Shown piece after piece: positions 1 through 64,000 of a DNA stretch of 64,000 nt (position 1 is the first letter of the stretch; every line of letters starts with the position of its first letter). The translations under genes and the position numbers were made by a program. Below the pieces are notes generated by a model, which ran no database searches, was not told where the DNA came from, and saw nothing but the letters and a program-made list of their open reading frames with translations. The stretch lies in contig SSMU01000009.1 of NCBI GenBank assembly GCA_004799545.1, forward strand, positions 1 to 64,000. Reading direction: 5' to 3'. Origin of the DNA: Phenylobacterium sp. (GTDB taxonomy: Bacteria > Pseudomonadota > Alphaproteobacteria > Caulobacterales > Caulobacteraceae).

Positions 1-605
1 GACACGTCGCGGGTGATCGAGGGGTTGTCCGACTTGCGGCTGATCTTGTCGACCTCGTCGATGTAGACGATGCCGCGCTGCGCCCGCTCGACGTTGTAGT
101 CGGCCGCCTGCAGCAGCTTCAGGATGATGTTCTCGACATCCTCGCCGACGTAGCCGGCCTCGGTCAGGGTCGTCGCGTCGGCGACGGTGAACGGCACGTC
201 GATGATTCGAGCCAGCGTCTGGGCCAGCAGGGTCTTGCCGGTGCCGGTCGGGCCGACCAGCAGGATGTTGGCCTTGCCCAGTTCCACGTCGTTGTTCTTC
301 GAGGCGTGGTTCAGGCGCTTGTAGTGGTTGTGCACCGCGACCGAGAGGACCTTCTTGGCGTGGTCCTGGCCGATCACATAATCGTCAAGGACTTCGCGGA
401 TCTCCTTCGGGGTCGGGACACCGTCCTTCGACTTGACGAAGGAGATCTTGTGCTCTTCGCGGATGATGTCCATGCACAGCTCGACGCATTCATCACAGAT
501 GAACACCGTCGGACCGGCGATAAGCTTGCGGACCTCATGCTGGCTCTTGCCGCAGAATGAGCAATAAAGGGTGCTCTTCGAATCTCCGCTCGCGGCCTTT
601 GTCAT
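1..605 (-). CDS. clpX: ATP-dependent Clp protease ATP-binding subunit ClpX (C-terminus outside window)
   Basis: Reverse strand reads [46 protein letters not shown] (zinc-binding domain) and later [26 protein letters not shown] (Walker B region); partial at window edge. Confidence 0.97.
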
Positions 606-830
606 GGTCGTTTCTCACTCTCTAGGCGACCCGGGGGGCCGGCGAGCCCCTGCATCGCCCTTCGGGGTGGTCTCACCCCATCAATGCAGAATACGCGCCG
701 CGGGTTGTCTAAGTCTTGACATTCCCCGATCCGCCTAAGGATCACAAGCCTTCGCTCATGGGAGCGACAATTGGCGACGTGGCGCCCCATCCCAGGACGC
801 ACCGTGGTTCTAAATGGGAATCGCCTCGAA

Positions 831-1469
831 ATGGCACAAGATCGTCGCCGAACCGAAGTAAATCGGCCGCAGCCCCCGCTGGTGGCCTTCGACTTCGACG
901 GGACGATCACGGTCCGGGACAGTTTCACGGCCTTCCTGAAGTGGCGGGCGGGCCCGCTGCGCTACGCCCTGGGCGTGCTGCGGCTGGCCCCCGGCCTGAT
1001 CGGCTATCTCGTGCATCGCGACCGGGGCCGCTTAAAGGCCCAGGCGGTCCGGGAGTTCCTGCAAGGGCTAGGCCGCGAGGCGCTGGAGGCCGAGGCCCGC
1101 AGCTTCGCAGAGATCTTTGGGCCCCGCCTGCTGCGTCCCGACGCCCTGGCCGCCTGGCGTCGCTGGCGGGCGGAGGGCGCGCGCCTGGTCATCGTCTCGG
1201 CCTCGCCCAGCGTGGTGGTCGCTCCGTTCGCCGAGAAGCTGGGCGCCGACGCCCTGATCGCCACCGAGCTGGCCTACGACGTCCAGGATCGGGTGGCGGG
1301 CGCCTTCGCCACGCCCAACTGCCGCGGCCCGGAGAAGATCGTCCGGCTGCGCGCCGCCTTCGGCCCCGACATGGCGCTGAAAGCCGCCTACGGCGACACC
1401 TCCGGCGACCGCGAGATGATCGCCTTAGCCGAGATCAAGGGCTACCAGGTGTTCCGGGGGAAGCCATGA
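831..1469 (+). CDS. HAD-IB family hydrolase (phosphatase)
   Basis: VAFDFDGTITVRDSFTAFLKW motif I and GDTSGDREMIALAEIKG motif; start may be 771 or 831. Confidence 0.85.
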   Translation: MAQDRRRTEVNRPQPPLVAFDFDGTITVRDSFTAFLKWRAGPLRYALGVLRLAPGLIGYLVHRDRGRLKAQAVREFLQGLGREALEAEARSFAEIFGPRLLRPDALAAWRRWRAEGARLVIVSASPSVVVAPFAEKLGADALIATELAYDVQDRVAGAFATPNCRGPEKIVRLRAAFGPDMALKAAYGDTSGDREMIALAEIKGYQVFRGKP

Positions 1470-1479
1470 GGACGCCGGC

Positions 1480-1737
1480 ATGAGGCACGCCAGACCTGAG
1501 GACCTCGGTCCGCTGGAGCGACTGCTCGCGGACCTGCGCGCCCTGCCCGGCCTCACCGAGCGGTCTCCCGGGACCTTCTACCGGAAGGCCCGCGCCTTCC
1601 TGCATTTCCACGAGGACCCCAAGGGCCTGTTCGCCGACGTCCGCGGGCCGGACGACGGCCCCTTCGAACGGATCGACGTCACGGGCGCGGAAGGTCAGGC
1701 CGAGCTGCTCCGCGTGGCGCGGGAGCGGCTGGCCTAG
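1480..1737 (+). CDS. hypothetical protein, 85 aa
   Basis: Complete ORF immediately downstream of the HAD gene in the same orientation. Confidence 0.65.
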   Translation: MRHARPEDLGPLERLLADLRALPGLTERSPGTFYRKARAFLHFHEDPKGLFADVRGPDDGPFERIDVTGAEGQAELLRVARERLA

Positions 1738-1743
1738 ACGCCG

Positions 1744-1763
1744 TTCTCCCGCAGGGGGGAGAA
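1744..1763. terminator. hairpin between convergent genes
   Basis: TTCTCCC-gcaggg-GGGAGAA inverted repeat between the 85-aa ORF and clpP stop codons. Confidence 0.5.
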
Positions 1764-1769
1764 GGAAGC

Positions 1770-2387
1770 TTACTTTTCGTCGCCCTCGCGGCGCTCCCAC
1801 ACGTGGTCGACCAGGCCCCAGGCCTTGGCCTCTTCGGCGGTCATGAAGAAGTCGCGGTCCAGCGTCTCCTCGACCACCTCGATCGGCTGGCCGGTGTGCT
1901 TGGCGTAGAGCTCGTTCAGCCGCCGCTTGGTCTTGATGATGTCCTCGGCGTGCCGCTGGATGTCGGTGGCCTTGCCGGAGAAGCCGCCGGAGGGCTGGTG
2001 GACCATGATCCGCGCGCTCGGCAGCGCGATGCGCTGGCCCTTCTCGCCGGCCATCAGCAGGAACGAGCCCATGGAGGCCGCCATGCCCATGCACAGGGTG
2101 ATCACCGGGCTCTTGATGTATTGCATGGTGTCGTAGATCGCGAGGCCGCTGGTGACGATGCCGCCCGGCGAGTTGATGTACATCTGGATCTCTTTTTTCG
2201 GGTTCTCCGCCTCCAGGTGCAGCAGTTGGGCGCAGACCAGCGCGGCCATGCCGTCCTCGATCGGGCCCGCCACGAAGACGATCCGGTCCTTCAGCAGGCG
2301 GGAGAAGATGTCGTAGGCGCGCTCGCCGCGACTGGTCTGTTCGACCACCATCGGAACCAGGCCGAGCGCGGTTGTGGGGTCACGCAT
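1770..2387 (-). CDS. clpP: ATP-dependent Clp protease proteolytic subunit ClpP
   Basis: [35 protein letters not shown] catalytic Ser/His motifs; start at [32 protein letters not shown]. Confidence 0.97.
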
Positions 2388-2565
2388 ATTGGGGGAAGCC
2401 CTTCTGGAGATGTCTTCGGCGGGCGTCGCACGAACGCCCGCGCTGTCCCTCCGATATCGCGTGCCTGACGCGTCGGCGCAAGGTGAGCGTCGCCGCAGGC
2501 CCCCTTGCGCCAGGGTCCCGCCCGCGCGACAGCCAAGCCTGGCCCGGATCGGGCGGGAGGGTTCC

Positions 2566-3810
2566 ATGCGTAAGACCTGTTTCACAGCTACGGCCGCCGC
2601 CGCCCTGTTGGCTTGCGGCGCGGCGGAGGCGGCCCCCAAGGACGCCAGGATGTGGGCCGCGGCCGAGGCCGCCCGCCCGGCGCAGCTCGCCCTCCTGCAA
2701 CAGGTGGTCGACATCGATTCCGGCACCGGCGACGCCGAGGGCGGCCGCAAGGTCGCCGGGGTCCTCACCCCTCGCTTGCAGGCGCTCGGCATGAGCGTCG
2801 AATCCGTGCCCGCCGAGGCCGAGGGCCTGCCCGACAACCTGGTCGCCCGGCTCGATGGGACCGGCAAGGGCCGCATCCTGATCATCGCCCATATGGACAC
2901 GGTGTTCGGCCCCGGCACGGTGGCCAAGCGGGCCTTCCGCACCGACGCCGAGCGCGCCTATGGCCCGGGCGTCGGCGACGAGAAGGGTGGCGTGATCGAG
3001 GCCCTCACCGCCCTCCAGCTGCTGCACGACCAGGGCTTCAAGGACTTCAAGCAGGTCACCTTGCTGATCGAGACCTCGGAGGAGCGCGGCTCGCCCGGGA
3101 CCCAGAAGCTGATCAGCCGCCTGCTCCAGGACGCCGACGTCGAGCTCAACATGGAGCCGGGCGACGCCCCGGACATGCTCACCGTCTGGCGCAAGAGCTC
3201 GTCCACCTTCCACATCGTGGTGAAGGGCCGCGCCGCCCACGCCGGCATGGCGCCGCAGGACGGCCGCAATGCCGCCGTCGAGCTGATCCACCAGATCCAG
3301 GCCGACGACGTCTTCCCAAAATCCGGCGACGGGCTGACCGCCAACCTCACCGTCATCACCGGCGGCACGCGGGCCAACATCATCCCCGAGGACGCCGAGG
3401 GCCAGATCAACGTCCGGGTCCGCGACCTCAAGCAGATGGACGAGGTCCAGGCGGTGCTGGTGAAGAACGCCCAGACCACCGTCATCCCCGACACCAAGGT
3501 GACGATCTGGCGCGAGGGCGCCTTCCCGCCGCTGCAGGTCAACCCGGCGACCGAGGACCTCGCGGCCCGCGCCAAGGCGATCTACGCCGGGATCGGCCTG
3601 ACGCTCGCGGAGGGCGGCAACGGCGGCGCCTCGGAATCGGCGCTGGCCGCGGCGGCCGGCGTCCCCGCGCTCGACGGCCTGGGCCCGGTCGGCGGCGGCT
3701 TCCACTCCGACAAGGAATACATCGAGCTGAACACCGTCACGCCCCGGCTCTACATGCTGACCAAGCTGATCCAGGACCTTGGCCGCAACCCGCCGCCCCG
3801 CATGAAGTGA
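2566..3810 (+). CDS. M20 family metallopeptidase (glutamate carboxypeptidase-like), exported
   Basis: Signal peptide [46 protein letters not shown] metal-binding motifs. Confidence 0.9.
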
Positions 3811-3906
3811 GCCGCCGGGACGGTTTTGTCGGCCGCCGTCCGGCCGGCGCGTCCTAAGGCTCGAGGCGGGGATGGCCCGCGAGACGCATCAACGAAGGAG
3901 ACACCC

Positions 3907-4236
3907 ATGGCGAAGTTCCTGGCGATCTACACCGGCCAACCCGGCGCCGGCGGCCCACCCGATCCGGCGACCATCGCCAAGGGCATGCAGGCCTGGACCG
4001 ACTGGATGAGCCGCCACGCCAGCCAGGTGGTCGAGGGCGGCGGACCGCTCGGCAAGACCAAGCGGGTCACCAAGGCCGGCGTCGCCGACGCCCAGAACAC
4101 CATGGCCGGCTATGTCATCGTCGAGGCCGACGACCACGCGGCCGCGGCCAAGATGTTCGAAGGCCACCCGCACTTCGCCATCTTCCCGGGCGACGGCGTC
4201 GACGTGATGCCGGTCATGCCGATCCCGGGCGCCTGA
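3907..4236 (+). CDS. YCII/DGPF-domain-related protein
   Basis: MAKFLAIYTGQPGAGG...WTDWMSRHASQVVEGGGPLG...GYVIVEADDHAAAAKMFEGHPHF pattern; good RBS (aaggagac). Confidence 0.75.
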   Translation: MAKFLAIYTGQPGAGGPPDPATIAKGMQAWTDWMSRHASQVVEGGGPLGKTKRVTKAGVADAQNTMAGYVIVEADDHAAAAKMFEGHPHFAIFPGDGVDVMPVMPIPGA

Positions 4237-4347
4237 CCGCGGGCGGGTTACGGCGGCGATAAAACAGACCGGTTGCTCAAAAACGCGGCTAGCCACCCGG
4301 ACGATCCCGGGGTTAACCTGCCGGCCAGGCCGTCAGGGAGCCGCACC

Positions 4348-5232
4348 ATGTCCGTCGCCGTCCGCCTCGCCGCGCCAACGCCCGACCTCGACGAAGCGCG
4401 CCGCCAGCTGGACGCGCTGGGCTATTGCGTCGTGCCGAACGTGCTCTCCGCCGCCGAGGTCGCCGCCCTGAAGGCCCGGCTGGTCGAGCAGGCCGAGGGC
4501 GAGCGGGCCCGCGGCGTCGCCTTCCGCGACGGCGGGCCGTCGCAGCCGAACCAGCGGATCTGGATGCTGCTTAACAAGGGCCGGGTGTTCCGCGACCTGA
4601 TGCTGCATCCGATCGTGGGCGCCCTGATGGGCCACCTGCTGGGCCCCGACTTCCTGGTCTCCAGCTTCACCGCCAACATCGCCCATCCCGGCGGCGAGCC
4701 GATGGTGCTGCACACCGACCAGGGCTACGTCGGCTTCTGGACGCCCTCGCCGGTGGTGGCCAACATCGCCTGGATGCTGGACGACTTCACCGAGGCCAAC
4801 GGCGGCACTCGCCTGGTCCCCGCCAGCCACCTCAACTCGGCCGCCACCCCGCGCTCGTCGGCCTATGCCCCGGCCGAGCCGGCCAACATGCCGACCCTCG
4901 AGGACACGATCGGCGCGGAGGGCAAGGCCGGCTCGATCCTCTGCTTCGACGGCCGCATCTGGCATGGCACCGGCGCCAACCGCACCGACGAGCCGCGCCA
5001 CGCCCTGCTCAGCTACCACTGCCGTCCCTACATCCGGCAGCAGGAGAACATGGTGCTGGGCCTCGATCCGGCCGTCCGCGCCGCCGAGCGCCCGGCCCTG
5101 CTCAACCGGCTGGGCTTCGCCACCTGGGCCGGGCTCGGCCGGGTCGAGAGCCCGCGCCCCGCCACGCCGCTGTTCGTCTCGTCCGGCGCCGTGGGGCCGC
5201 TCGGCGCCGACGGCGTCCCCATCGACGCCTGA
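4348..5232 (+). CDS. phytanoyl-CoA dioxygenase family protein
   Basis: LDALGYCVVPNVLSAAEVAALKARL; HTDQGY Fe-binding His/Asp; GSILCFDGRIWHGTGANRT distal His. Confidence 0.85.
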   Translation: MSVAVRLAAPTPDLDEARRQLDALGYCVVPNVLSAAEVAALKARLVEQAEGERARGVAFRDGGPSQPNQRIWMLLNKGRVFRDLMLHPIVGALMGHLLGPDFLVSSFTANIAHPGGEPMVLHTDQGYVGFWTPSPVVANIAWMLDDFTEANGGTRLVPASHLNSAATPRSSAYAPAEPANMPTLEDTIGAEGKAGSILCFDGRIWHGTGANRTDEPRHALLSYHCRPYIRQQENMVLGLDPAVRAAERPALLNRLGFATWAGLGRVESPRPATPLFVSSGAVGPLGADGVPIDA

Positions 5233-5252
5233 CCGCCGGAGACCCTAAGCTC

Positions 5253-6233
5253 ATGACCCTCCGCAAGCTCGGCTCGACGGGCCTCTCCATCGGCCCCCTG
5301 GGCCTGGGCAGCGTCAACTTCTCCTGGCTGACCGACGAGCCGCACTCGTTCGCCATCCTCGACGCCGCCTTCGAGCGCGGGGTGAACCTGCTGGACACCT
5401 CGGACAACTACAACGCCGGCCAGAGCGAGGCCCTGATCGGCCGCTGGTTCGCGCAGGGGAACGGCCGGCGCGAGAAGACCGTGCTCGCCACCAAGGTCTA
5501 TTCCGCGCCCATGGAGTGGGGCTCGCCCGACCCGGTGAAACGCTCCGGCTCCTGGGTCGGCCCGAACCAGAAGGGGCTCTCGGCCAAGCACATCCGCGAG
5601 GCCTGCGAGGCCAGCCTGAAGCGGCTCAACACCGACTACATCGACCTCTACCAGATGCACCACGTCGACCGCGGGACCCGCTGGGAAGAGATCTGGCAGG
5701 CCATGGAGGTGCTCGTGGCCCAGGGCAAGGTGCTCTACGTGGGCTCCTCCAACTTCGCCGGCTGGCACATCGCCCAGGCCAACGAGAGCGCGAGGCGCCG
5801 CGACTTCCTGGGCCTGGCGTCCGAGCAGAGCGTCTACAACCTGATGAAGCGGACCGTGGAGCTGGAGGTGCTGCCGGCCTGCGCCGCCTACGGCATGGCC
5901 TTCCTGCCCTACAGTCCGCTGGCCGCCGGCGCGCTCGGCGGGGCGCCGAAGGGCAATGACAAGGGCCGCCGCGCCTACGTCCAGAAGGGCGAGGCCGTGG
6001 TGGCCTTCGAGGCGCTCTGCGAGACGCTCGGCCGCGCGCCCGCCGACGTGGCCCTGGCCTGGCTCGCCCACCGCCCCGGCGTCACCGCCCCGATCGTCGG
6101 CCCGCGGACCCTGGAGCAGTTCGAAGCCAACCTCGCCGCCGTCGAGCAGCCGCTGGAGCCCGACACCCTCGCCGAGCTCGACCGCATCTTCCCCGGCCCC
6201 GGCGGCCCCGCCCCCGAAGCCTACGCCTGGTGA
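5253..6233 (+). CDS. aldo/keto reductase
   Basis: MTLRKLGSTGLSIGPLGLGSVNFSW; NLLDTSDNY; YIDLYQMHHVD; GSSNFAGW. Confidence 0.93.
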   Translation: MTLRKLGSTGLSIGPLGLGSVNFSWLTDEPHSFAILDAAFERGVNLLDTSDNYNAGQSEALIGRWFAQGNGRREKTVLATKVYSAPMEWGSPDPVKRSGSWVGPNQKGLSAKHIREACEASLKRLNTDYIDLYQMHHVDRGTRWEEIWQAMEVLVAQGKVLYVGSSNFAGWHIAQANESARRRDFLGLASEQSVYNLMKRTVELEVLPACAAYGMAFLPYSPLAAGALGGAPKGNDKGRRAYVQKGEAVVAFEALCETLGRAPADVALAWLAHRPGVTAPIVGPRTLEQFEANLAAVEQPLEPDTLAELDRIFPGPGGPAPEAYAW

Positions 6234-6240
6234 TCCAGGC

Positions 6241-6879
6241 CTAGGCCGCGATCCGCCGGATCCAGTCCTTCAGCACGCCCACGACATCGTCGGGCGGAGC
6301 GTAGCCGCGGGTGACCACGCCATAGACCCCGGCCTCGTTCGGCCCGCCCACCAGGGTCGGGAAGGCGGTGACCCCGGCCCGCTGCGAGACCGCGTAGTCG
6401 CGCCAGGTCTCCTGCTTGGCCGCTTCCGAAGTCCACTGCTCGAGGAAGCTGATGCGGTCGACGCCCAGCTCCTCGGCGAGGTCGGCCAGCACCTCGCCGG
6501 AGGTCAGGTCCCGGCCCTCGGCGTAGAAGGCCTTCTGGGCGCGGGCCAGGTAATTCACCGCCAGCTCCTCGCCCTCCCGGCGCACCACCACCACGGCCCG
6601 CGCGCCCGGATCGGTGTCGTAGACGAAGCCTGCGCGGTCCATGGCGTGGGTGTCGAACGGCAGGCCGGTCGCCTCGTGCACATGGGTCCAGTGGTTCAGC
6701 ACCTCGCGCTTGGCCGCCTCGGTCATCGGCTCGGCGGTTCCGGGCCTGAGGCCGCCCATGATGGTCCGAACCGGCAGGCCGCGGCCGAACGCCTTGCGGA
6801 TCGCCGCGATCACCGGCGAGAAGCCGTAGCACCAGGAGCACATGGGATCGGCGAAGTAGATCAGGTGCGGCTCGTCCAT
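6241..6879 (-). CDS. DsbA family oxidoreductase (FrnE-like)
   Basis: MDEPHLIYFADPMCSWCYGFSPVI (CSWC) and AFPTLVGGPNEAGVYGVVTRGY. Confidence 0.88.
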   Translation of the reverse strand: MDEPHLIYFADPMCSWCYGFSPVIAAIRKAFGRGLPVRTIMGGLRPGTAEPMTEAAKREVLNHWTHVHEATGLPFDTHAMDRAGFVYDTDPGARAVVVVRREGEELAVNYLARAQKAFYAEGRDLTSGEVLADLAEELGVDRISFLEQWTSEAAKQETWRDYAVSQRAGVTAFPTLVGGPNEAGVYGVVTRGYAPPDDVVGVLKDWIRRIAA

Positions 6880-6977
6880 GACTGGCCTCCTCAATCCCCA
6901 AAGCATCGCGCCGAACGGCCGCTCCGTCACGCGAAACGCTTCACAGCCGGCGGCGCTTCCGCCACTCTCCGCCCGCC

Positions 6978-7604
6978 ATGGCCCACGACCACCACGACGA
7001 CCACGATCATCATCACGATCACGAGCCCGGCCAGCACCCGCCCTCGGACATGGAGCTGCGGGTCAAGGCGCTGGAGTCCCTGCTGGTCGAGAAGGGCCTG
7101 GTCGATCCCGCCGCCCTCGACGCCATCGTCGACCACTTCGAGCATCGGGTCGGCCCGCGCAATGGGGCCCGCGTGGTGGCCCGCGCCTGGACCGATCCGG
7201 CCTATCACGCCCGCCTGATGGCCGACGCCACCGCCGCCATCGGCGAGCTCGGCTACGACAGCCGCCAGGGCGACCACATGCGGGCGGTCGAGAACACGCC
7301 GGGCGTCCACAACATGGTCGTCTGCACCCTGTGCTCCTGCTACCCGTGGCCGGTGCTGGGCCTGCCGCCGGTCTGGTACAAGTCCAACGCCTACCGCTCG
7401 CGCGCGGTGATCGATCCGCGCGGCGTGCTGGCCGAGTTCGGCGTGACGCTGCCGTCCGGGACCGAGGTCCGCGTCTGGGATTCCACCGCCGAGCTCCGCT
7501 ACCTGGTGATCCCCGAACGGCCGGCCGGGACCGAGGGCCTGGGCGAGGACGCGCTCGCCGCCCTGGTCACCCGCAACGGCATGATCGGCACGGCCCGGCT
7601 GTGA
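6978..7604 (+). CDS. nthA: nitrile hydratase subunit alpha (cobalt type by motif)
   Basis: [22 protein letters not shown] metal-binding motif; His/Asp-rich N-terminus [20 protein letters not shown]. Confidence 0.95.
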
Positions 7605-8254
7605 ACGGCGTCCACGACATGGGCGGCATGGCCGGCCTGGGCCCCCTCGCGCCCGAGGCCGGCGAGCCGGTCTTCCACCATCGGTGGGAAGGCCGCGTGC
7701 TGGCCATGACCATCGCCTCCCCCACCCGCTCGAACATCGACGCCGGCCGGCATCAAAGGGAGCTGATTCCCGGCCCCGACTACCTGGCCATGACCTATTA
7801 CGAGAAGTGGTTCCGCTCGCTCAGTGAGCTGGTCTTCAAGCACGGCCTGGCGACGCCGGAGGAGATCGCCCGCGGCCGCGCCGCCCCGGGCTTCGAGGCC
7901 GCCACGCCGCACCTCCAGGCCGCCCAGGTCGAGACCATGTTCGCCACGCCGGGCGGCTACCGGCGCGAGGTCGCCGCCGCCCCGGCGTTCAAGCCCGGCG
8001 ACGCGGTCCGTGGCCGCAACCTCAATCCGCCCGGCCACACCCGCCTGCCGCGCTACGCCCGCGGCCGGACCGGCGAGGTGATCGCCTGGCACGGCGCGCA
8101 TGTGTTCCCGGATTCCCACGCCCACGGCCTGGGGGAGGATCCGCGCCACCTCTACACCGTCCGCTTCGCCGCCTGCGAGCTGTGGGGCGAGGCGGCCGAT
8201 CCGCGCGACAGCGTCAGCCTCGACCTGTGGGAGCCCTATCTTGAGCCCGCCTGA
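7601..8254 (+). CDS. nthB: nitrile hydratase subunit beta
   Basis: GTG start overlapping alpha stop (GTGA); [16 protein letters not shown]...[31 protein letters not shown]. Confidence 0.95.
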
Positions 8255-8591
8255 CCTGCTCGCCCTCCCGCAGCTGCCGAAGGACGCGCCCCAAGACTCT
8301 GGCGGTCCGGTGTTCGCCGAGCCCTGGCAGGCGCAGGCCTTCGCGCTCGCCCTGCGGCTCCACGCGCAGGGGGCCTTCACCTGGCCCGAATGGGCGCAGG
8401 CCCTGTCGGAGGAGTTGAAGGCGGCGGGTCCTATGGACGATCCGGCGTTCTACTACGAGCGCTGGCTGGCGGCGCTGGAGCGGCTCGCCATCGCCAAGCG
8501 TCTGGCCGGACGACAGGCCCTCGCGGACCGCAAATCGGCCTGGGCCGACGCCTACCGCCGGACGCCGCACGGTAAGCCGATTACGCTGTAA
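8241..8591 (+). CDS. nitrile hydratase accessory protein
   Basis: Overlaps beta subunit end; VFAEPWQAQAFALALRLHAQGAFTWPEWAQALSEEL...YYERWLAALERL...WADAYRRTPHGKPI typical of NHase accessory family; TTG start inferred. Confidence 0.88.
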   Translation: MSPPDLLALPQLPKDAPQDSGGPVFAEPWQAQAFALALRLHAQGAFTWPEWAQALSEELKAAGPMDDPAFYYERWLAALERLAIAKRLAGRQALADRKSAWADAYRRTPHGKPITL

Positions 8592-8820
8592 ATCCGGCCC
8601 CAACCTGGGCGATCCATCAACTGATGGCCACGGTTCGTGAGCGGCCGAAGAGATCGCAGGCATCGCCGGGCGCCCCGATCTGATCTTGTGGCGCCCCTCG
8701 TCTTCTCGACACCTGGGACTCAGGTCAGCAATCGACGCTCGGCGCCGCGCCGGTCCTCCCTGCACCTGCGGGAACTTTCGCGCGGCGTAGACGCTGAAAC
8801 CTCCGCGAGGGATATGCCGA

Positions 8821-9033
8821 ATGGTCCAATACGCGGTGACGCTGAAGGAAGGCGACTGGACCGTCTTCAAGGACGGGGAAGCCATCGAGAGCGGCCTTAG
8901 CCGCTCAGCCGCCGTGCAGCTGGCCAAGGACCTCGCCTTCGACGCCGAGGAGACCGGCGACACCGTCGAGCTGCTGATCCAGGGCTACTACGGCGACCTG
9001 TCCCGCCGCCTCACCGGCGGCGGGGGCGACTAA
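8821..9033 (+). CDS. hypothetical protein, 70 aa (DUF2188-like)
   Basis: MVQYAVTLKEGDWTVFKDGEAIESGLSRSAAVQLAKDLAF; isolated complete ORF. Confidence 0.6.
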   Translation: MVQYAVTLKEGDWTVFKDGEAIESGLSRSAAVQLAKDLAFDAEETGDTVELLIQGYYGDLSRRLTGGGGD

Positions 9034-9069
9034 GCGCCAGCCAGCAAAAGTGGCTCGGTCAGTAGGCGG

Positions 9070-9420
9070 CTAGCGGCGGGCCGCCGACTTCGCTTCGCGC
9101 CGGGCGCGGGCGTCGGCCTTGGCGGCCGCCTTGCGGTCCTTGCGCTCGTTGCGCTTCAGATCGAGCTGGTGCTGCTCGTCGTTCTCCAGCGCCAGCCGCT
9201 GGGCTTCCGCCTCGGCTTCGGCGCGCAGGCGGGCCTCTTCCTTGTCGGCGACCCGCTTGGCGCGGACCTCTTCCAGTTCGCGCGCCTTGCGCTGCTCGCT
9301 GGTCTCGAAGGTCACCGGCCGGATGGTGGGCTTGGGCTTGAACTTCTCAAGCAGCGCCTTCTTGGCTTCGGCCTGATCGGTCAGGCGATCGGAAAAGCTT
9401 CCGAGTTTCATCGCACGCAT
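9070..9420 (-). CDS. DUF6481-like charged coiled-coil protein
   Basis: SDRLTDQAEAKKALLEKFKPKP followed by Ala/Glu/Arg/Lys-rich helix. Confidence 0.65.
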   Translation of the reverse strand: MRAMKLGSFSDRLTDQAEAKKALLEKFKPKPTIRPVTFETSEQRKARELEEVRAKRVADKEEARLRAEAEAEAQRLALENDEQHQLDLKRNERKDRKAAAKADARARREAKSAARR

Positions 9421-9521
9421 ATTCAAGTGGGTTGGGTTCCTTGTTTCGCGCCAGAACACCCCGGGCGCGGTTCGGGTTGCTCGGAAGCGTGAACTTCCGG
9501 GCTCTCAAGGGAGGGGTGGGC

Positions 9522-9941
9522 TTAGCCGACGATCTCGTCGTCGGTGAAGAACTGGGCGATCTCGAGCCGGGCGTTGTCCTGGCTGTCGGAGCCGTGGACC
9601 GAGTTCTCGCCGACGTTGTTCGCATAGAGCTTGCGGATGGTGCCGTCCGCCGCCTGGGCGGGGTTGGTGGCCCCCATCACTTCGCGGTACTTGGCCACGG
9701 CGCCCTCGCCTTCCAGCACCTGCACGACCACCGGGCCGGAGGTCATGAACTCCACCAGCTCGCCGTAGAACGGCCGCTCGGCGTGGACCTCGTAGAAGGT
9801 CTTGGCCTGGGCGTCGCTCATGCGGATGCGCTTCTGGGCGACGATGCGCAGGCCGGCGTCTTCGATCACCGTGTTGATCTTGCCCGTCAGGTTCCGCTTG
9901 GTGGCGTCGGGCTTGATGATCGAGAAGGTGCGTTCGGTCAT
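9522..9941 (-). CDS. ndk: nucleoside diphosphate kinase
   Basis: [42 protein letters not shown] active-site region. Confidence 0.98.
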
Positions 9942-10188
9942 GGGGCGGTCTGGACTTCCAAATTCAGGGAATCCCGGGCGCGAAGCGCCGCGAGGTGGCG
10001 GGCTCTATAGCGGCAAGGTCCGCCCTCGCCAAGCACCGCGGCGACACATATGGGAAGCCGCGACGTCTTCTGCTATGCACCGCGCCGGATCAGGTGGCGG
10101 CCCGGCTTCATTCATCCTGATCCTTCCGCCCATCCCGCAGTCCTGCGCGAGGCGCGCTGTCGCGCCCGCCCGATCCCCTACCCGTCCA

Positions 10189-12075
10189 ATGCTTCAGATC
10201 CACGACCTTGTTTTCGACGCCTGGGGCCGCCGGTTCCTGGACCACGCCACCGTCACCCTGCCGCGCGACGCCAAGGTCGGGCTGGTGGGCCGCAACGGCG
10301 TGGGCAAATCGACCCTGTTCAAGCTGATCCTCGGCCAGCTGACCCAGGGCGACGGCGACATCGGCCTGCCCAAGGACGCCCGCATCGGCTCGGTGGATCA
10401 GGAGCATCCGGCGACGCCCGTGCCGCTGCTGGAGACCGTGCTCGCCGCCGACGTCGAGCGCGACGCCCTGCTGACCGCCCTGGAGACCGCCGAGCCCGAG
10501 CGCCTGGGGGAGATCTACGACCGGCTGCTGGCCATCGACGCCGACCGCGCCCCGTCGCGCGCCGCCGAGATCCTGGCCGGCCTCGGCTTCACCCACGCCG
10601 ACCTGACGCGGCCGATGGCCGAGTTCTCCGGCGGCTGGCGGATGCGGGTGGCGCTGGCCGCCTCGCTGTTCGCCGAGCCCGACCTCCTGCTGCTCGACGA
10701 GCCCACCAACTACCTGGACCTGGAAGGCGCCCTGTGGCTGGAGGCGCGCCTGCGGAAGTATCCGCACACCGCCATCATCATCAGCCACGACCGCGAGCTC
10801 TTGAACAACTCGGTCGACCACATCCTGCACATGAAGGACGGCAAGCTCACCCTCTTCGCCGGCGGCTACGATTCCTTCGAGCTGCAGCTCTCCGAGAAGC
10901 TGCGCCTGCAGGAGGCCGCCCGCGTCAAGGTCGAGGCCAAGCGCGCCCACATGCAGTCCTTCGTCGACCGCTTCCGCGCCACGGCCTCGAAGGCCCGCCA
11001 GGCCCAGTCGCGGCTGAAGGCCATCGCCAAGCTGCCGCCGATCTCCGCGGTGATCGAGGAGCACGTCGCCCCCTTCACCCTGCCCTCGCCGGACCGTCCG
11101 CTGGCCCCGCCGCTGCTGCGCCTGGAAGGCGCCACCGTCGGCTACGGCGGCCCGCCGATCCTGCGCAAGATGGACCTGCGCCTCGACGTCGACGACCGCA
11201 TCGGCCTCTTGGGCGTCAACGGGGCCGGCAAATCGACCTTCGCCAAGCTGGTCGCCGGCGCCCTGAAGCTGGAGGCCGGCCACATGCACCGGTCGGCCAA
11301 GATGCGGGTGGGCTGGTTCCACCAGCACCAGATCGAGGCGCTCGATCCCTCCGACACCCCGCTGGAGATCATCCGCCGCGCCCTGCCGGAGTCCTCGGAA
11401 TCGCAGCGCCGCTCGAAGCTGGCGCAGTTCGGCCTCGGCTTCGCCAAGCAGTCCACCACCGTCGCCAACCTGTCCGGCGGCGAGCGCGCCCGCCTGCTGC
11501 TGAACCTGGTGGCCATGGAGGCCCCGCACCTCTTGATCCTCGACGAGCCAACCAACCACCTGGACATCGACAGCCGCCGGGCCCTGCTCGAGGCGCTGAA
11601 CGACTACGAGGGCGCGGTCATCCTGATAACCCACGACCGTTCGCTGATGGAGCTGGTCGCCGACCGGCTGTGGCTCGCCGCCGACGCGACCATCACCCCG
11701 TTCGACGGCGACATGGAGGACTATGCCCGCTTCGTGCTGGACCGGGCCCGCGCCGCCGGCCGCGCGCCGACCCAGGTCAGGGCCGAGCCGGAGCCCGAGC
11801 CGCCGCCCCCGCCGCCAACGCCCGCCGGCCGCAAGCCGCCGAGCGGCAACGCCCGGCGCCGGGTCGAGGCCGCCGAGGCCGCCCTGGCCCGCGCCGCCGA
11901 GGCGCTGGAGGCGATCGACGCGGTGCTCACCGATCCCAGGACCTTCGCCGGCGACCCGGCCCGCGCCGCCGAGTTCGGCCACAAGCGCGGCGAGGCCCAC
12001 GCCGCCCTGGAGGCCGCCGAGCGCGAATGGCTGGCCGCCCAGGAAGCCTACGAGACGGTCAAGCCCGCGAGCTGA
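10189..12075 (+). CDS. ABC-F family ATP-binding protein
   Basis: Two ATPase domains: GRNGVGKST/LDEPTNYLDLEG and GVNGAGKST/LSGGERARLLL/LDEPTNHLDIDS. Confidence 0.95.
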   Translation: MLQIHDLVFDAWGRRFLDHATVTLPRDAKVGLVGRNGVGKSTLFKLILGQLTQGDGDIGLPKDARIGSVDQEHPATPVPLLETVLAADVERDALLTALETAEPERLGEIYDRLLAIDADRAPSRAAEILAGLGFTHADLTRPMAEFSGGWRMRVALAASLFAEPDLLLLDEPTNYLDLEGALWLEARLRKYPHTAIIISHDRELLNNSVDHILHMKDGKLTLFAGGYDSFELQLSEKLRLQEAARVKVEAKRAHMQSFVDRFRATASKARQAQSRLKAIAKLPPISAVIEEHVAPFTLPSPDRPLAPPLLRLEGATVGYGGPPILRKMDLRLDVDDRIGLLGVNGAGKSTFAKLVAGALKLEAGHMHRSAKMRVGWFHQHQIEALDPSDTPLEIIRRALPESSESQRRSKLAQFGLGFAKQSTTVANLSGGERARLLLNLVAMEAPHLLILDEPTNHLDIDSRRALLEALNDYEGAVILITHDRSLMELVADRLWLAADATITPFDGDMEDYARFVLDRARAAGRAPTQVRAEPEPEPPPPPPTPAGRKPPSGNARRRVEAAEAALARAAEALEAIDAVLTDPRTFAGDPARAAEFGHKRGEAHAALEAAEREWLAAQEAYETVKPAS

Positions 12076-12950
12076 TCCGCCTCCGCGGCCACCGGCTCGG
12101 TCTCATGCATGCGGGTGAGGTCGAGCTGCACCGCGCCGTCCGGGAGGTCGGTCAGGATGTGCGCGAACCTGCGCCCGACCTCGATATCCTCCGGCAGGTA
12201 GCTGTGCCGGTCATTGATCTGCGAGGAGATCGCCTCGTCGAATCCGCTGATCGATACCATCAGGCGCGGCGTTTCCGCCGCCATCCGCTCCTTGGTCAGG
12301 TGGAACAGCGGGCTCGCTTCATCGATCGGATGGATCAGGGTCCAGGACAGCGACAGCACCGGGTTCTCGTTGCGCACCAGCTTCAGGTCGTAGAACCGCC
12401 TGAGGTTGCCGCCGCCCTGCAGCTCGATGGTCTTCAGGTAGCTGATCCGGCCGCGCACCTCGCTGATCGCGTGGATCCGCCGGCTTGCCACGCGCACCAT
12501 CAACGCCCGGCCGCCCTCGTAGGGCGCGATCACCGCCGTGCGGCTGAAGATCAGCCGCGGCTGCGGCCGGGCGAACCGGGCGAAGAATCCGCCAGTGACG
12601 AAGGCGGTGAGGAACAGGCCGACCAGGATCTCGATCGTCGAGACCACGTGGCCGTAGCCGTTGGCCGGCGTCATCTCCCCGTAGCCCACCGTCGCCAGGG
12701 TCTCGACGCTGAAGAAGAAGGCGTCGGCGTAGCTGTGCGGATGGGCGTTGGCCAGCGACCCAGGCGCTAGCCAATAGAGGACCGCGAAGATCACGTTGAC
12801 GCCCAGGATCAGCGCCACCACGGAGAGCAGGAAGGCCCGCCAGCTCATCGCCAGGATCAGGTAGTAGGGATCGTCCAGGCTGAACCGCGACGTGCCAAGC
12901 TTGACCGTCGAGAAGCCGTTCTGGTCGAGGCGGGCGGAGCGCTGTCGCAT
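12048..12950 (-). CDS. inward-rectifier potassium channel (KirBac type)
   Basis: Selectivity filter ETLATVGYGEMTP; C-terminal cytoplasmic domain RASRRIHAISEVRGRISYLK...SWTLIHPIDEASPL. Confidence 0.92.
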   Translation of the reverse strand: MRQRSARLDQNGFSTVKLGTSRFSLDDPYYLILAMSWRAFLLSVVALILGVNVIFAVLYWLAPGSLANAHPHSYADAFFFSVETLATVGYGEMTPANGYGHVVSTIEILVGLFLTAFVTGGFFARFARPQPRLIFSRTAVIAPYEGGRALMVRVASRRIHAISEVRGRISYLKTIELQGGGNLRRFYDLKLVRNENPVLSLSWTLIHPIDEASPLFHLTKERMAAETPRLMVSISGFDEAISSQINDRHSYLPEDIEVGRRFAHILTDLPDGAVQLDLTRMHETEPVAAEADQLAGLTVS

Positions 12951-13097
12951 GGCTGAGCCATAGCATGCGGCCCCGCAGGCGATGCAACGCCTGGCCGTTC
13001 GGCGGGGGTCGCGCGTTCAGGCTTGAGCGTGCGGGCCGGAACCGCGGGCGACGTGCGGGCATTGCCGCCCGCGTCGGACACTTAGGGGACCCCTTGC

Positions 13098-14117
13098 ATG
13101 GCGCGGCTCATTCGCAGGCTGCTGTTCGACGCCGCGCCGATCGCCGTGCTGGCCGGCGTCGGCGTCCTGGCCCTGCGCCGGCAATCCCCCGACGCGCCGA
13201 GCCCGGGCGCCCGGGTGCGCTCGCCGCTGCGTATCTCGGCCCGGGCCTGGAAGGAGATTCTGCTCCGCGCCCAGAAGGAGTTCATGGACGACCAGATCCC
13301 GCTGATCGCGGCGGGGGTGAGCTTCTACAACCTGCTGGCCCTGTTCCCCGCGCTCGTGGCCTTCGTGGCCCTCTACGGCCTGTTCTCCGACGTGCAGCAC
13401 GTGCAGCACCACCTGCAGGTGCTCAGCATCTTCCTGCCGGGCGCGTCGCTGACCTTCCTCGGCGACCAAATGATCCGCATGGCGGAAGCCCAGAAAGGCG
13501 GCCTGTCGCTCACCCTGGTCATCGGCCTGCTGACCTCGATCTGGAGCGCCAACGGGGCGGTCAAGGCCCTGATGACCGGCCTCAACATCGCCTACGAACA
13601 GCACGAGACGCGAAATTTCCTCCACAAGACTCTGCTTTCATTGGTCTTCACCCTCGGCCTCATGGCGTTCAGCCTGACCGCCCTTGGCGTGCTGGGCGCG
13701 GGCCCCGCCGCCGAGGCCTTCGTCGGCCACCACGCCGCGGTCATGCTCAACCTGGTCAGCTGGCCGATCCTGGTGGCGGCGCTTGGCCTGTTCATCGCCC
13801 TGCTCTACCGCTATGGCCCCAGCCACCGGCCCGTGCCCTTCCAATGGGTCAGCTGGGGCAGCCTCGCGGCCCTGGCCGCCTGGATGGCGCTCTCGGCGGC
13901 GCTGTCGCTCTACGTCGGCAACTTCGCCCACTACGACAAGACCTACGGCTCGCTGGGCGCGGTGATCGGCTTCATGATGTGGAACTGGCTGTCCAACATC
14001 GTCATCCTGGCCGGCGCCGAGCTCAACGCCGAGGTCGAGCAGCAGGCCGGCCTGGATACAAATGCGGGCGCGCCCGGCCCCAAGAAGAGCCTGCGGCGCG
14101 CCCTGAAGAAGGCCTAG
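13098..14117 (+). CDS. YihY/virulence factor BrkB family membrane protein
   Basis: DDQIPLIAAGVSFYNLLALFPALVAFVALYGLFSD; YGSLGAVIGFMMWNWLSNIVILAGAELNAEVE. Confidence 0.93.
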   Translation: MARLIRRLLFDAAPIAVLAGVGVLALRRQSPDAPSPGARVRSPLRISARAWKEILLRAQKEFMDDQIPLIAAGVSFYNLLALFPALVAFVALYGLFSDVQHVQHHLQVLSIFLPGASLTFLGDQMIRMAEAQKGGLSLTLVIGLLTSIWSANGAVKALMTGLNIAYEQHETRNFLHKTLLSLVFTLGLMAFSLTALGVLGAGPAAEAFVGHHAAVMLNLVSWPILVAALGLFIALLYRYGPSHRPVPFQWVSWGSLAALAAWMALSAALSLYVGNFAHYDKTYGSLGAVIGFMMWNWLSNIVILAGAELNAEVEQQAGLDTNAGAPGPKKSLRRALKKA

Positions 14118-14139
14118 GCCCCCCAGATCGTCTTGGGGC

Positions 14140-14412
14140 TCAGGTGATGTGCTTGGGGCTGATCGGGTCGGAGCCCGGGAAGGTCTCCTCGATCGCCTCG
14201 TCCAGCAGGGCCTCCTGGCGGTCTTCCGCACGGGCTTCCTTCTCGGCCAGCTGGTCGTGCTTCTCGCCTTCCGCCAGGGGTTCGGCCGGGCGCGAATGCG
14301 GCACGTCGATGTGGCGATCCTCGTGCTTCACGGAGCCCTCAACGGCCATGTCGGCGTTGGCGCCGCTGGAGCCGTGGGTGAAGTGCTTATCCTCGGGTTG
14401 CTTCTTGCGCAT
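14140..14412 (-). CDS. hypothetical protein, 90 aa
   Basis: Complete ORF with C-terminal EAIEETFPGSDPISPKH motif. Confidence 0.65.
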   Translation of the reverse strand: MRKKQPEDKHFTHGSSGANADMAVEGSVKHEDRHIDVPHSRPAEPLAEGEKHDQLAEKEARAEDRQEALLDEAIEETFPGSDPISPKHIT

Positions 14413-14452
14413 GCGGTCGTCTCCTCGGGGTCGATCGGATGGATGGGGATGG

Positions 14453-14761
14453 CTATTTCTTCTCGAGCAGCAGCTGGCCTTCCTGCTGCAGGCGGCCCTT
14501 GAGCTTGCCGGCCATCATCGCCAGCAGGTTGGGCAACAGGATGTGCAGGGTCACCACCCGGTCGGCCACGTCGACGCCGCCGGTGACCGCCTGGCCCATG
14601 GCGGAGAAGGCGAACGACAGCCGGTCGCCGTTCCAGCTCTTCGACACGGCGCCCAGGCCGCCGAGATGGCGCGACAGGTCGCCGAACCCCGCCTCGACGC
14701 GGCGGCGGGCCTCGGCGGCGCCGAGATCGTGCGCGATGGTGACGGTGACAGGCCGGCTCAT
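14453..14761 (-). CDS. polyhydroxyalkanoic acid system family protein
   Basis: MSRPVTVTIAHDLGAAEARRRVEAGFGDL...WNGDRLSFAFSAMGQAVTGGVDVADRVVTLHILLPNLLAMMAGKLKGRL. Confidence 0.82.
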   Translation of the reverse strand: MSRPVTVTIAHDLGAAEARRRVEAGFGDLSRHLGGLGAVSKSWNGDRLSFAFSAMGQAVTGGVDVADRVVTLHILLPNLLAMMAGKLKGRLQQEGQLLLEKK

Positions 14762-14827
14762 ACCTCTCTAACGGCCGGGAGTTCGGAAGGGGTTCCGCAT
14801 CCGAGCGAAGCTGCCTAGCTTTCCGCC

Positions 14828-15274
14828 ATGAGCGACGCTGGCCCGCAGGCGGAGGACCGCACCTTCTTCGGCGACGGCCGCTATCCCGACACCGGCCTGC
14901 TGGCGATCCTCGCCCGGCTGGCCTTCCTGGGCACGCTGCTGGCCGTGGTCGTCGCGGTGTTCCTGCCGCGCAGCCTGGTGCCGGAGTTCCTGCATTCCCA
15001 CTACCTGGAGCACTTCGCGGCCTTCTACGTGGCGACCCTTTTCGGCATGGCGGCCATGCCGCGCACCCAGCTGCGCCGCATCGGCCTGGGCTACCTGCTG
15101 TTCGCCGCCATCCTGGAGTCGACCCACCTGCTGGCCGGGGCCGAGTTCCGGCCGCTGCTCGACAAGTGGGTGGCCGACGCGGGGGGGCTCACCGCGGCCG
15201 TGGCCCCGGTGGTGGTGGAGCGCTTCCGCCGCCGCTTCCCGCGCAAGCCGAAGCGCCAGAAGCCGGCCGCCTAG
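14828..15274 (+). CDS. VanZ-like hypothetical membrane protein
   Basis: Multiple hydrophobic segments; FLHSHYLEHFAAFYVATLFGM...RRIGLGYLLFAAILESTH. Confidence 0.65.
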   Translation: MSDAGPQAEDRTFFGDGRYPDTGLLAILARLAFLGTLLAVVVAVFLPRSLVPEFLHSHYLEHFAAFYVATLFGMAAMPRTQLRRIGLGYLLFAAILESTHLLAGAEFRPLLDKWVADAGGLTAAVAPVVVERFRRRFPRKPKRQKPAA

Positions 15275-15279
15275 AGGTT

Positions 15280-15816
15280 CTAGAGGAACGTCCAGCGGCC
15301 GCGGTCGCGGACCCGCAGGTTGTTCTGCACATGGCGCACGCCGCGGACATCCGAGACGTCCTCGATGCGGCGCTTGTCCTCCTTGTTGCGGACGGTGCCG
15401 TTCAAGGTCACCTCGCCATCGTCCACCCGCACCTCGACGTCGTGCAGGTCGAGGCCGCGCTGCGCCTTCAACCGCTCGGCGATCACCGTCCAGAGCACCC
15501 GGTCGGAGGGTCCCTCGCGGCGGCGCGCGCCGCCGAACCAGGAGCGCGGCTCGCGCTCGGTCTCGGCGGGACGGACGTTCGGGTCCTCCTCCGAGAACCG
15601 CCGATAGGGGCCGGTGTCGGGATCGTAGCCGTAGTCGCGGGAATAGTCGGCCTGGCCGAAGTCGTCGCGCCGCTCGACGCGGTCGGCGCGATAGCCGCTG
15701 CGGGCGGCCGGGTCGTAGCCGTAGTCGCTGGAGTAGTCGGCCTGGCCGAAGTCTTCCCGGTCGGGCCCATCGCCGCGAGGTCCGTCGTCGCGACCGCGCG
15801 AGTCAAAACGGGGCAT
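15280..15816 (-). CDS. BON domain-containing protein
   Basis: RLKAQRGLDLHDVEVRVDDGEVTLNGTVRNKEDKRRIEDVSDVRGVRHVQNNLRV; tandem DFGQADYS-DYGYDP repeats in N-terminal half. Confidence 0.85.
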   Translation of the reverse strand: MPRFDSRGRDDGPRGDGPDREDFGQADYSSDYGYDPAARSGYRADRVERRDDFGQADYSRDYGYDPDTGPYRRFSEEDPNVRPAETEREPRSWFGGARRREGPSDRVLWTVIAERLKAQRGLDLHDVEVRVDDGEVTLNGTVRNKEDKRRIEDVSDVRGVRHVQNNLRVRDRGRWTFL

Positions 15817-15918
15817 GACACATCTCCTTGCGCCGTGGGGTGCTCTAGTTGACAACCTGCGCCCTCACGATCGGTTCCACGCCGCGCGACCGGGAACCGC
15901 CGCCCCGCCCGCCGCTTA

Positions 15919-17019
15919 GTGATCACCGCGACTCGACCGAGACTTGAGGCCGACGTGCTGAAACCCGCTTCCCCGACCGGCGCCTCGACCCCCGAGGCCA
16001 AGCCGCCCCAAGGCCTCGGGCCCCAGGGCCTCGGGCCAAACCCCGTCGAGGACGAGCTGGCCAAGGGCTTGCCGGCGGTGGAGGCCCATCCCCTGGCCCG
16101 CGTCACCAAGCTCGCCCTGCGCATCGTGCCGCTGGTCCTGCTGGTGGTCGCCTTCTTCGTGCTGCGCCACGAGTTCCGCGGCCTGAGCTGGACCGCCGTC
16201 GCCAAGGCCATGGACGGCTGGGGCCATCCGGCCATCGCCGCGGCCATCGGCCTGTCGGTCTTCAGCTTCCTGCTGATGGGGATCATCGAGCAGCTCGGCC
16301 TGCGCTGGGTGGGCGCGCGGCTGCCCTGGCGCGTCGCCATCGCCGGCTCCTTCCTGGCCAGCGCCATCGGCCACGCCATCGGCGCGAACCTGCTGGTCGC
16401 CGGGGCCATCCGGGCCCGCCTCTACGACCGCTACAACGTGGGCCTCACCCAGGTCGCGGCCACCACCCTGTTCGGCGGCATGTCCTTCGCCGTGGGCCTG
16501 GGCGCCCTGGGCGGCGGCGGTCTGATCCTGGCCACCACGGCCGAGCTGTCGGCCACCGCCATTCCGCTCTGGCTCGCCCGCACCGCCGGCGCCCTGATGC
16601 TGGCCGGCGCCCTGGGCTGGATCGCCATCTGCTTTATCCGCCACGAGAAGCCGATCAGCGCCTTTGGGCGCAGCGTCCGCCTGCCCTCGACCCGCGACGC
16701 GGTGATCCAGCTGGTCATCGGCGTGATCGACAACGGCGTCGCCGCGGCCATCGTCTGGGTGCTGCTGCCGCACGGGACCACCAGCTACGCGAGCTTCGTG
16801 GGGGCCTACGCCGTGGCCTGCGTGGCCGGCCTGATCTCCTCGGTGCCGGGCGGCGCGGGCGTGTTCGAGAGCGCCATCACCACCCTCCTGCCCTCGGCCA
16901 ACGCCGCGGCCCTGGCCGCCGCCTTCCTGGGCTACCGCCTGGTCTTCTACCTGGCGCCCCTGGTCATCGCCGCCGTGGCCCTGGCCGCCGACACGGTGTT
17001 CCGCTCGCACAGGCGCTGA
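15919..17019 (+). CDS. lysylphosphatidylglycerol synthase transmembrane domain / UPF0104 family protein
   Basis: Polytopic; SSVPGGAGVFESAITTLLP and YRLVFYLAPLVIA motifs. Confidence 0.85.
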   Translation: MITATRPRLEADVLKPASPTGASTPEAKPPQGLGPQGLGPNPVEDELAKGLPAVEAHPLARVTKLALRIVPLVLLVVAFFVLRHEFRGLSWTAVAKAMDGWGHPAIAAAIGLSVFSFLLMGIIEQLGLRWVGARLPWRVAIAGSFLASAIGHAIGANLLVAGAIRARLYDRYNVGLTQVAATTLFGGMSFAVGLGALGGGGLILATTAELSATAIPLWLARTAGALMLAGALGWIAICFIRHEKPISAFGRSVRLPSTRDAVIQLVIGVIDNGVAAAIVWVLLPHGTTSYASFVGAYAVACVAGLISSVPGGAGVFESAITTLLPSANAAALAAAFLGYRLVFYLAPLVIAAVALAADTVFRSHRR

Positions 17020-17028
17020 GCGCGCCCG

Positions 17029-18027
17029 CTAGACCTTCACCATCCGCTTGCCGCGGTTCTCGCCGTTCAGCAGGCCGATCAGCGCCGCGGGCGTGTTCTC
17101 CAGCCCTTCCAGGATGTCCTCCTGCACCTTGAGCTTGCCCTCGGCGACCCAGGTCTGCAGGTCCTTCAGCGCCTGCTCGCGCTTGTCGTCGAAATCCATC
17201 ACCACGAAGCCCTTGAGCGTCAGCCGCTTGGTGACGATCAGGCCGGGCACGCCGCGCGGCCCGTGCGCCGGCGCCGCCCCGTCATACTGCGAGACCGCCC
17301 CGCAGCAGGCGATCCGGCCGTGGAGGTTCATGGCGAACAGGCAGGCCTCCAGGATGTCGCCGCCGGTGTTGTCGAAATAGACGTCGACCCCGTCCGGGCA
17401 GGCGGCCTTCAGCTGGCCGCGCAGGTTCCCGGCCTTGTAGTCGATGGCCGCGTCGAACCCGAGCTCGTCCACCAGCCAGCGGCCCTTGGCCTCGCCGCCG
17501 GCCACGCCGACCACCCGGCACTCCTTGATCTTGGCGATCTGGCCGACCAGCGAGCCCACCGAGCCCGCCGCGGCCGAGACCACCACCGTCTCGCCGGCGT
17601 TCGGCCGGCCGCATTCCAGCAGGCCGAAATAGGCGGTCAGCCCCGCCACGCCATAGACGCTCAAGAGGTGGGTCACCGGCTCCAGGGCCGGCAGCTTGGC
17701 CAGCCGCTTGGCCGGGGCCACGGCATATTCCTGCCAGCCCACGTCGCCCCACACCAGGTCGCCCGGCTTCAGCGACGGATCGCGGGATTCCACCACCTCC
17801 GACAGCGACCCGCCGGCCATCACCTGGCCCGAGGTCAGGGCGGAGCGGTAGGTCGCGCCCTGCATCCAGGCGCGGTTGGCGGCGTCGAGGGAGATGTAGC
17901 GGGTGCGCACCAGCACCTCCCCGTCGCCGGGATGCGGCACCGCGGCCTCGACCAGCTTGAAATGCTCCGGCCCCAGCTTCCCCTGCGGGATCTGGTCCAG
18001 GACGATCTGCCGATTGGTTTCGGCCAT
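17029..18027 (-). CDS. NADP-dependent oxidoreductase (MDR superfamily, CurA-like)
   Basis: MAETNRQIVLDQIPQGKLGPEHF...; VVSAAAGSVGSLVGQIAKIKECRVVGVAGG; YFDNTGGDILEA. Confidence 0.92.
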   Translation of the reverse strand: MAETNRQIVLDQIPQGKLGPEHFKLVEAAVPHPGDGEVLVRTRYISLDAANRAWMQGATYRSALTSGQVMAGGSLSEVVESRDPSLKPGDLVWGDVGWQEYAVAPAKRLAKLPALEPVTHLLSVYGVAGLTAYFGLLECGRPNAGETVVVSAAAGSVGSLVGQIAKIKECRVVGVAGGEAKGRWLVDELGFDAAIDYKAGNLRGQLKAACPDGVDVYFDNTGGDILEACLFAMNLHGRIACCGAVSQYDGAAPAHGPRGVPGLIVTKRLTLKGFVVMDFDDKREQALKDLQTWVAEGKLKVQEDILEGLENTPAALIGLLNGENRGKRMVKV

Positions 18028-18076
18028 GGCGCGCCTCCCCGGCTTGCGGTGTGTTCGCCGAACCGAGCGCACGACC

Positions 18077-19183
18077 TCAGCGGTGGGTCAAGGCCGCGAC
18101 CCGGGCCAGGGCGTCGGCCTCCAGGTCGCCGTAGAACAGGTTGTACGGCGGGACCTTCCGCCGGTCGGCCCAGGAGCCGGTGCGCTTGAAGACGCCGGAC
18201 TTGGGCTCGCTGACCTCCAGCACGCCCGCCTTGCACTGGGCGCCCACCTGGCGGGCCAGGAAGGCCGGCCGCGCGTCCCACTCCAGCCGGGTGGCGTTGG
18301 CCGCCCCGAGGTTCAGCCGGGCCGGCGCCGGGGCGTCGGTCACCACCCCCAGGATCGGGTTGAAGCACAGCGGCGTGCGCCCGTTCAGCGTCACCAGCTG
18401 GCCCTCCGCGTCCCAGGCCAGCGGCCGCTCCGAGAGCACCTGCCCGCGCCCCAGCTCGCCCGCGAAGGCGCTGACCCAGGCCGCCAGGCAGCCGGTCTGG
18501 CCCTTGCGGACGCAAGGCGGGATCGGGGCGGCGTCGGCCGGCACCACGGTCTCCACCAGATAGGCCGCCACCAGTCGGCCCTGCACCGCCGGGTTCGCCG
18601 CCACCGCGTCGGTCAAGAGGCGTGAGCCCAGCGTTCCGCCCTGCTCAACGCCCACCAGGATGAACGGCCGGCCCTGGTTGTAATGGCTCAGGTAGAAGTC
18701 GAACGCCTGGGCCACGTCGCCATAGGCGAACTCGCGGGCCGCCACGGCGTCTTCGCGGAGCGTCAGCTCGGTGTAGAGGCTGGCCTGCCGGTAGCGCGGC
18801 GCGAAGATCCGCCCCACGCGGACGAACGGCCCGGCGTAGTTGGGCGCCATGGCCCGCTCGAACAGCTTGCCGCCCTTGCGATCGTCGATCGGGGCGTTCC
18901 ACTGCTCGCCGCCGTCATAGGTGGTGGGCGACAGGAAGAAGATGTCCGCCGCCGGCGACGCCGCCCCCACACTGCTGGGGTCGGTCGGCATCAGGTACCA
19001 GGCCTTGCGCTGGGCGTAGTCGGGGGCCCTGGTCGGCTTGTAGGTCTGGAAAGGCAGCTTGGGATCCAGCGCATTGCGCTGCAGGTCGTCCCAGAACACC
19101 GCAACGCCCGCCGCCAGCACCAGCGCCACGGCTGCGAGCACGAGCGCCGGCCAGCGCCAGCGGCGCAGCTGGGGCTCGGCCAC
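18077..19183 (-). CDS. DUF3089 domain-containing protein
   Basis: N-terminal TM anchor; DIFFLSPTTYDGGEQWNAPID; RPFILVGVEQGGTL (alpha/beta-hydrolase-like elbow). Confidence 0.82.
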   Translation of the reverse strand: MAEPQLRRWRWPALVLAAVALVLAAGVAVFWDDLQRNALDPKLPFQTYKPTRAPDYAQRKAWYLMPTDPSSVGAASPAADIFFLSPTTYDGGEQWNAPIDDRKGGKLFERAMAPNYAGPFVRVGRIFAPRYRQASLYTELTLREDAVAAREFAYGDVAQAFDFYLSHYNQGRPFILVGVEQGGTLGSRLLTDAVAANPAVQGRLVAAYLVETVVPADAAPIPPCVRKGQTGCLAAWVSAFAGELGRGQVLSERPLAWDAEGQLVTLNGRTPLCFNPILGVVTDAPAPARLNLGAANATRLEWDARPAFLARQVGAQCKAGVLEVSEPKSGVFKRTGSWADRRKVPPYNLFYGDLEADALARVAALTHR

Positions 19184-19187
19184 CGGA

Positions 19188-20189
19188 CTACCGGTAGGGG
19201 TCGGGCTGGGCGAGGTAGTGGGTGACGTAGTCGCCGATCCCCTCCTCCAGCGGCGTCATCGGCTTGCCGTAGCCCGCGGCCTTCAGCCGATCCATCCGGG
19301 CCTCGGTGAAATACTGGTACTTGTCGCGGATCGCCGGCGGCATGGGGGTGTAGTCGATCTTCGCCGGCTTGCCGGCCGCCGCGAACACCGCCTTGGCCAT
19401 GTCCTCGAAGCTCCGCGCCTGGCCCGAGCCCAGGTTGAAGATGCCGTTCACCGTGGGCGTCTGCAGCAGCCACTCGGTCACCTCGGCGGCGTCGCGCACA
19501 TAGACGAAGTCGCGCTTCTGGCCGCCGTCGGGCACGTCGTCGCGGTAGCTCTTGAACAGCTGCACGCCCTCGCCCTTCTTGACGTGCGGCCAGATCTGCG
19601 CGGCCACCGACTTCATGGAGCTCTTGTGCTCCTCGTTGGGCCCGTAGACGTTGAAGAACTTCAGCCCCACCCACTGCGGCGGCGCGTAGTCGCGCAGGGC
19701 CTGGCGCAGGGCGAACAGGTCGAACAGCGCCTTCGACCAGCCGTAGGTGTTGAGCGGCCGGAGCCTGGCCAGCGCCTCATAGTCGTTGTCGTCGTCGAAG
19801 CCGTTCTCGCCGCCGCCATAGGTCGCCGCCGACGAGGCGTAGACCAGCCTGCGCTGGCGGTCGGCGCACCAGCGGAACAGGTCGCGGCTCAGGGTGAAAT
19901 TCGAATGGACGATCTTGTCGGCGTCCGGCTCGGTGGTCGAGGAGACGGCGGCCATGTGGACCACGATCTCCACGTCGCGCCAGCGCTTCTCCAGCCAGTC
20001 GAACATGTCCTCCGGCGCCACGAAGTCGCCGATCGGATGCTTGGCGATGTTCTTCCACTTGCCGAGCTCGGCCTCGCGCAGCCGGTCGCAGACCACCACG
20101 TCCAGCGTCCGGTCCTCGGCCAGCTTGGCGGCGATGTTGGAGCCGATGAACCCGGCCCCGCCGGTCACGAAGGCGATGCGGCGGGTCAT
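19188..20189 (-). CDS. hldD: ADP-glyceromanno-heptose 6-epimerase
   Basis: FVTGGAGFIGSNIAAKL; YASSAATYGGGENGFDD; YGWSK; adjacent to hldE. Confidence 0.95.
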   Translation of the reverse strand: MTRRIAFVTGGAGFIGSNIAAKLAEDRTLDVVVCDRLREAELGKWKNIAKHPIGDFVAPEDMFDWLEKRWRDVEIVVHMAAVSSTTEPDADKIVHSNFTLSRDLFRWCADRQRRLVYASSAATYGGGENGFDDDNDYEALARLRPLNTYGWSKALFDLFALRQALRDYAPPQWVGLKFFNVYGPNEEHKSSMKSVAAQIWPHVKKGEGVQLFKSYRDDVPDGGQKRDFVYVRDAAEVTEWLLQTPTVNGIFNLGSGQARSFEDMAKAVFAAAGKPAKIDYTPMPPAIRDKYQYFTEARMDRLKAAGYGKPMTPLEEGIGDYVTHYLAQPDPYR

Positions 20190-21670
20190 TGCGAAGACAC
20201 CTTGGGGGCCTTCCGGCTCATCTTGGCGATGGCGGCGGTGGTGGAATAGCCCTCGACGATGGCCGCGAGCCGCACCTCCCCGCCCCAGGACCGCACCTCC
20301 TTGCCGCCCACCACCTCCTCCTCGGAATAGTCGGCGCCCTTGACCAGCACGTCCGGACGCGCCGCTTCGATCAGCGTCAGCGGCGTCGCCTCGTCGAACG
20401 GCACGACCAGGTCCACCGAGCCCAGGCCGGCCAGCACCAGGGCGCGGCTTTCCAGGTCGTTCACCGGCCGCCCCTCGCCCTTCAGCTCGCGCACGCTGTC
20501 GTCGGAGTTCAGCCCGACGATCAGCCGGTCGCACCAAGCCTTGGCCTGGGCCAGATAGGCCACATGGCCCTTGTGCAGGATGTCGAAGCAGCCGTTGGTG
20601 AACCCGACCCGGAGACCCCGCGCCCGCCAGCGCGCCACCTCGTCGGCCATCCGCTGCAGGGTGGCGATCTTGGCCTCGGCAGGCGCCAGGTGGGCCGAGA
20701 TCGCGGCCTCCACCAGCTCTTCCGGCGAGACCGTCGAGGTGCCGGCCTTGCCGACCGCGACGCCGGCCGCCAGCTGGGCGAAGGCGATGGCCACCTCCGT
20801 CGCCACGCCGGTGGAGAGCGCCAGGCCCAGGGCCGCCAGGGTCGTGTCGCCCGCGCCGGAGGCGTCGAACACCTCGCGCGGCACGGTCGGGAAATGCCGC
20901 ACGCCCGCGCCGCGCACCGCCAGGGAGACGCCCTTGCCGGCCCGGGTCACCAGGATCGCCTTGGCCTCCCAGAGGCTGAGCGCATGGGCCAGGGCCGCCT
21001 CGACCTCGGCGTCGGTCTCGGCGGGCAGGCCGGTGGCGTGGGCCAGCTCGGCGGCATTGGGCTTGATCAGGTCGACCGCGCCATAGCGGGCGAAGGAGCG
21101 GGCCTTGGAATCCACCACCACCTGACCGCCCCCGGCCGCCGCGGCGTCCAGGCAGGCGGCGATCACCGCGTCGGTCACCACCCCCTTGCCGTAGTCGGAG
21201 ATCAGGATCACGCCCGCCCCGTCCACCGCGTCGCGGATGGTGCGGACCAGGCGCTGCTCGACGCCGCCGGTCACCGCCCGGCTCGCCTCCAGGTCGACGC
21301 GCAGCAGCTGCTGGTTGGCCGAGACGAACCGGGTCTTCAGGGTCGTGGGCCGTTCGCCGTCGGTGATCAGATAGCCCTCGACCGCGGTCTCCTCGCCCAC
21401 CAGCCGCATCGCCTCGTGGCCCTCGGCGTCGCCGCCGATCACGCCGACCAGGGCCACCGCCCCGCCGAGCGCCGCCACGTTGCGCGCCACGTTGCCAGCC
21501 CCGCCCAGCATCACCAGCTCGCGGGTGCGGGCCAGCACCGGGATCGGCGCCTCCGGCGACACCCGCGTCACCTCGCCATAGACGAAGCGGTCGACCATCA
21601 GGTCGCCAACGCAGACCACGCGCCGGCCGGTCGACTGGCTGAGCAGGTGCTGGAGGGCGGAAAGGTCCAT
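20186..21670 (-). CDS. hldE: bifunctional heptose 7-phosphate kinase / heptose 1-phosphate adenylyltransferase
   Basis: PfkB kinase domain (MLGGAGNVARNVAALGG, DASGAGDTTLAALGLAL) fused to nucleotidyltransferase (VGFTNGCFDILHKGHVAYL); ATGA overlap with hldD. Confidence 0.97.
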   Translation of the reverse strand: MDLSALQHLLSQSTGRRVVCVGDLMVDRFVYGEVTRVSPEAPIPVLARTRELVMLGGAGNVARNVAALGGAVALVGVIGGDAEGHEAMRLVGEETAVEGYLITDGERPTTLKTRFVSANQQLLRVDLEASRAVTGGVEQRLVRTIRDAVDGAGVILISDYGKGVVTDAVIAACLDAAAAGGGQVVVDSKARSFARYGAVDLIKPNAAELAHATGLPAETDAEVEAALAHALSLWEAKAILVTRAGKGVSLAVRGAGVRHFPTVPREVFDASGAGDTTLAALGLALSTGVATEVAIAFAQLAAGVAVGKAGTSTVSPEELVEAAISAHLAPAEAKIATLQRMADEVARWRARGLRVGFTNGCFDILHKGHVAYLAQAKAWCDRLIVGLNSDDSVRELKGEGRPVNDLESRALVLAGLGSVDLVVPFDEATPLTLIEAARPDVLVKGADYSEEEVVGGKEVRSWGGEVRLAAIVEGYSTTAAIAKMSRKAPKVSSQ

Positions 21671-21704
21671 GCCGGTCAGGGTGTGCGGCGGGTCGGCCAA
21701 AGGG

Positions 21705-22562
21705 TCAAGACCGGGCCACCGCGGCGTGGACGGCCTTCAGCGTCGCCAAGAGGTCCCTGGCGCTATCCAGCGGCAGGCAGCTCGGCCCGTCGCATAGCGC
21801 CTTGTCCGGCTCCGGATGGAATTCCAGGAACACCCCGTCGGCGCCCGCCGCCACCGCCGCCTTGGCGATCACCGGCACGCCGCTCCGTCGCCCGCCCGTC
21901 GAGGCGGCGTTGGTGCGCGGATCGGCGCCCGGCAGCTGCACCGCATGGGTGGCGTCGATAGTCACCGGCACGCCCAGGCCCTGCATCTCCTCGATGCCCA
22001 GCATGTCGACCACCAGGTTGTTGTAGCCGAACGAGGCGCCGCGCTCGCAGAGGATCAGGAAGTCGTCCCCCGGCGCGGCCTCGCGGACCTTGTCGCGGAT
22101 GTTGCGGCAGTCCCAGGGCGCCAGGAACTGGCCCTTCTTGACGTGCAGCCAGCCGCCTGCCGCCCGGGTCGCCCGGGCCGCGGCGGTCACCAGGTCGGTC
22201 TGGCGGCACAGGAAGGCGGGGATCTGCACGATCTCGGCGACGGCGGCGACCACCTCGGCCTGCTCCGGGGTGTGGATGTCGGTGGCGATCGGCACCTGCA
22301 CCTGCCGCTTCACCTCGGCCAGCACCCGCAGGCCCTCCTCCAGGCCCGGCCCGCGGTAGCTCATGATCGAGGAGCGGTTGGCCTTGTCGAAGCTCGCCTT
22401 GAACACATAGGGCAGGCCGAGCTCGGCGCAGACGCCTTTCAGGTGGTGCGCGGTGGCCAGCGCCAGCGCCTCGTCCTCGATCACATTCAGGCCGGCGATC
22501 ACCAGCAACGGCCGGCCGTCGCCGATCGCGAGGTTCCAGCGGTCCAGGGTCAAGACGGCCAT
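21705..22562 (-). CDS. kdsA: 3-deoxy-8-phosphooctulonate synthase
   Basis: VFKASFDKANRSSIMSYRGPGLEEGL; ATDIHTPEQ; CERGASFGYNNLVVDM; TIDATHAVQLPG. Confidence 0.97.
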   Translation of the reverse strand: MAVLTLDRWNLAIGDGRPLLVIAGLNVIEDEALALATAHHLKGVCAELGLPYVFKASFDKANRSSIMSYRGPGLEEGLRVLAEVKRQVQVPIATDIHTPEQAEVVAAVAEIVQIPAFLCRQTDLVTAAARATRAAGGWLHVKKGQFLAPWDCRNIRDKVREAAPGDDFLILCERGASFGYNNLVVDMLGIEEMQGLGVPVTIDATHAVQLPGADPRTNAASTGGRRSGVPVIAKAAVAAGADGVFLEFHPEPDKALCDGPSCLPLDSARDLLATLKAVHAAVARS

Positions 22563-22734
22563 GGCGGCTCCGAAGCGGGATTTCAGACCGGCGCTAAGTG
22601 GCCCGGCCCGCCCGGCTTCACAAGCGCCGATCGCCGCGTCCGGCCCGCGATCGCGCACGTAGGTGTTGCGAAAACGCCGCGCACGCGGCTGACTAAGGCT
22701 GTTATGGTCCTTGTCGGGATCAAGGGGGGACGCG

Positions 22735-23991
22735 ATGAGCTTGGCTCATGAGACGTCGCTGGCGAGCTTGGCCTTCGATCGGAAGGCCTTTCGGCGCTTG
22801 CCCGAGCTGATCGGCGCGCCGCGCGCCTTCCGCGCCGCGCTGCGGCTGATGGCGCGCAACTGGATGGCCGGCGCGCTGACCTTCGTCACGCCCTCGGGAG
22901 GCGAGCTTCGGCTGGTCGGCGAAAAGCCGGGCCCGTCGGCCCGCCTGGTGATCCACGACTACCGCTTCATGCGCCGGGTGCTGGCCACCGGCGACATCGG
23001 CTTCGCCGAGGGCTTCATGGCGGGCGAGTGGGACACGCCGGACCTCTCCGCCGTCCTGCACGTGCTCACCCTGAACGTCGACCGCCTGCAGCGGATGCTG
23101 CACCGCAATCGCGCCGCGCGGATGCTGAACCGCGTCCGCCACGCCCTGCGGGCCAACACGCGCATCGGCTCGAAGCGCAACATCCACGCCCACTACGACC
23201 TGGGGAACGCCTTCTATTCGCGCTGGCTCGACGCCACCATGACCTACTCCGCGGCCCGCTATCAGCGCCCCGGCCAGGCCCTCGACCAGGCGCAGACCAA
23301 CAAGTACCGCACGCTCGCCAAGGGCATGGCGCTGGGCCCCGACCACCACGTGCTGGAGATCGGCTGCGGCTGGGGCGGCTTCGCCGAGTTCGCCGCCCGC
23401 GACGTGGGCGCCCAGGTCACCGGCATCACCATCTCCCAGGAGCAGTACGACTTCGCCAGGAAGCGGATGTTCGACCAGGGGCTGGCGGAGCGCGCCGACA
23501 TCCGGCTGATCGACTACCGCGACGTCGAGGGCCGCTTCGACCGGGTGGCCTCCATCGAGATGTTCGAGGCGGTGGGCGAGCGCTACTGGCCGGCCTATTT
23601 CGAGAAGATCTCCGAGACCCTGGCCCCCGGCGGCCGCGCCGGCCTGCAGATCATCACCATCCGCGACGAGCTGTTCGAGGGCTATCGCCGCCGGCCGGAC
23701 TTCATCCAGAAGCACATCTTCCCGGGCGGCATGCTGCCCTCGGAGGCGCGGCTGAAGGCCGAGACCGACCGCGCCGGCCTGGCCTGGGCCGGGATCAGCC
23801 GCTTCCCGCAGCACTACGCCGACACCCTGGCCGAATGGGCCAGCCGCTTCGAGGCCGCCTGGGACGACATCCGCAAACTGGGCTTCGACGAACGCTTCCG
23901 TAGGCTCTGGCGCTTCTACCTCAGCTACTGCGAAGCCGGCTTCCGCAGCGAACGCACCAACGTCGTGCAACTGACCCTGTCGAAGGCCTGA
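22735..23991 (+). CDS. SAM-dependent cyclopropane-fatty-acid-synthase family methyltransferase
   Basis: HAHYDLGNAFYSRWLDATMTYSAA; HVLEIGCGWGGFAEFAA; SIEMFEAVGERYWPAYF. Confidence 0.93.
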   Translation: MSLAHETSLASLAFDRKAFRRLPELIGAPRAFRAALRLMARNWMAGALTFVTPSGGELRLVGEKPGPSARLVIHDYRFMRRVLATGDIGFAEGFMAGEWDTPDLSAVLHVLTLNVDRLQRMLHRNRAARMLNRVRHALRANTRIGSKRNIHAHYDLGNAFYSRWLDATMTYSAARYQRPGQALDQAQTNKYRTLAKGMALGPDHHVLEIGCGWGGFAEFAARDVGAQVTGITISQEQYDFARKRMFDQGLAERADIRLIDYRDVEGRFDRVASIEMFEAVGERYWPAYFEKISETLAPGGRAGLQIITIRDELFEGYRRRPDFIQKHIFPGGMLPSEARLKAETDRAGLAWAGISRFPQHYADTLAEWASRFEAAWDDIRKLGFDERFRRLWRFYLSYCEAGFRSERTNVVQLTLSKA

Positions 23992-23994
23992 ACC

Positions 23995-24045
23995 CCCTTT
24001 CTCCCCTTGCGGGAGAAGGTGTCAGCGAAGCTGGCGGATCAGGGG
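23995..24045. repeat. dispersed REP-like motif
   Basis: CCCTTTCTCCCCTTGCGGGAGAAGGTGTCAGCGAAGCTGGCGGATCAGGGG: hairpin CTCCC..GGGAG followed by CAGCGAAGCTG hairpin. Confidence 0.6.
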
Positions 24046-24086
24046 CCACTCAATCCTCTCCGCCCGCGGCGCAGCCGCAAGCCTTC

Positions 24087-24160
24087 GAACCACGGAAACA
24101 CACGGAAACACACGGACGCGCAGCTTCCCTGTCCGTGTTCGTCCGTATGCGTCCGTGTTC
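24087..24160. repeat. CACGGA-iteron inverted repeat
   Basis: GAACCACGGAAACACACGGAAACACACGGAC facing GTCCGTGTTCGTCCGTATGCGTCCGTGTTC; 10-bp unit CACGGAAACA repeated exactly twice in the left arm. Confidence 0.75.
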
Positions 24161-24182
24161 AAGAAACCTGGGATGCCGCACC

Positions 24183-24839
24183 TCACGCCTCCGCCGTCGC
24201 GCGCGCCTGGCACATCAGGGCCATCGGCTGGCCTTCGCTGTCGCGGAACTCCGCCATCCATTCCTCGGTGCCGTCGGGATGGCGGTGGAGCATGTGCGGC
24301 GCATTGATGAAGCCGACGCCGCGGCCCTCCAGCTGGCGGTGCGCCGCGTGGATGTCCTCCACCCGGAAATAGAGGATGGATTCGGCGGCGGCCGTCTCGG
24401 CCTGCTGCAGGTAGAGCCGCGTCTCGCCCAGCCGGAAGAAGGCCATGCCGGGAAAGGCGTAGAGCAGCTCGAGGCCGAGCACGTCGCGGTGCCAGGCCTT
24501 GGCGCGCTCGAGGTCGGCCACATGGCGGCCGATCTGGGCGAGCGGACCGAGGGAAACGGGGTCGGCCATGGCCGGATCCTTCCTCTTCAGGGCGCTGTCG
24601 CGGCGCACGCCGTCCCAGCGCTTGAGCTCCGCGCGGCTCGTGAGGCCGAGCTTCAGGAGCGTGTTGCTCACGTGGTACTTCACCGCGTCCAGGCTGACGC
24701 CGAGCCGCGCCGCGATCCGCGGATTGGTCAGGCCATGGCGCACGGCCTCCACCACCCGCCACTCGGCCGGCGTCAGCACGTCGCCGTATTTGGGCCGGCC
24801 GCGGGGGTTCCGGTTGGCCAAGGCGGGGCGCCTCCTCAT
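24183..24839 (-). CDS. LuxR-type HTH domain fused to VOC (glyoxalase-like) domain protein
   Basis: LTPAEWRVVEAVRHGLTNPRIAARLGVSLDAVKYHVSNTLLKLGLTSRAEL (LuxR HTH) then QIGRHVADLERAKAWHRDVLGLELLYAFPGMAFFRLGETRLYLQ (VOC). Confidence 0.85.
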   Translation of the reverse strand: MRRRPALANRNPRGRPKYGDVLTPAEWRVVEAVRHGLTNPRIAARLGVSLDAVKYHVSNTLLKLGLTSRAELKRWDGVRRDSALKRKDPAMADPVSLGPLAQIGRHVADLERAKAWHRDVLGLELLYAFPGMAFFRLGETRLYLQQAETAAAESILYFRVEDIHAAHRQLEGRGVGFINAPHMLHRHPDGTEEWMAEFRDSEGQPMALMCQARATAEA

Positions 24840-24933
24840 GCCGTGAGCGCAAGCTAGGCCACGGCGGCGCGAATTACCCTACCCGACGGCGCCCCCTCTA
24901 TTCGATCGCGCAATCGCCCCTTAAGTAGCGACC

Positions 24934-25938
24934 ATGGAGATTGCGCGCAGCGTCCTCGACGCCATCGGGAACACGCCCCTGATCCGCCTGCGGCGCGCCA
25001 GCGAGCTCACCGGCTGCGATATCCTGGGCAAGGCGGAGTTCTGCAACCCCGGCCAGTCGGTGAAGGACCGCGCCGCCCTCTTCATCATCCGCGACGCCGA
25101 AAGCCGCGGCCTGCTGCGCCCCGGCGGCCGGATCGTCGAAGGCACCGCCGGCAACACCGGCATCGGCCTGGCCATGGTCGGCAAGGCGCTGGGCTATGCC
25201 TCGACCATCGTCATCCCGCGCACCCAGAGCCAGGAGAAGAAGGACGCCATCCGGCTCTACGGCGCCGAACTGGTGGAGGTGGACCAGGTCCCCTACGCCA
25301 GCGAGATGAATTACCAGCACGTTTCCAGACGCTTGGCGGCGCAACTTGATGCGGAATTGCCGAACGGCGCGGTCTGGGCCAACCAGTTCGACAACCTCGC
25401 CAACCGCGAGGCCCACGTGCAGACCACCGGCCCGGAGATCTGGGCCCAGACCGACGGAAAGGTCGACGGCTTCATCTGCGCCATCGGCTCCGGCGGCACC
25501 CTGGCCGGCGTCGCCCAGGCGCTGCGCGAGCGCAGGCCCGACGTCCAGATCGGCCTGGCCGACCCGCACGGCGCTTCGCTCTACAGCTACTACACCGACG
25601 GCGAGCTCCGCTCCGAGGGGACCTCGATCAGCGAAGGCATCGGCCAGGCGCGGATCACCGCCAATATCGAGGGGCTGACCATCGATCGTCCCTACCGGGT
25701 CTCCGACGAGGACATGCTGCTGGCCCTCTATGACCTGGTGGAGCACGAGGGCCTGGCCATGGGCGGCTCGACCGGGATCAATGTGGCCGGCGCGGTCCGC
25801 ATGGCGCAGGACATGGGGCCCGGCCACACCATCGTGACGGTGCTCTGCGACCACGGCTCGCGCTACCAGTCGAAGATCTACAACCCGCTGTTCCTCAGGG
25901 AGAAGGGCCTTCCGGCCCCGCCGTGGATCCCCGCATGA
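24934..25938 (+). CDS. cysK: cysteine synthase A
   Basis: IGNTPLIRLRRASELTGCDILGKAEFCNPGQSVKDRAA PLP-Lys motif; EGTAGNTGIGLAMVG; GSGGTLAGVAQ. Confidence 0.92.
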   Translation: MEIARSVLDAIGNTPLIRLRRASELTGCDILGKAEFCNPGQSVKDRAALFIIRDAESRGLLRPGGRIVEGTAGNTGIGLAMVGKALGYASTIVIPRTQSQEKKDAIRLYGAELVEVDQVPYASEMNYQHVSRRLAAQLDAELPNGAVWANQFDNLANREAHVQTTGPEIWAQTDGKVDGFICAIGSGGTLAGVAQALRERRPDVQIGLADPHGASLYSYYTDGELRSEGTSISEGIGQARITANIEGLTIDRPYRVSDEDMLLALYDLVEHEGLAMGGSTGINVAGAVRMAQDMGPGHTIVTVLCDHGSRYQSKIYNPLFLREKGLPAPPWIPA

Positions 25939-26777
25939 GCGACCCTCTCGTCTCCACCGCCTGGCTGGCCGAGCGCCTGGGATCGCCCGATGTGCAGGTG
26001 GTCGACGCCAGCTGGCACATGCCGGCCGAGGCCCGCTCCGGCCGGGCGGAGTTCGAGGCCGCCCACATCCCGGGCGCGGTGTTCTTCGGCATCGACGACA
26101 TCGCCGACAAATCCACCGACCTGCCGCACATGCTGCCCTCGCCCGACGCCTTCGCCGAGGCCGCGGGCGCGCTTGGCCTGCGCCGCGACGCCGACATCGT
26201 GGTCTATGACAGCCACGGCATCTTCTCCGCCCCGCGGGTCTGGTGGACGCTCAAGGTCATGGACTTCCCGACGGTCCACGTGCTCGACGGCGGCTTCAAG
26301 GCCTGGCGCGCGGAGGGCCGGCCGGTCGAGAGCGGCGCCGCCGCCCCGCAGCCGGCCGCCGTGGAGGCCGCCTTCCGGCCGGGCCTGGTCCGCAACCTCG
26401 ACGACGTCCGCCGCCTGGTCGCCGGCCGCGCCGGCCAGATCGTCGACGCCCGGCCCGGCGGCCGCTTCCGCGGCGAGGTCTCCGAGCCCCGCGCGGGCCT
26501 GCGCGCCGGCCACATGCCGGGCGCCCTAAGCCTGCCGTTCGGCGAGCTGCTCAACCCCGACGGCACGATGAAGTCGGCCCACGAGATCCACGCCGCTTTC
26601 CAGGCCGCCGGCGTCAACCTCTTTCGCCCGATCGTCACCACCTGCGGCTCCGGCGTCAGCGCCTCGCTGCTGGCCCTGGCGCTGGCCCGGCTGGGCCGCG
26701 AGGACGCGGCGGTCTACGACGGTTCCTGGACCGAGTGGGGCGGCCGGGCCGACACCCCGGTCGTCACGGGAGCCTGA
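25935..26777 (+). CDS. sseA: 3-mercaptopyruvate sulfurtransferase (tandem rhodanese)
   Basis: HIPGAVFFGIDDIADKSTDLPHMLP; active-site loop TTCGSGVSASLLALAL; overlaps cysK stop. Confidence 0.93.
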   Translation: MSDPLVSTAWLAERLGSPDVQVVDASWHMPAEARSGRAEFEAAHIPGAVFFGIDDIADKSTDLPHMLPSPDAFAEAAGALGLRRDADIVVYDSHGIFSAPRVWWTLKVMDFPTVHVLDGGFKAWRAEGRPVESGAAAPQPAAVEAAFRPGLVRNLDDVRRLVAGRAGQIVDARPGGRFRGEVSEPRAGLRAGHMPGALSLPFGELLNPDGTMKSAHEIHAAFQAAGVNLFRPIVTTCGSGVSASLLALALARLGREDAAVYDGSWTEWGGRADTPVVTGA

Positions 26778-26780
26778 GGC

Positions 26781-27953
26781 ATGCGCGACGAGACCCGCCT
26801 GATCCGCGCCGGCGGCTCGCCCCAAAAATCGGGAAAACAGCTGGCCAAAACCGTCGGCCCGCCGATCCAGAAAGGCTCGACCGTCCTGCTGCCCGACGCC
26901 GCGGCGCTCTACGACGACGCCCACCAGGTGACCTACGGCCGCCAGGGCCTGGCCGCTCACGACGCCCTGCGCGAGGCCCTGGCCGAGCTGGAAGGCGCCA
27001 AGGGCGTGACCCTCTATCCCTCCGGCGTCTCGGCGCTCGCCGGCGCCCTGCTGGCGGTGCTCGGGGCCGGCGACGAGATCCTGGTCACCGACGCGGTCTA
27101 CAAGCCCATGCGCCGGTTCTGCGACCAGATGCTGAGCCGGTTCGGCGTGAAGGTTTCCTACTACGACCCGCGCATCACCCCCGAGGCCCTGGTCGGCGAG
27201 GCCTCGGACAAGGTCCGGCTGATCCTCATGGAGAGCCCAGGCTCGCTGAGCTTCGAGATGCAGGACGTGGCCGCCGTGGCCCGGCTCGCCAAGGGCCGCA
27301 AGATCCTCACCGCCATCGACAACACCTGGGGCGCGGGCCTGATCTACCGGCCCCTGGCGCACGGCGTCGACCTGTCGATCCAGGCGCTGACCAAATATGT
27401 GGGCGGCCACTCCGACCTGTTCATGGGCTCGGCCGCGGCGTCCGACCCGAAGCTGGTGCGGGCGCTCACCGACGGCGTCATCCACATGGGCTGGAGCGTC
27501 TCGCCGGAGGACGCCTACCAGATGCTCCGCGGCCTGCGCACCCTGCCGGTGCGCATGGCCCGCCACCACGAGAGCGGCCTCGCCGTCGCCCGCTGGCTTG
27601 CCGAACAGCCGGAGGTGACCCAGGTCCTGCACCCCGCCTTGCCCGGCGCCCCGGACCACGCGCTCTGGAAACGCGACTATTCCGGCGCCTGCGGCCTCTT
27701 CGCCTTCGTCCTGACGCCCGGCCCGAACACCGCCGTCGACGCCTTCCTGGACGCGCTCGCCCTGTTCGGCCTGGGCTTCTCCTGGGGCGGCTTCGAGAGC
27801 CTGGCGATCAACTGCGATCCGCAGCTCAAGGCCCGCAAGCTGGCGCGAGACTACGGCGGCCCGCTGATCCGCCTGCACATCGGCCTGGAGGACGCCGGGG
27901 ACCTGATCGCCGACCTCCGCCAGGCCCTCGACGTCTACGCCGCCAAGCTCTGA
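26781..27953 (+). CDS. metC: cystathionine beta-lyase
   Basis: VTYGRQGLAAHDALREALAELEGAKGVTLYPSGVSAL; SIQALTKYVGGHSDLFMGS (PLP-Lys); FSWGGFESL. Confidence 0.95.
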   Translation: MRDETRLIRAGGSPQKSGKQLAKTVGPPIQKGSTVLLPDAAALYDDAHQVTYGRQGLAAHDALREALAELEGAKGVTLYPSGVSALAGALLAVLGAGDEILVTDAVYKPMRRFCDQMLSRFGVKVSYYDPRITPEALVGEASDKVRLILMESPGSLSFEMQDVAAVARLAKGRKILTAIDNTWGAGLIYRPLAHGVDLSIQALTKYVGGHSDLFMGSAAASDPKLVRALTDGVIHMGWSVSPEDAYQMLRGLRTLPVRMARHHESGLAVARWLAEQPEVTQVLHPALPGAPDHALWKRDYSGACGLFAFVLTPGPNTAVDAFLDALALFGLGFSWGGFESLAINCDPQLKARKLARDYGGPLIRLHIGLEDAGDLIADLRQALDVYAAKL

Positions 27954-27956
27954 GCG

Positions 27957-28799
27957 ATGGACGGGCTCGAGGCCTTCCTGGCGGCGGAGGACCTGCCGCC
28001 GGCCTTCCGGCGCACCGTCGAGCGGGTCTGCGAGCCCCTGGCCGACCGGGCGCAGGCGGCCCACGCCCGGCTCGGTCGCACCGCCGTCATCGCCCTGTGC
28101 GGCGCCCAGGGCTCGGGCAAGTCGACGATCGCGGCGGCCACACGGGCGATCCTCATCCAGCGCGGGGTCGATGCGCTGGTCCTGTCGCTCGACGACCTCT
28201 ACCTGCCGCACGCGGCCCGCGAGCGCCTGGCCCGCGAGGTCCATCCGCTGCTGATCACCCGCGGCCCGCCCGGCACCCACGACGTCGAGCTCGGCCTGCA
28301 GGTGCTGGCCGCCGTGGCCCGCGACCGGACCATCGCCCTGCCCCGCTTCGACAAGGCCACCGACAATCCGGCCCCGATCACCGAGCGGCCCGCCTTCGTC
28401 GGCCCGGCCCAGGTGGTGCTGTTCGAAGGTTGGTGCGTCGGCGCCCGCGCCCAGCCGCGCGAGGCCCTGCGCGCGCCCATCAACGCCCTGGAGCGCGACG
28501 AGGACCCGGACGGCCGCTGGCGGCGGTTCGTCAACACCGCGCTGGCCGCCGCCTATCCCTCCCTCTTCGAACGCCACGACGAGCTGGTGCTGCTGGCCGC
28601 CCCCAGCTTCGAGGTGGTGGCCGGCTGGCGGGCCGAGCAGGAGGCGAAGCTGCGCGCCCGCACCGGCGGCGGCATGTCGCCCGAGGCCATCGCCCGCTTC
28701 GTCGCCCACTACGAGCGCCTGACCCGCTGGATCCTCGAGGAGATGCCGGCCCGCGCCGACTGGACCGTGCCGCTCGGCCCGGACCGCGCGCCAGCCTAG
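27957..28799 (+). CDS. D-glycerate 3-kinase-like P-loop kinase
   Basis: ALCGAQGSGKSTIAAAT P-loop; LSLDDLYLP; RGPPGTHDVELGLQVL; FEGWCVGARAQ. Confidence 0.88.
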   Translation: MDGLEAFLAAEDLPPAFRRTVERVCEPLADRAQAAHARLGRTAVIALCGAQGSGKSTIAAATRAILIQRGVDALVLSLDDLYLPHAARERLAREVHPLLITRGPPGTHDVELGLQVLAAVARDRTIALPRFDKATDNPAPITERPAFVGPAQVVLFEGWCVGARAQPREALRAPINALERDEDPDGRWRRFVNTALAAAYPSLFERHDELVLLAAPSFEVVAGWRAEQEAKLRARTGGGMSPEAIARFVAHYERLTRWILEEMPARADWTVPLGPDRAPA

Positions 28800-28813
28800 C
28801 GCCCATGCGCCCG

Positions 28814-28834
28814 GGTCACCGTGACCTGGGTCAC
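28814..28834. promoter_or_regulatory. candidate operator: palindrome GGTCAC-C-GTGACC plus third GGTCAC half-site
   Basis: Perfect odd-centred palindrome at 28814-28826 and direct half-site at 28829-28834, between the kinase stop and the sedolisin gene. Confidence 0.35.
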
Positions 28835-28998
28835 GCCTCCGGGCCGTGCGCCGGTGATAGGCTCCCCGGGTTCAGTGTCGATCCAGAGTTCGGCGCCCCG
28901 CGCCGGACGGACGAGCCCGCTCGCGCCGCCCGCCGCCGTGCGCCCGCCGATCCCCGTCGCCTCAAGCGCGCCCCGCGCGCGACATCCAGGAGCCTCCC

Positions 28999-30555
28999 AT
29001 GGAAGCCGGACACAGCAAGATCCAGGGCAGCGAACGCCAAGCCCCCGCCGCCGCCTACCTCCACGCCGCCGCCGCCGATGAACCGGTCGAGGTCAGCATC
29101 TACCTGAAGGACCAGGAGCCCGATCCCCTGGCCCCGGGCTATCGCCCGCAGACCGAGGCCGAGCTGGGCCAGGCGCGCCAGGCGCTCTACGGCCCGCAGC
29201 TCGCCCAGCTGTCCGAATTCGCCACCCAGCACGGCATGACGGTGCTCGACAGCGACCCGATGCGCCGCCGGCTGAAGGTGACCGGCCCCGCCAGCGCCCT
29301 GCAGACGGCCTTCGGCACCCAGCTCGGCTACTACCGCGCCGACGGCCAGGCGCCGTTCCGCGCCCGCGTCGGCGTGCTCTCCGCGCCCAGCGACATCGCC
29401 GCCAACATCGAGGCGGTGCTGGGCTTCGACACCCGCCCGCTCGCCACGCCGAAGCTGCGGCTGGCCGAAAACCCGCACGCGGCGACCCAGCTGACCCCGA
29501 ACGTGGTGGCCAAGCTCTACCAGTTCCCGGTCGCCAAGGCCGCCAACCAGTGCATCGGCCTGATCGAGCTCGGCGGCGGTTTCCGCGCGAGCGACAACAA
29601 CCGCGCCTTCAAGGCCATGGGCCTGCCGACCCCGAAGGTCACGGCGGTCTCGGTCTCCGGCGGCAAGAACCAGCCCGGCGTCAACACCAACGCCGACGGC
29701 GAGGTGGCCCTGGACATCCAGGTGGCCGGCGGCGCCGCGCCCGGCGCGGCCATCGCGGTCTATTTCGCCCCCAACACCACCCAGGGCTTCGTCGACGCCA
29801 TCACCCACGCGGTGCACGACCAGCAGTTCAAGCCCTCCGTGCTGTCGATCAGCTGGGGCTCTTCCGAGAACGGCTGGACCCAGCAGACCATCAACGCCAT
29901 GAGCTCGGCCTTCCGCGACGCCGCGCGCCTCGGCGTCACCGTCTGCGCCGCGGCCGGCGATAACCTCGCCCCCGACGGCCAGACCGACGGCAAGGCGCAC
30001 GCCGACTACCCGGCCTCCGACCCCTACGTCGTCGGCTGCGGCGGCACCTACATCACCTTCGAGGCCAATGAGATCACCAGCGAGGTGGTCTGGAACCGCG
30101 GCGATTCCGGCACCGGCGGCGGCTATAGCGCCCTGTTCCCGAAGCCGCCCTACCAGCAGGCGACGCCGGGCGTGGCCCAGGCCCACCGCGGCGTCCCCGA
30201 TGTCGGCGGCGACGCCGATCCCAACAGCGGCTACGACATCGTGGTCGGGGGGGTCGGCGGGGCGATCGGCGGCACCAGCGCCGTGGCGCCCCTGTGGGCC
30301 GCGCTCTTCGCCCTGATCAACCAGGACCTCGGCAAGCCGGTCGGCCTGCCGCACGCCGTGCTCTACGCCTCGCCCAAGGCCTTCCGCGACATCGTCAAGG
30401 GCGACAACAAGGCGGGCGGCGTCGGCTTCAGCGCCGCCCCGGGCTGGGATCCCTGCACCGGGCTCGGGGCGCCGATCGGCGGCGCCGTGCTGACCTCCTT
30501 CCGCGCGGCCGCCACCACCACCACCACGGCGCCGGCGAAGGTCAACGCCGACTGA
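28999..30555 (+). CDS. S53 family peptidase (sedolisin/kumamolisin-like, with pro-domain)
   Basis: Pro-domain MTVLDSDPMRRRLKVTGPASALQTAFGTQLGYY; SISWGSSE; GGTSAVAPLWAAL catalytic Ser; C-terminal Ca-site region. Confidence 0.93.
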   Translation: MEAGHSKIQGSERQAPAAAYLHAAAADEPVEVSIYLKDQEPDPLAPGYRPQTEAELGQARQALYGPQLAQLSEFATQHGMTVLDSDPMRRRLKVTGPASALQTAFGTQLGYYRADGQAPFRARVGVLSAPSDIAANIEAVLGFDTRPLATPKLRLAENPHAATQLTPNVVAKLYQFPVAKAANQCIGLIELGGGFRASDNNRAFKAMGLPTPKVTAVSVSGGKNQPGVNTNADGEVALDIQVAGGAAPGAAIAVYFAPNTTQGFVDAITHAVHDQQFKPSVLSISWGSSENGWTQQTINAMSSAFRDAARLGVTVCAAAGDNLAPDGQTDGKAHADYPASDPYVVGCGGTYITFEANEITSEVVWNRGDSGTGGGYSALFPKPPYQQATPGVAQAHRGVPDVGGDADPNSGYDIVVGGVGGAIGGTSAVAPLWAALFALINQDLGKPVGLPHAVLYASPKAFRDIVKGDNKAGGVGFSAAPGWDPCTGLGAPIGGAVLTSFRAAATTTTTAPAKVNAD

Positions 30556-30635
30556 TCGCCGGGCGCGGGCGTCCCGCCCCGCAAGGGACGTCCGCGCCGC
30601 TGGCGAAGCCGCCGGCCGGCCGCTACTAAGGCGCC

Positions 30636-31517
30636 ATGACCCCAGCCCGGCCCCGCGTCGTCTTCGCCTATGATTTCGACGGCACGCTTGCGCCAGGCTT
30701 CATGCAGAACCACGCCTTCATCCCCGACGAGCTGGGGCTGAACCGCGGCGAGTTCTGGAAGGAGGTCAACCTCCTGGCCCGGGCGCAGCGCGGCGACGAG
30801 ATCCTCGCCTACATGCACCTGATGCTGGCCAAGGCCCGCGAGAAGGGCTTGGAGCTCAGCCTGGAGAGCTGGCGGCGCCGCGGCGCCACCCTGCAGCTGT
30901 TCCCCGGCGTCGAGGACTGGTTCGAGCGGCAGAACGCCCGCGCCGCCGCCCTCGACCTCGACCTGCGCCACTTCATCATCTCGTCCGGCAACCGCGAGCT
31001 GATCGAGGGCTCGCCGATCGCCCGCCACTTCGAGCGGATCTACGCCTCGGCCTTCATGTTCAACCCCGAAGAAGACGCCATCGGCATCGCGCTGGCCGTC
31101 AACTACACCTCGAAGACCCAGTACCTGTTCCGGATCAACAAGTGGACGCTGGAGGAGTGGGACTCCTCCACCCTCAACCGCGCCCAGGAGAAGGACGAGC
31201 GGGCGGTGCCCTTCGACCGCATCGCCTATTTCGGCGACGGCTTCACCGACGTGCCGACCATGCGCCTGGTCACCGACCAGGGCGGCTACGCCGTGGCGGT
31301 CTACGACGCCGACGAGAAGACCAGCCAGGCCGCCGCGGTCAGCCTGCGCGAGGAAGGCCGCGCCCGCCTGGCCGGCCCCGGCGACTACCGCGAGGGCGCC
31401 ACCCTCGACCTGCTGGCCGAGGCGATGCTGAAGGAGATCGGCGCGCGGGCCCATACCCCCGCCCTGGTCCGCTGGCCCGACATCGACCCCCAGCCCGAAC
31501 TGCCGCTGGACGACTAG
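30636..31517 (+). CDS. HAD family hydrolase
   Basis: VVFAYDFDGTLAPGFMQNH; HFIISSGNRELIEGSPIA; IAYFGDGFTDVPTMRLV. Confidence 0.85.
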   Translation: MTPARPRVVFAYDFDGTLAPGFMQNHAFIPDELGLNRGEFWKEVNLLARAQRGDEILAYMHLMLAKAREKGLELSLESWRRRGATLQLFPGVEDWFERQNARAAALDLDLRHFIISSGNRELIEGSPIARHFERIYASAFMFNPEEDAIGIALAVNYTSKTQYLFRINKWTLEEWDSSTLNRAQEKDERAVPFDRIAYFGDGFTDVPTMRLVTDQGGYAVAVYDADEKTSQAAAVSLREEGRARLAGPGDYREGATLDLLAEAMLKEIGARAHTPALVRWPDIDPQPELPLDD

Positions 31518-31539
31518 AGCCTGGCGCGCCGGATGGAGG

Positions 31540-32427
31540 TCAGTCGCTCGTGGTAGCCGATTCTGTACGCGACCCGCGCGAAGCGGAGGTCCACTTCAGG
31601 CTACCGATCGTCAAATCCCAAAATATATCGCGACCATCCGCCAGGATCGCGTAAGCGATGGTGAACGGAAACTCCGAGCCCCGCAGGTATCTCGATATCG
31701 ACCAGGCTGCGTCGAAAACCTGCCGGACGATCCTCGAAGAAGGAGGTGGGTCCTCAGTAAAAAGGCAAGTGTTCCCCGTCGTCACGAGCATTTCCACGAT
31801 CTGGGATTGCGTCATAACCCTGCCTTGACCGTGAAAGAGGTCTACAAGGCTATCAAGCCTAGCGTGTACGCGAACGTCGTGCGGTACGTCGCTAAGCTCT
31901 CTTCTCAATATGGATCGACCACCGCTCGCCTTCTGTTCAAACGACGAGGCGGAAGCGGACCAAATCCATTGTGGCGCGACAAACCCTCTCTGGAGATCCG
32001 AGGTGTCGAACCCACAACCCAATCCTTCTGCAGCCCATGCGCCGGAAACATCGAGCGTCGCATTTATGCTGAGCCGATTTGAGAAGCGATTCGTGGGTTC
32101 CAGAAGAATGACCGCCCGACCCTCCCGAAGAAACTCGTCGGCCGCCACCACGGCTTCCGCAACCGGATAGGTAAGCCCTCCGCGACGATAGGAAGTCGAT
32201 TCAACCCCTCCATCCGACCGAACCAGAACGGCGTCCTGCCCTATGGCGTGAGCGAACGCCCGTACGGCTTGGACCAGGGTTGGGTAGTCAGCGACCGCAG
32301 GAATAAACGCCGCATTCAGGGTCTTCAAACCTGCCAGCCGAAGGAGGCATAGCGACCACCACTTCGGATAGTCCCGTCGGCTCGCCTGCTCCATCAAGGC
32401 ATCGCCGTCCAAGAAGCTCAAAATCAT
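31540..32427 (-). CDS. uncharacterised protein (~295 aa), tentatively nucleotide-binding/ATP-grasp-like
   Basis: Start overlaps HIT gene stop (ATGA); contains VLVRSDGGVESTSYRRGG, VILLEPTNRFSNRLSINATLD, EGLGCGFDTSDLQRG; fold assignment is a guess. Confidence 0.6.
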   Translation of the reverse strand: MILSFLDGDALMEQASRRDYPKWWSLCLLRLAGLKTLNAAFIPAVADYPTLVQAVRAFAHAIGQDAVLVRSDGGVESTSYRRGGLTYPVAEAVVAADEFLREGRAVILLEPTNRFSNRLSINATLDVSGAWAAEGLGCGFDTSDLQRGFVAPQWIWSASASSFEQKASGGRSILRRELSDVPHDVRVHARLDSLVDLFHGQGRVMTQSQIVEMLVTTGNTCLFTEDPPPSSRIVRQVFDAAWSISRYLRGSEFPFTIAYAILADGRDIFWDLTIGSLKWTSASRGSRTESATTSD

Positions 32428-33077
32428 CGCGATGGCATCTCTGATTCTTGCTCGTAATCCATTGCATATCGCAACAGGAGCGCCGTGCGCCGCATGTTCT
32501 CGCCGAACGGATAAGATCGCCAATCGAACATCTTCGGCTGGCCCAAAGCGCCGGCGGTTGCTCGCCTAATAAACTGCCTCTGGAATCGTGCGGCGTTATC
32601 CCAGACCAACCATTCCCCCGGACTCAACGAAAGCGACAGATACGATCGCCCTGCATAGGTGCGGAGTTCCTCGAACCCAGTGAGGCGCTTTCCCTGCCCC
32701 CCTCTGCTTTCGTATGTTTTGAGTACTTCTAGGGAAGCATCTTCCACAGGAATGAAATGCATGTGCGCGTGCTCGCAGCACGCCGCAGTTGGATCTGTTG
32801 GTTCGCCAGAGCCATGCTCCGCAACGACGATAGGTCCACAAGCCGCGACAACGGCCGCGCGCACGCGCTCCACGAATTCCGAAAGTCGAAGTATTGCGTC
32901 TTGATCCAGATGAGCCATGCTATTGATGTGGGCACGCGAAACAACAAGGCTGTAGCCGACCACGAAACAGCCGAGCGTCGGAAGGGCTATGTGCTCTTCG
33001 CTAGAGGCGAAGCTAAGACCATCGTTTGCGCCAACTCGATTTACCTCATCGCAAAAGCTGCACTCCATCGATTCCAT
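32424..33077 (-). CDS. HIT family protein
   Basis: HIT triad CCEHAHMHFIPV preceded by GCFVVGYSLVVSRAHINSMAHLD; CSFC near N-terminus. Confidence 0.82.
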   Translation of the reverse strand: MESMECSFCDEVNRVGANDGLSFASSEEHIALPTLGCFVVGYSLVVSRAHINSMAHLDQDAILRLSEFVERVRAAVVAACGPIVVAEHGSGEPTDPTAACCEHAHMHFIPVEDASLEVLKTYESRGGQGKRLTGFEELRTYAGRSYLSLSLSPGEWLVWDNAARFQRQFIRRATAGALGQPKMFDWRSYPFGENMRRTALLLRYAMDYEQESEMPSR

Positions 33078-33133
33078 CCACTATTTTTGGGTCGGATAGC
33101 TTTGGTCGCCTCAGGATACAGCGAGAAGGGTCT

Positions 33134-33652
33134 ATGACAACAAATTCGCGCGAGGCGCCACAGAGCAACTCAGCCAAGACAGCAAGTCCGAAGAGATCGG
33201 ATGAATTTGAATTGGAAGTCTTCAAGCAATTGTCTGAAGATTTCCGACAGCTGAATCAAATTTTCTGGCAGGCTCCAGTCATCATTATAACAATCACTGG
33301 AGGACTCGGAGTTGCTATAGCTAGTTTGGATGTAACCCGGAGTCTTCGGGTATTTTTACTAATTTTTGCCGGTATATGCAATATATCTTGGATAATTATC
33401 CTTGTTCGACTAAGAATGGTAGTAATGTCAAGATTACTTGATCAGATACATCAATTTTCTCACGATTATTTTCCAGAAGAGAAAAAATCTCCTGCCTCTA
33501 GGCATGTCGTAATGTATATGTTTTGCTTCTTGTTATCGATCACGGGAGTCGCGTGCTTCTACGGGGCCGCAAACAGCGGCGAATTCTTTTCCAACAAAGG
33601 CAAAGAAAAAGGCGCGGCAGAGTATCACGTGACCGTAGTCGTCAAGAAATAA
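33134..33652 (+). CDS. small multi-TM membrane protein, unknown
   Basis: RBS gagaaggg; TM segments APVIIITITGGLGVAIASL, VFLLIFAGICNISWIIILV, HVVMYMFCFLLSITGVACFYGAA; strongly lower GC. Confidence 0.75.
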   Translation: MTTNSREAPQSNSAKTASPKRSDEFELEVFKQLSEDFRQLNQIFWQAPVIIITITGGLGVAIASLDVTRSLRVFLLIFAGICNISWIIILVRLRMVVMSRLLDQIHQFSHDYFPEEKKSPASRHVVMYMFCFLLSITGVACFYGAANSGEFFSNKGKEKGAAEYHVTVVVKK

Positions 33653-33664
33653 CTCGGGAATTCC

Positions 33665-33741
33665 TGGCGCGCCCGGCAGGACTCGAACCTGCAACCACCA
33701 GCTTAGAAGGCAGGTGCTCTATCCGGTTGAGCTACGGGCGC
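33665..33741 (-). tRNA. tRNA-Arg(TCT)
   Basis: GCGCCCGTAGCTCAACCGGATAGAGCACCTGCCTTCTAAGCTGGTGGTTGCAGGTTCGAGTCCTGCCGGGCGCGCCA; anticodon TCT; encoded CCA. Confidence 0.95.
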
Positions 33742-33754
33742 TCGCTCCAGGAAT

Positions 33755-34063
33755 TCAATGCGTCCAGGGGACCTTGCGGTTGAAGGCGAAGTTGTCGGCG
33801 TAGGCCTTGATGATCCGTTTGGCAGGCTTCGGATCGAGCAGCTGGAAGGCGATGCCGTGCTGGTCGGCGTAGCGCACCGCCTCCTCCTTGCTGTCGAACC
33901 ACAGCTGCACCTGGGTGGAGGCGGTGTCGGCGGTCACCGTCCAGCCCATCAGCGGGTCGGAGCGCAGCGCCGATCTCGGCTCGAACTCCAGCACCCATTC
34001 CTGGGTCTTGGCCTTGCCGGACTGCATGGCGGTCTTGGAGGGGCGGAAGATGCGCGCGAGCAT
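33755..34063 (-). CDS. ETC complex I subunit (NDUFS4-like)
   Basis: MLARIFRPSKTAMQSGKAKTQEWVLEFEPRSALRSDPLMGWTVTADTASTQVQLWFDSKEEAVRYAD...KRIIKAYADNFAFNRKVPWTH. Confidence 0.93.
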   Translation of the reverse strand: MLARIFRPSKTAMQSGKAKTQEWVLEFEPRSALRSDPLMGWTVTADTASTQVQLWFDSKEEAVRYADQHGIAFQLLDPKPAKRIIKAYADNFAFNRKVPWTH

Positions 34064-34090
34064 AGTGGTATCCCAATCTCCTCCCAGTCG

Positions 34091-34167
34091 TGGTCGGGGC
34101 GGCAGGATTTGAACCTGCGACCCTCTGCTCCCAAAGCAGATGCGCTACCAGGCTGCGCTACGCCCCG
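34091..34167 (-). tRNA. tRNA-Pro(TGG)
   Basis: CGGGGCGTAGCGCAGCCTGGTAGCGCATCTGCTTTGGGAGCAGAGGGTCGCAGGTTCAAATCCTGCCGCCCCGACCA. Confidence 0.96.
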
Positions 34168-34283
34168 ATCGGACCGGAAGCCCTGCGATATAAGCGTTTT
34201 CGCGCCCGCGCAAACTTGCCGTGGAGTTGCACACAACCTCCGTGCCGTGGACAGGCCCGGAGCGGCCCCGCATCTCTCGGCCC

Positions 34284-34457
34284 ATGACGTTCCTGGCGCG
34301 ACGAGGCATTTCCGGCGGCCGGCTGCGCACCACGCAGTGGAAGAAGCGCGCCCGCGAGAAATTCTGGATCGAGCATCGCGAGACGGTCCACATGGTGCTG
34401 ATCGGCGGCGCGATCGTCGTCGCCGCCAGCTGCGTCGCCTTCGTGGCTCTGGGCTAG
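34284..34457 (+). CDS. small single-TM hypothetical protein
   Basis: MTFLARRGISGGRLRTTQWKKRAREKFWIEHRETVHMVLIGGAIVVAASCVAFVALG. Confidence 0.5.
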   Translation: MTFLARRGISGGRLRTTQWKKRAREKFWIEHRETVHMVLIGGAIVVAASCVAFVALG

Positions 34458-34876
34458 CGCGCCATCAGCTTGAACACGCCGGAGGCGCGGACCACGTCGT
34501 GGCCGCCGACGTAGGCGCGGCCCTCGGCGAAGGCCACCTCCTGCGTCGCGCGGGTCAGCCGGGCCTCGCCCATCACCCATTCGCCGGTCCGGGCCATGTG
34601 CAGGAAGTCGATGGACAGGTGGATGGTCACCGCCCGCCGCTGGGCGCTGCGCCAGACCGCGCCCGCCAGCACTCCGTCCATGAAGGCCGAGAGCATGCCG
34701 CCGTGCACCAGGCCCACGCCGTTGCAGTGGCGCGGCAGGGCGAAGAACGCCTGCTCAACGAGGCCGCCCTCAGACGGCGGCTTCGTGAAATAGGGGCCAT
34801 TGTGGGTGGAGAACAGCCCGCGGCCCTCGGCGAGGACGAACCCCTCCGGCGGCGCGGGCGCAGCCTCGCGCGTCAC
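34454..34876 (-). CDS. PaaI family thioesterase
   Basis: GVGLVHGGMLSAFMDGVLAGAVWRSAQRRAVTIHLSIDFLHMARTGEWVMGEARLTR hotdog-fold pattern. Confidence 0.88.
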   Translation of the reverse strand: MTREAAPAPPEGFVLAEGRGLFSTHNGPYFTKPPSEGGLVEQAFFALPRHCNGVGLVHGGMLSAFMDGVLAGAVWRSAQRRAVTIHLSIDFLHMARTGEWVMGEARLTRATQEVAFAEGRAYVGGHDVVRASGVFKLMAR

Positions 34877-35400
34877 CGACCGAAGATCCGCTGCTCCACC
34901 TTGTCGCCCGGCTGCAGGCCGAGCTCGGCGGCGCGGCCGGCGCGGATCTCAAGCACCGCGCGGATCGTCCCGCCAGCCGGGATCGGGCTCTCGTCCAGCG
35001 GCGCGGCGTTGCGGGCGATCGACAGGATGGTCCCGTCCGGCCGGATGTAGACGATGTCCAGGCCGATCAGGGTGTTGCGCATCCAGAAGCCGACGTTGTC
35101 GGTGGGGCCGCCGAAGTCGAACAGCATGCCGCGGTCGCCGGCCAGCGCCTTGCGGCACATCAGGCCGAACTCCTGCTGCATCGGGGTCATGGCCATCTCG
35201 ACCATGAACCGCGCCGCGCCCTTGGCGCCCACGATGGTCAGCGGCTGCAGCGGGGTGATCTCCGCCTGGCCGCGGCAGTTGGCCGGATCCTGCCTGGGCA
35301 GCTCGGCGTGGGCGGCGGGCGGTTGGGCGCAGGCGCCGAGCACAAGCGCCAGGGCCAGCGCGGCCAGGCCGCGCCGGGCGATCGGTAAGGAGGTTGGCAA
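34873..35400 (-). CDS. DUF192 domain-containing exported protein
   Basis: Signal peptide; ARFMVEMAMTPMQQEFGLMCRKALAGDRGMLFDFGGPTDNVGFWMRNTLIGLDIVYI. Confidence 0.92.
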   Translation of the reverse strand: MPTSLPIARRGLAALALALVLGACAQPPAAHAELPRQDPANCRGQAEITPLQPLTIVGAKGAARFMVEMAMTPMQQEFGLMCRKALAGDRGMLFDFGGPTDNVGFWMRNTLIGLDIVYIRPDGTILSIARNAAPLDESPIPAGGTIRAVLEIRAGRAAELGLQPGDKVEQRIFGR

Positions 35401-35420
35401 GCGAAACTCCGGGCTCGAAT

Positions 35421-36005
35421 CTAGTCCGGATCAGACGCCTCGATCTCGGCGACAACAAGACCCTTCGGGCCCTCGCCGAACCGCACGATGACGTCCTCGC
35501 CGGGCTGCAGGTCCTCCATCCCGGCGCGCCTGAGCGTCTCGATGTGGACGAAGATGTCGCCCGGCTCGTTGTCGCGCACCACGAAGCCGTAGCCCTTGGT
35601 GCGGTTGAACCACTTCACCTTGGCCCGTTCGCGGGGGCCGGTGGCCTGCAGGGGCTTGCGAGCCGGCCGGGCGGTGGCGAAGGAGGTGTTGTCGCGCGCC
35701 TCGCGCGGCCGGCGCTCGGCCGGTGGCGTGGCGGAGGTCTCGTCGAGGTCGAGCACCTCGGCCACCTGCCAGCCCTTCGGCCGGCGGACCACGTCGCAGG
35801 TGATCATCGAGCCCTCGAGCGCGTTCTCCCGCCCGCAGCTGCGCAGCGACGTCACATGCAACAGAACGTCTTTGAGATCGGTCTGGCCCGGGTCGTCGGG
35901 AACGACGAACCCATAGCCCTTGCCTGCGTCGAACCACTTGACGCGCCCGGTGATCCGCAGCGCAACAGCGGCTGCTTCCACCTGGTCAAATTCAAAACCC
36001 GCCAT
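35421..36005 (-). CDS. cold-shock protein with two CSD domains
   Basis: [19 protein letters not shown] and [35 protein letters not shown]. Confidence 0.95.
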
Positions 36006-36130
36006 ATGCCCCTCGGCCCATCACACGGCCAAGAAGAACACTGTTCTCGTACGGGGCTTTTCGTCAATGATGAATTTCAGGCAAGCAACATCGCAGCGAA
36101 TCGCTGGATCGCCGCGGGTCCGGGTTCGCG

Positions 36131-36205
36131 TGGCAGTCCCTAGGGGAGTCGAACCCCTCTTTTCAGGTTGAAAACCTGACGTCCTAACCGATAGACGAAG
36201 GGACC
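36131..36205 (-). tRNA. tRNA-Glu(TTC)
   Basis: GGTCCCTTCGTCTATCGGTTAGGACGTCAGGTTTTCAACCTGAAAAGAGGGGTTCGACTCCCCTAGGGACTGCCA. Confidence 0.95.
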
Positions 36206-36293
36206 GCGGGACGCGAAGGGCGGCTCTATATCCGCCTTCCCCCAGGGGCGCAAGACGCGGCCGTTCAGCGACCTTGGGCCTGGCCCACGCAAG

Positions 36294-36439
36294 CCCTTCC
36301 CCTCGATGGGGAAGGGTTGGGATGGGGTGTGTACGCCGAGGCGAAGGCTGGCCCAACCGGCGCCTGCGCCATCAGCGCCCTTCACCCGATCCCTCGCGCA
36401 CACCCCAATCCCCGCCCTTTCCCCATCGAGGGGAAAGGG
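36294..36439. repeat. ~147-bp inverted-repeat element, copy A
   Basis: CCCTTCCCCTCGATGGGGAAGGGTTGGGATGGGGTGTG ... CACACCCCAATCCCCGCCCTTTCCCCATCGAGGGGAAAGGG. Confidence 0.8.
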
Positions 36440-36483
36440 GGAGCGCTCACCACCGCGCCCGAAGCGAGAATGATTGGTCGGAC

Positions 36484-38316
36484 CTAGACTTGCCGCGGAT
36501 CGGCGACGTCCTCGATCTCCAGCTCGACGCCTTCGCGGCCCCGCCAGTCGTCGGGCTTGAGCCGGCCGACCACGTGGACGGCGCCGCCCTCCTGCAGCAG
36601 CCGGCGGCCGGTCTCGGTCTCGGCGACCCGCCAGGCCACCGCCTTCAGCCTGCCGCCCGAGCCGTCGGTCAGGGTGCAGCGCACGTGGCCGCCCTTCAGC
36701 GCCATGGGCCGCTCGACCCGCGCCGAGGCGGCGGCGAACACCGGCTCCGGATTGCCCGGGCCGAACGGGGCCAGCCGCTGGAAGTCGCTCCACAGCGCCC
36801 GGTCGCAGGCCCGGGTGGTCACCAGGGCGTCGATCTCCAGGGCGTCCTCGGCCGCCGCGACGTCCGCCTCGTCCTTCAGCCGCGCGCAGAGGAATTCGCG
36901 CAGCTCCGGGATGGTGTCGGGCCGCACCGAAAGCCCCGCGGCCATGGCGTGGCCGCCCCCGGCCAGCAGCAGGCCCGCGTCGTAGGCCGCCTGCACCGCC
37001 CGGCCGAGGTTGACCCCCGGCTGCGAGCGGCCGGAGCCCTTGCCGACATTGGCGGCGCGGTCGACGCCCACCACGATCACCGGCTTGCGATAGCGTTCGC
37101 GCAGGCGCCCGGCGACGATGCCGATGACCCCCGGATGCCAGTCGTCCTGGGAGACCAGCAGGCAGGCGGCGTCGGCCTGGTTGCTCTCGCGCTCGATGAC
37201 CCGGACGGCGGCCTCGACCACCTCCTTCTCCACCTCCTTGCGCGAGGCGTTGAGCGCGTCGAGCTCGGCGGCCAGCGACGCCGCCTCCTCCGGATCGTCG
37301 GTGGAGAGCAGGCGGGCGCCCAGGTCGGAGCGGCCGATCCTTCCCCCCGCGTTGATCCGCGGACCCAGGATAAAGCCCACATGGAAGACCGAGGCTGGGC
37401 CTTGGCTCTTGGCCACGTCCATCAGCGCCTTCAGCCCCGGATTGCGCCAGCCGGACATCACCTTCAGGCCCTGCGCCGCCAGCGCCCGGTTGAAGCCCGT
37501 CAGCTGGGTCACGTCGCAGATCGCGCCCATGGCGGCCAGGTCGAGCATGCTGCGGATGTCGGGCTCGGCCCGGTCGCCGAACAGGCCGCGCTTGCGCGCC
37601 TCGCGGTTCAGCGCCGCCAGCAGCACGAAGGTCACCCCCGCCGCCGCCAAATGCCCCTGCCCGGAGACGCAGTCCGGACGGTTGGGGTTCACCAGGGCCG
37701 CCACCTTGGGGATCTCGTCGCCGCGCATCAGGTGGTGGTCGATCACCACCACCTCCAGGCCGATCTCGCCGGCGCAGGCCAGGGCGTCGTGCGCCGCCGC
37801 CCCGCAATCGACGGTGATCACCAGTTCCGCGCCCTCAGCCTGCAGATGCCGGAAGGCGGCCGGCGACGGGCCATAGCCCTCGGTGATCCGGTCGGGGACA
37901 TAGATCGGCAACTCGTGGCCCATGGCCCGGAACCAGCGGACCAGCTGGGCCGCCGAGGACGCCCCGTCCACGTCATAGTCGGCGAACACCGCCATCGGCC
38001 GCCGCCGCTCCAGCGCATCCACCAGGATCTCCGCCGCGCGGTCCATGTCCTGGAAGCTGGAGGGATCGGGGAACTGGGTCTTCAGGCTGGGGCTGAGGTA
38101 GACCTCGCCTTGCCCGTCCGCGATCCCGCGGGCCGCCAGCGCCCGCGCCAACGGCTCCGAGAGTCCCAGCGCATGCTGATGCCGCCGCACCGTCTCCGCG
38201 TCGGCCGGCCGCTCCCGCCATAGCCGCCCGCTCAGCGAGCGCGTGACCCCGAGGTAGCCATCGATTGGTCCGCCGCCGTCCGGCAATCGCCGCTCCCCTG
38301 ATCCGCGCCGAGGCAC
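36484..38316 (-). CDS. recJ: single-stranded-DNA-specific exonuclease RecJ
   Basis: DYDVDGASSAAQLVRWF; VIDHHLMRGDEIPKVAALVNPNRPD; GGGHAMAAGLSVRPDTI. Confidence 0.97.
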   Translation of the reverse strand: MPRRGSGERRLPDGGGPIDGYLGVTRSLSGRLWRERPADAETVRRHQHALGLSEPLARALAARGIADGQGEVYLSPSLKTQFPDPSSFQDMDRAAEILVDALERRRPMAVFADYDVDGASSAAQLVRWFRAMGHELPIYVPDRITEGYGPSPAAFRHLQAEGAELVITVDCGAAAHDALACAGEIGLEVVVIDHHLMRGDEIPKVAALVNPNRPDCVSGQGHLAAAGVTFVLLAALNREARKRGLFGDRAEPDIRSMLDLAAMGAICDVTQLTGFNRALAAQGLKVMSGWRNPGLKALMDVAKSQGPASVFHVGFILGPRINAGGRIGRSDLGARLLSTDDPEEAASLAAELDALNASRKEVEKEVVEAAVRVIERESNQADAACLLVSQDDWHPGVIGIVAGRLRERYRKPVIVVGVDRAANVGKGSGRSQPGVNLGRAVQAAYDAGLLLAGGGHAMAAGLSVRPDTIPELREFLCARLKDEADVAAAEDALEIDALVTTRACDRALWSDFQRLAPFGPGNPEPVFAAASARVERPMALKGGHVRCTLTDGSGGRLKAVAWRVAETETGRRLLQEGGAVHVVGRLKPDDWRGREGVELEIEDVADPRQV

Positions 38317-38384
38317 TATCGCGCCGAGTCCGCGACCTCCGCCAGCGTGGCATGGCCGCCCCCTGCGTCAGATCCGGACGCCCC

Positions 38385-38531
38385 CTTTCCCTCCCCTCGA
38401 GGGGAGGGACGGACCGCGCAGCGGTCAGGGTAGGGACGTCACGACCGGGCGAAGACTCGGAGCTTGGCCCACACTTCCCTACCCGGCCGACGCTTTCGCG
38501 TCGTCCTCCCTCCCCTCGAGGGGAGGGAAAG
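38385..38531. repeat. ~147-bp inverted-repeat element, copy B
   Basis: CTTTCCCTCCCCTCGAGGGGAGGG at both ends in inverted orientation; internal hairpins ACCGCgcaGCGGT and GACGCtttcGCGTC. Confidence 0.85.
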
Positions 38532-39485
38532 CTACACCGGCCGCTTCATCCGCACTTCGCGCACGGTCCGCGTGGCGGAGTTCATCACCAGCGTATGGGT
38601 GTGCACGAAGCCCGCCTCGATCTTCACCCCGTCCAGCAGCGCGCCCTTGGTCACCCCGGTGGCGGCGAAGATGGCGTCGGCGCGGACCATCTCGTGCAGG
38701 TCGTACTTCTTATCGAAGTCGGTGATCCCGACGCGGGCGGCGCGGGCCCGCTCGTCGGCGTTGCGGAACACCAGCCGCCCCTGGAACTGGCCGCCGACGC
38801 ACTTCAGCGCCGCGCAGGCCAAGACGCCCTCCGGCGCCCCGCCCTGGCCGACATACATGTCGACGCCGGTGGTCGGATCGGCGGTGTTGATCACGCCCGC
38901 CACGTCGCCGTCGGTGATCAGGTGCACGCGCGCGCCCACCTCGCGCAGGCTGGCGATGATTTCGGCGTGCCGCGGCCGATCCAGCACGCAGACCGTCACC
39001 GCTGAGGGCGCGACGCCCTTGGCCTTGGCCACCGCCCTGACGTTCTCGGCCGGGCTCTTGTCCAGGTCGATGACCCCCTTCGGCAGGCCGGGGCCGCAGG
39101 CGATCTTGTCCATGTAGGTGTCGGGCGCGTTGAGCAGGGTGCCCTTCGGCGCCCAGGCCATCACCGCCAGCGCATTGGCCATCGCCTTGGCGGTCAGCGT
39201 GGTGCCTTCCAGCGGGTCGAGGGCGATGTCGATCTTGTGCTTGCCGCCCTTGCCCACCTTCTCGCCGATGTAGAGCATCGGCGCCTCGTCGCGCTCGCCC
39301 TCGCCGATGACGATCTCGCCCTCGACGTCGAGGTCGTTGAGCGCGGTGCGCATGGCGTCGACGGCGGCCTGGTCGGCGGCCTTCTCGTCGCCGCGCCCGA
39401 CCAGCTCCCAGGCGGCCACGGCGGCGATCTCGGTCACCCGCACCGCGTCCAGCACCAGGCTGCGATCCAGAACTTCAGAACTCAT
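38532..39485 (-). CDS. glpX: class II fructose-1,6-bisphosphatase
   Basis: VEGEIVIGEGERDEAPMLYIGEKVG; DPLEGTTLTAKAMANALAVMA. Confidence 0.96.
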   Translation of the reverse strand: MSSEVLDRSLVLDAVRVTEIAAVAAWELVGRGDEKAADQAAVDAMRTALNDLDVEGEIVIGEGERDEAPMLYIGEKVGKGGKHKIDIALDPLEGTTLTAKAMANALAVMAWAPKGTLLNAPDTYMDKIACGPGLPKGVIDLDKSPAENVRAVAKAKGVAPSAVTVCVLDRPRHAEIIASLREVGARVHLITDGDVAGVINTADPTTGVDMYVGQGGAPEGVLACAALKCVGGQFQGRLVFRNADERARAARVGITDFDKKYDLHEMVRADAIFAATGVTKGALLDGVKIEAGFVHTHTLVMNSATRTVREVRMKRPV

Positions 39486-39533
39486 ATCGACTGCGTCTCC
39501 TCGGGCGCCGGCGGCGCGGGCTGTGTTCGTCCC

Positions 39534-40832
39534 TCAGATGCGCGCAATGCGCAACAACCTTGGACGGTCGATCACCGCCGGCAGGCCCGCGATACGATCT
39601 ATGGCGGCCTTCAGCACCGATTCCGCGACAGCGTGGGTGGTCAGCACGATCGGCACCCCGTCGGCGTTTTCCACCGGCTTCTGCAGGAAGCTCTCGATGC
39701 TGACGCCCGCCTCGGCCAGGGTCTCGGACACCGCGGCGATCACGCCGGGCTCGTCCTTCACCAGGAAGCGCAGATAGGCGCGGCCGACGCTCTTCGACGG
39801 ATCGACGGGCGTGAACGGCGCCAGCGACTTGGCCGGGCCCTGGAACACCGGCCGCACAGCCCCGGTCATCACGTCGGCGATGTCGGCGGCCACCGCCGCG
39901 GCGGTCGGGCCGGCGCCCGCGCCCGGCCCCTGCAGGAAGATGCGGCCGATCCGCGTCCCCTCGATGAACAGGGCGTTGAGCGCCCCGCCGGCCTGGGCCA
40001 GCGGATGGTTCAGCGGCGCCAGCGACGGATGCACCCGCACCAGCACCCCGTCCGGCGAGCGGTCGGCGGAGGCCACCAGCTTGATCCGGTAGCCCAGGTC
40101 GCGGGCCAGGCGGATGTCCAAGAGGTCGATCGCCTCGATGCCCTCGATCTCGGCGGCGGCGAAATTGGGGGCGCAGCCGAACGCCAGGGCCGCCAGGATG
40201 GAGATCTTGTGCGCCGCGTCGAAGCCGCCCACGTCCATGGTCGGATCGGCCTCGGCGTAGCCCAGCCGCTGGGCCTCGGCCAGCACCTCGGCGAACGGCC
40301 GGCCGGTGGCCTCCATCTCGGTCAGGATATAGTTGCAGGTGCCGTTGAGGATGCCGGCCACCGACTTGATCTCGTCGCCGACCATGGCCTCGCGCAACAT
40401 CTTCACCGCCGGCGTGCCGCCCATCACCGCGGCCTCGAACAGCAGGGGCGCGCCGGTCTCTTCGGCGAGGGCCGCGAGTTCCGCGCCATGCTCGGCGATC
40501 AGCGCCTTGTTGGCGGTCACCACCGGCTTGCCAGCCTTCAGCGCCGCCTCGACCGCCGCCTTGGCCGGCCCGTCCGAGCCACCGATCAGCTCGACGAACA
40601 GGTCCACATCCGGGCTGTTCGCCAGCGCCACCGGATCGTCGAACCAGGGCAGCTTCGAGATATCGAACGGCCGCGGCCGCGACCGCGACCGCGCCGACAC
40701 GCCCGTCACGCCCACCTTCCCGCCGGCCGGGGCGAAGTCCGGCCGCTCGGCCAGGAAGCTCAGCAGCCCCGCCCCCACCGTCCCCAGCCCCGCGACGCCC
40801 ACGCGCCAGGTCTTTTGAGAATTGCCAGTCAT
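39534..40832 (-). CDS. hom: homoserine dehydrogenase
   Basis: RVGVAGLGTVGAGLLSFLAE; GGTPAVKMLREAMVGDEIKSVAGILNGTCNYILTEME; C-terminal ACT domain VKDEPGVIAAVSETLAEAGVSIES. Confidence 0.96.
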   Translation of the reverse strand: MTGNSQKTWRVGVAGLGTVGAGLLSFLAERPDFAPAGGKVGVTGVSARSRSRPRPFDISKLPWFDDPVALANSPDVDLFVELIGGSDGPAKAAVEAALKAGKPVVTANKALIAEHGAELAALAEETGAPLLFEAAVMGGTPAVKMLREAMVGDEIKSVAGILNGTCNYILTEMEATGRPFAEVLAEAQRLGYAEADPTMDVGGFDAAHKISILAALAFGCAPNFAAAEIEGIEAIDLLDIRLARDLGYRIKLVASADRSPDGVLVRVHPSLAPLNHPLAQAGGALNALFIEGTRIGRIFLQGPGAGAGPTAAAVAADIADVMTGAVRPVFQGPAKSLAPFTPVDPSKSVGRAYLRFLVKDEPGVIAAVSETLAEAGVSIESFLQKPVENADGVPIVLTTHAVAESVLKAAIDRIAGLPAVIDRPRLLRIARI

Positions 40833-41344
40833 TCGCCAGTCTTCTCCCCTCCCCTCGATGGGGAGGGGTCAGGGGTGGGGTGTGGCCTCTGAGCGCCGGA
40901 AAGGCCCGCACGAGACGTCAGCGCCTCTCGCGCGCTTCGCCCCAAGGCTGTCGGCTCACCCCAACCCAACCCTTCCCCATCGAGGGGAAGGGCGAGATGG
41001 TGCTTCACCCGTTCGACCACGGCAGAGACGTCTGCTTCAACTTCCCGGTTCGTGAACCGGACCACCGTGTAGCCCTGGCTGCGAAGCCAGTCACTCCGCT
41101 CCCGATCGCGCAGCGCGACCTCGGCTAGGCGCTCATGCAGTTCGCCATCCACCTCGATGACCAGCCGCCGCGAATGACAGGCGAAGTCTGCGACGTAGGA
41201 GCCGATGGGCGCTTGGCGACGAATATGAGCGTCCAGCTTCCGGAGTTCGCGCCAGAGCGTCTGCTCGGCCGGCGTCATCGCGTTGCGCAGGCGCCTCGCG
41301 TGAGCGACAGAGCGCCTGGGATTGCCCTCCCGCTCGAACATCAT
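40829..41344 (-). CDS. DUF559 (Vsr-like endonuclease) domain protein
   Basis: NAMTPAEQTLWRELRKLDAHIRRQAPIGSYVADFACHSRRLVIEVDGELH...DRERSDWLRSQGYTVVRFTNREV; C-terminal ~55 residues encoded largely by a repeat element. Confidence 0.9.
   Translation of the reverse strand: MMFEREGNPRRSVAHARRLRNAMTPAEQTLWRELRKLDAHIRRQAPIGSYVADFACHSRRLVIEVDGELHERLAEVALRDRERSDWLRSQGYTVVRFTNREVEADVSAVVERVKHHLALPLDGEGLGWGEPTALGRSAREALTSRAGLSGAQRPHPTPDPSPSRGGEKTGE
40846..40992. repeat. ~147-bp inverted-repeat element, copy C (inside the 3' end of the DUF559 gene)
   Basis: CCCCTCCCCTCGATGGGGAGGGGTCAGGGGTGGGGTG ... CACCCCAACCCAACCCTTCCCCATCGAGGGGAAGGG. Confidence 0.85.
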
Positions 41345-42561
41345 TGCGCCGCCAGGGTGTTGTGGGCGCGGCCGAGGATCTCGTCGGCGCCGGAGAGGAA
41401 TTTCTTCACGTTGCGCGCCGCCTGGCGGATGCGCTGCTCGTTCTCCACCAGGCCGATCCGCACATAGCCCTCGCCGTACTCGCCGAACGCGATGCCGGGC
41501 GCCACGGCGACGCCCGCTTCCTCGATCAACAGCTTGGAGAACAGCATCGAGCCCGCCTCGCGGTATTGCTCCGGCAGCGGCGCCCAGGCGAACATCGAGG
41601 CCGGCGGCGAGGGGATCTCCCACCCGGCCCGCGCCATGGCGTCCACCAGGGTGTCGCGGCGCTTGCGGTAGATGCCGCGGATCTCGGCCACGCAGTCCTG
41701 CGGCCCGTTCAGCGCCGCCGCCGCCGCCACCTGGATCGGGGTATAGGCGCCGTAGTCGAGGTAGGACTTCACCCTGGCCAGGGCCGCGCACATCCGCTCG
41801 TTGCCGACCACCATGCCGACCCGCCAGCCGGCCATGGCGTAGGTCTTGGAGAGCGAATTGACCTCCACGGCGATGTCGCGTGCGCCGTCGACCTGCAGGA
41901 TCGAGGGCGGCGGGTTGTCGTCGAAATAGATCTCCGAATAGGCGATGTCGGAGAGCACCAGCATCTCGTGCTTCTTGGCCAGCGCCACCACCTCCCGATA
42001 GAAGTCGAGGTCGACCCATTGGGCCGTCGGGTTGGACGGATAGCTGACGATCACCACGCTGGGCGGCGGCGCGGAGTGCTTCACCGCCCGGCTGATGCCG
42101 GCCAGGTATTCCTCCGGCGTGGGCGCGGGCACGTGGCGGATCACCCCGCCAGCCATGATGAAGCCGTAGGCGTGGATCGGATAGGCCGGGTTCGGGCAGA
42201 CGATCACGTCGCCGGGCGCGGTCAGCGCCTGGGCGAGGTTGGCGAACCCCTCCTTCGACCCCAGGGTGGCGATCACCTCGCGGTCCGGATCGAGCTTCAC
42301 GCCGAACCGGCGGTCGTAGTAGCCGGCCATGGCCTTCCTGAGGCCCGCGATGCCCTTGGAGGCGGAATAGCGGCCCGCCTTGGGATCGCGCGCCGTCTCG
42401 ACCAGCTTGTCGACGATGTGCTTCGGCGTCGGCATGTCGGGATTGCCCATGCCGAAGTCGATGATGTCGACGCCCTCGGCGCGCAGTCGGGCCTTGATAC
42501 GGTTGACCTCCTCGAAGACGTAGGGCGGGAGGCGTCGGATGCGGTGGAATTCGGGAGTCAT
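41341..42561 (-). CDS. pyridoxal-phosphate aminotransferase (LL-diaminopimelate/alanine aminotransferase-like)
   Basis: IIDFGMGNPDMPTPKHIVDKL; VSYPSNPTAQWVDLDFYREVVALAKKH; VNSLSKTYAMAGWRVGMVVGN. Confidence 0.93.
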   Translation of the reverse strand: MTPEFHRIRRLPPYVFEEVNRIKARLRAEGVDIIDFGMGNPDMPTPKHIVDKLVETARDPKAGRYSASKGIAGLRKAMAGYYDRRFGVKLDPDREVIATLGSKEGFANLAQALTAPGDVIVCPNPAYPIHAYGFIMAGGVIRHVPAPTPEEYLAGISRAVKHSAPPPSVVIVSYPSNPTAQWVDLDFYREVVALAKKHEMLVLSDIAYSEIYFDDNPPPSILQVDGARDIAVEVNSLSKTYAMAGWRVGMVVGNERMCAALARVKSYLDYGAYTPIQVAAAAALNGPQDCVAEIRGIYRKRRDTLVDAMARAGWEIPSPPASMFAWAPLPEQYREAGSMLFSKLLIEEAGVAVAPGIAFGEYGEGYVRIGLVENEQRIRQAARNVKKFLSGADEILGRAHNTLAAQ

Positions 42562-42685
42562 TTGAAAGCTCTGGCGCCGCGGGATGCCCAGGTGCGGCTG
42601 GAGGGAGCTGAGACGTCGGGCATGGATAGTCTCCGGGCGGGAGCCAGCCAAGCCATGGTGCGAAAATTCAGCCTCCGCGGGCCCC

Positions 42686-43144
42686 TCAGTTCGGGGGCGG
42701 CGGAGGCGGGGTAGCTCGCTTCCGCTGGGTGTTGGCGAAGTCGGCGGTGTCGCCGCTGGCGGTGGGCGCCGGCTCGTCGCCGGCTTCGGCGCGGGCCTTG
42801 GCGGCGAACGCCTCGGTGTCGCTCAGCGACCAGGTCTCGGGCGCCGTCTGCCGCTCCAGCTGGGCGCGGGTCTTCTCCACGGCCGCGGCGTCGCGGCCGT
42901 ATTGCTTCACCGGCCGCACGTCCTTCGGCATCGCCGGGATGCCGGCGAAGGTCGGATAGGTGGTGTTGGCGGGCACGATCCTGGCCACCTCCGCGGCGAC
43001 CGGCGAGCTGGGATCGATCTGGGCGTCACGGAACGGATTGCCGACGCAGGCGCTGACCAGGGCGCAGCCGCCCACGCCGGCCATCAGCCGGACGAGGGTG
43101 CGAATCTGACTCCGAATCGCAAAAGGGCGCGCGGTGGCATACAT
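42686..43144 (-). CDS. putative lipoprotein, unknown function
   Basis: MAGVGGCALVSACVGNPF lipobox-like; TTYPTFAGIPAMPKDVRP. Confidence 0.7.
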   Translation of the reverse strand: MYATARPFAIRSQIRTLVRLMAGVGGCALVSACVGNPFRDAQIDPSSPVAAEVARIVPANTTYPTFAGIPAMPKDVRPVKQYGRDAAAVEKTRAQLERQTAPETWSLSDTEAFAAKARAEAGDEPAPTASGDTADFANTQRKRATPPPPPPN

Positions 43145-43222
43145 TTCAGCCTCGGTCTTATGCGATGATCGGGGCCGTTGGAAGGGCGCGCGCCATCGCG
43201 TCCCCTCAAGAAAGGGCGCGCC

Positions 43223-45148
43223 ATGAGTGAGCAGACGCAGGCTCCCGACAAGGCCCCCTCTCCGGGCAAGGCGGGCAAGCGCACCGAGCCGGCGCCCGAC
43301 GGCGAGGCGCCCCAGGCCACGGCGAAGGCCGCGCCTGAAACCGCCTCGGTCGCCCAGGAAGCCCTTAGCTTCACCGCCGAGCAGCGGGCGCAGATCGAGA
43401 AGATCTCCATGAACCTGGCCCGGGTGGCGATGAACGCCCAGGGCGCGCTGGCCGAAATGGCCCTGAAGAACGCCGAGCGCCCCGCCGCCCTGACCCCCGA
43501 CCCGTTCCACGTCACGCCCGCGCTCACCGAGGTGATGGGCCGCCTCGCCGCCCAGCCGGACAAGCTGATGCGCGCCCAGGCCGACCTGTTCGCCCGCTAC
43601 CTCGACCTCTGGCAGTCCGCCGCCCGCCGCATGGGCGGCGAGACCCCCGAGCCGGTGGCCGCCCCCGCCAAGGGCGACAAGCGCTTCGCCGACCCCGACT
43701 GGACCGACAACCCGGTCTTCGACGTGATCAAGCAGTCCTACCTGCTCACCTCCGGCTGGCTGAACGGCCTGGTGGAGGGCGTCGAGGGCGTCGATCCGAT
43801 GACCAAGCGGCGGGTCGAGTTCTTCATGAAGATGCTCACCGACGCCTTCTCGCCGACCAACTTCCTGGCCTCAAACCCGGCGGCGCTCAAGGAGCTGGCG
43901 GCCTCCGGCGGCGACAGCCTGGTGCGCGGCATGGACAACTTCATGGCCGACCTGGAGCGCGGCGGCGGCCAGCTCTCCATCGCCCAGACCGACTATCAGA
44001 TGTTCAAGATCGGCGAGAACGTCGCCACCGCCCCCGGCAAGGTGGTGTTCCGAAACGAAATCATCGAGCTGCTGCAATTCTCTCCGACGACGGACGAAGT
44101 CTACGAGATCCCGCTGGTGATCTTCCCGCCGTGGATCAACAAGTTCTACATCCTCGACCTGCGCCCCGAGAACTCGATGATCCGCTGGCTGGCCAGCCAG
44201 GGCGTCACCGTCTTCGTCGCCTCCTGGGTGAACCCCGACGCCAGCCTCGCGGAGAAGACCTTCGAGGACTACATGCGCGAGGGCATCTACGCCGGCGTCG
44301 CCGCGGCCATGGAGCAGTGCGACGTCCCGCATGTGAACACCGTTGGGTATTGCATCGGCGGCACCCTGCTCTCCTCCACCCTGGCCCACATGGCCTCGCG
44401 CAAGGTCGAGCCGATCGCCTCGGCCACCTTCTTCGCCGCCCAGCAGGACTTCTCCGAGGCCGGCGACCTCCTGCTGTTCACCAGCGAGGACTGGCTGAAC
44501 GACCTCGAGAAGAAGATGGACGAGGGCGGCGGCGTGCTCTCCGGCCAGACCATGGCCGACACCTTCAACGCGCTTCGGGCCAACGACCTGATCTGGTCGT
44601 TCTTCGTGAACAACTACCTCTTGGGCAAGGAGCCGAAGCCCTTCGACCTGCTGTTCTGGAACTCCGACCAGACCCGGATGCCCAAGACCCTGCACCTCTT
44701 CTACCTGCGCAAGTTCTACGGCGAGAACGCGCTCGCCAAGGGCGAGCTCACCCTCGACAACGTCCGGCTGGACCTCAAGGACGTGAAGACCCCGATCTAC
44801 GTGCAGTCCTCGAAGGAGGACCACATCGCCCCGGCCCGCTCGGTCTACAAGGGCGCCCAGCTGTTCGGCGGCCCGGTGACCTTCACCCTGGCCGGCTCCG
44901 GCCATATCGCCGGCGTGATCAACGCCCCTGTCGCCAACAAGTACCAGCACTGGACCAACGCGGACCTGCCGCCCACCCTCGCAGAGTGGCAAGCCAACGC
45001 GGTGGAGCATCCCGGCTCCTGGTGGCCGCACTGGGCGACCTGGCTGAAGGCCCGCTCCGGCCAGCTGGTCCCCGCCCGCGACCCCGCCAAGGGCAAGCTC
45101 AAGCCGCTCGGCGACGCGCCGGGGACCTACGTCAAGGTGAAGAGCTGA
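43223..45148 (+). CDS. phaC: class I poly(R)-hydroxyalkanoic acid synthase
   Basis: VNTVGYCIGGTLLSSTLAHM active-site Cys; PPWINKFYILDLRPENSMIRWLASQGVTVFVASWVNPD; SGHIAGVINAP. Confidence 0.97.
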   Translation: MSEQTQAPDKAPSPGKAGKRTEPAPDGEAPQATAKAAPETASVAQEALSFTAEQRAQIEKISMNLARVAMNAQGALAEMALKNAERPAALTPDPFHVTPALTEVMGRLAAQPDKLMRAQADLFARYLDLWQSAARRMGGETPEPVAAPAKGDKRFADPDWTDNPVFDVIKQSYLLTSGWLNGLVEGVEGVDPMTKRRVEFFMKMLTDAFSPTNFLASNPAALKELAASGGDSLVRGMDNFMADLERGGGQLSIAQTDYQMFKIGENVATAPGKVVFRNEIIELLQFSPTTDEVYEIPLVIFPPWINKFYILDLRPENSMIRWLASQGVTVFVASWVNPDASLAEKTFEDYMREGIYAGVAAAMEQCDVPHVNTVGYCIGGTLLSSTLAHMASRKVEPIASATFFAAQQDFSEAGDLLLFTSEDWLNDLEKKMDEGGGVLSGQTMADTFNALRANDLIWSFFVNNYLLGKEPKPFDLLFWNSDQTRMPKTLHLFYLRKFYGENALAKGELTLDNVRLDLKDVKTPIYVQSSKEDHIAPARSVYKGAQLFGGPVTFTLAGSGHIAGVINAPVANKYQHWTNADLPPTLAEWQANAVEHPGSWWPHWATWLKARSGQLVPARDPAKGKLKPLGDAPGTYVKVKS

Positions 45149-45151
45149 GGG

Positions 45152-45577
45152 CTAGCTTTCGTCGTCCGAGCGCCGCGGCTTCACGCTGAGCTCGCCATGA
45201 CCGGTGGCGGGATCCAGCGGCCGGCGGAACGCCAGCTCATCCAGCTCCCCGATCACCAGCTCGGCGGTGGTGTTGACGATGCAGCCGGAAACCAGGTGCC
45301 CGCCGATGCAGGCGCCGTCGCCGCGCGCCAGGCTGATGTGGACGTGCATCCCGTCCGGACCCAGGGTGCCGGCCAGCGACACGATCTCCATCGGCTCGAC
45401 GAAGGTCCGGAAGTCCTCCGCCTCGCCCGCGGCGCCAGCCATCCTCAGCCGCGCCCGCGAAAGGCTGCCCACGCCGGACAGGATGCAGCCGGCGCGCAAG
45501 CCCTGCGTTTCGGTCAGCCGCGCCAGCTCGGCCTTCAGATCGGTCCCCGGCGTCAGGCGGAAGGCGAGCGTACGCAT
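45152..45577 (-). CDS. PPC/DUF296 domain-containing protein
   Basis: MRTLAFRLTPGTDLKAELARLTETQGLRAGCILSGVGSLSRARLR; LARGDGACIGGHLVSGCIVNTTAELVIGEL. Confidence 0.92.
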   Translation of the reverse strand: MRTLAFRLTPGTDLKAELARLTETQGLRAGCILSGVGSLSRARLRMAGAAGEAEDFRTFVEPMEIVSLAGTLGPDGMHVHISLARGDGACIGGHLVSGCIVNTTAELVIGELDELAFRRPLDPATGHGELSVKPRRSDDES

Positions 45578-45630
45578 GCCCCCAACCTATGCCATCGTCC
45601 CGGCGACGATAGAAGCACAGGTGGGTTCGG

Positions 45631-46089
45631 CTAGGCCGGCTCCGACACAGCCTCGTCCGGCGCCGCCCCGAAAACCTCGAGGCCGGGGGGACACGGCAGC
45701 GTCTCGTCTCCCGTCATGCGGCCGAGCAGGTAGGCCACCGCCTTCGCCACGTCCGCGGGCGTGTAGGGCTTCGGCAGGGATCCGATCGCGTCGGTCCGCG
45801 CCGACCTCGCCCGGCCGGTCTGGCCGCTGATGAACAGGCTGGGAACGCCGAGCCCTTTCAGGTCGCGGGCGAGGGCAATGCCGTCGTCACGTCCCTCGAG
45901 CTCGATGTTCACCAGGGCAAGGTCCGGCCTATGGTCTTTCGCCGCCTGGAGCGCCTCCTGGCGGCGGCCGGTGAGGTCGAGCACGTGATAGCCGGCGTCC
46001 TCGAGCTCGTCCCGCAAGCTTATCGCAGGCAGGACGTCGTCCTCGACGATCAAGAGGGTCTGGCCCAGGCCAGACGTCTTCGTGTCCAT
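45631..46089 (-). CDS. single-domain response regulator
   Basis: LLIVEDDVLPAISLRDELEDAGYHVLDL; PDLALVNIELEGRDDGIALA; SLPKPYTPADV. Confidence 0.87.
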   Translation of the reverse strand: MDTKTSGLGQTLLIVEDDVLPAISLRDELEDAGYHVLDLTGRRQEALQAAKDHRPDLALVNIELEGRDDGIALARDLKGLGVPSLFISGQTGRARSARTDAIGSLPKPYTPADVAKAVAYLLGRMTGDETLPCPPGLEVFGAAPDEAVSEPA

Positions 46090-46128
46090 TGCTGGACTCC
46101 ATTTTCAGTTTTCGTAGCCCGCAGATCG

Positions 46129-47220
46129 CTAGGCTGCGGGGCGCGCGACAGCCTGTGTCATGCCATCGCGCTCGGCGTCGTCTTTCACGAGCGCGATTTG
46201 CGTGTGGGCTATCACTACACGAGTACCCGGATGCGCCGGGCCGATGTCCACGCTGGCCTCCAACTGCTTGGCCAGGGCTTCGACGATGCTGGTGCCCAAC
46301 CCCGTGCGGATCAGCGCCGGGTCGCGGGGCATTCCGACGCCATCGTCGGTCACCGACAGTGACCAATTGGCGTTGCGGAAATCGCAGTCGACGATGATCT
46401 TGCCGACCCGCCCGTCCGGGAAGGCGTGTTTCAGCGCGTTGATGACGAGCTCCGTGACGATCAGGCCGAGGCTTGTGGACACCCTGGCGTCCACGATGCC
46501 GCCTGGCCCGGTCACGGTCAGCGCATGGGGTTCGCTGCGGCCGATCATCGAGGCGGCGATGCTGTCGCAGAGGTTTTTGAAGTAGGCCCCCAGTTCCACG
46601 TCACCGTCGCCGGAACTGGCAAGTTGCCGTTCGAGCGCCGCGACCGACATCACCCGATCATGCGCGTCGCGCAGATGACCGCGCGTTTCATCGGACTCCG
46701 TCTTCCGGGCGTTCTGCAGCAGGACGCTGGCGATGATCTGCAGGCTGTTGGCGACCCGGTGGCGGACTTCCTGCAGCAGCACGAGGTTCTGCCGCAGGGC
46801 CTCCTCCTTGATCTTCTCGTTGGCGCGCGCGTCCGTCACATCGGACACGGCCATGAGGACCCGCCGGTTGTCGAGGTCGAGATAGATCAGCTTCTGGGCA
46901 TGTATCACCAGTCGGCGTGTCCCGTGGCCGGGCCGCCTGAGGTCGATTTCGTAGGCCTCGATCTTGGCCGCGCCGGTGAGCGTGGCGTCCAGCAGCGAAC
47001 GGAGCTGGGGTTCGGCCCACTCGCCCACGCCGAGGCTGGACAAGGGCTGACCGGTCGCCGCGGCGCCATCGACCTCGAAAACCTCCGAGAACGACGTGGA
47101 CGCGGCGACGATGTTGAGCGCGCCGTCCAAAAGCAGCAGCGGCCCCGGCGACGAAACGACGACAGCCAATGTCAGGCTGAGTGCGGCTTCCTCGGTATAG
47201 CTTGATGTTCGGTCAGCCAC
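46129..47220 (-). CDS. PAS-containing sensor histidine kinase (HisKA_2/HWE type)
   Basis: LLQEVRHRVANSLQIIASVLLQNARKTESDETRGHLRDAHDRVMSVAALERQL; ELVINALKHAFPDGRVGKI; DDGVGMP. Confidence 0.92.
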   Translation of the reverse strand: MADRTSSYTEEAALSLTLAVVVSSPGPLLLLDGALNIVAASTSFSEVFEVDGAAATGQPLSSLGVGEWAEPQLRSLLDATLTGAAKIEAYEIDLRRPGHGTRRLVIHAQKLIYLDLDNRRVLMAVSDVTDARANEKIKEEALRQNLVLLQEVRHRVANSLQIIASVLLQNARKTESDETRGHLRDAHDRVMSVAALERQLASSGDGDVELGAYFKNLCDSIAASMIGRSEPHALTVTGPGGIVDARVSTSLGLIVTELVINALKHAFPDGRVGKIIVDCDFRNANWSLSVTDDGVGMPRDPALIRTGLGTSIVEALAKQLEASVDIGPAHPGTRVVIAHTQIALVKDDAERDGMTQAVARPAA

Positions 47221-47415
47221 GGCCGGCTTTCAAATACTGGAGGCTTTCGAGACAAAAACCTCACCCAGGTAAATATTCCAGTAGATCGTTAAAGACAACG
47301 CGTGGCGGTCATTTAGGCGCCCCAGATGTCATTAAGTTTTCAGATTTAATTTTTGTTACAATCCTCCCCCAGGCCTCGGCGCCGTGCATGCCGAGCGATC
47401 GTACCGCGCCGCGCG

Positions 47416-48795
47416 TCAGGCCGGCTTCGCCGCCAGATCGGCCAGCACCACGCGGGCCAGGCTGGCCGTGCGCAGCCGCAGGTCCGGCACGGCGACGGCT
47501 TCCCAGAAGGCCCCCCGGGTGAGCGGCCCCACCGCGTAGAGGCCGGGGCTCGGCGCGTCGCCGCCGCCGGTCAGCCGCCCCGCCGCATCGACGGCCAGCC
47601 CGAGCCGCAGGGCGTCCGGGTGGGCCAGGCCGCGCGCCAGCAGGTCGGCCAGCAGCGGGTTCGACGGCAGGTCGCCGGTCGGCCCCATGCAGTTCACCAC
47701 GGCGCGGAACAGGCGGGTGATCGGATGGCGCTGGCCGCGCGGGCGCAGCGTCGCCTCGAAGCCGCCCTCGCACGGCTCGAGCCGCAGGATGCGGCCGGCC
47801 AGGATCTCCAGCCGCTCGCCCCAGATGGCCGCGCCCAGCTGGCTCGCCACCCAGGGCGCCATCCGGTGCCGGTGGACGTCCCAGCGGGCCCGCAGGTGGC
47901 GCAGGAAGCGGCGCTGCTCGGCCTCGGGCCAGCTCCGCCAGATGGCCGTGGTGGCCGGGCGGATGCTGTCCACGGCGCTGCGCCAGCCCACCGCGCGGGC
48001 GTGGGCGCGGAGCGTCCGCAGCGCCCGCCGCGGCGTCTCCATCGGACCCTCGGGCGGCGCGACGGTCGCCGCCGAGGCGTGGGTCTGCGGCAGCAGGCCG
48101 TGGCGCGACAGCACCGTGAATTCGCGGCCCGGCCGGTCGAGGCTCAGCAGCACGTCGATCATCGTCAGGCCCGAGCCGATCAGCAGGATCTCGCCCTCCG
48201 GCAGGCCGGCCAGGTCGCCCCGCCAGGGGTCGCCCACATAGTCGCGGCGGCTGAGGATATCGGGGGGCGCGAAGGCCGGCCGGCCGGGCGGCCCGAACCC
48301 GACGGCCAACACCACCGCATCGGCGCGGAAACTGCGGCCGACGGAGAGCCGCACCTGATAGCCGCCGCCCCCGCCTCCGCCTCCGGCGTCGTCATCGTCC
48401 GGGACGACCGCCACCGCCTCGTCCTGCTCCAGCAGCAGCCGGCCCCGCGCGCCCGGCCCGCGCATCGCGGTGCGCAGCAGGCCTTGCAGGTAGTCGCCAT
48501 AGCGCCGGCGGCTGACGAAGGCGTCCGGGCCGGCGTCCTCGCCCTGGGCGGCGAGCCAGGCCTGGAACTCGCCCGGCCGGTCCGGGAAGGCGCTCATGTT
48601 CGCCGCCCGCACGTTCAGGAGGTGGTCCGGATTGCCCACCGCATAGGCCCGCCCGCGCCCGAACCGCGGCGCCCGCTCCACCAGGCGCACGATGACCGCC
48701 GGGTCGCGCTCCAACAGGTGGATCGCGGTCAACAGCCCGCTGAACCCCCCGCCCACCACCGCCACGGTGCGCGCCGCTCCCCGTCGATCCGCCAT
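47416..48795 (-). CDS. FAD/NAD(P)-binding protein
   Basis: VAVVGGGFSGLLTAIHLLERDP; GNPDHLLNVRAANMSAFPDRPGEFQAWL; LLIGSGLTMIDVLLSL. Confidence 0.9.
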   Translation of the reverse strand: MADRRGAARTVAVVGGGFSGLLTAIHLLERDPAVIVRLVERAPRFGRGRAYAVGNPDHLLNVRAANMSAFPDRPGEFQAWLAAQGEDAGPDAFVSRRRYGDYLQGLLRTAMRGPGARGRLLLEQDEAVAVVPDDDDAGGGGGGGGYQVRLSVGRSFRADAVVLAVGFGPPGRPAFAPPDILSRRDYVGDPWRGDLAGLPEGEILLIGSGLTMIDVLLSLDRPGREFTVLSRHGLLPQTHASAATVAPPEGPMETPRRALRTLRAHARAVGWRSAVDSIRPATTAIWRSWPEAEQRRFLRHLRARWDVHRHRMAPWVASQLGAAIWGERLEILAGRILRLEPCEGGFEATLRPRGQRHPITRLFRAVVNCMGPTGDLPSNPLLADLLARGLAHPDALRLGLAVDAAGRLTGGGDAPSPGLYAVGPLTRGAFWEAVAVPDLRLRTASLARVVLADLAAKPA

Positions 48796-48825
48796 CTCGC
48801 CTCCAGACTCGCGCGCAGACTAACA

Positions 48826-48842
48826 CCTACTCAATTTGTAGG
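48826..48842. promoter_or_regulatory. candidate operator CCTAC-TCAATTT-GTAGG
   Basis: Perfect 5-bp inverted repeat with AT-rich spacer in the divergent intergenic region upstream of the FAD/NAD(P) gene. Confidence 0.35.
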
Positions 48843-48926
48843 AATTCGAAATCACCTTCGCGTCCCGCCCCGCTAGACAGTATCGCCCGCCCGGTTCAGC
48901 CTCGGCGGGCAACTCGGGGGGCTCGC

Positions 48927-49712
48927 ATGTCAGATGGCGCGACACACGCCGTGCGGGGCGGGGCCATCGCGCCGGCCGTCGCCCGCGCGATCCGCAACGC
49001 CCCCGGGGTCTTCCTGATCCTCTGGGCGACCCGCTGGGCGCTGGGCGCCCTCACCCCGGTCCTGCAGGCCCAGGGCGCCGTGCCGCCGGCGGCCGGCCAC
49101 GGGACCTGGCTCCTCCTGCCCTGGCTCGCCGGCCTGGGCGTGGCCGCCGTCGACGCCCTGGTGATCCGCTGGCTCCTGGCGCCCCGCCGTGAGAGCCTGC
49201 GCCCCGACCTGGGCCTCGCCGCCTATGTCGTGCTGATCGCCCTGTCCAACCTCCCGATGTGGCTGCTGATCCGGCTGCTACGGCCGACGCCGGGCGGCGT
49301 CGGCGCGCTCTCGGAGATGGCCAGGCGCGCGGTCCTGATCACCACGTCCACCATCGGCTGGGACCTCATCCTGGCAACCCTGGCGCTCTGGCCGATCGCG
49401 CTCCTGATGGGTGACCGGATCTCCCTGCCCCGCGCCGTGCGCCTGATGGGCCCGGCCTACCTCATCTGGATCGCGGCGCTGATCGTTCTGTTGCTGCCCA
49501 GCCTCGCCTGGACCTGGCTCCCCATCCTGCTGCATCACGTCCATCGCAGCCTGACCGATCGGCTGATCAGCACGGCGATCAGCACCTTCACCGGCGCGCT
49601 CGGCGTCTTCGTCCTGGCCTACATCTACGCCCGCCGGGTTCGCGGCGCGGACCTGCCGGCCGCCCTTCCCTCCCTTGATGGGGAGGGACAGACCGCGCAG
49701 CGGTCAGGGTGA
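48927..49712 (+). CDS. hypothetical polytopic membrane protein
   Basis: Multiple TM segments; the last ~15 codons (LPSLDGEGQTAQRSG) lie in a repeat arm. Confidence 0.7.
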   Translation: MSDGATHAVRGGAIAPAVARAIRNAPGVFLILWATRWALGALTPVLQAQGAVPPAAGHGTWLLLPWLAGLGVAAVDALVIRWLLAPRRESLRPDLGLAAYVVLIALSNLPMWLLIRLLRPTPGGVGALSEMARRAVLITTSTIGWDLILATLALWPIALLMGDRISLPRAVRLMGPAYLIWIAALIVLLLPSLAWTWLPILLHHVHRSLTDRLISTAISTFTGALGVFVLAYIYARRVRGADLPAALPSLDGEGQTAQRSG

Positions 49713-49730
49713 GGGAGTCACGACCGGGCT
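49664..49730. repeat. single-arm copy of the GGGGAGGG/GCGCAGCGGTC repeat
   Basis: CTTCCCTCCCTTGATGGGGAGGGACAGACCGCGCAGCGGTCAGGGTGAGGGAGTCACGACCGGG, closely matching the left arm of copy B. Confidence 0.75.
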
Positions 49731-49769
49731 CGGTGAGGGTCGGCTGAAGCCTACAGCGCCGCGCCCGCC

Positions 49770-49973
49770 CTAGCGGCCGTTGCGACGCTCCTCCCGCGTG
49801 AGCTCGACGATCGCGAGGCCCATGACGCGGCGGCCCCAACTGGTGAGCATGCCTCTGGCGAGCCGCTGCTGAGCCGCTTCGAGCGCCAGCGCCCCGTGCC
49901 GTCGCTTCAGGAGCTCGACCTCATCGCGTGCTTCCGCGCGGGCCCGCTGGCGCCGTCGCCACCATCTCAGCAT
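49770..49973 (-). CDS. hypothetical protein, 67 aa
   Basis: MLRWWRRRQRARAEARDEVELLKRRHGALALEAAQQRLARGMLTSWGRRVMGLAIVELTREERRNGR. Confidence 0.45.
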   Translation of the reverse strand: MLRWWRRRQRARAEARDEVELLKRRHGALALEAAQQRLARGMLTSWGRRVMGLAIVELTREERRNGR

Positions 49974-50110
49974 AAGACGCCCACGGCACGCGCAAGCTGC
50001 GCCGGCTCCAGATCGAGCCCTCCGCGTCCCACATATCAACGTTCCGCCGACCCTCGCCACGCCGCTCCGGTTGTGGGGGTCCGGCCCTGCATCTCACAGA
50101 TTGCCGCCTG

Positions 50111-50247
50111 CCCCCTTCCCTCCCCAAAATGGGCAGGAACAGACTGCGACTCCACTCCTCAGGGGTGGCTTGCGAAGCAAGGGGAGACCGGGTCGCGACG
50201 CGACCCGGCGGGCGGTCAGGGTGAGGCAATCGCGACCGGCCTGGGAG
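50111..50247. repeat. degenerate repeat copy with internal palindromes
   Basis: CTTCCCTCCCCAAAATGGGCAGG ... perfect CCGGGTCGCG-A-CGCGACCCGG (50188-50208) ... GCGGTCAGGGTGAGGCAATCGCGACCGG tail. Confidence 0.6.
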
Positions 50248-50356
50248 GGCCCTGGGTGGAAGAGCCTCCTCCCCTACGGTGGCAAAAGCCGGACAACCCG
50301 GCTTCCTACCGTCCCCCACCCCATGCTTCTATGCCCGGACAACAGGGGGCGCAGAC

Positions 50357-50737
50357 ATGTCGCGGGTGCTTCTGGTCGGGCTCGTGCCCGAGACGGTGGA
50401 CTTCACGGATCCGGCCCTGCCGCCGGGGATGACCCCTGAGAAGATCCATGTCGGCGTGGCGCTCGCCATGCAGCAGATGGCCGAGCGCGGGTGGCAGGCC
50501 GAGAACCTGATGTTCCACCCCGAGACCGCCGCCGAGGAGCTCCGGGCGAAGCTGGCCGGCCAGGCCTACGACTGCATCGTGGTCGGCGGCGGCGTGCGCC
50601 TGCCGCCCCGGAACTTGCCGCTGCTGGAGACGGTGCTCAACACCCTCGCCGTGGCGGCCCCCGGGGTGCCCATCGCTTTTAACACCACGCCCCACGACAG
50701 CGCCGACGCCGCCGCCAGGTGGCTGGGCCGCCGCTAG
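50357..50737 (+). CDS. hypothetical protein, ~126 aa
   Basis: MSRVLLVGLVPETVDFTDPALPPGMTPEKIHVGVALAMQQMAERGW...DCIVVGGGVRLPPRNLPLLETVLN. Confidence 0.7.
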   Translation: MSRVLLVGLVPETVDFTDPALPPGMTPEKIHVGVALAMQQMAERGWQAENLMFHPETAAEELRAKLAGQAYDCIVVGGGVRLPPRNLPLLETVLNTLAVAAPGVPIAFNTTPHDSADAAARWLGRR

Positions 50738-50785
50738 TCCCCGCTCCATCCCGATATGCAAAATCCTTGACTCCCGCCGCCCCGT

Positions 50786-51763
50786 ATGTTCTTCTTTTGT
50801 TCCATGTCGGACGACCCCGAACAGACCCAGCGGCGGATGGCCATGCTGCAGAGGCTGGCCGAGCTTGCGATGCGCTCGGCGGAGGACCTGTGCGCGCGCC
50901 AGCTGGCCGCCCAGACGCCGGCCGAGGCCGCGGCCCTGGCGTCGGCTCTGCACCGGATGAGCCGCACGGTCCGCCAGACCCTGCTGCTGGAAGCCAGGTT
51001 CTCCCGGGACGACCGCAGCGAGGCGCGCGAGGCTGAGGGCCAGGCCCGGGCCGACGCCGCCGAGGCGGCCAAGGCGCTGCACCGCGACCGCAAGGCCCGG
51101 GTGCGCCGGGCCATGGAGGAGGTCCTCTGCGAGCGCTGCGAGACCCAGGAGGAGGTCGACGACCTGGTCCTGGAAATGGACCTGCGGCTCGACGACCACA
51201 TCCGCGCCCACGACTTCGAGACGGCCACCTTCGAGGCGCTGATCGACGGCCTCTGCCGCTCCCTGGGCCTCGACCTGCTGGCCGACGAGGACGAGGCCGA
51301 GGCGGACGAAGACGCCGACGAGACCGGCGACGAGACCCCCGCGGCGACGCACGAAGCGGCGTTCGACGCCGCCCCCGCGCCGCCCCCCGGCCCCCACCTC
51401 GTCCAGATGCCCGACTGCGGCTGGGCCGCGGCGCCAGACAGCTCCTTAGGGAACCACGGATTGCACGGATGGCGCTTCGCGCCGCTTTGCCACGAACCCA
51501 CACGAAAAACACGAACGGCGCCCTGCGAGCGTCAGCGAGCGCGCCTTTCCTGCCGCCTCGATCTCATCGCGCCTACGGCGCAGTCCATACGGCCTGTTCG
51601 TGTGCGTTCGTGTGGGTTCGTGGCCAATCAAAAAGCCGCGCCCCAACCGCCTCAAACCCGCCGGAAAACCCCCATCCGTGAAATCCGTGGTTCCCTCCCT
51701 TCCCCTCCCCGCCCACGTCACCCTGCGACGTTACTAAGGTTTAATGCCAGCTACCTTGCATAA
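50786..51763 (+). CDS. hypothetical acidic/coiled-coil protein with repeat-derived C-terminal extension
   Basis: Helical N-terminal ~220 aa with coding-like composition, then ~105 aa read through the palindromic element at 51449-51695. Confidence 0.6.
   Translation: MFFFCSMSDDPEQTQRRMAMLQRLAELAMRSAEDLCARQLAAQTPAEAAALASALHRMSRTVRQTLLLEARFSRDDRSEAREAEGQARADAAEAAKALHRDRKARVRRAMEEVLCERCETQEEVDDLVLEMDLRLDDHIRAHDFETATFEALIDGLCRSLGLDLLADEDEAEADEDADETGDETPAATHEAAFDAAPAPPPGPHLVQMPDCGWAAAPDSSLGNHGLHGWRFAPLCHEPTRKTRTAPCERQRARLSCRLDLIAPTAQSIRPVRVRSCGFVANQKAAPQPPQTRRKTPIREIRGSLPSPPRPRHPATLLRFNASYLA
51449..51695. repeat. nested inverted-repeat element (CACGGA outer arms, CACGAA inner arms), ~247 bp
   Basis: Outer arms GGGAACCACGGATTGCACGGATGG / CCATCCGTGAAATCCGTGGTTCCC (23/24 complementary); inner arms GCCACGAACCCACACGAAAAACACGAAC / GTTCGTGTGCGTTCGTGTGGGTTCGTGGC. 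Confidence 0.85.
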
Positions 51764-51776
51764 CCCACTACCTTGC
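51751..51776. promoter_or_regulatory. direct repeat CTACCTTGC x2 upstream of padR
   Basis: CTACCTTGC at 51751-51759 and 51768-51776, 17 bp apart start-to-start. Confidence 0.45.
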
Positions 51777-51808
51777 GGTACTCACCGGCCCACAAGGAGA
51801 GCTTGGCC

Positions 51809-52135
51809 GTGCCCGAAGGGATCGAGATCCAACTGAAGAAAGGGGTGCTGGACCTCTGCGTCCTGGCCCTGCTCTCGCAGCACGACAGCTACGCCTATGA
51901 GATCGCCGCCCGCCTGGCCGACGACATCGGCATGGGCGAAGGCACCATCTACCCCTTGATGCGCCGGCTGCAGAACGAGGGCCTGGTGGAGACCTACCTC
52001 GAGGAGAGCCCGTCGGGGCCCTCCCGCAAATACTACCGGCTGAGCGACGCCGGCCGCGCGAGCTTCGTCTCGCAGAAGTTGGCGTGGGCCTCCTTCGCCC
52101 ACGCCGTGGAGAGCATCCTAGGAGGGGCGCAATGA
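51809..52135 (+). CDS. PadR family transcriptional regulator
   Basis: KKGVLDLCVLALLSQHDSYAYEIAARLADDIGMGEGTIYPLMRRLQNEGLVETYLEESPSGPSRKYYRLSDAG; GTG start with aaggagag RBS. Confidence 0.93.
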   Translation: MPEGIEIQLKKGVLDLCVLALLSQHDSYAYEIAARLADDIGMGEGTIYPLMRRLQNEGLVETYLEESPSGPSRKYYRLSDAGRASFVSQKLAWASFAHAVESILGGAQ

Positions 52136-52713
52136 CCCGTCAGGCCTTCATGGCCCGGCTGCGGGAGGGCCTGCGTGGCCTGCCCGCCCAGACCCAGGCC
52201 GATATCATGGCCGACTACGAGAGCCACTTCGCCGACGGCCAGTCCGCCGGACGCTCCGAGGCCGAGGTGGCCGCGGCGCTCGGCGATCCCGACCGGCTGG
52301 CCCGCGAGCTGCGCGCCGAGGCCGGGCTGAAGCGCTGGGAAGAGGCGCGCAGCCCCTCCTCCGCGGGCGCCGCGGTGTTCGCGGTGCTGGGCCTTGGCGC
52401 CATCGACATCATCTTCCTGCTGCCGATCCTGATGGGGGTGGTGGGCGCCCTGGTCGGCATCGCCGTGGCGGTGCTCGCCGTGTTCTTCGCCGGCGGGGTG
52501 ATGTTCGCGGCCGGCCCGTTCACCGATCCGCCGGGCGGCGCCGTCGCGGCCCTGATGGGCGGCCTCGGCCTGATGGCCGGCGCCACCTCGGCCGGCGCGG
52601 TCCTGACCATTGTAAGCATCGGCCTGCTCAACGCCCTCGTCTGGTACGGGCGGCTGCACTACCGCCTGCTCAAGCCGGCCCTCGAGCCGCAAGCGCAAGG
52701 AACGCTCGCATGA
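52132..52713 (+). CDS. DUF1700 domain-containing membrane protein
   Basis: MTRQAFMARLREGLRGLPAQTQADIMADYESHFADGQSAGRSEAEVAAALGDPDRLARELRAE; TM segments; overlaps padR. Confidence 0.92.
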   Translation: MTRQAFMARLREGLRGLPAQTQADIMADYESHFADGQSAGRSEAEVAAALGDPDRLARELRAEAGLKRWEEARSPSSAGAAVFAVLGLGAIDIIFLLPILMGVVGALVGIAVAVLAVFFAGGVMFAAGPFTDPPGGAVAALMGGLGLMAGATSAGAVLTIVSIGLLNALVWYGRLHYRLLKPALEPQAQGTLA

Positions 52714-53504
52714 TCCGCGTGCTCGCCATGATCGCCGTGTCCGGCTTCGTGCTGGCCACCGTCTGCCTCTCCGTCGCCGTCGGCCTCGCCGGGCCCGAGG
52801 CCGTCGCCCAGGGCTTCGCCTGGAGCTGGGGCGACCACGACTGGGGCGACCACCACGGCGACGGCCGCCATGGCTGGAACTGGACCTATAGCCACTCCAC
52901 CACGGACGGGCCGGGCGAGAGCCGCGACCTGGCCTGGACCGGCGGCGAGGCCCTGGACATCGACGTCCCGGCCGAGGTCACCTTCACCCAGGCCGCGGGG
53001 GCCGGGAAGCTGGTGGTCCACGGGCCGAAGGACGAGATCGACCACCTGGTGGTCGAGAACGGCCATATCCGCTTCAACCAGCCGATGTCCGAGGTCTCCG
53101 ACCTGACGATCGAGCTGACCGCGCCGAAGATCACCCGCTTCGCGCTGAACGGCAGCGGCAAGCTCGACATCCACGGCTACCGGCAGGACGCGCTCGACCT
53201 GAACATCGCCGGCTCCGGCGAGGCGACGGCGGAAGGCTCCGCCAAGCGCGTCGGCCTGACGCTCGCCGGCTCCGGCGGCGCCGACCTAGCGGGCCTGGCG
53301 ACCGATGGCGCCGACGTCACCATCTCGGGTTCGGGCGAGGCCAAGGTCGGCCCGAAGCGCTGGGTCAAGCTCGACATCTCGGGTTCGGGCAACGTCACCC
53401 TCACCAGCCACCCGGCGCGCCAGGAGACCCACATCTCCGGCTCCGGCCACATCGAGCAGGACGACGGCTCGGACGAAAGCTCGGACTCCGGCGATAAGAC
53501 CTAG
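52710..53504 (+). CDS. DUF2807 (GIN domain) protein
   Basis: Signal peptide; repetitive IAGSGEATAEGSAKRVGLTLAGSGGADL...VTISGSGEAKV...DISGSGNVTL. Confidence 0.9.
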   Translation: MIRVLAMIAVSGFVLATVCLSVAVGLAGPEAVAQGFAWSWGDHDWGDHHGDGRHGWNWTYSHSTTDGPGESRDLAWTGGEALDIDVPAEVTFTQAAGAGKLVVHGPKDEIDHLVVENGHIRFNQPMSEVSDLTIELTAPKITRFALNGSGKLDIHGYRQDALDLNIAGSGEATAEGSAKRVGLTLAGSGGADLAGLATDGADVTISGSGEAKVGPKRWVKLDISGSGNVTLTSHPARQETHISGSGHIEQDDGSDESSDSGDKT

Positions 53505-53998
53505 GCGGGCACGAACTTCAGCGCCACGCCGTCGTTGCAGTAGCGCAGGCCGGTGGGCCGGGGGCCGTCCTTGAACACGTGGCCCTGATGGCCCAGGCAC
53601 TGGGCGCAGTGGTACTCGGTGCGCTCCTCGAACGGCAGGCCGTGGTCGGACTTCTTGGCCAGGGCCCCGGGAATCTCGGTGTAGAAGCTCGGCCAGCCGG
53701 TGCCGCTGTCGAACTTCCAGTCGGACTTGAACAGCGCCAGTCCGCAGCCGGCGCAGGCGAAGGTCCCCTTGCGGTGCTCGTTCAGCAGCGGGCTGGTGCC
53801 CGGCCGCTCGGTGCCCTCGTGGCGCAGCACATCGTAGGCCTCCGGCGACAGCTTCTTCTTCCATTCCGCGTCGGAGACCTTGCGCCAGGGCGAGGCGGCG
53901 TACTTATCGGCCGGGTCGGCGAGCGCCGCGGCCGGCAGGAGGGCGGCGCAGGCGGTGGCCATCAGGAAGGTGCGGCGGTCGGGATCGAGCTGGCTCAT
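53501..53998 (-). CDS. msrB: peptide-methionine (R)-S-oxide reductase with Tat-type signal
   Basis: DRRTFLMATACAALLPAAALA; CAGCG / CAQC zinc Cys pairs; FDSGTGWPSFY; RYCNDGVALKF catalytic Cys. Confidence 0.94.
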   Translation of the reverse strand: MSQLDPDRRTFLMATACAALLPAAALADPADKYAASPWRKVSDAEWKKKLSPEAYDVLRHEGTERPGTSPLLNEHRKGTFACAGCGLALFKSDWKFDSGTGWPSFYTEIPGALAKKSDHGLPFEERTEYHCAQCLGHQGHVFKDGPRPTGLRYCNDGVALKFVPA

Positions 53999-54049
53999 GG
54001 CTTGATTACGTACGCCGCCGAGGCGCGGATGCAAGGCCGGCCGCCGCGA

Positions 54050-54490
54050 TCAGGGCCGCCATTCGTACAGCGCGTCCGGCTCCTTCTCCTCGTTGCCGGC
54101 GCCGTCGGTGAGCTCGATCAGCTTGAAGCCGCGGTCCTCGTAGAACTTCCGGGCGCGGGTGTTCTTCTGGAAGGTCCACAGCCGCCGCGTCTGGCGGTAC
54201 TGCAGCGGCTTGGACAGGAGTTCCGGTCCCAGCCCCCGCCCCTGCCAGTCCGGGTGGACATAGAGGTGGTCGATCCAGCCCTCGCGGAAGCCGATGAAGC
54301 CGGCGATCGCGCCGCCGCCCACCTCCACCACCCAGACCTCGTCGCGCACCAGCATCTGCTCGCGCACGAACCACAGGTCCTCTTCCGCCGTGTGCAGCTC
54401 CGGCAGGAAGGGCAGCGAGACGCGGAAGGCGGTGCGCAGCACCACCGCGATCGCCTGGGCGTCCTCCGCTGTGGCCCGCCGCAGGATCAA
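54050..54490 (-). CDS. GNAT family N-acetyltransferase
   Basis: ILRRATAEDAQAIAVVLRTAF; WIDHLYVHPDWQGRGLGPELL; KFYEDRGFKLIE; TTG start inferred, overlapping argC stop. Confidence 0.87.
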   Translation of the reverse strand: MILRRATAEDAQAIAVVLRTAFRVSLPFLPELHTAEEDLWFVREQMLVRDEVWVVEVGGGAIAGFIGFREGWIDHLYVHPDWQGRGLGPELLSKPLQYRQTRRLWTFQKNTRARKFYEDRGFKLIELTDGAGNEEKEPDALYEWRP

Positions 54491-55464
54491 AGCCCCGCGC
54501 CCTCCTCCAGGCCGAGCATCAGGTTGAGGTTCTGGACGCAGGCGCCCGAGGCGCCCTTGCCCAGGTTGTCCAAGAGCGCCACCAGCCGCGCCTGGCCGCG
54601 GGCCGGATTGCCGAACACGAAGAGGCGCATCCGGTTGGTGCCGTTCAGCCCCTCCGGATCGAGCCCGGCCACATAGCCCCCGGCCCCGGCCCGCGCCTGG
54701 GCCAGCTCGGCGCACTCCGCCGCCGAGGCCACCTCCACGAACCGCTCGCCGGCGTAGTAGTCGGCCAGCGCCTCGCGCAGCCGCTCCGGCTCCGGCGTGG
54801 AAGGCAGCGCCCAGAGCTGCAGCGGGACCTCGACGATCATCCCCTGGGCGTAGCGGCCCACCGCGGGCGCGAACAGCGGCGGATGGTCCAAGCCCGTGCG
54901 CAGCTGCATCTCCGGCACATGCTTGTGGGTCAGCGCCAGGCCGTAGGTGCGGTAGGCGTCGGCCACGCCCTCCGGCGCCGGGCCCTCCATCTCCGCGATC
55001 AGCCCCTTGCCGCCGCCGGTGTAGCCGGACACCGCGTTGCAGGTGACCGGCCAGTCGGTGGGGATGAAGCCGCTGTCGATCAGCGGCCGAACCAGGGCGA
55101 TGAAGCCGGTCGAATAGCAGCCGGGATTGCTCACCCGCTTCGAGGCGCTGATCGCCTCGCGCTGGCCCTTGGCGAGTTCCGGGAAGCCGAACGCCCAGCC
55201 GGGCGCCACCCGGTGCGCCGTCGACGGATCGACCACGCGGACGCTGTTGGAGGTGATCAGCTCCACCGCCTCGCGCGCCGCGTCGTCCGGCAGGCACAGC
55301 ACCACCGCGTCGACGCCGTTCAGCAGCTCGGCGCGGGCCTGCGGGTCCTTGCGCTTCGCCGGGTCGATGGAGACCAGCTGCAGGTCGCGCCGGGCCGCCA
55401 GCCGCTCCCGAATCTGCAGGCCGGTGGTGCCGGCTTCGCCGTCGATGAAGATGGTGTGGGCCAT
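54487..55464 (-). CDS. argC: N-acetyl-gamma-glutamyl-phosphate reductase (type 2)
   Basis: MAHTIFIDGEAGTTGLQIRERL; VSNPGCYSTGFIALVRPL catalytic Cys. Confidence 0.95.
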   Translation of the reverse strand: MAHTIFIDGEAGTTGLQIRERLAARRDLQLVSIDPAKRKDPQARAELLNGVDAVVLCLPDDAAREAVELITSNSVRVVDPSTAHRVAPGWAFGFPELAKGQREAISASKRVSNPGCYSTGFIALVRPLIDSGFIPTDWPVTCNAVSGYTGGGKGLIAEMEGPAPEGVADAYRTYGLALTHKHVPEMQLRTGLDHPPLFAPAVGRYAQGMIVEVPLQLWALPSTPEPERLREALADYYAGERFVEVASAAECAELAQARAGAGGYVAGLDPEGLNGTNRMRLFVFGNPARGQARLVALLDNLGKGASGACVQNLNLMLGLEEGAGL

Positions 55465-55541
55465 GGTCCGGTCCGAAAAGAGAAAGGGCGCTCCGGTCTC
55501 CCGAAGCGCCCTGATCCGTTCGCGAGCTTTCGCTCCGCGGC

Positions 55542-56030
55542 TTAGCGCTTCGAGAACTGGAAGCTGCGTCGGGCCTTGGCCTTGCCGTACTTCTTCCGCT
55601 CGACGATCCGCGGGTCGCGGGTGAGCAGGCCGTGCGGCTTCAGCGCCGCCCGCAGGCCCGGCTCGTAATAGGTCAGCGCCTTGGAGATGGCGTGGCGGAT
55701 CGCGCCGGCCTGGCCGGAGAGGCCGGAGCCTTCGACCGTGGCGATCACGTCGAACTGGCCGGCGCGGTCGCTGAGCTGGAACGGCTGGGCGAGCATCATC
55801 CGCAGCACGGGACGGGCGAAGTAGACCTCCTCGTCGCGGCCGTTGATGGTGATCTTGCCCTTGCCCGGCTTGATCCAGACGCGGGCGATGGCGTTCTTCC
55901 GCTTGCCGGTCGCATAGGCGCGGCCCTGGGCGTCGATCTTCGGCTCGCGGACGATCTCTTCCGAGGCCTGCGTGCCCATGCCCTTCAGGGCGTCGAAGCC
56001 TTGGGCCTCGGGGGTGGGGGATTCCGACAT
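55542..56030 (-). CDS. rpsI: 30S ribosomal protein S9
   Basis: [52 protein letters not shown]. Confidence 0.98.
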
Positions 56031-56035
56031 CGCTC

Positions 56036-56509
56036 TTACGCGCTCCGCACGTTCTTGGCGTTCAGATCGGCGAACGCGATGGCTTCGGGGTTCTGCGCCT
56101 CATGGGGATGCGCGTCGCCGGTGTAGATGCGCAGGTGCGTCATCTGCTTGCGGGCGAGCGGGCTTTCCTTGGGCAGCATGCGCTCGACGGCCTTCTCGAG
56201 CACGCGCTCGGGATACTTGCCGCCGAGGATCTGGCCGGCGGTGCGCTGCTTGACGCCCCCCGGGTGGCCGGTGTGCCAGTAGAACACCTTGTCCGACAGC
56301 TTCTTGCCGGTGAACCGCACCTTGTCGGCGTTGAGCACGACGACGAAGTCGCCGCAGTCGACGTGCGGGGTGTAGTCGGGCCGGTGCTTGCCGCGAAGAC
56401 GCATAGCGATGAACGAAGCCAGGCGGCCGACCACGGCGTCCTTGGCGTCGATCACGATCCACTTCTTCTCGACCTCGGCGGGCTTCAGCGAAGCCGTGGT
56501 CTTCATCAT
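56036..56509 (-). CDS. rplM: 50S ribosomal protein L13
   Basis: [56 protein letters not shown]. Confidence 0.98.
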
Positions 56510-56656
56510 GGGAAAGGTCCGTAATAGCTGTCGGGACGGATGGCCGCCCCGAGGTGAGCGGCGCATATGCCGACATCGCGCGAGAGTGTCAACTCGCGAT
56601 CACGGGCAAAGCGTCAGAGATTTGAATTCGCTCAATTTTCCGAGCAGGGTAAAATA

Positions 56657-57283
56657 CTACCTCGGCCGAGCCGCCTCGTCCTTCAGGTAGTTGGCGCTCA
56701 GCGTCTTCATCGCCTGCGCCTTGGGCAGCAGCGTCGGGTAGAACTGCACGAAGGTGGTGTCGACCGCCGCGTGGGCCTCGTGGCAGGCGATGCAGCCCGC
56801 CTTGGCGGGGATCATCGCGGCGGGCTTCTCGCCCTGGAAGCCGAAGAACGCCCAGCCGCCGGTGTCCTTGAAGCGCGCCACGTCCTTCACGTGCACCTCG
56901 TTGGCCATTCGGATGGCCTGGAAATGGCCGCGCTTGTTGATCGAGCCGTTCTGTGTCGCCAGGCGGGCCTCCAGCACCATCACCGTCTTGTCGGGCCAGG
57001 TCCCGGTCTTCTGAAAGACGTCATAGGCCTCGCGGTTGACGAACACGCTGTCGAACATGTGCATGTTCGGATCGTCGGAACCCTCGGAGTAGGACATGTC
57101 CATGCCCGTGGAGAGGTAGATCCAGGTCCGATAGTCGGCGGGAAATTCCATCTTGCCGTCGGCGGTGTAGCGGACAGGCCCCTCAGGCGCCGCAGCCCGC
57201 GAGGCGGCCGCGACCATCAGGCCGCCGGCCAGCGCAATGGCGCCGGCCATGATGAACAGCTGAAGACGCGCTTTCCGGGTCAT
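56657..57283 (-). CDS. cytochrome P460 family protein
   Basis: FPADYRTWIYLSTGMDMSY; CIACHEAHAAVDTTFVQFYPTL heme-binding CxxCH. Confidence 0.92.
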   Translation of the reverse strand: MTRKARLQLFIMAGAIALAGGLMVAAASRAAAPEGPVRYTADGKMEFPADYRTWIYLSTGMDMSYSEGSDDPNMHMFDSVFVNREAYDVFQKTGTWPDKTVMVLEARLATQNGSINKRGHFQAIRMANEVHVKDVARFKDTGGWAFFGFQGEKPAAMIPAKAGCIACHEAHAAVDTTFVQFYPTLLPKAQAMKTLSANYLKDEAARPR

Positions 57284-57380
57284 CGCCCACCCCCTAGGTC
57301 GCTCTGCAAGTGAGTCCTTGTCGCGCCGAGGCGGCTGGGCCGCAATGACGGCTATCCCTCTTTTCCAGCCACGGCCGGGG

Positions 57381-58412
57381 TCAGACGCGCCGCACCCGCC
57401 AGGCGAAGGCGACCGCTAGGCTGAAGACCGCCGCCGCCATCAGCTGGTGGATCATGCCGAGCGCGAAGGGCACGGCGGCCATCAGGGTGGCGATCCCCAG
57501 CAGGGCCTGGATGATCACCGCCCCGGCCACGACCGCGCCCAGCACCTTGCTCTCCTGCGCCAGATGGCTGGTCCGCCAAGCCATGACCGCCATCGCGACG
57601 GCCACGATGAGCACCAGGTAGGCGACCATCCGGTGATCGGCCTGCACGGCGCCCAGGCTGTGGGCGAGCGTGCCCCAGAGCCCCGCCCCCGCGTAGTCCG
57701 CGGGCCACAGTCGGCCGTTGAACAGCGGCCAGTCATTGTAGACCAGGCCCGCGTGGTTGCCGGCCACGAGCGCCCCCAGCAGCACCTGCAGATAGATCAG
57801 GCCCACGAGCCAGAGCGCGCGGGCGCCCCAGGAGCTGGGCAGGGTCTGCCGCGCCCAGCCGGCCCAGGCGTCGAGCCCCGTCCAGACCAGGGCCCCGAGC
57901 AGGGCGAAGGCCAGGCCCAGGTGGATCATCAGCCGCTCCGGCGCGACATAGACCCGGCCCTCCAGCCCGCTCGCCACCATCCACCAGCCGACCAGGCCCT
58001 GCAGCCCGCCCAGGACGAAGAGGATCGCCAGCCGCCAGGCCATCCGCCGGTTGATCTGCCTGCGCCAGGCAAACCAGACGAACGGCACGAAGAACGCCAC
58101 CCCCAGCAGCCGGCCGAGCAGTCGGTGCGACCACTCCCACCAATAGAGCGACTGGAATTCGCCAAGGCTCATGCCGCGGTTCAGCAGCCGGTACTGCGGG
58201 ATCTGCTGGTAGCGGGCGAACTCGGCCTGCCACTCGGCGAGGCCCATCGGCGGGATCACGCCCTTGATCGGCTTCCACTCGGTGATCGACAGCCCCGACC
58301 CAGTCAGCCGCGTCGCCCCGCCGACCACCACCATGGCGGTGACCAGGGCCGCCACCGCGAACAGCCAGATGGCCACGGCGCGCGTACGGTCGGATTTCAG
58401 GAAGGACGTCAT
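57381..58412 (-). CDS. ctaA: heme A synthase (COX15/CtaA)
   Basis: VGGATRLTGSGLSITEWKPIKGVIPPMGLAEWQAEF; EWSHRLLGRLLG; HQLMAAAVFSLA. Confidence 0.96.
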   Translation of the reverse strand: MTSFLKSDRTRAVAIWLFAVAALVTAMVVVGGATRLTGSGLSITEWKPIKGVIPPMGLAEWQAEFARYQQIPQYRLLNRGMSLGEFQSLYWWEWSHRLLGRLLGVAFFVPFVWFAWRRQINRRMAWRLAILFVLGGLQGLVGWWMVASGLEGRVYVAPERLMIHLGLAFALLGALVWTGLDAWAGWARQTLPSSWGARALWLVGLIYLQVLLGALVAGNHAGLVYNDWPLFNGRLWPADYAGAGLWGTLAHSLGAVQADHRMVAYLVLIVAVAMAVMAWRTSHLAQESKVLGAVVAGAVIIQALLGIATLMAAVPFALGMIHQLMAAAVFSLAVAFAWRVRRV

Positions 58413-58517
58413 GGACCCGGCTTAAAGGCTCCAATCGGGCGGAACCAGGGCGGCTAACGCCAAACGCGCCCCGCGTCCATGCTTCCGCCGGCCGTCGGCG
58501 CCCGCTATGAGGCCGCC

Positions 58518-58715
58518 ATGAGCGCGCGCGTCCGCAAGCTGATCGGCATGGTCGGCATCCTGGTGTTCCTGACCGCCTACGTGGTGGCGGTCGCCACCCT
58601 GGGCGATCGGCTGCCGAAGCTGTGGTTCGTCCAGGTGCTCTATTACAGCGTGGCCGGCATCGTCTGGGGCCTTCCCCTGTTCCCGCTGATCAGCTGGATG
58701 AACCGCGGGCGCTAG
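58518..58715 (+). CDS. DUF2842 domain-containing small membrane protein
   Basis: MSARVRKLIGMVGILVFLTAYVVAVATLGDRLPKLWFVQVLYYSVAGIVWGLPLFPLISWM. Confidence 0.88.
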   Translation: MSARVRKLIGMVGILVFLTAYVVAVATLGDRLPKLWFVQVLYYSVAGIVWGLPLFPLISWMNRGR

Positions 58716-58716
58716 A

Positions 58717-59799
58717 TCACTGCGGCTTGGGATAGACGATCGTGAGGCGGGCGCGAGCATGCGCCGGTGACTGTCCGTCGGGTAAAGGGGCGGCGCTGAT
58801 GTAGTGATCCTTCGCCATCCGGAGCGCCGAGTCGTCAAAACCCCAGCCGACGGGAAACGCCGAGAACACGGTGCAGTCGTTGAGCGCGCCATCGTCGTTG
58901 ACGCGACAATCGACGACCGCGGCTCCCGGCACGCCCGCCCGGGCAGCCGCATCTGGATAGTAGCCGCCTGGTGGGCCGAGCCCGGCGACCGCATGTGTGG
59001 TCTTGTAGAGCACCTGGCGATCCGGGGGCTCGACCGGAATGACGCGCGGAGGTCCCCCAGGCCAATCATCCTCGTCTGCCAGGGACCGCGCGGCGAAATC
59101 CACCTCGAATGTCCACCAGAGTTCCGCCTGCTCAGATGCGCCCGGCGGCAAGGGCGCGGCGGTCATCCAACCGCGCGCCGCCATCCGCAGCACGGCGTCG
59201 CCGAAGCCAAGACTGGGCGCGGTGTCCCAAACCAACCGACATGCCTTCAGCTTGAGGTCCGCCGCGACCTGGCATTGGATGGTTACGTGGCCACCCTGAT
59301 CCAGAAGAAGCGCGCGGTCAGGCCAGTATGGACCCGCCGGAGCGAACTTGCGGAAACGCCGCTCCGGAATTTTATACACCGCTTCGCGGTGACGCTCGTC
59401 CGCCGCCTCGGCCGGAAGAGCAAAGCGGATCGGAATGCGCACCCCGTGGGCCTGCGCCTCGGAACAAGGTGGGGTCGTGCGGATCAAGCCGGCGAGCTTC
59501 AAGGCGGCCGCGCCGAATTCGTATTGCGCTGGATCTTCAGACTCGACGACGCAGCCGGCCAGCGATCCATCCGCTTGAGCAGCGCACTGCAGGATCGCCA
59601 AACCCTTCACGCCATCCTTCCGCGCCTTAGCCGGATAGGCAGCGATCATGTCGTCGGCTGAAGGTACGCGGGTCCAACTCGGAGAGGGGCAGGACGTCTC
59701 GGCGAGCGCGCGAGCGCTCACCAAACTGAAGATCGCCGACGCTAAGGCCACCCTGGCCAGCGGCGCCGCCCCAGCTATCCTGGAAATCTTCATGCCCAT
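58717..59799 (-). CDS. exported protein with three TonB C-terminal-like repeats
   Basis: Signal peptide; three segments of the form AAYPAKARKDGVKGLAILQCAAQADGSLAGC / YWPDRALLLDQGGHVTIQCQVAADLKLKAC / YYPDAAARAGVPGAAVVDCRVNDDGALNDC. Confidence 0.78.
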   Translation of the reverse strand: MGMKISRIAGAAPLARVALASAIFSLVSARALAETSCPSPSWTRVPSADDMIAAYPAKARKDGVKGLAILQCAAQADGSLAGCVVESEDPAQYEFGAAALKLAGLIRTTPPCSEAQAHGVRIPIRFALPAEAADERHREAVYKIPERRFRKFAPAGPYWPDRALLLDQGGHVTIQCQVAADLKLKACRLVWDTAPSLGFGDAVLRMAARGWMTAAPLPPGASEQAELWWTFEVDFAARSLADEDDWPGGPPRVIPVEPPDRQVLYKTTHAVAGLGPPGGYYPDAAARAGVPGAAVVDCRVNDDGALNDCTVFSAFPVGWGFDDSALRMAKDHYISAAPLPDGQSPAHARARLTIVYPKPQ

Positions 59800-59880
59800 C
59801 CCCACACGACTTCGCGGCCAATTTAGCGTTTGCCGCCGCACCGCAAGCGGCTAGAAGACCGCCCTCGCCGCCTGGGCCCG

Positions 59881-59957
<77 letters not shown>

Positions 59958-59986
59958 GCGGCCCGGCGGCGAGACTTCCCGAGAGC

Positions 59987-61252
59987 TCAGGCGTCGTCGC
60001 GCAAGGGCGCAGCGACCACGGCGTCCGACGCCGACATGCCGAGCGCGTCGGCGAGCTTGGCGTCCCAGCCGTAGTGGTCGGCGGCGAAGCGCACCTCGCC
60101 CTGGTCGACATAGGCCGTCTCATAGACCAGGCGCACGGGCACGTCGGCGCCCAGCGACACCGAGCCGGTTTCGCCGGTGGCCAGGCGGTCGTCGAAGCGG
60201 TCCGCGGCGCCGAAGGCGTCGGCCACGATACGGGCGAAGCCCACGGCGTCCTCAACCCGGATACAGCCGTGGCTGAGGTTGCGGTTGCTGCGATCGAAGG
60301 CCGCCTGCACCGGCGTGTCGTGGAGGTAGATCGCCTGGTCGTCGTTGAGGTCGAACTTCACGCGGCCAAGGGCGGAGTCGGGACCCGGGTCCTGCACGAC
60401 GCGACCGTTGACCAGGCGCATATCGTGGCGGGCCATGTAGCCCGCGCCCTTCGGCAGGATCTCGCGCTTGGCGATGTCCGGCGGCACGGTCCAGCCGGGA
60501 TTGGTGACGATCCGCCGGAAGCTTGCCTGCAGCAGAGGCGTCTCGTGGCCGGGCGCGCCCGCCACAACCTTGCGGGAATCCAGCAGGATGCCGTCCTTGA
60601 AGAACCAGAGCCTGGTCGCGGCGACATTGACGTCGATCCGCGTCGGGGCCGCGCCGCGGGCCAGCCAGCGGCGCCGTTCCAGGTTCAGCGCCAGGGTGCG
60701 CGCCTTCAAGTCGAGCGCCTTGGACCCCGGATGCCGCCCGGCGGCCGCGCGGGCCTGCAGATAGGCCTCCGACAGGGTGCGGTAGTCGTCATCCTGCGGG
60801 GCGAGGCTGGCGAGCCAGGGGCCGAGCCGGTCCTCGCGCAGCGCCTGGGCAAGCTCGGCGTCCAGGGGCCGGCGGTTGGTCTCCAGGCTGAACACCACAT
60901 TCAGGCGCCGGGGATCGACCATGCCGAGCGCCAGGGCGCGGGCGTAGGTCAGGGCGATGCGGTTGAGCCGCGTCGCGTCGCCGGGACCGGCGGCCTCGAC
61001 CGCACGGGCCAGGTCGGAGGCGTCCAGGCCGTGGGCGTCGGCATGGCGCAGCGCCGTGGCCAGGGCGGCGGCGCTGGCCGGCGTCCAGGCGGCGGCGACG
61101 GGCGCGGCCGCGACGGTCTGGGATTGGGCGAGCACAGCGGTGGGAAGGCCGCCCAAGGTCAAGGCCGCCAGGGCGGTGAGGCCCAAGCTGTTGTGGCGGA
61201 ATATCTTTCGGCGGGCGGCGAACATCGCCACCGGAAACTCCGGCGGCGCCAT
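59987..61252 (-). CDS. L,D-transpeptidase family protein (YkuD catalytic domain)
   Basis: [32 protein letters not shown] catalytic motif; N-terminal peptidoglycan-binding-like region. Confidence 0.92.
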
Positions 61253-61294
61253 CGGGATGCAACAGCCGAGCTTCAGCGCGAACGATTTCCGGCC

Positions 61295-61705
61295 TTACCG
61301 CGCCAGCACGGCGTCCAGTCGCTGCTTGACGCTCTCCAGCTCGTCCAGGATCTCCAGCAGCCGGTCGCGGCCGATCCGGTCGGCGTGGAGGTCGCTCGGG
61401 AGCGCGTTGTCGGGCGCCGCTGCGATCGTCGAGGCGCCCTCGCCCGATGCGACCAGGCGCTTGGCGCCCTCCTCGCGATACAGTCGCTGGACGCCCTTGA
61501 TCGTGTAGCCCTCGTCGTGCAGCAGGCGGCGCACGCCCTTCAGCACGGCGATGTCGCCGGGCCGATAGAATCGGCGGCCGCCGGCCCGCTTCATGGGCCG
61601 GATGAAGGCGAACTTGGTTTCCCAGAAGCGCAGCACATGTTGCGGCACATTCAGCTCGTCGGCCGCCTCGGAAATGGTCCGAAAGGCTTCCGGGCCCTTG
61701 GCCAC
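61295..61705 (-). CDS. MerR family transcriptional regulator
   Basis: [48 protein letters not shown]. Confidence 0.93.
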
Positions 61706-61720
61706 GAGCCTAGCGGGTCC

Positions 61721-62023
61721 TCACCGCGCCAGCGCCCGGTCGACCCGGGCCTTCATCACCTGCGAGGCGCGGAATCCGATCACCCGGCGGGGTTCGATCG
61801 CCGCCGGCTCACCGGTCTTGGGATTGCGGCCCATGCGGGCCCGCTTGGCGCGCACCTGGAACACGCCGAAGCCCGAGAGCTTGACCTGTTCACCGCGCTC
61901 CAGCGCCTGGGACATGAGCTCGAGGACGCGCTCGACCAACTCGCCACAGTCCTGGCGGGTCAGTCCCACTTCCTCGTGGACCGCCTCACAGAGATCGGCC
62001 CGCGTCACGGTTTCACCCTTCAT
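61721..62023 (-). CDS. ihfA: integration host factor subunit alpha
   Basis: VTRADLCEAVHEEVGLTRQDCGELVERVLELM...KLSGFGVFQVRAKRARMGRNPKTGEPAAIEPRRVIGFRAS. Confidence 0.95.
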   Translation of the reverse strand: MKGETVTRADLCEAVHEEVGLTRQDCGELVERVLELMSQALERGEQVKLSGFGVFQVRAKRARMGRNPKTGEPAAIEPRRVIGFRASQVMKARVDRALAR

Positions 62024-62140
62024 GCTCGCCCGTTCCCCCGAAGCGATTTGTGCAGCCTGCCCTGATTGTCTCATTAGGTCAAAGACTTCAAGCTCTGGTT
62101 TGCGGTCCGTGCTTAACGGCCCCAAATCGCTTGGCCGGTG

Positions 62141-63121
62141 TCACAAGCGCAGCACGCAGGCGCCCCAGGTCAGGCCGCCGCCCATGGCCTCCAGCAGCAG
62201 CAGCTGGCCGGGCTTCACGCGCCCGTCCTTCACCCCTTGGTCGAGGGCCAGGGGGATCGAAGCCGCCGAGGTGTTGGCGTGCTGGGCGACGGTGGAGATC
62301 ACCTTGTGCTCGTCGATGCCCACCCGCCTGGCGACGCCTTCCAGAATGCGCTGGTTGGCCTGGTGGGGGATGAACCAGTCGACGCTGGCCACCGGGACGC
62401 CCGCGTCCTCCGCCGCGGCGTGGATGGCCTCGGAGATGTTCACCACCGCGTGGCGGAACACCTGGTTGCCCTGCATCCGCAAGAAGCCGCGGGTGCCGGT
62501 GGTGCCCGGGCCGCCGTCCACGAACAGCAGGTCCTGCTTGGTGCCGTCGGCGCGCAGGGCGAAACCCAGGAGGCCGCGGTCGCTCACCGCCCCCTCGCCG
62601 TCCTGCGGCTCCAGCACCACCGCGCCGGCCCCGTCGCCGAACAGCACGCAGGTGCCGCGGTCGTTCCAGTCCATCAGCCGGGTCATGGTCTCCGAGCCGA
62701 TGACCAGGGCGCATTTCGACCGGCCGCGCGCCACGAAGCCGTCGGCCACCGAGAGGGCGTAGACGAAGCCCGAACAGACCGCCTGGACGTCGAAGGCGAT
62801 GCCGATCGGACAGCCCAGCTTGCGCTGCACCAGGGCCGCGGTGGCCGGGAAGGTCAGGTCCGGGGTGGTGGTGGCGACGATGATCAGGTCGACGTCGTCC
62901 GGCGTGCGGCCCGCGGCCTCCAGGGCGCGCTGGGCGGCGATGACCGCGAGGTCGGAGGCCGCCTGGTCGTCGTCGGCCTTGTGGCGCTGGTGGATGCCGG
63001 TGCGCTCGCGGATCCATTCGTCGGAGGTGTCGACGAACATCGCCAGGTCCTGGTTGGTCACCACCTTGTCCGGCAGATAGCCGCCGACGCCGGTCACCAC
63101 GCTACGCAAGACCTTCGTCAC
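62141..63121 (-). CDS. fabH: beta-ketoacyl-ACP synthase III
   Basis: VTGVGGYLPDKVVTNQDLA; DVQAVCSGFVYAL catalytic Cys; WFIPHQANQRILEGVARRVG; QHANTSAASIPLAL. Confidence 0.97.
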   Translation of the reverse strand: MTKVLRSVVTGVGGYLPDKVVTNQDLAMFVDTSDEWIRERTGIHQRHKADDDQAASDLAVIAAQRALEAAGRTPDDVDLIIVATTTPDLTFPATAALVQRKLGCPIGIAFDVQAVCSGFVYALSVADGFVARGRSKCALVIGSETMTRLMDWNDRGTCVLFGDGAGAVVLEPQDGEGAVSDRGLLGFALRADGTKQDLLFVDGGPGTTGTRGFLRMQGNQVFRHAVVNISEAIHAAAEDAGVPVASVDWFIPHQANQRILEGVARRVGIDEHKVISTVAQHANTSAASIPLALDQGVKDGRVKPGQLLLLEAMGGGLTWGACVLRL

Positions 63122-64000
63122 TTAGGCGGCTCCATCGGCAGGCTCGGGACTCGCCTCGGCGAGCGCGGCGGGCAGCCGTCTCATATTGCGTTCGATCTCT
63201 GCGGCGAAGTCGCTTCGGGCCAGATCGGCCGCGACACGGAGCGCCTGGCCGAAGTCGCGGCCGTTCGCCCCGCCGTGGACCTTCAACACCAGGCCATTGA
63301 GGCCGAGGAGAGGCGCGGCGGGTGGTGGGTTCAGCTTCTCACGGAACTTGCCGAGCCCGCCGCGGGCGAGCAGGGCGCCGAGCTTCGCCGCCGGGCTCGA
63401 TGTCAGCGCCGTGCGCAGCTCGCCGGTGATGAAGCGCAGCGCGCCCTCCATGGACTTCAGCGCCACATTGCCGGTGAAGCCGTCGGTGACCACAACGTCC
63501 ACCGCGCCCTTGGTGATGTCGTCGCCCTCCACGAAGCCGCGGTAGTCCATCTCGAAGCCGCCCGCGCGCAGCACCCGGTTGGCCTCGCGCACCTCCTCGT
63601 GGCCCTTCATCTCCTCGGCGCCGACATTGAGCAGGCCGATGCTGGGCCGCGCCTTGCCGTGGGCCGCGCGATGGTAGGCCTCGCCCATGATGGCGAACTC
63701 CACCAGCCGCTCGGCGTCGCAGTCGACGTTGGCGCCCACGTCCAGGAAGGTGGTGGCCCCCTTGGGCGTCGGGATGCTGGTCACCAGGGCCGGCCGGTCG
63801 AGGTCGGCGCTCATCCGCAGGATCAGCATGGAGATGGCCATCAGAGCGCCGGTGTTCCCAGCCGAGACGGCGGCCGCCGCCTCCCCTTCGCGGATCGACT
63901 CCACCGCGTTCCACATGGACGAGCCCTTGCCGCGGCGCATCGCCTGGGCCGGTTTCTCGTCCATGCCGATCACCTTGTCAGCATGGCGGATGGTGACGCG
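63122..64000 (-). CDS. plsX: phosphate acyltransferase PlsX (N-terminus outside window)
   Basis: AVSAGNTGALMAISMLILR; FLDVGANVDCDAERLVEFAIMGEAY; VVTDGFTGNVALKSMEG; adjacent to fabH. Confidence 0.96.
   Translation of the reverse strand, partial: RVTIRHADKVIGMDEKPAQAMRRGKGSSMWNAVESIREGEAAAAVSAGNTGALMAISMLILRMSADLDRPALVTSIPTPKGATTFLDVGANVDCDAERLVEFAIMGEAYHRAAHGKARPSIGLLNVGAEEMKGHEEVREANRVLRAGGFEMDYRGFVEGDDITKGAVDVVVTDGFTGNVALKSMEGALRFITGELRTALTSSPAAKLGALLARGGLGKFREKLNPPPAAPLLGLNGLVLKVHGGANGRDFGQALRVAADLARSDFAAEIERNMRRLPAALAEASPEPADGAA

Follow-up and report, generated by a model that had tools for sequence, protein, structure and literature searches.

The DNA analysed here (the window) is a stretch of 64,000 nucleotides (64 kb) from the 4.03-Mb genome of a Phenylobacterium sp. 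Between a HAD-family gene and a tRNA-Arg(TCT) gene the window holds an islet of approximately 2.1 kb with a gene content of three, encoding a HIT protein (ORF2), a predicted ATP-grasp enzyme (ORF1) and a small membrane protein (ORF3). The HIT gene and the ATP-grasp gene form a coupled two-gene operon, which is oriented away from ORF3. The features of the locus and its flanks are as follows.

27957-28799, plus strand: PRK/uridine-kinase-family gene, conserved, flanking the variable interval at its far end
28999-30555, plus strand: pro-kumamolisin/subtilase-type peptidase gene, within the variable interval and missing here in the relative G011
30636-31517, plus strand: HAD-family gene, left flank (stop codon 31515-31517), in this position common to G011 only
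31520-31530, plus strand: CCTGGCGCGCC, HAD-side copy, equal to the final 9 nt of the tRNA with 2 bp added, in tRNA orientation
31540-32427, minus strand: ORF1, predicted ATP-grasp-fold enzyme of 295 aa (AF2 and Foldseek), its ATG overlapping the HIT stop codon (ATGA)
32424-33077, minus strand: ORF2, CwfJ-type HIT protein of 217 aa, start possibly at 33068, HAHMH triad intact
33078-33133, no strand: divergent intergenic region of 56 bp between the HIT gene and ORF3, with a ribosome-binding-like site, GAGAAGG, before ORF3
33134-33652, plus strand: ORF3, 172 aa, three predicted membrane segments
33663-33673, plus strand: CCTGGCGCGCC, tRNA-side copy, overlapping the encoded CCA and the 3' strand of the acceptor stem of tRNA-Arg(TCT)
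33665-33741, minus strand: tRNA-Arg(TCT), intact and conserved across the genus
33755-34063, minus strand: NDUS4-like NADH dehydrogenase subunit gene, the conserved near flank

The foreign origin of the block between the CCTGGCGCGCC copies is not in doubt, because its base composition departs from that of the surroundings. Its GC content is 0.534, against a mean of 0.705 (sd 0.018, minimum 0.659) for all remaining windows of its size (2143 bp) in the 64 kb, and GC at third codon positions is 0.43 in ORF3, 0.59 in the HIT gene and 0.63 in the ATP-grasp gene, compared to 0.93-0.96 in the flanking genes. A preliminary description of this DNA had noted a stretch of lower GC and changed character, with three unusual ORFs, no housekeeping gene and no integrase. 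The GC profile and the third-position values bear this out, and the three genes are indeed all that the foreign block contains: no ORF of the islet encodes an integrase and a motif scan of the 64-kb window revealed none. An RNA-family search returned the tRNAs as sole matches. Overall GC is about 0.57 in the HIT and ATP-grasp genes and 0.42 in ORF3. The islet may therefore be a composite, in which the HIT/ATP-grasp pair and ORF3 are separate arrivals without a common function. The tRNA-Arg gene itself is flanked by a 10-bp inverted repeat, with GAATTCCTGG preceding it and CCAGGAATTC following it (33653-33756 of the window); the 3' part of this repeat was not seen in the 3' flanks of relatives.

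ORF1 has no Pfam or PADLOC family and no meaningful NCBIfam match. Its AF2 model, built with nine actinobacterial relatives (pLDDT 84), found DcsG, D-Ala-D-Ala ligases (Ddl) and RimK as best Foldseek matches (best E 1.3e-6, TM about 0.4), and by this modelled fold ORF1 is predicted to belong to the ATP-grasp superfamily. Assignment as PglW-like (E 0.17) or RES-like (E 1) is at chance level and was rejected. In three samples of genomes, drawn from the family (300), the class (387) and the phylum (399), the gene was not found outside this genome; two weak matches (E about 4e-4; G112, G261) were discarded, their loci falling over unrelated ORFs. Among GTDB representatives and plasmids, relatives of ORF1 are found in Streptomyces and Kribbella only. 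Wherever the record is long enough, a HIT gene precedes the ATP-grasp gene there. A cysteine desulfurase gene also adjoins.

The HxHxH triad of ORF2 (H103, H105, H107) is invariant and lies in a predicted HIT fold, by which ORF2 is placed in the HIT superfamily. The model of the protein is of low confidence (pLDDT 56). Its best structural matches are CWF19/CwfJ spliceosome proteins, chains which we take to be of the CWF19 type, and HIT enzymes; the Pfam CwfJ_C_1 match is weak. Relatives within the family share only 23-24% identity. The HIT protein matches phrog_23000 (1.3e-7), and no phage relatives were found in phage records or viral contigs. A Lactococcus gene following a HIT gene, considered as an ATP-grasp gene, turned out to encode an EamA transporter. 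Relatives of ORF3 are neighbours of SAM methyltransferases or are fused to them, in several cases within dnd phosphorothioation loci. Among the genus genomes searched, one distant relative of ORF3 came up (37%, in G051).

The islet is located in an interval of changing content. Within the genus, tRNA-Pro, NDUS4 and tRNA-Arg(TCT) are an ancient array. At 59 genus loci the next conserved gene (counted as RsuA, kinase, SDR or Cys/Met PLP enzyme) lies between about 10 bp and 6.7 kb from the end of the tRNA, with a median of 825 bp; at 18 of them the distance is at most 100 bp. Judged by these comparisons of sequence, the interval between tRNA-Arg and the kinase gene is genuinely variable, with occupied and empty states. 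Integrases were not found in the genus intervals by motif scan, and among the PF00589 matches listed for 60 genomes none lies within them. Different cargo between the same flanks, as predicted beforehand, was seen once: the nearest syntenic relative, G011, has the same NDUS4, tRNA-Arg and HAD genes, and a mechanosensitive channel (MscS) gene replaces the islet. The other prediction, an empty site with one CCTGGCGCGCC, was not borne out, as no clean, empty tRNA-to-HAD junction was present among the relatives searched. Synteny of the three genes in most relatives had been named as evidence against an islet. Since the other genus genomes searched do not contain the islet genes, this objection falls. 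The same absence, relieved by distant ORF3 relatives only, dismisses a conserved native locus. Among the genomes searched, the three genes occur together at this locus only. We consider it very probable that the islet is foreign and that it occupies a variable, tRNA-adjacent interval.

The evidence for integration at the tRNA is another matter. CCTGGCGCGCC does occur at 31520 and at 33663, with the first copy two bases past the HAD stop codon as originally described, and of the 11 bases in the repeat, 9 are part of the tRNA. Yet rarity of the 11-mer had been proposed as a test, and the sequence is common, with 69 copies in the 4.03-Mb genome and four in the 64-kb window against an expected 0.6. 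Of 40-bp windows, 0.19-0.28% match the tRNA end exactly over at least 11 bases. When one gap is allowed the HAD-side match extends to 16/19 columns, and matches as good as this are found in about 1% of 40-bp windows; the preliminary description had cautioned that the similarity could be due to chance. In the 5 kb downstream of the tRNA, an 11-base match to the tRNA end is nothing unusual, in relatives as well as in shuffles. The sole unusual feature of the pair is its position near the islet edges, within 10-12 bp of both outer genes.

A sister species (G037:C11, L140) carries a 46-bp tRNA-Arg(TCT) fragment, 40/46 identical and reaching from the anticodon loop to CCA, about 2757 bp downstream of its intact tRNA-Arg(TCT). 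The stretch between them holds lower-GC ORFs without Pfam matches and no integrase motif, and by its sequence is a genuine, tRNA-bounded small islet. Small integrase-less islets thus do exist at tRNA-Arg(TCT). With 69 genomic copies, and set beside a genuine fragment of 46 bp, the CCTGGCGCGCC pair cannot be called att, and as an indication of att sites or of tRNA integration it is weak. What stands of the preliminary description is a foreign islet adjacent to a tRNA at a site with occupied and empty states; the reading of CCTGGCGCGCC as its att flanks is weak.

Two other routes for the block, an exchange within its flanks or the loss of a larger element, are as likely as site-specific integration at CCTGGCGCGCC. 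We give almost an even chance to passive exchange, in which the content between NDUS4-tRNA-Arg and the kinase gene would be swapped through homologous recombination or through illegitimate end joining, with the repeat arising by coincidence. The contents of the genus intervals are diverse, many of them of native GC and all free of integrases by motif scan, and G011 shares the HAD gene, yet has MscS in place of the islet; against such exchange speaks the islet boundary, which lies about 10 bp from both CCTGGCGCGCC copies at a nominal chance of 0.2-1%. Integrase-mediated insertion, with the CCTGGCGCGCC pair as a short or decayed att of the tRNA 3' end and the integrase lost or acting in trans, seems quite unlikely. 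It would explain why a copy lies on the right side and in the right orientation close to both outer genes, with a gapped match of some length, and the G037 fragment shows that such islets form here. The islet also resembles the tRNA-integrated genomic islands (PMC4383910) in being foreign DNA of about 2.1 kb located 3' of an intact tRNA, with a correctly oriented repeat like the tRNA end. It differs from them in that it carries no integrase, which the Islander definition includes (PMC4383910), and in that its tRNA fragment is a common sequence of 9 tRNA nt plus 2 bp, whereas a cut at the T-stem/acceptor junction (site J of PMC4383910) would leave a fragment of at least 11 nt.

Relatives of the islet proteins recur in several kinds of neighbourhood. 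The fullest one around ORF1 relatives is found in Streptomyces, where genes for a dCTP-deaminase-like protein, HIT, ATP-grasp and a DndA/SspA-like cysteine desulfurase stand together with MazG-like and phosphatase-methyltransferase genes. With this cluster, present in Streptomyces and Kribbella (L096, L097, L102-L110), the islet shares the adjacent HIT and ATP-grasp genes at 30-38% identity; the dCTP-deaminase-like, desulfurase, MazG and methyltransferase genes are all missing from it, and a membrane protein is encoded instead. In the conserved Streptomyces cluster (L096, L097, L103-L107, L109, L110) a LysR-type gene is also present, and the cluster lies twice on large plasmids and once beside a phage portal gene. 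In Rhizobium, HIT adjoins a cysteine desulfurase among metabolic-looking genes.

Three members of the family Caulobacteraceae (G258, G308, G288) possess HIT-TM-MazG operons, which resemble the islet in having broadly the same HIT type beside a small membrane protein. They differ in the third gene, which bears MazG and has no significant similarity to the window ATP-grasp, so that the MazG-fusion protein was rejected as its homologue; a PPDK/ATP-grasp-like part is possible in it at a Pfam E of 0.043 only. In G288 (L166, 1581-6536), one operon encodes HIT, the small membrane protein and a protein of 814 aa whose C-terminus is MazG-like, and is followed by a gene with a Shedu SduA C-terminal domain (SduA_C). 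A tRNA-Phe island in G227 (L115, 4368-13358), also of this family, carries integrase, ThyX, dCTP-deaminase-like, HIT, DUF2270-like membrane and caspase-like genes, the HIT/TM pair being divergent.

Two known defence systems bear comparison. A HIT gene (ThsC) has been reported with Thoeris (PMC8565338), where, as may be the case here, a HIT nucleotide hydrolase/transferase is part of a defence locus. The islet differs in that it has neither ThsA and ThsB (TIR) genes nor SIR2 or macro genes, and the match to ThsC is not significant (E 0.042). Dnd/Ssp phosphorothioation loci are approached from two sides, by DndB/DndC/DndD genes adjoining ORF3 relatives and by the desulfurase of the Streptomyces cluster; they differ from the islet, which holds no dnd or ssp gene, dndCDE and sspBCD included. 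PADLOC models do not match the islet proteins (best E 0.006 and 0.04), and no paper joining HIT, ATP-grasp and defence was found in the literature.

We propose that a compact, horizontally acquired islet fills the variable interval located 3' of tRNA-Arg(TCT). Its translationally coupled HIT and ATP-grasp operon would share the 56-bp divergent region with ORF3 as a control region. The ATP-grasp enzyme might spend ATP on an adduct, namely a small molecule or nucleotide that is ligated or phosphorylated, from which the HIT protein would remove or transfer a nucleotidyl group, and ORF3 may serve as responding effector or membrane anchor. The most likely role of such a set would be defence against phage or in another genetic conflict, because relatives of HIT and ORF3 recur beside membrane-protein, Shedu, caspase-like and dnd genes. 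Missing PADLOC matches, the possibly biosynthetic nature of the Streptomyces clusters, the difference in composition between the HIT/ATP-grasp pair and ORF3 and the low pLDDT of the HIT model speak against this role, and a defence-like function is about evenly balanced. The overall explanation, a horizontally acquired cargo of defence-like nucleotide chemistry, likewise has roughly an even chance.

It is possible, albeit somewhat unlikely, that the HIT-ATP-grasp pair is instead a piece of a small biosynthetic or nucleotide-modification pathway. The conserved Streptomyces clusters with their cysteine desulfurase, dCTP-deaminase-like, MazG-like and phosphatase-methyltransferase genes, and the metabolic-looking surroundings in Rhizobium, are in line with such a pathway. 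Every other gene of the cluster is missing from the window, however, and the membrane-protein partners of the relatives with their Shedu, caspase and dnd neighbours point to conflict systems. Returning to defence, we regard as doubtful the more specific proposal that HIT (CwfJ type), ATP-grasp and a small membrane protein constitute an undescribed nucleotide-based defence system, carried as integrase-less cassettes of 2-3 kb into the tRNA-Arg(TCT) site of the genus.

The islet and its relatives bring together three testable ideas. The first concerns the HIT/ATP-grasp enzyme pair and its product, the second the recurrent association of such HIT proteins with small membrane proteins and enzymes of the nucleotide pool in the vicinity of known defence genes, and the third a tRNA-adjacent interval which, in this genome and in G037, acquires cargo of 2-3 kb without a visible integrase. 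Should the enzyme pair produce a signal that works via the membrane protein, this would be a new nucleotide-based immune circuit.
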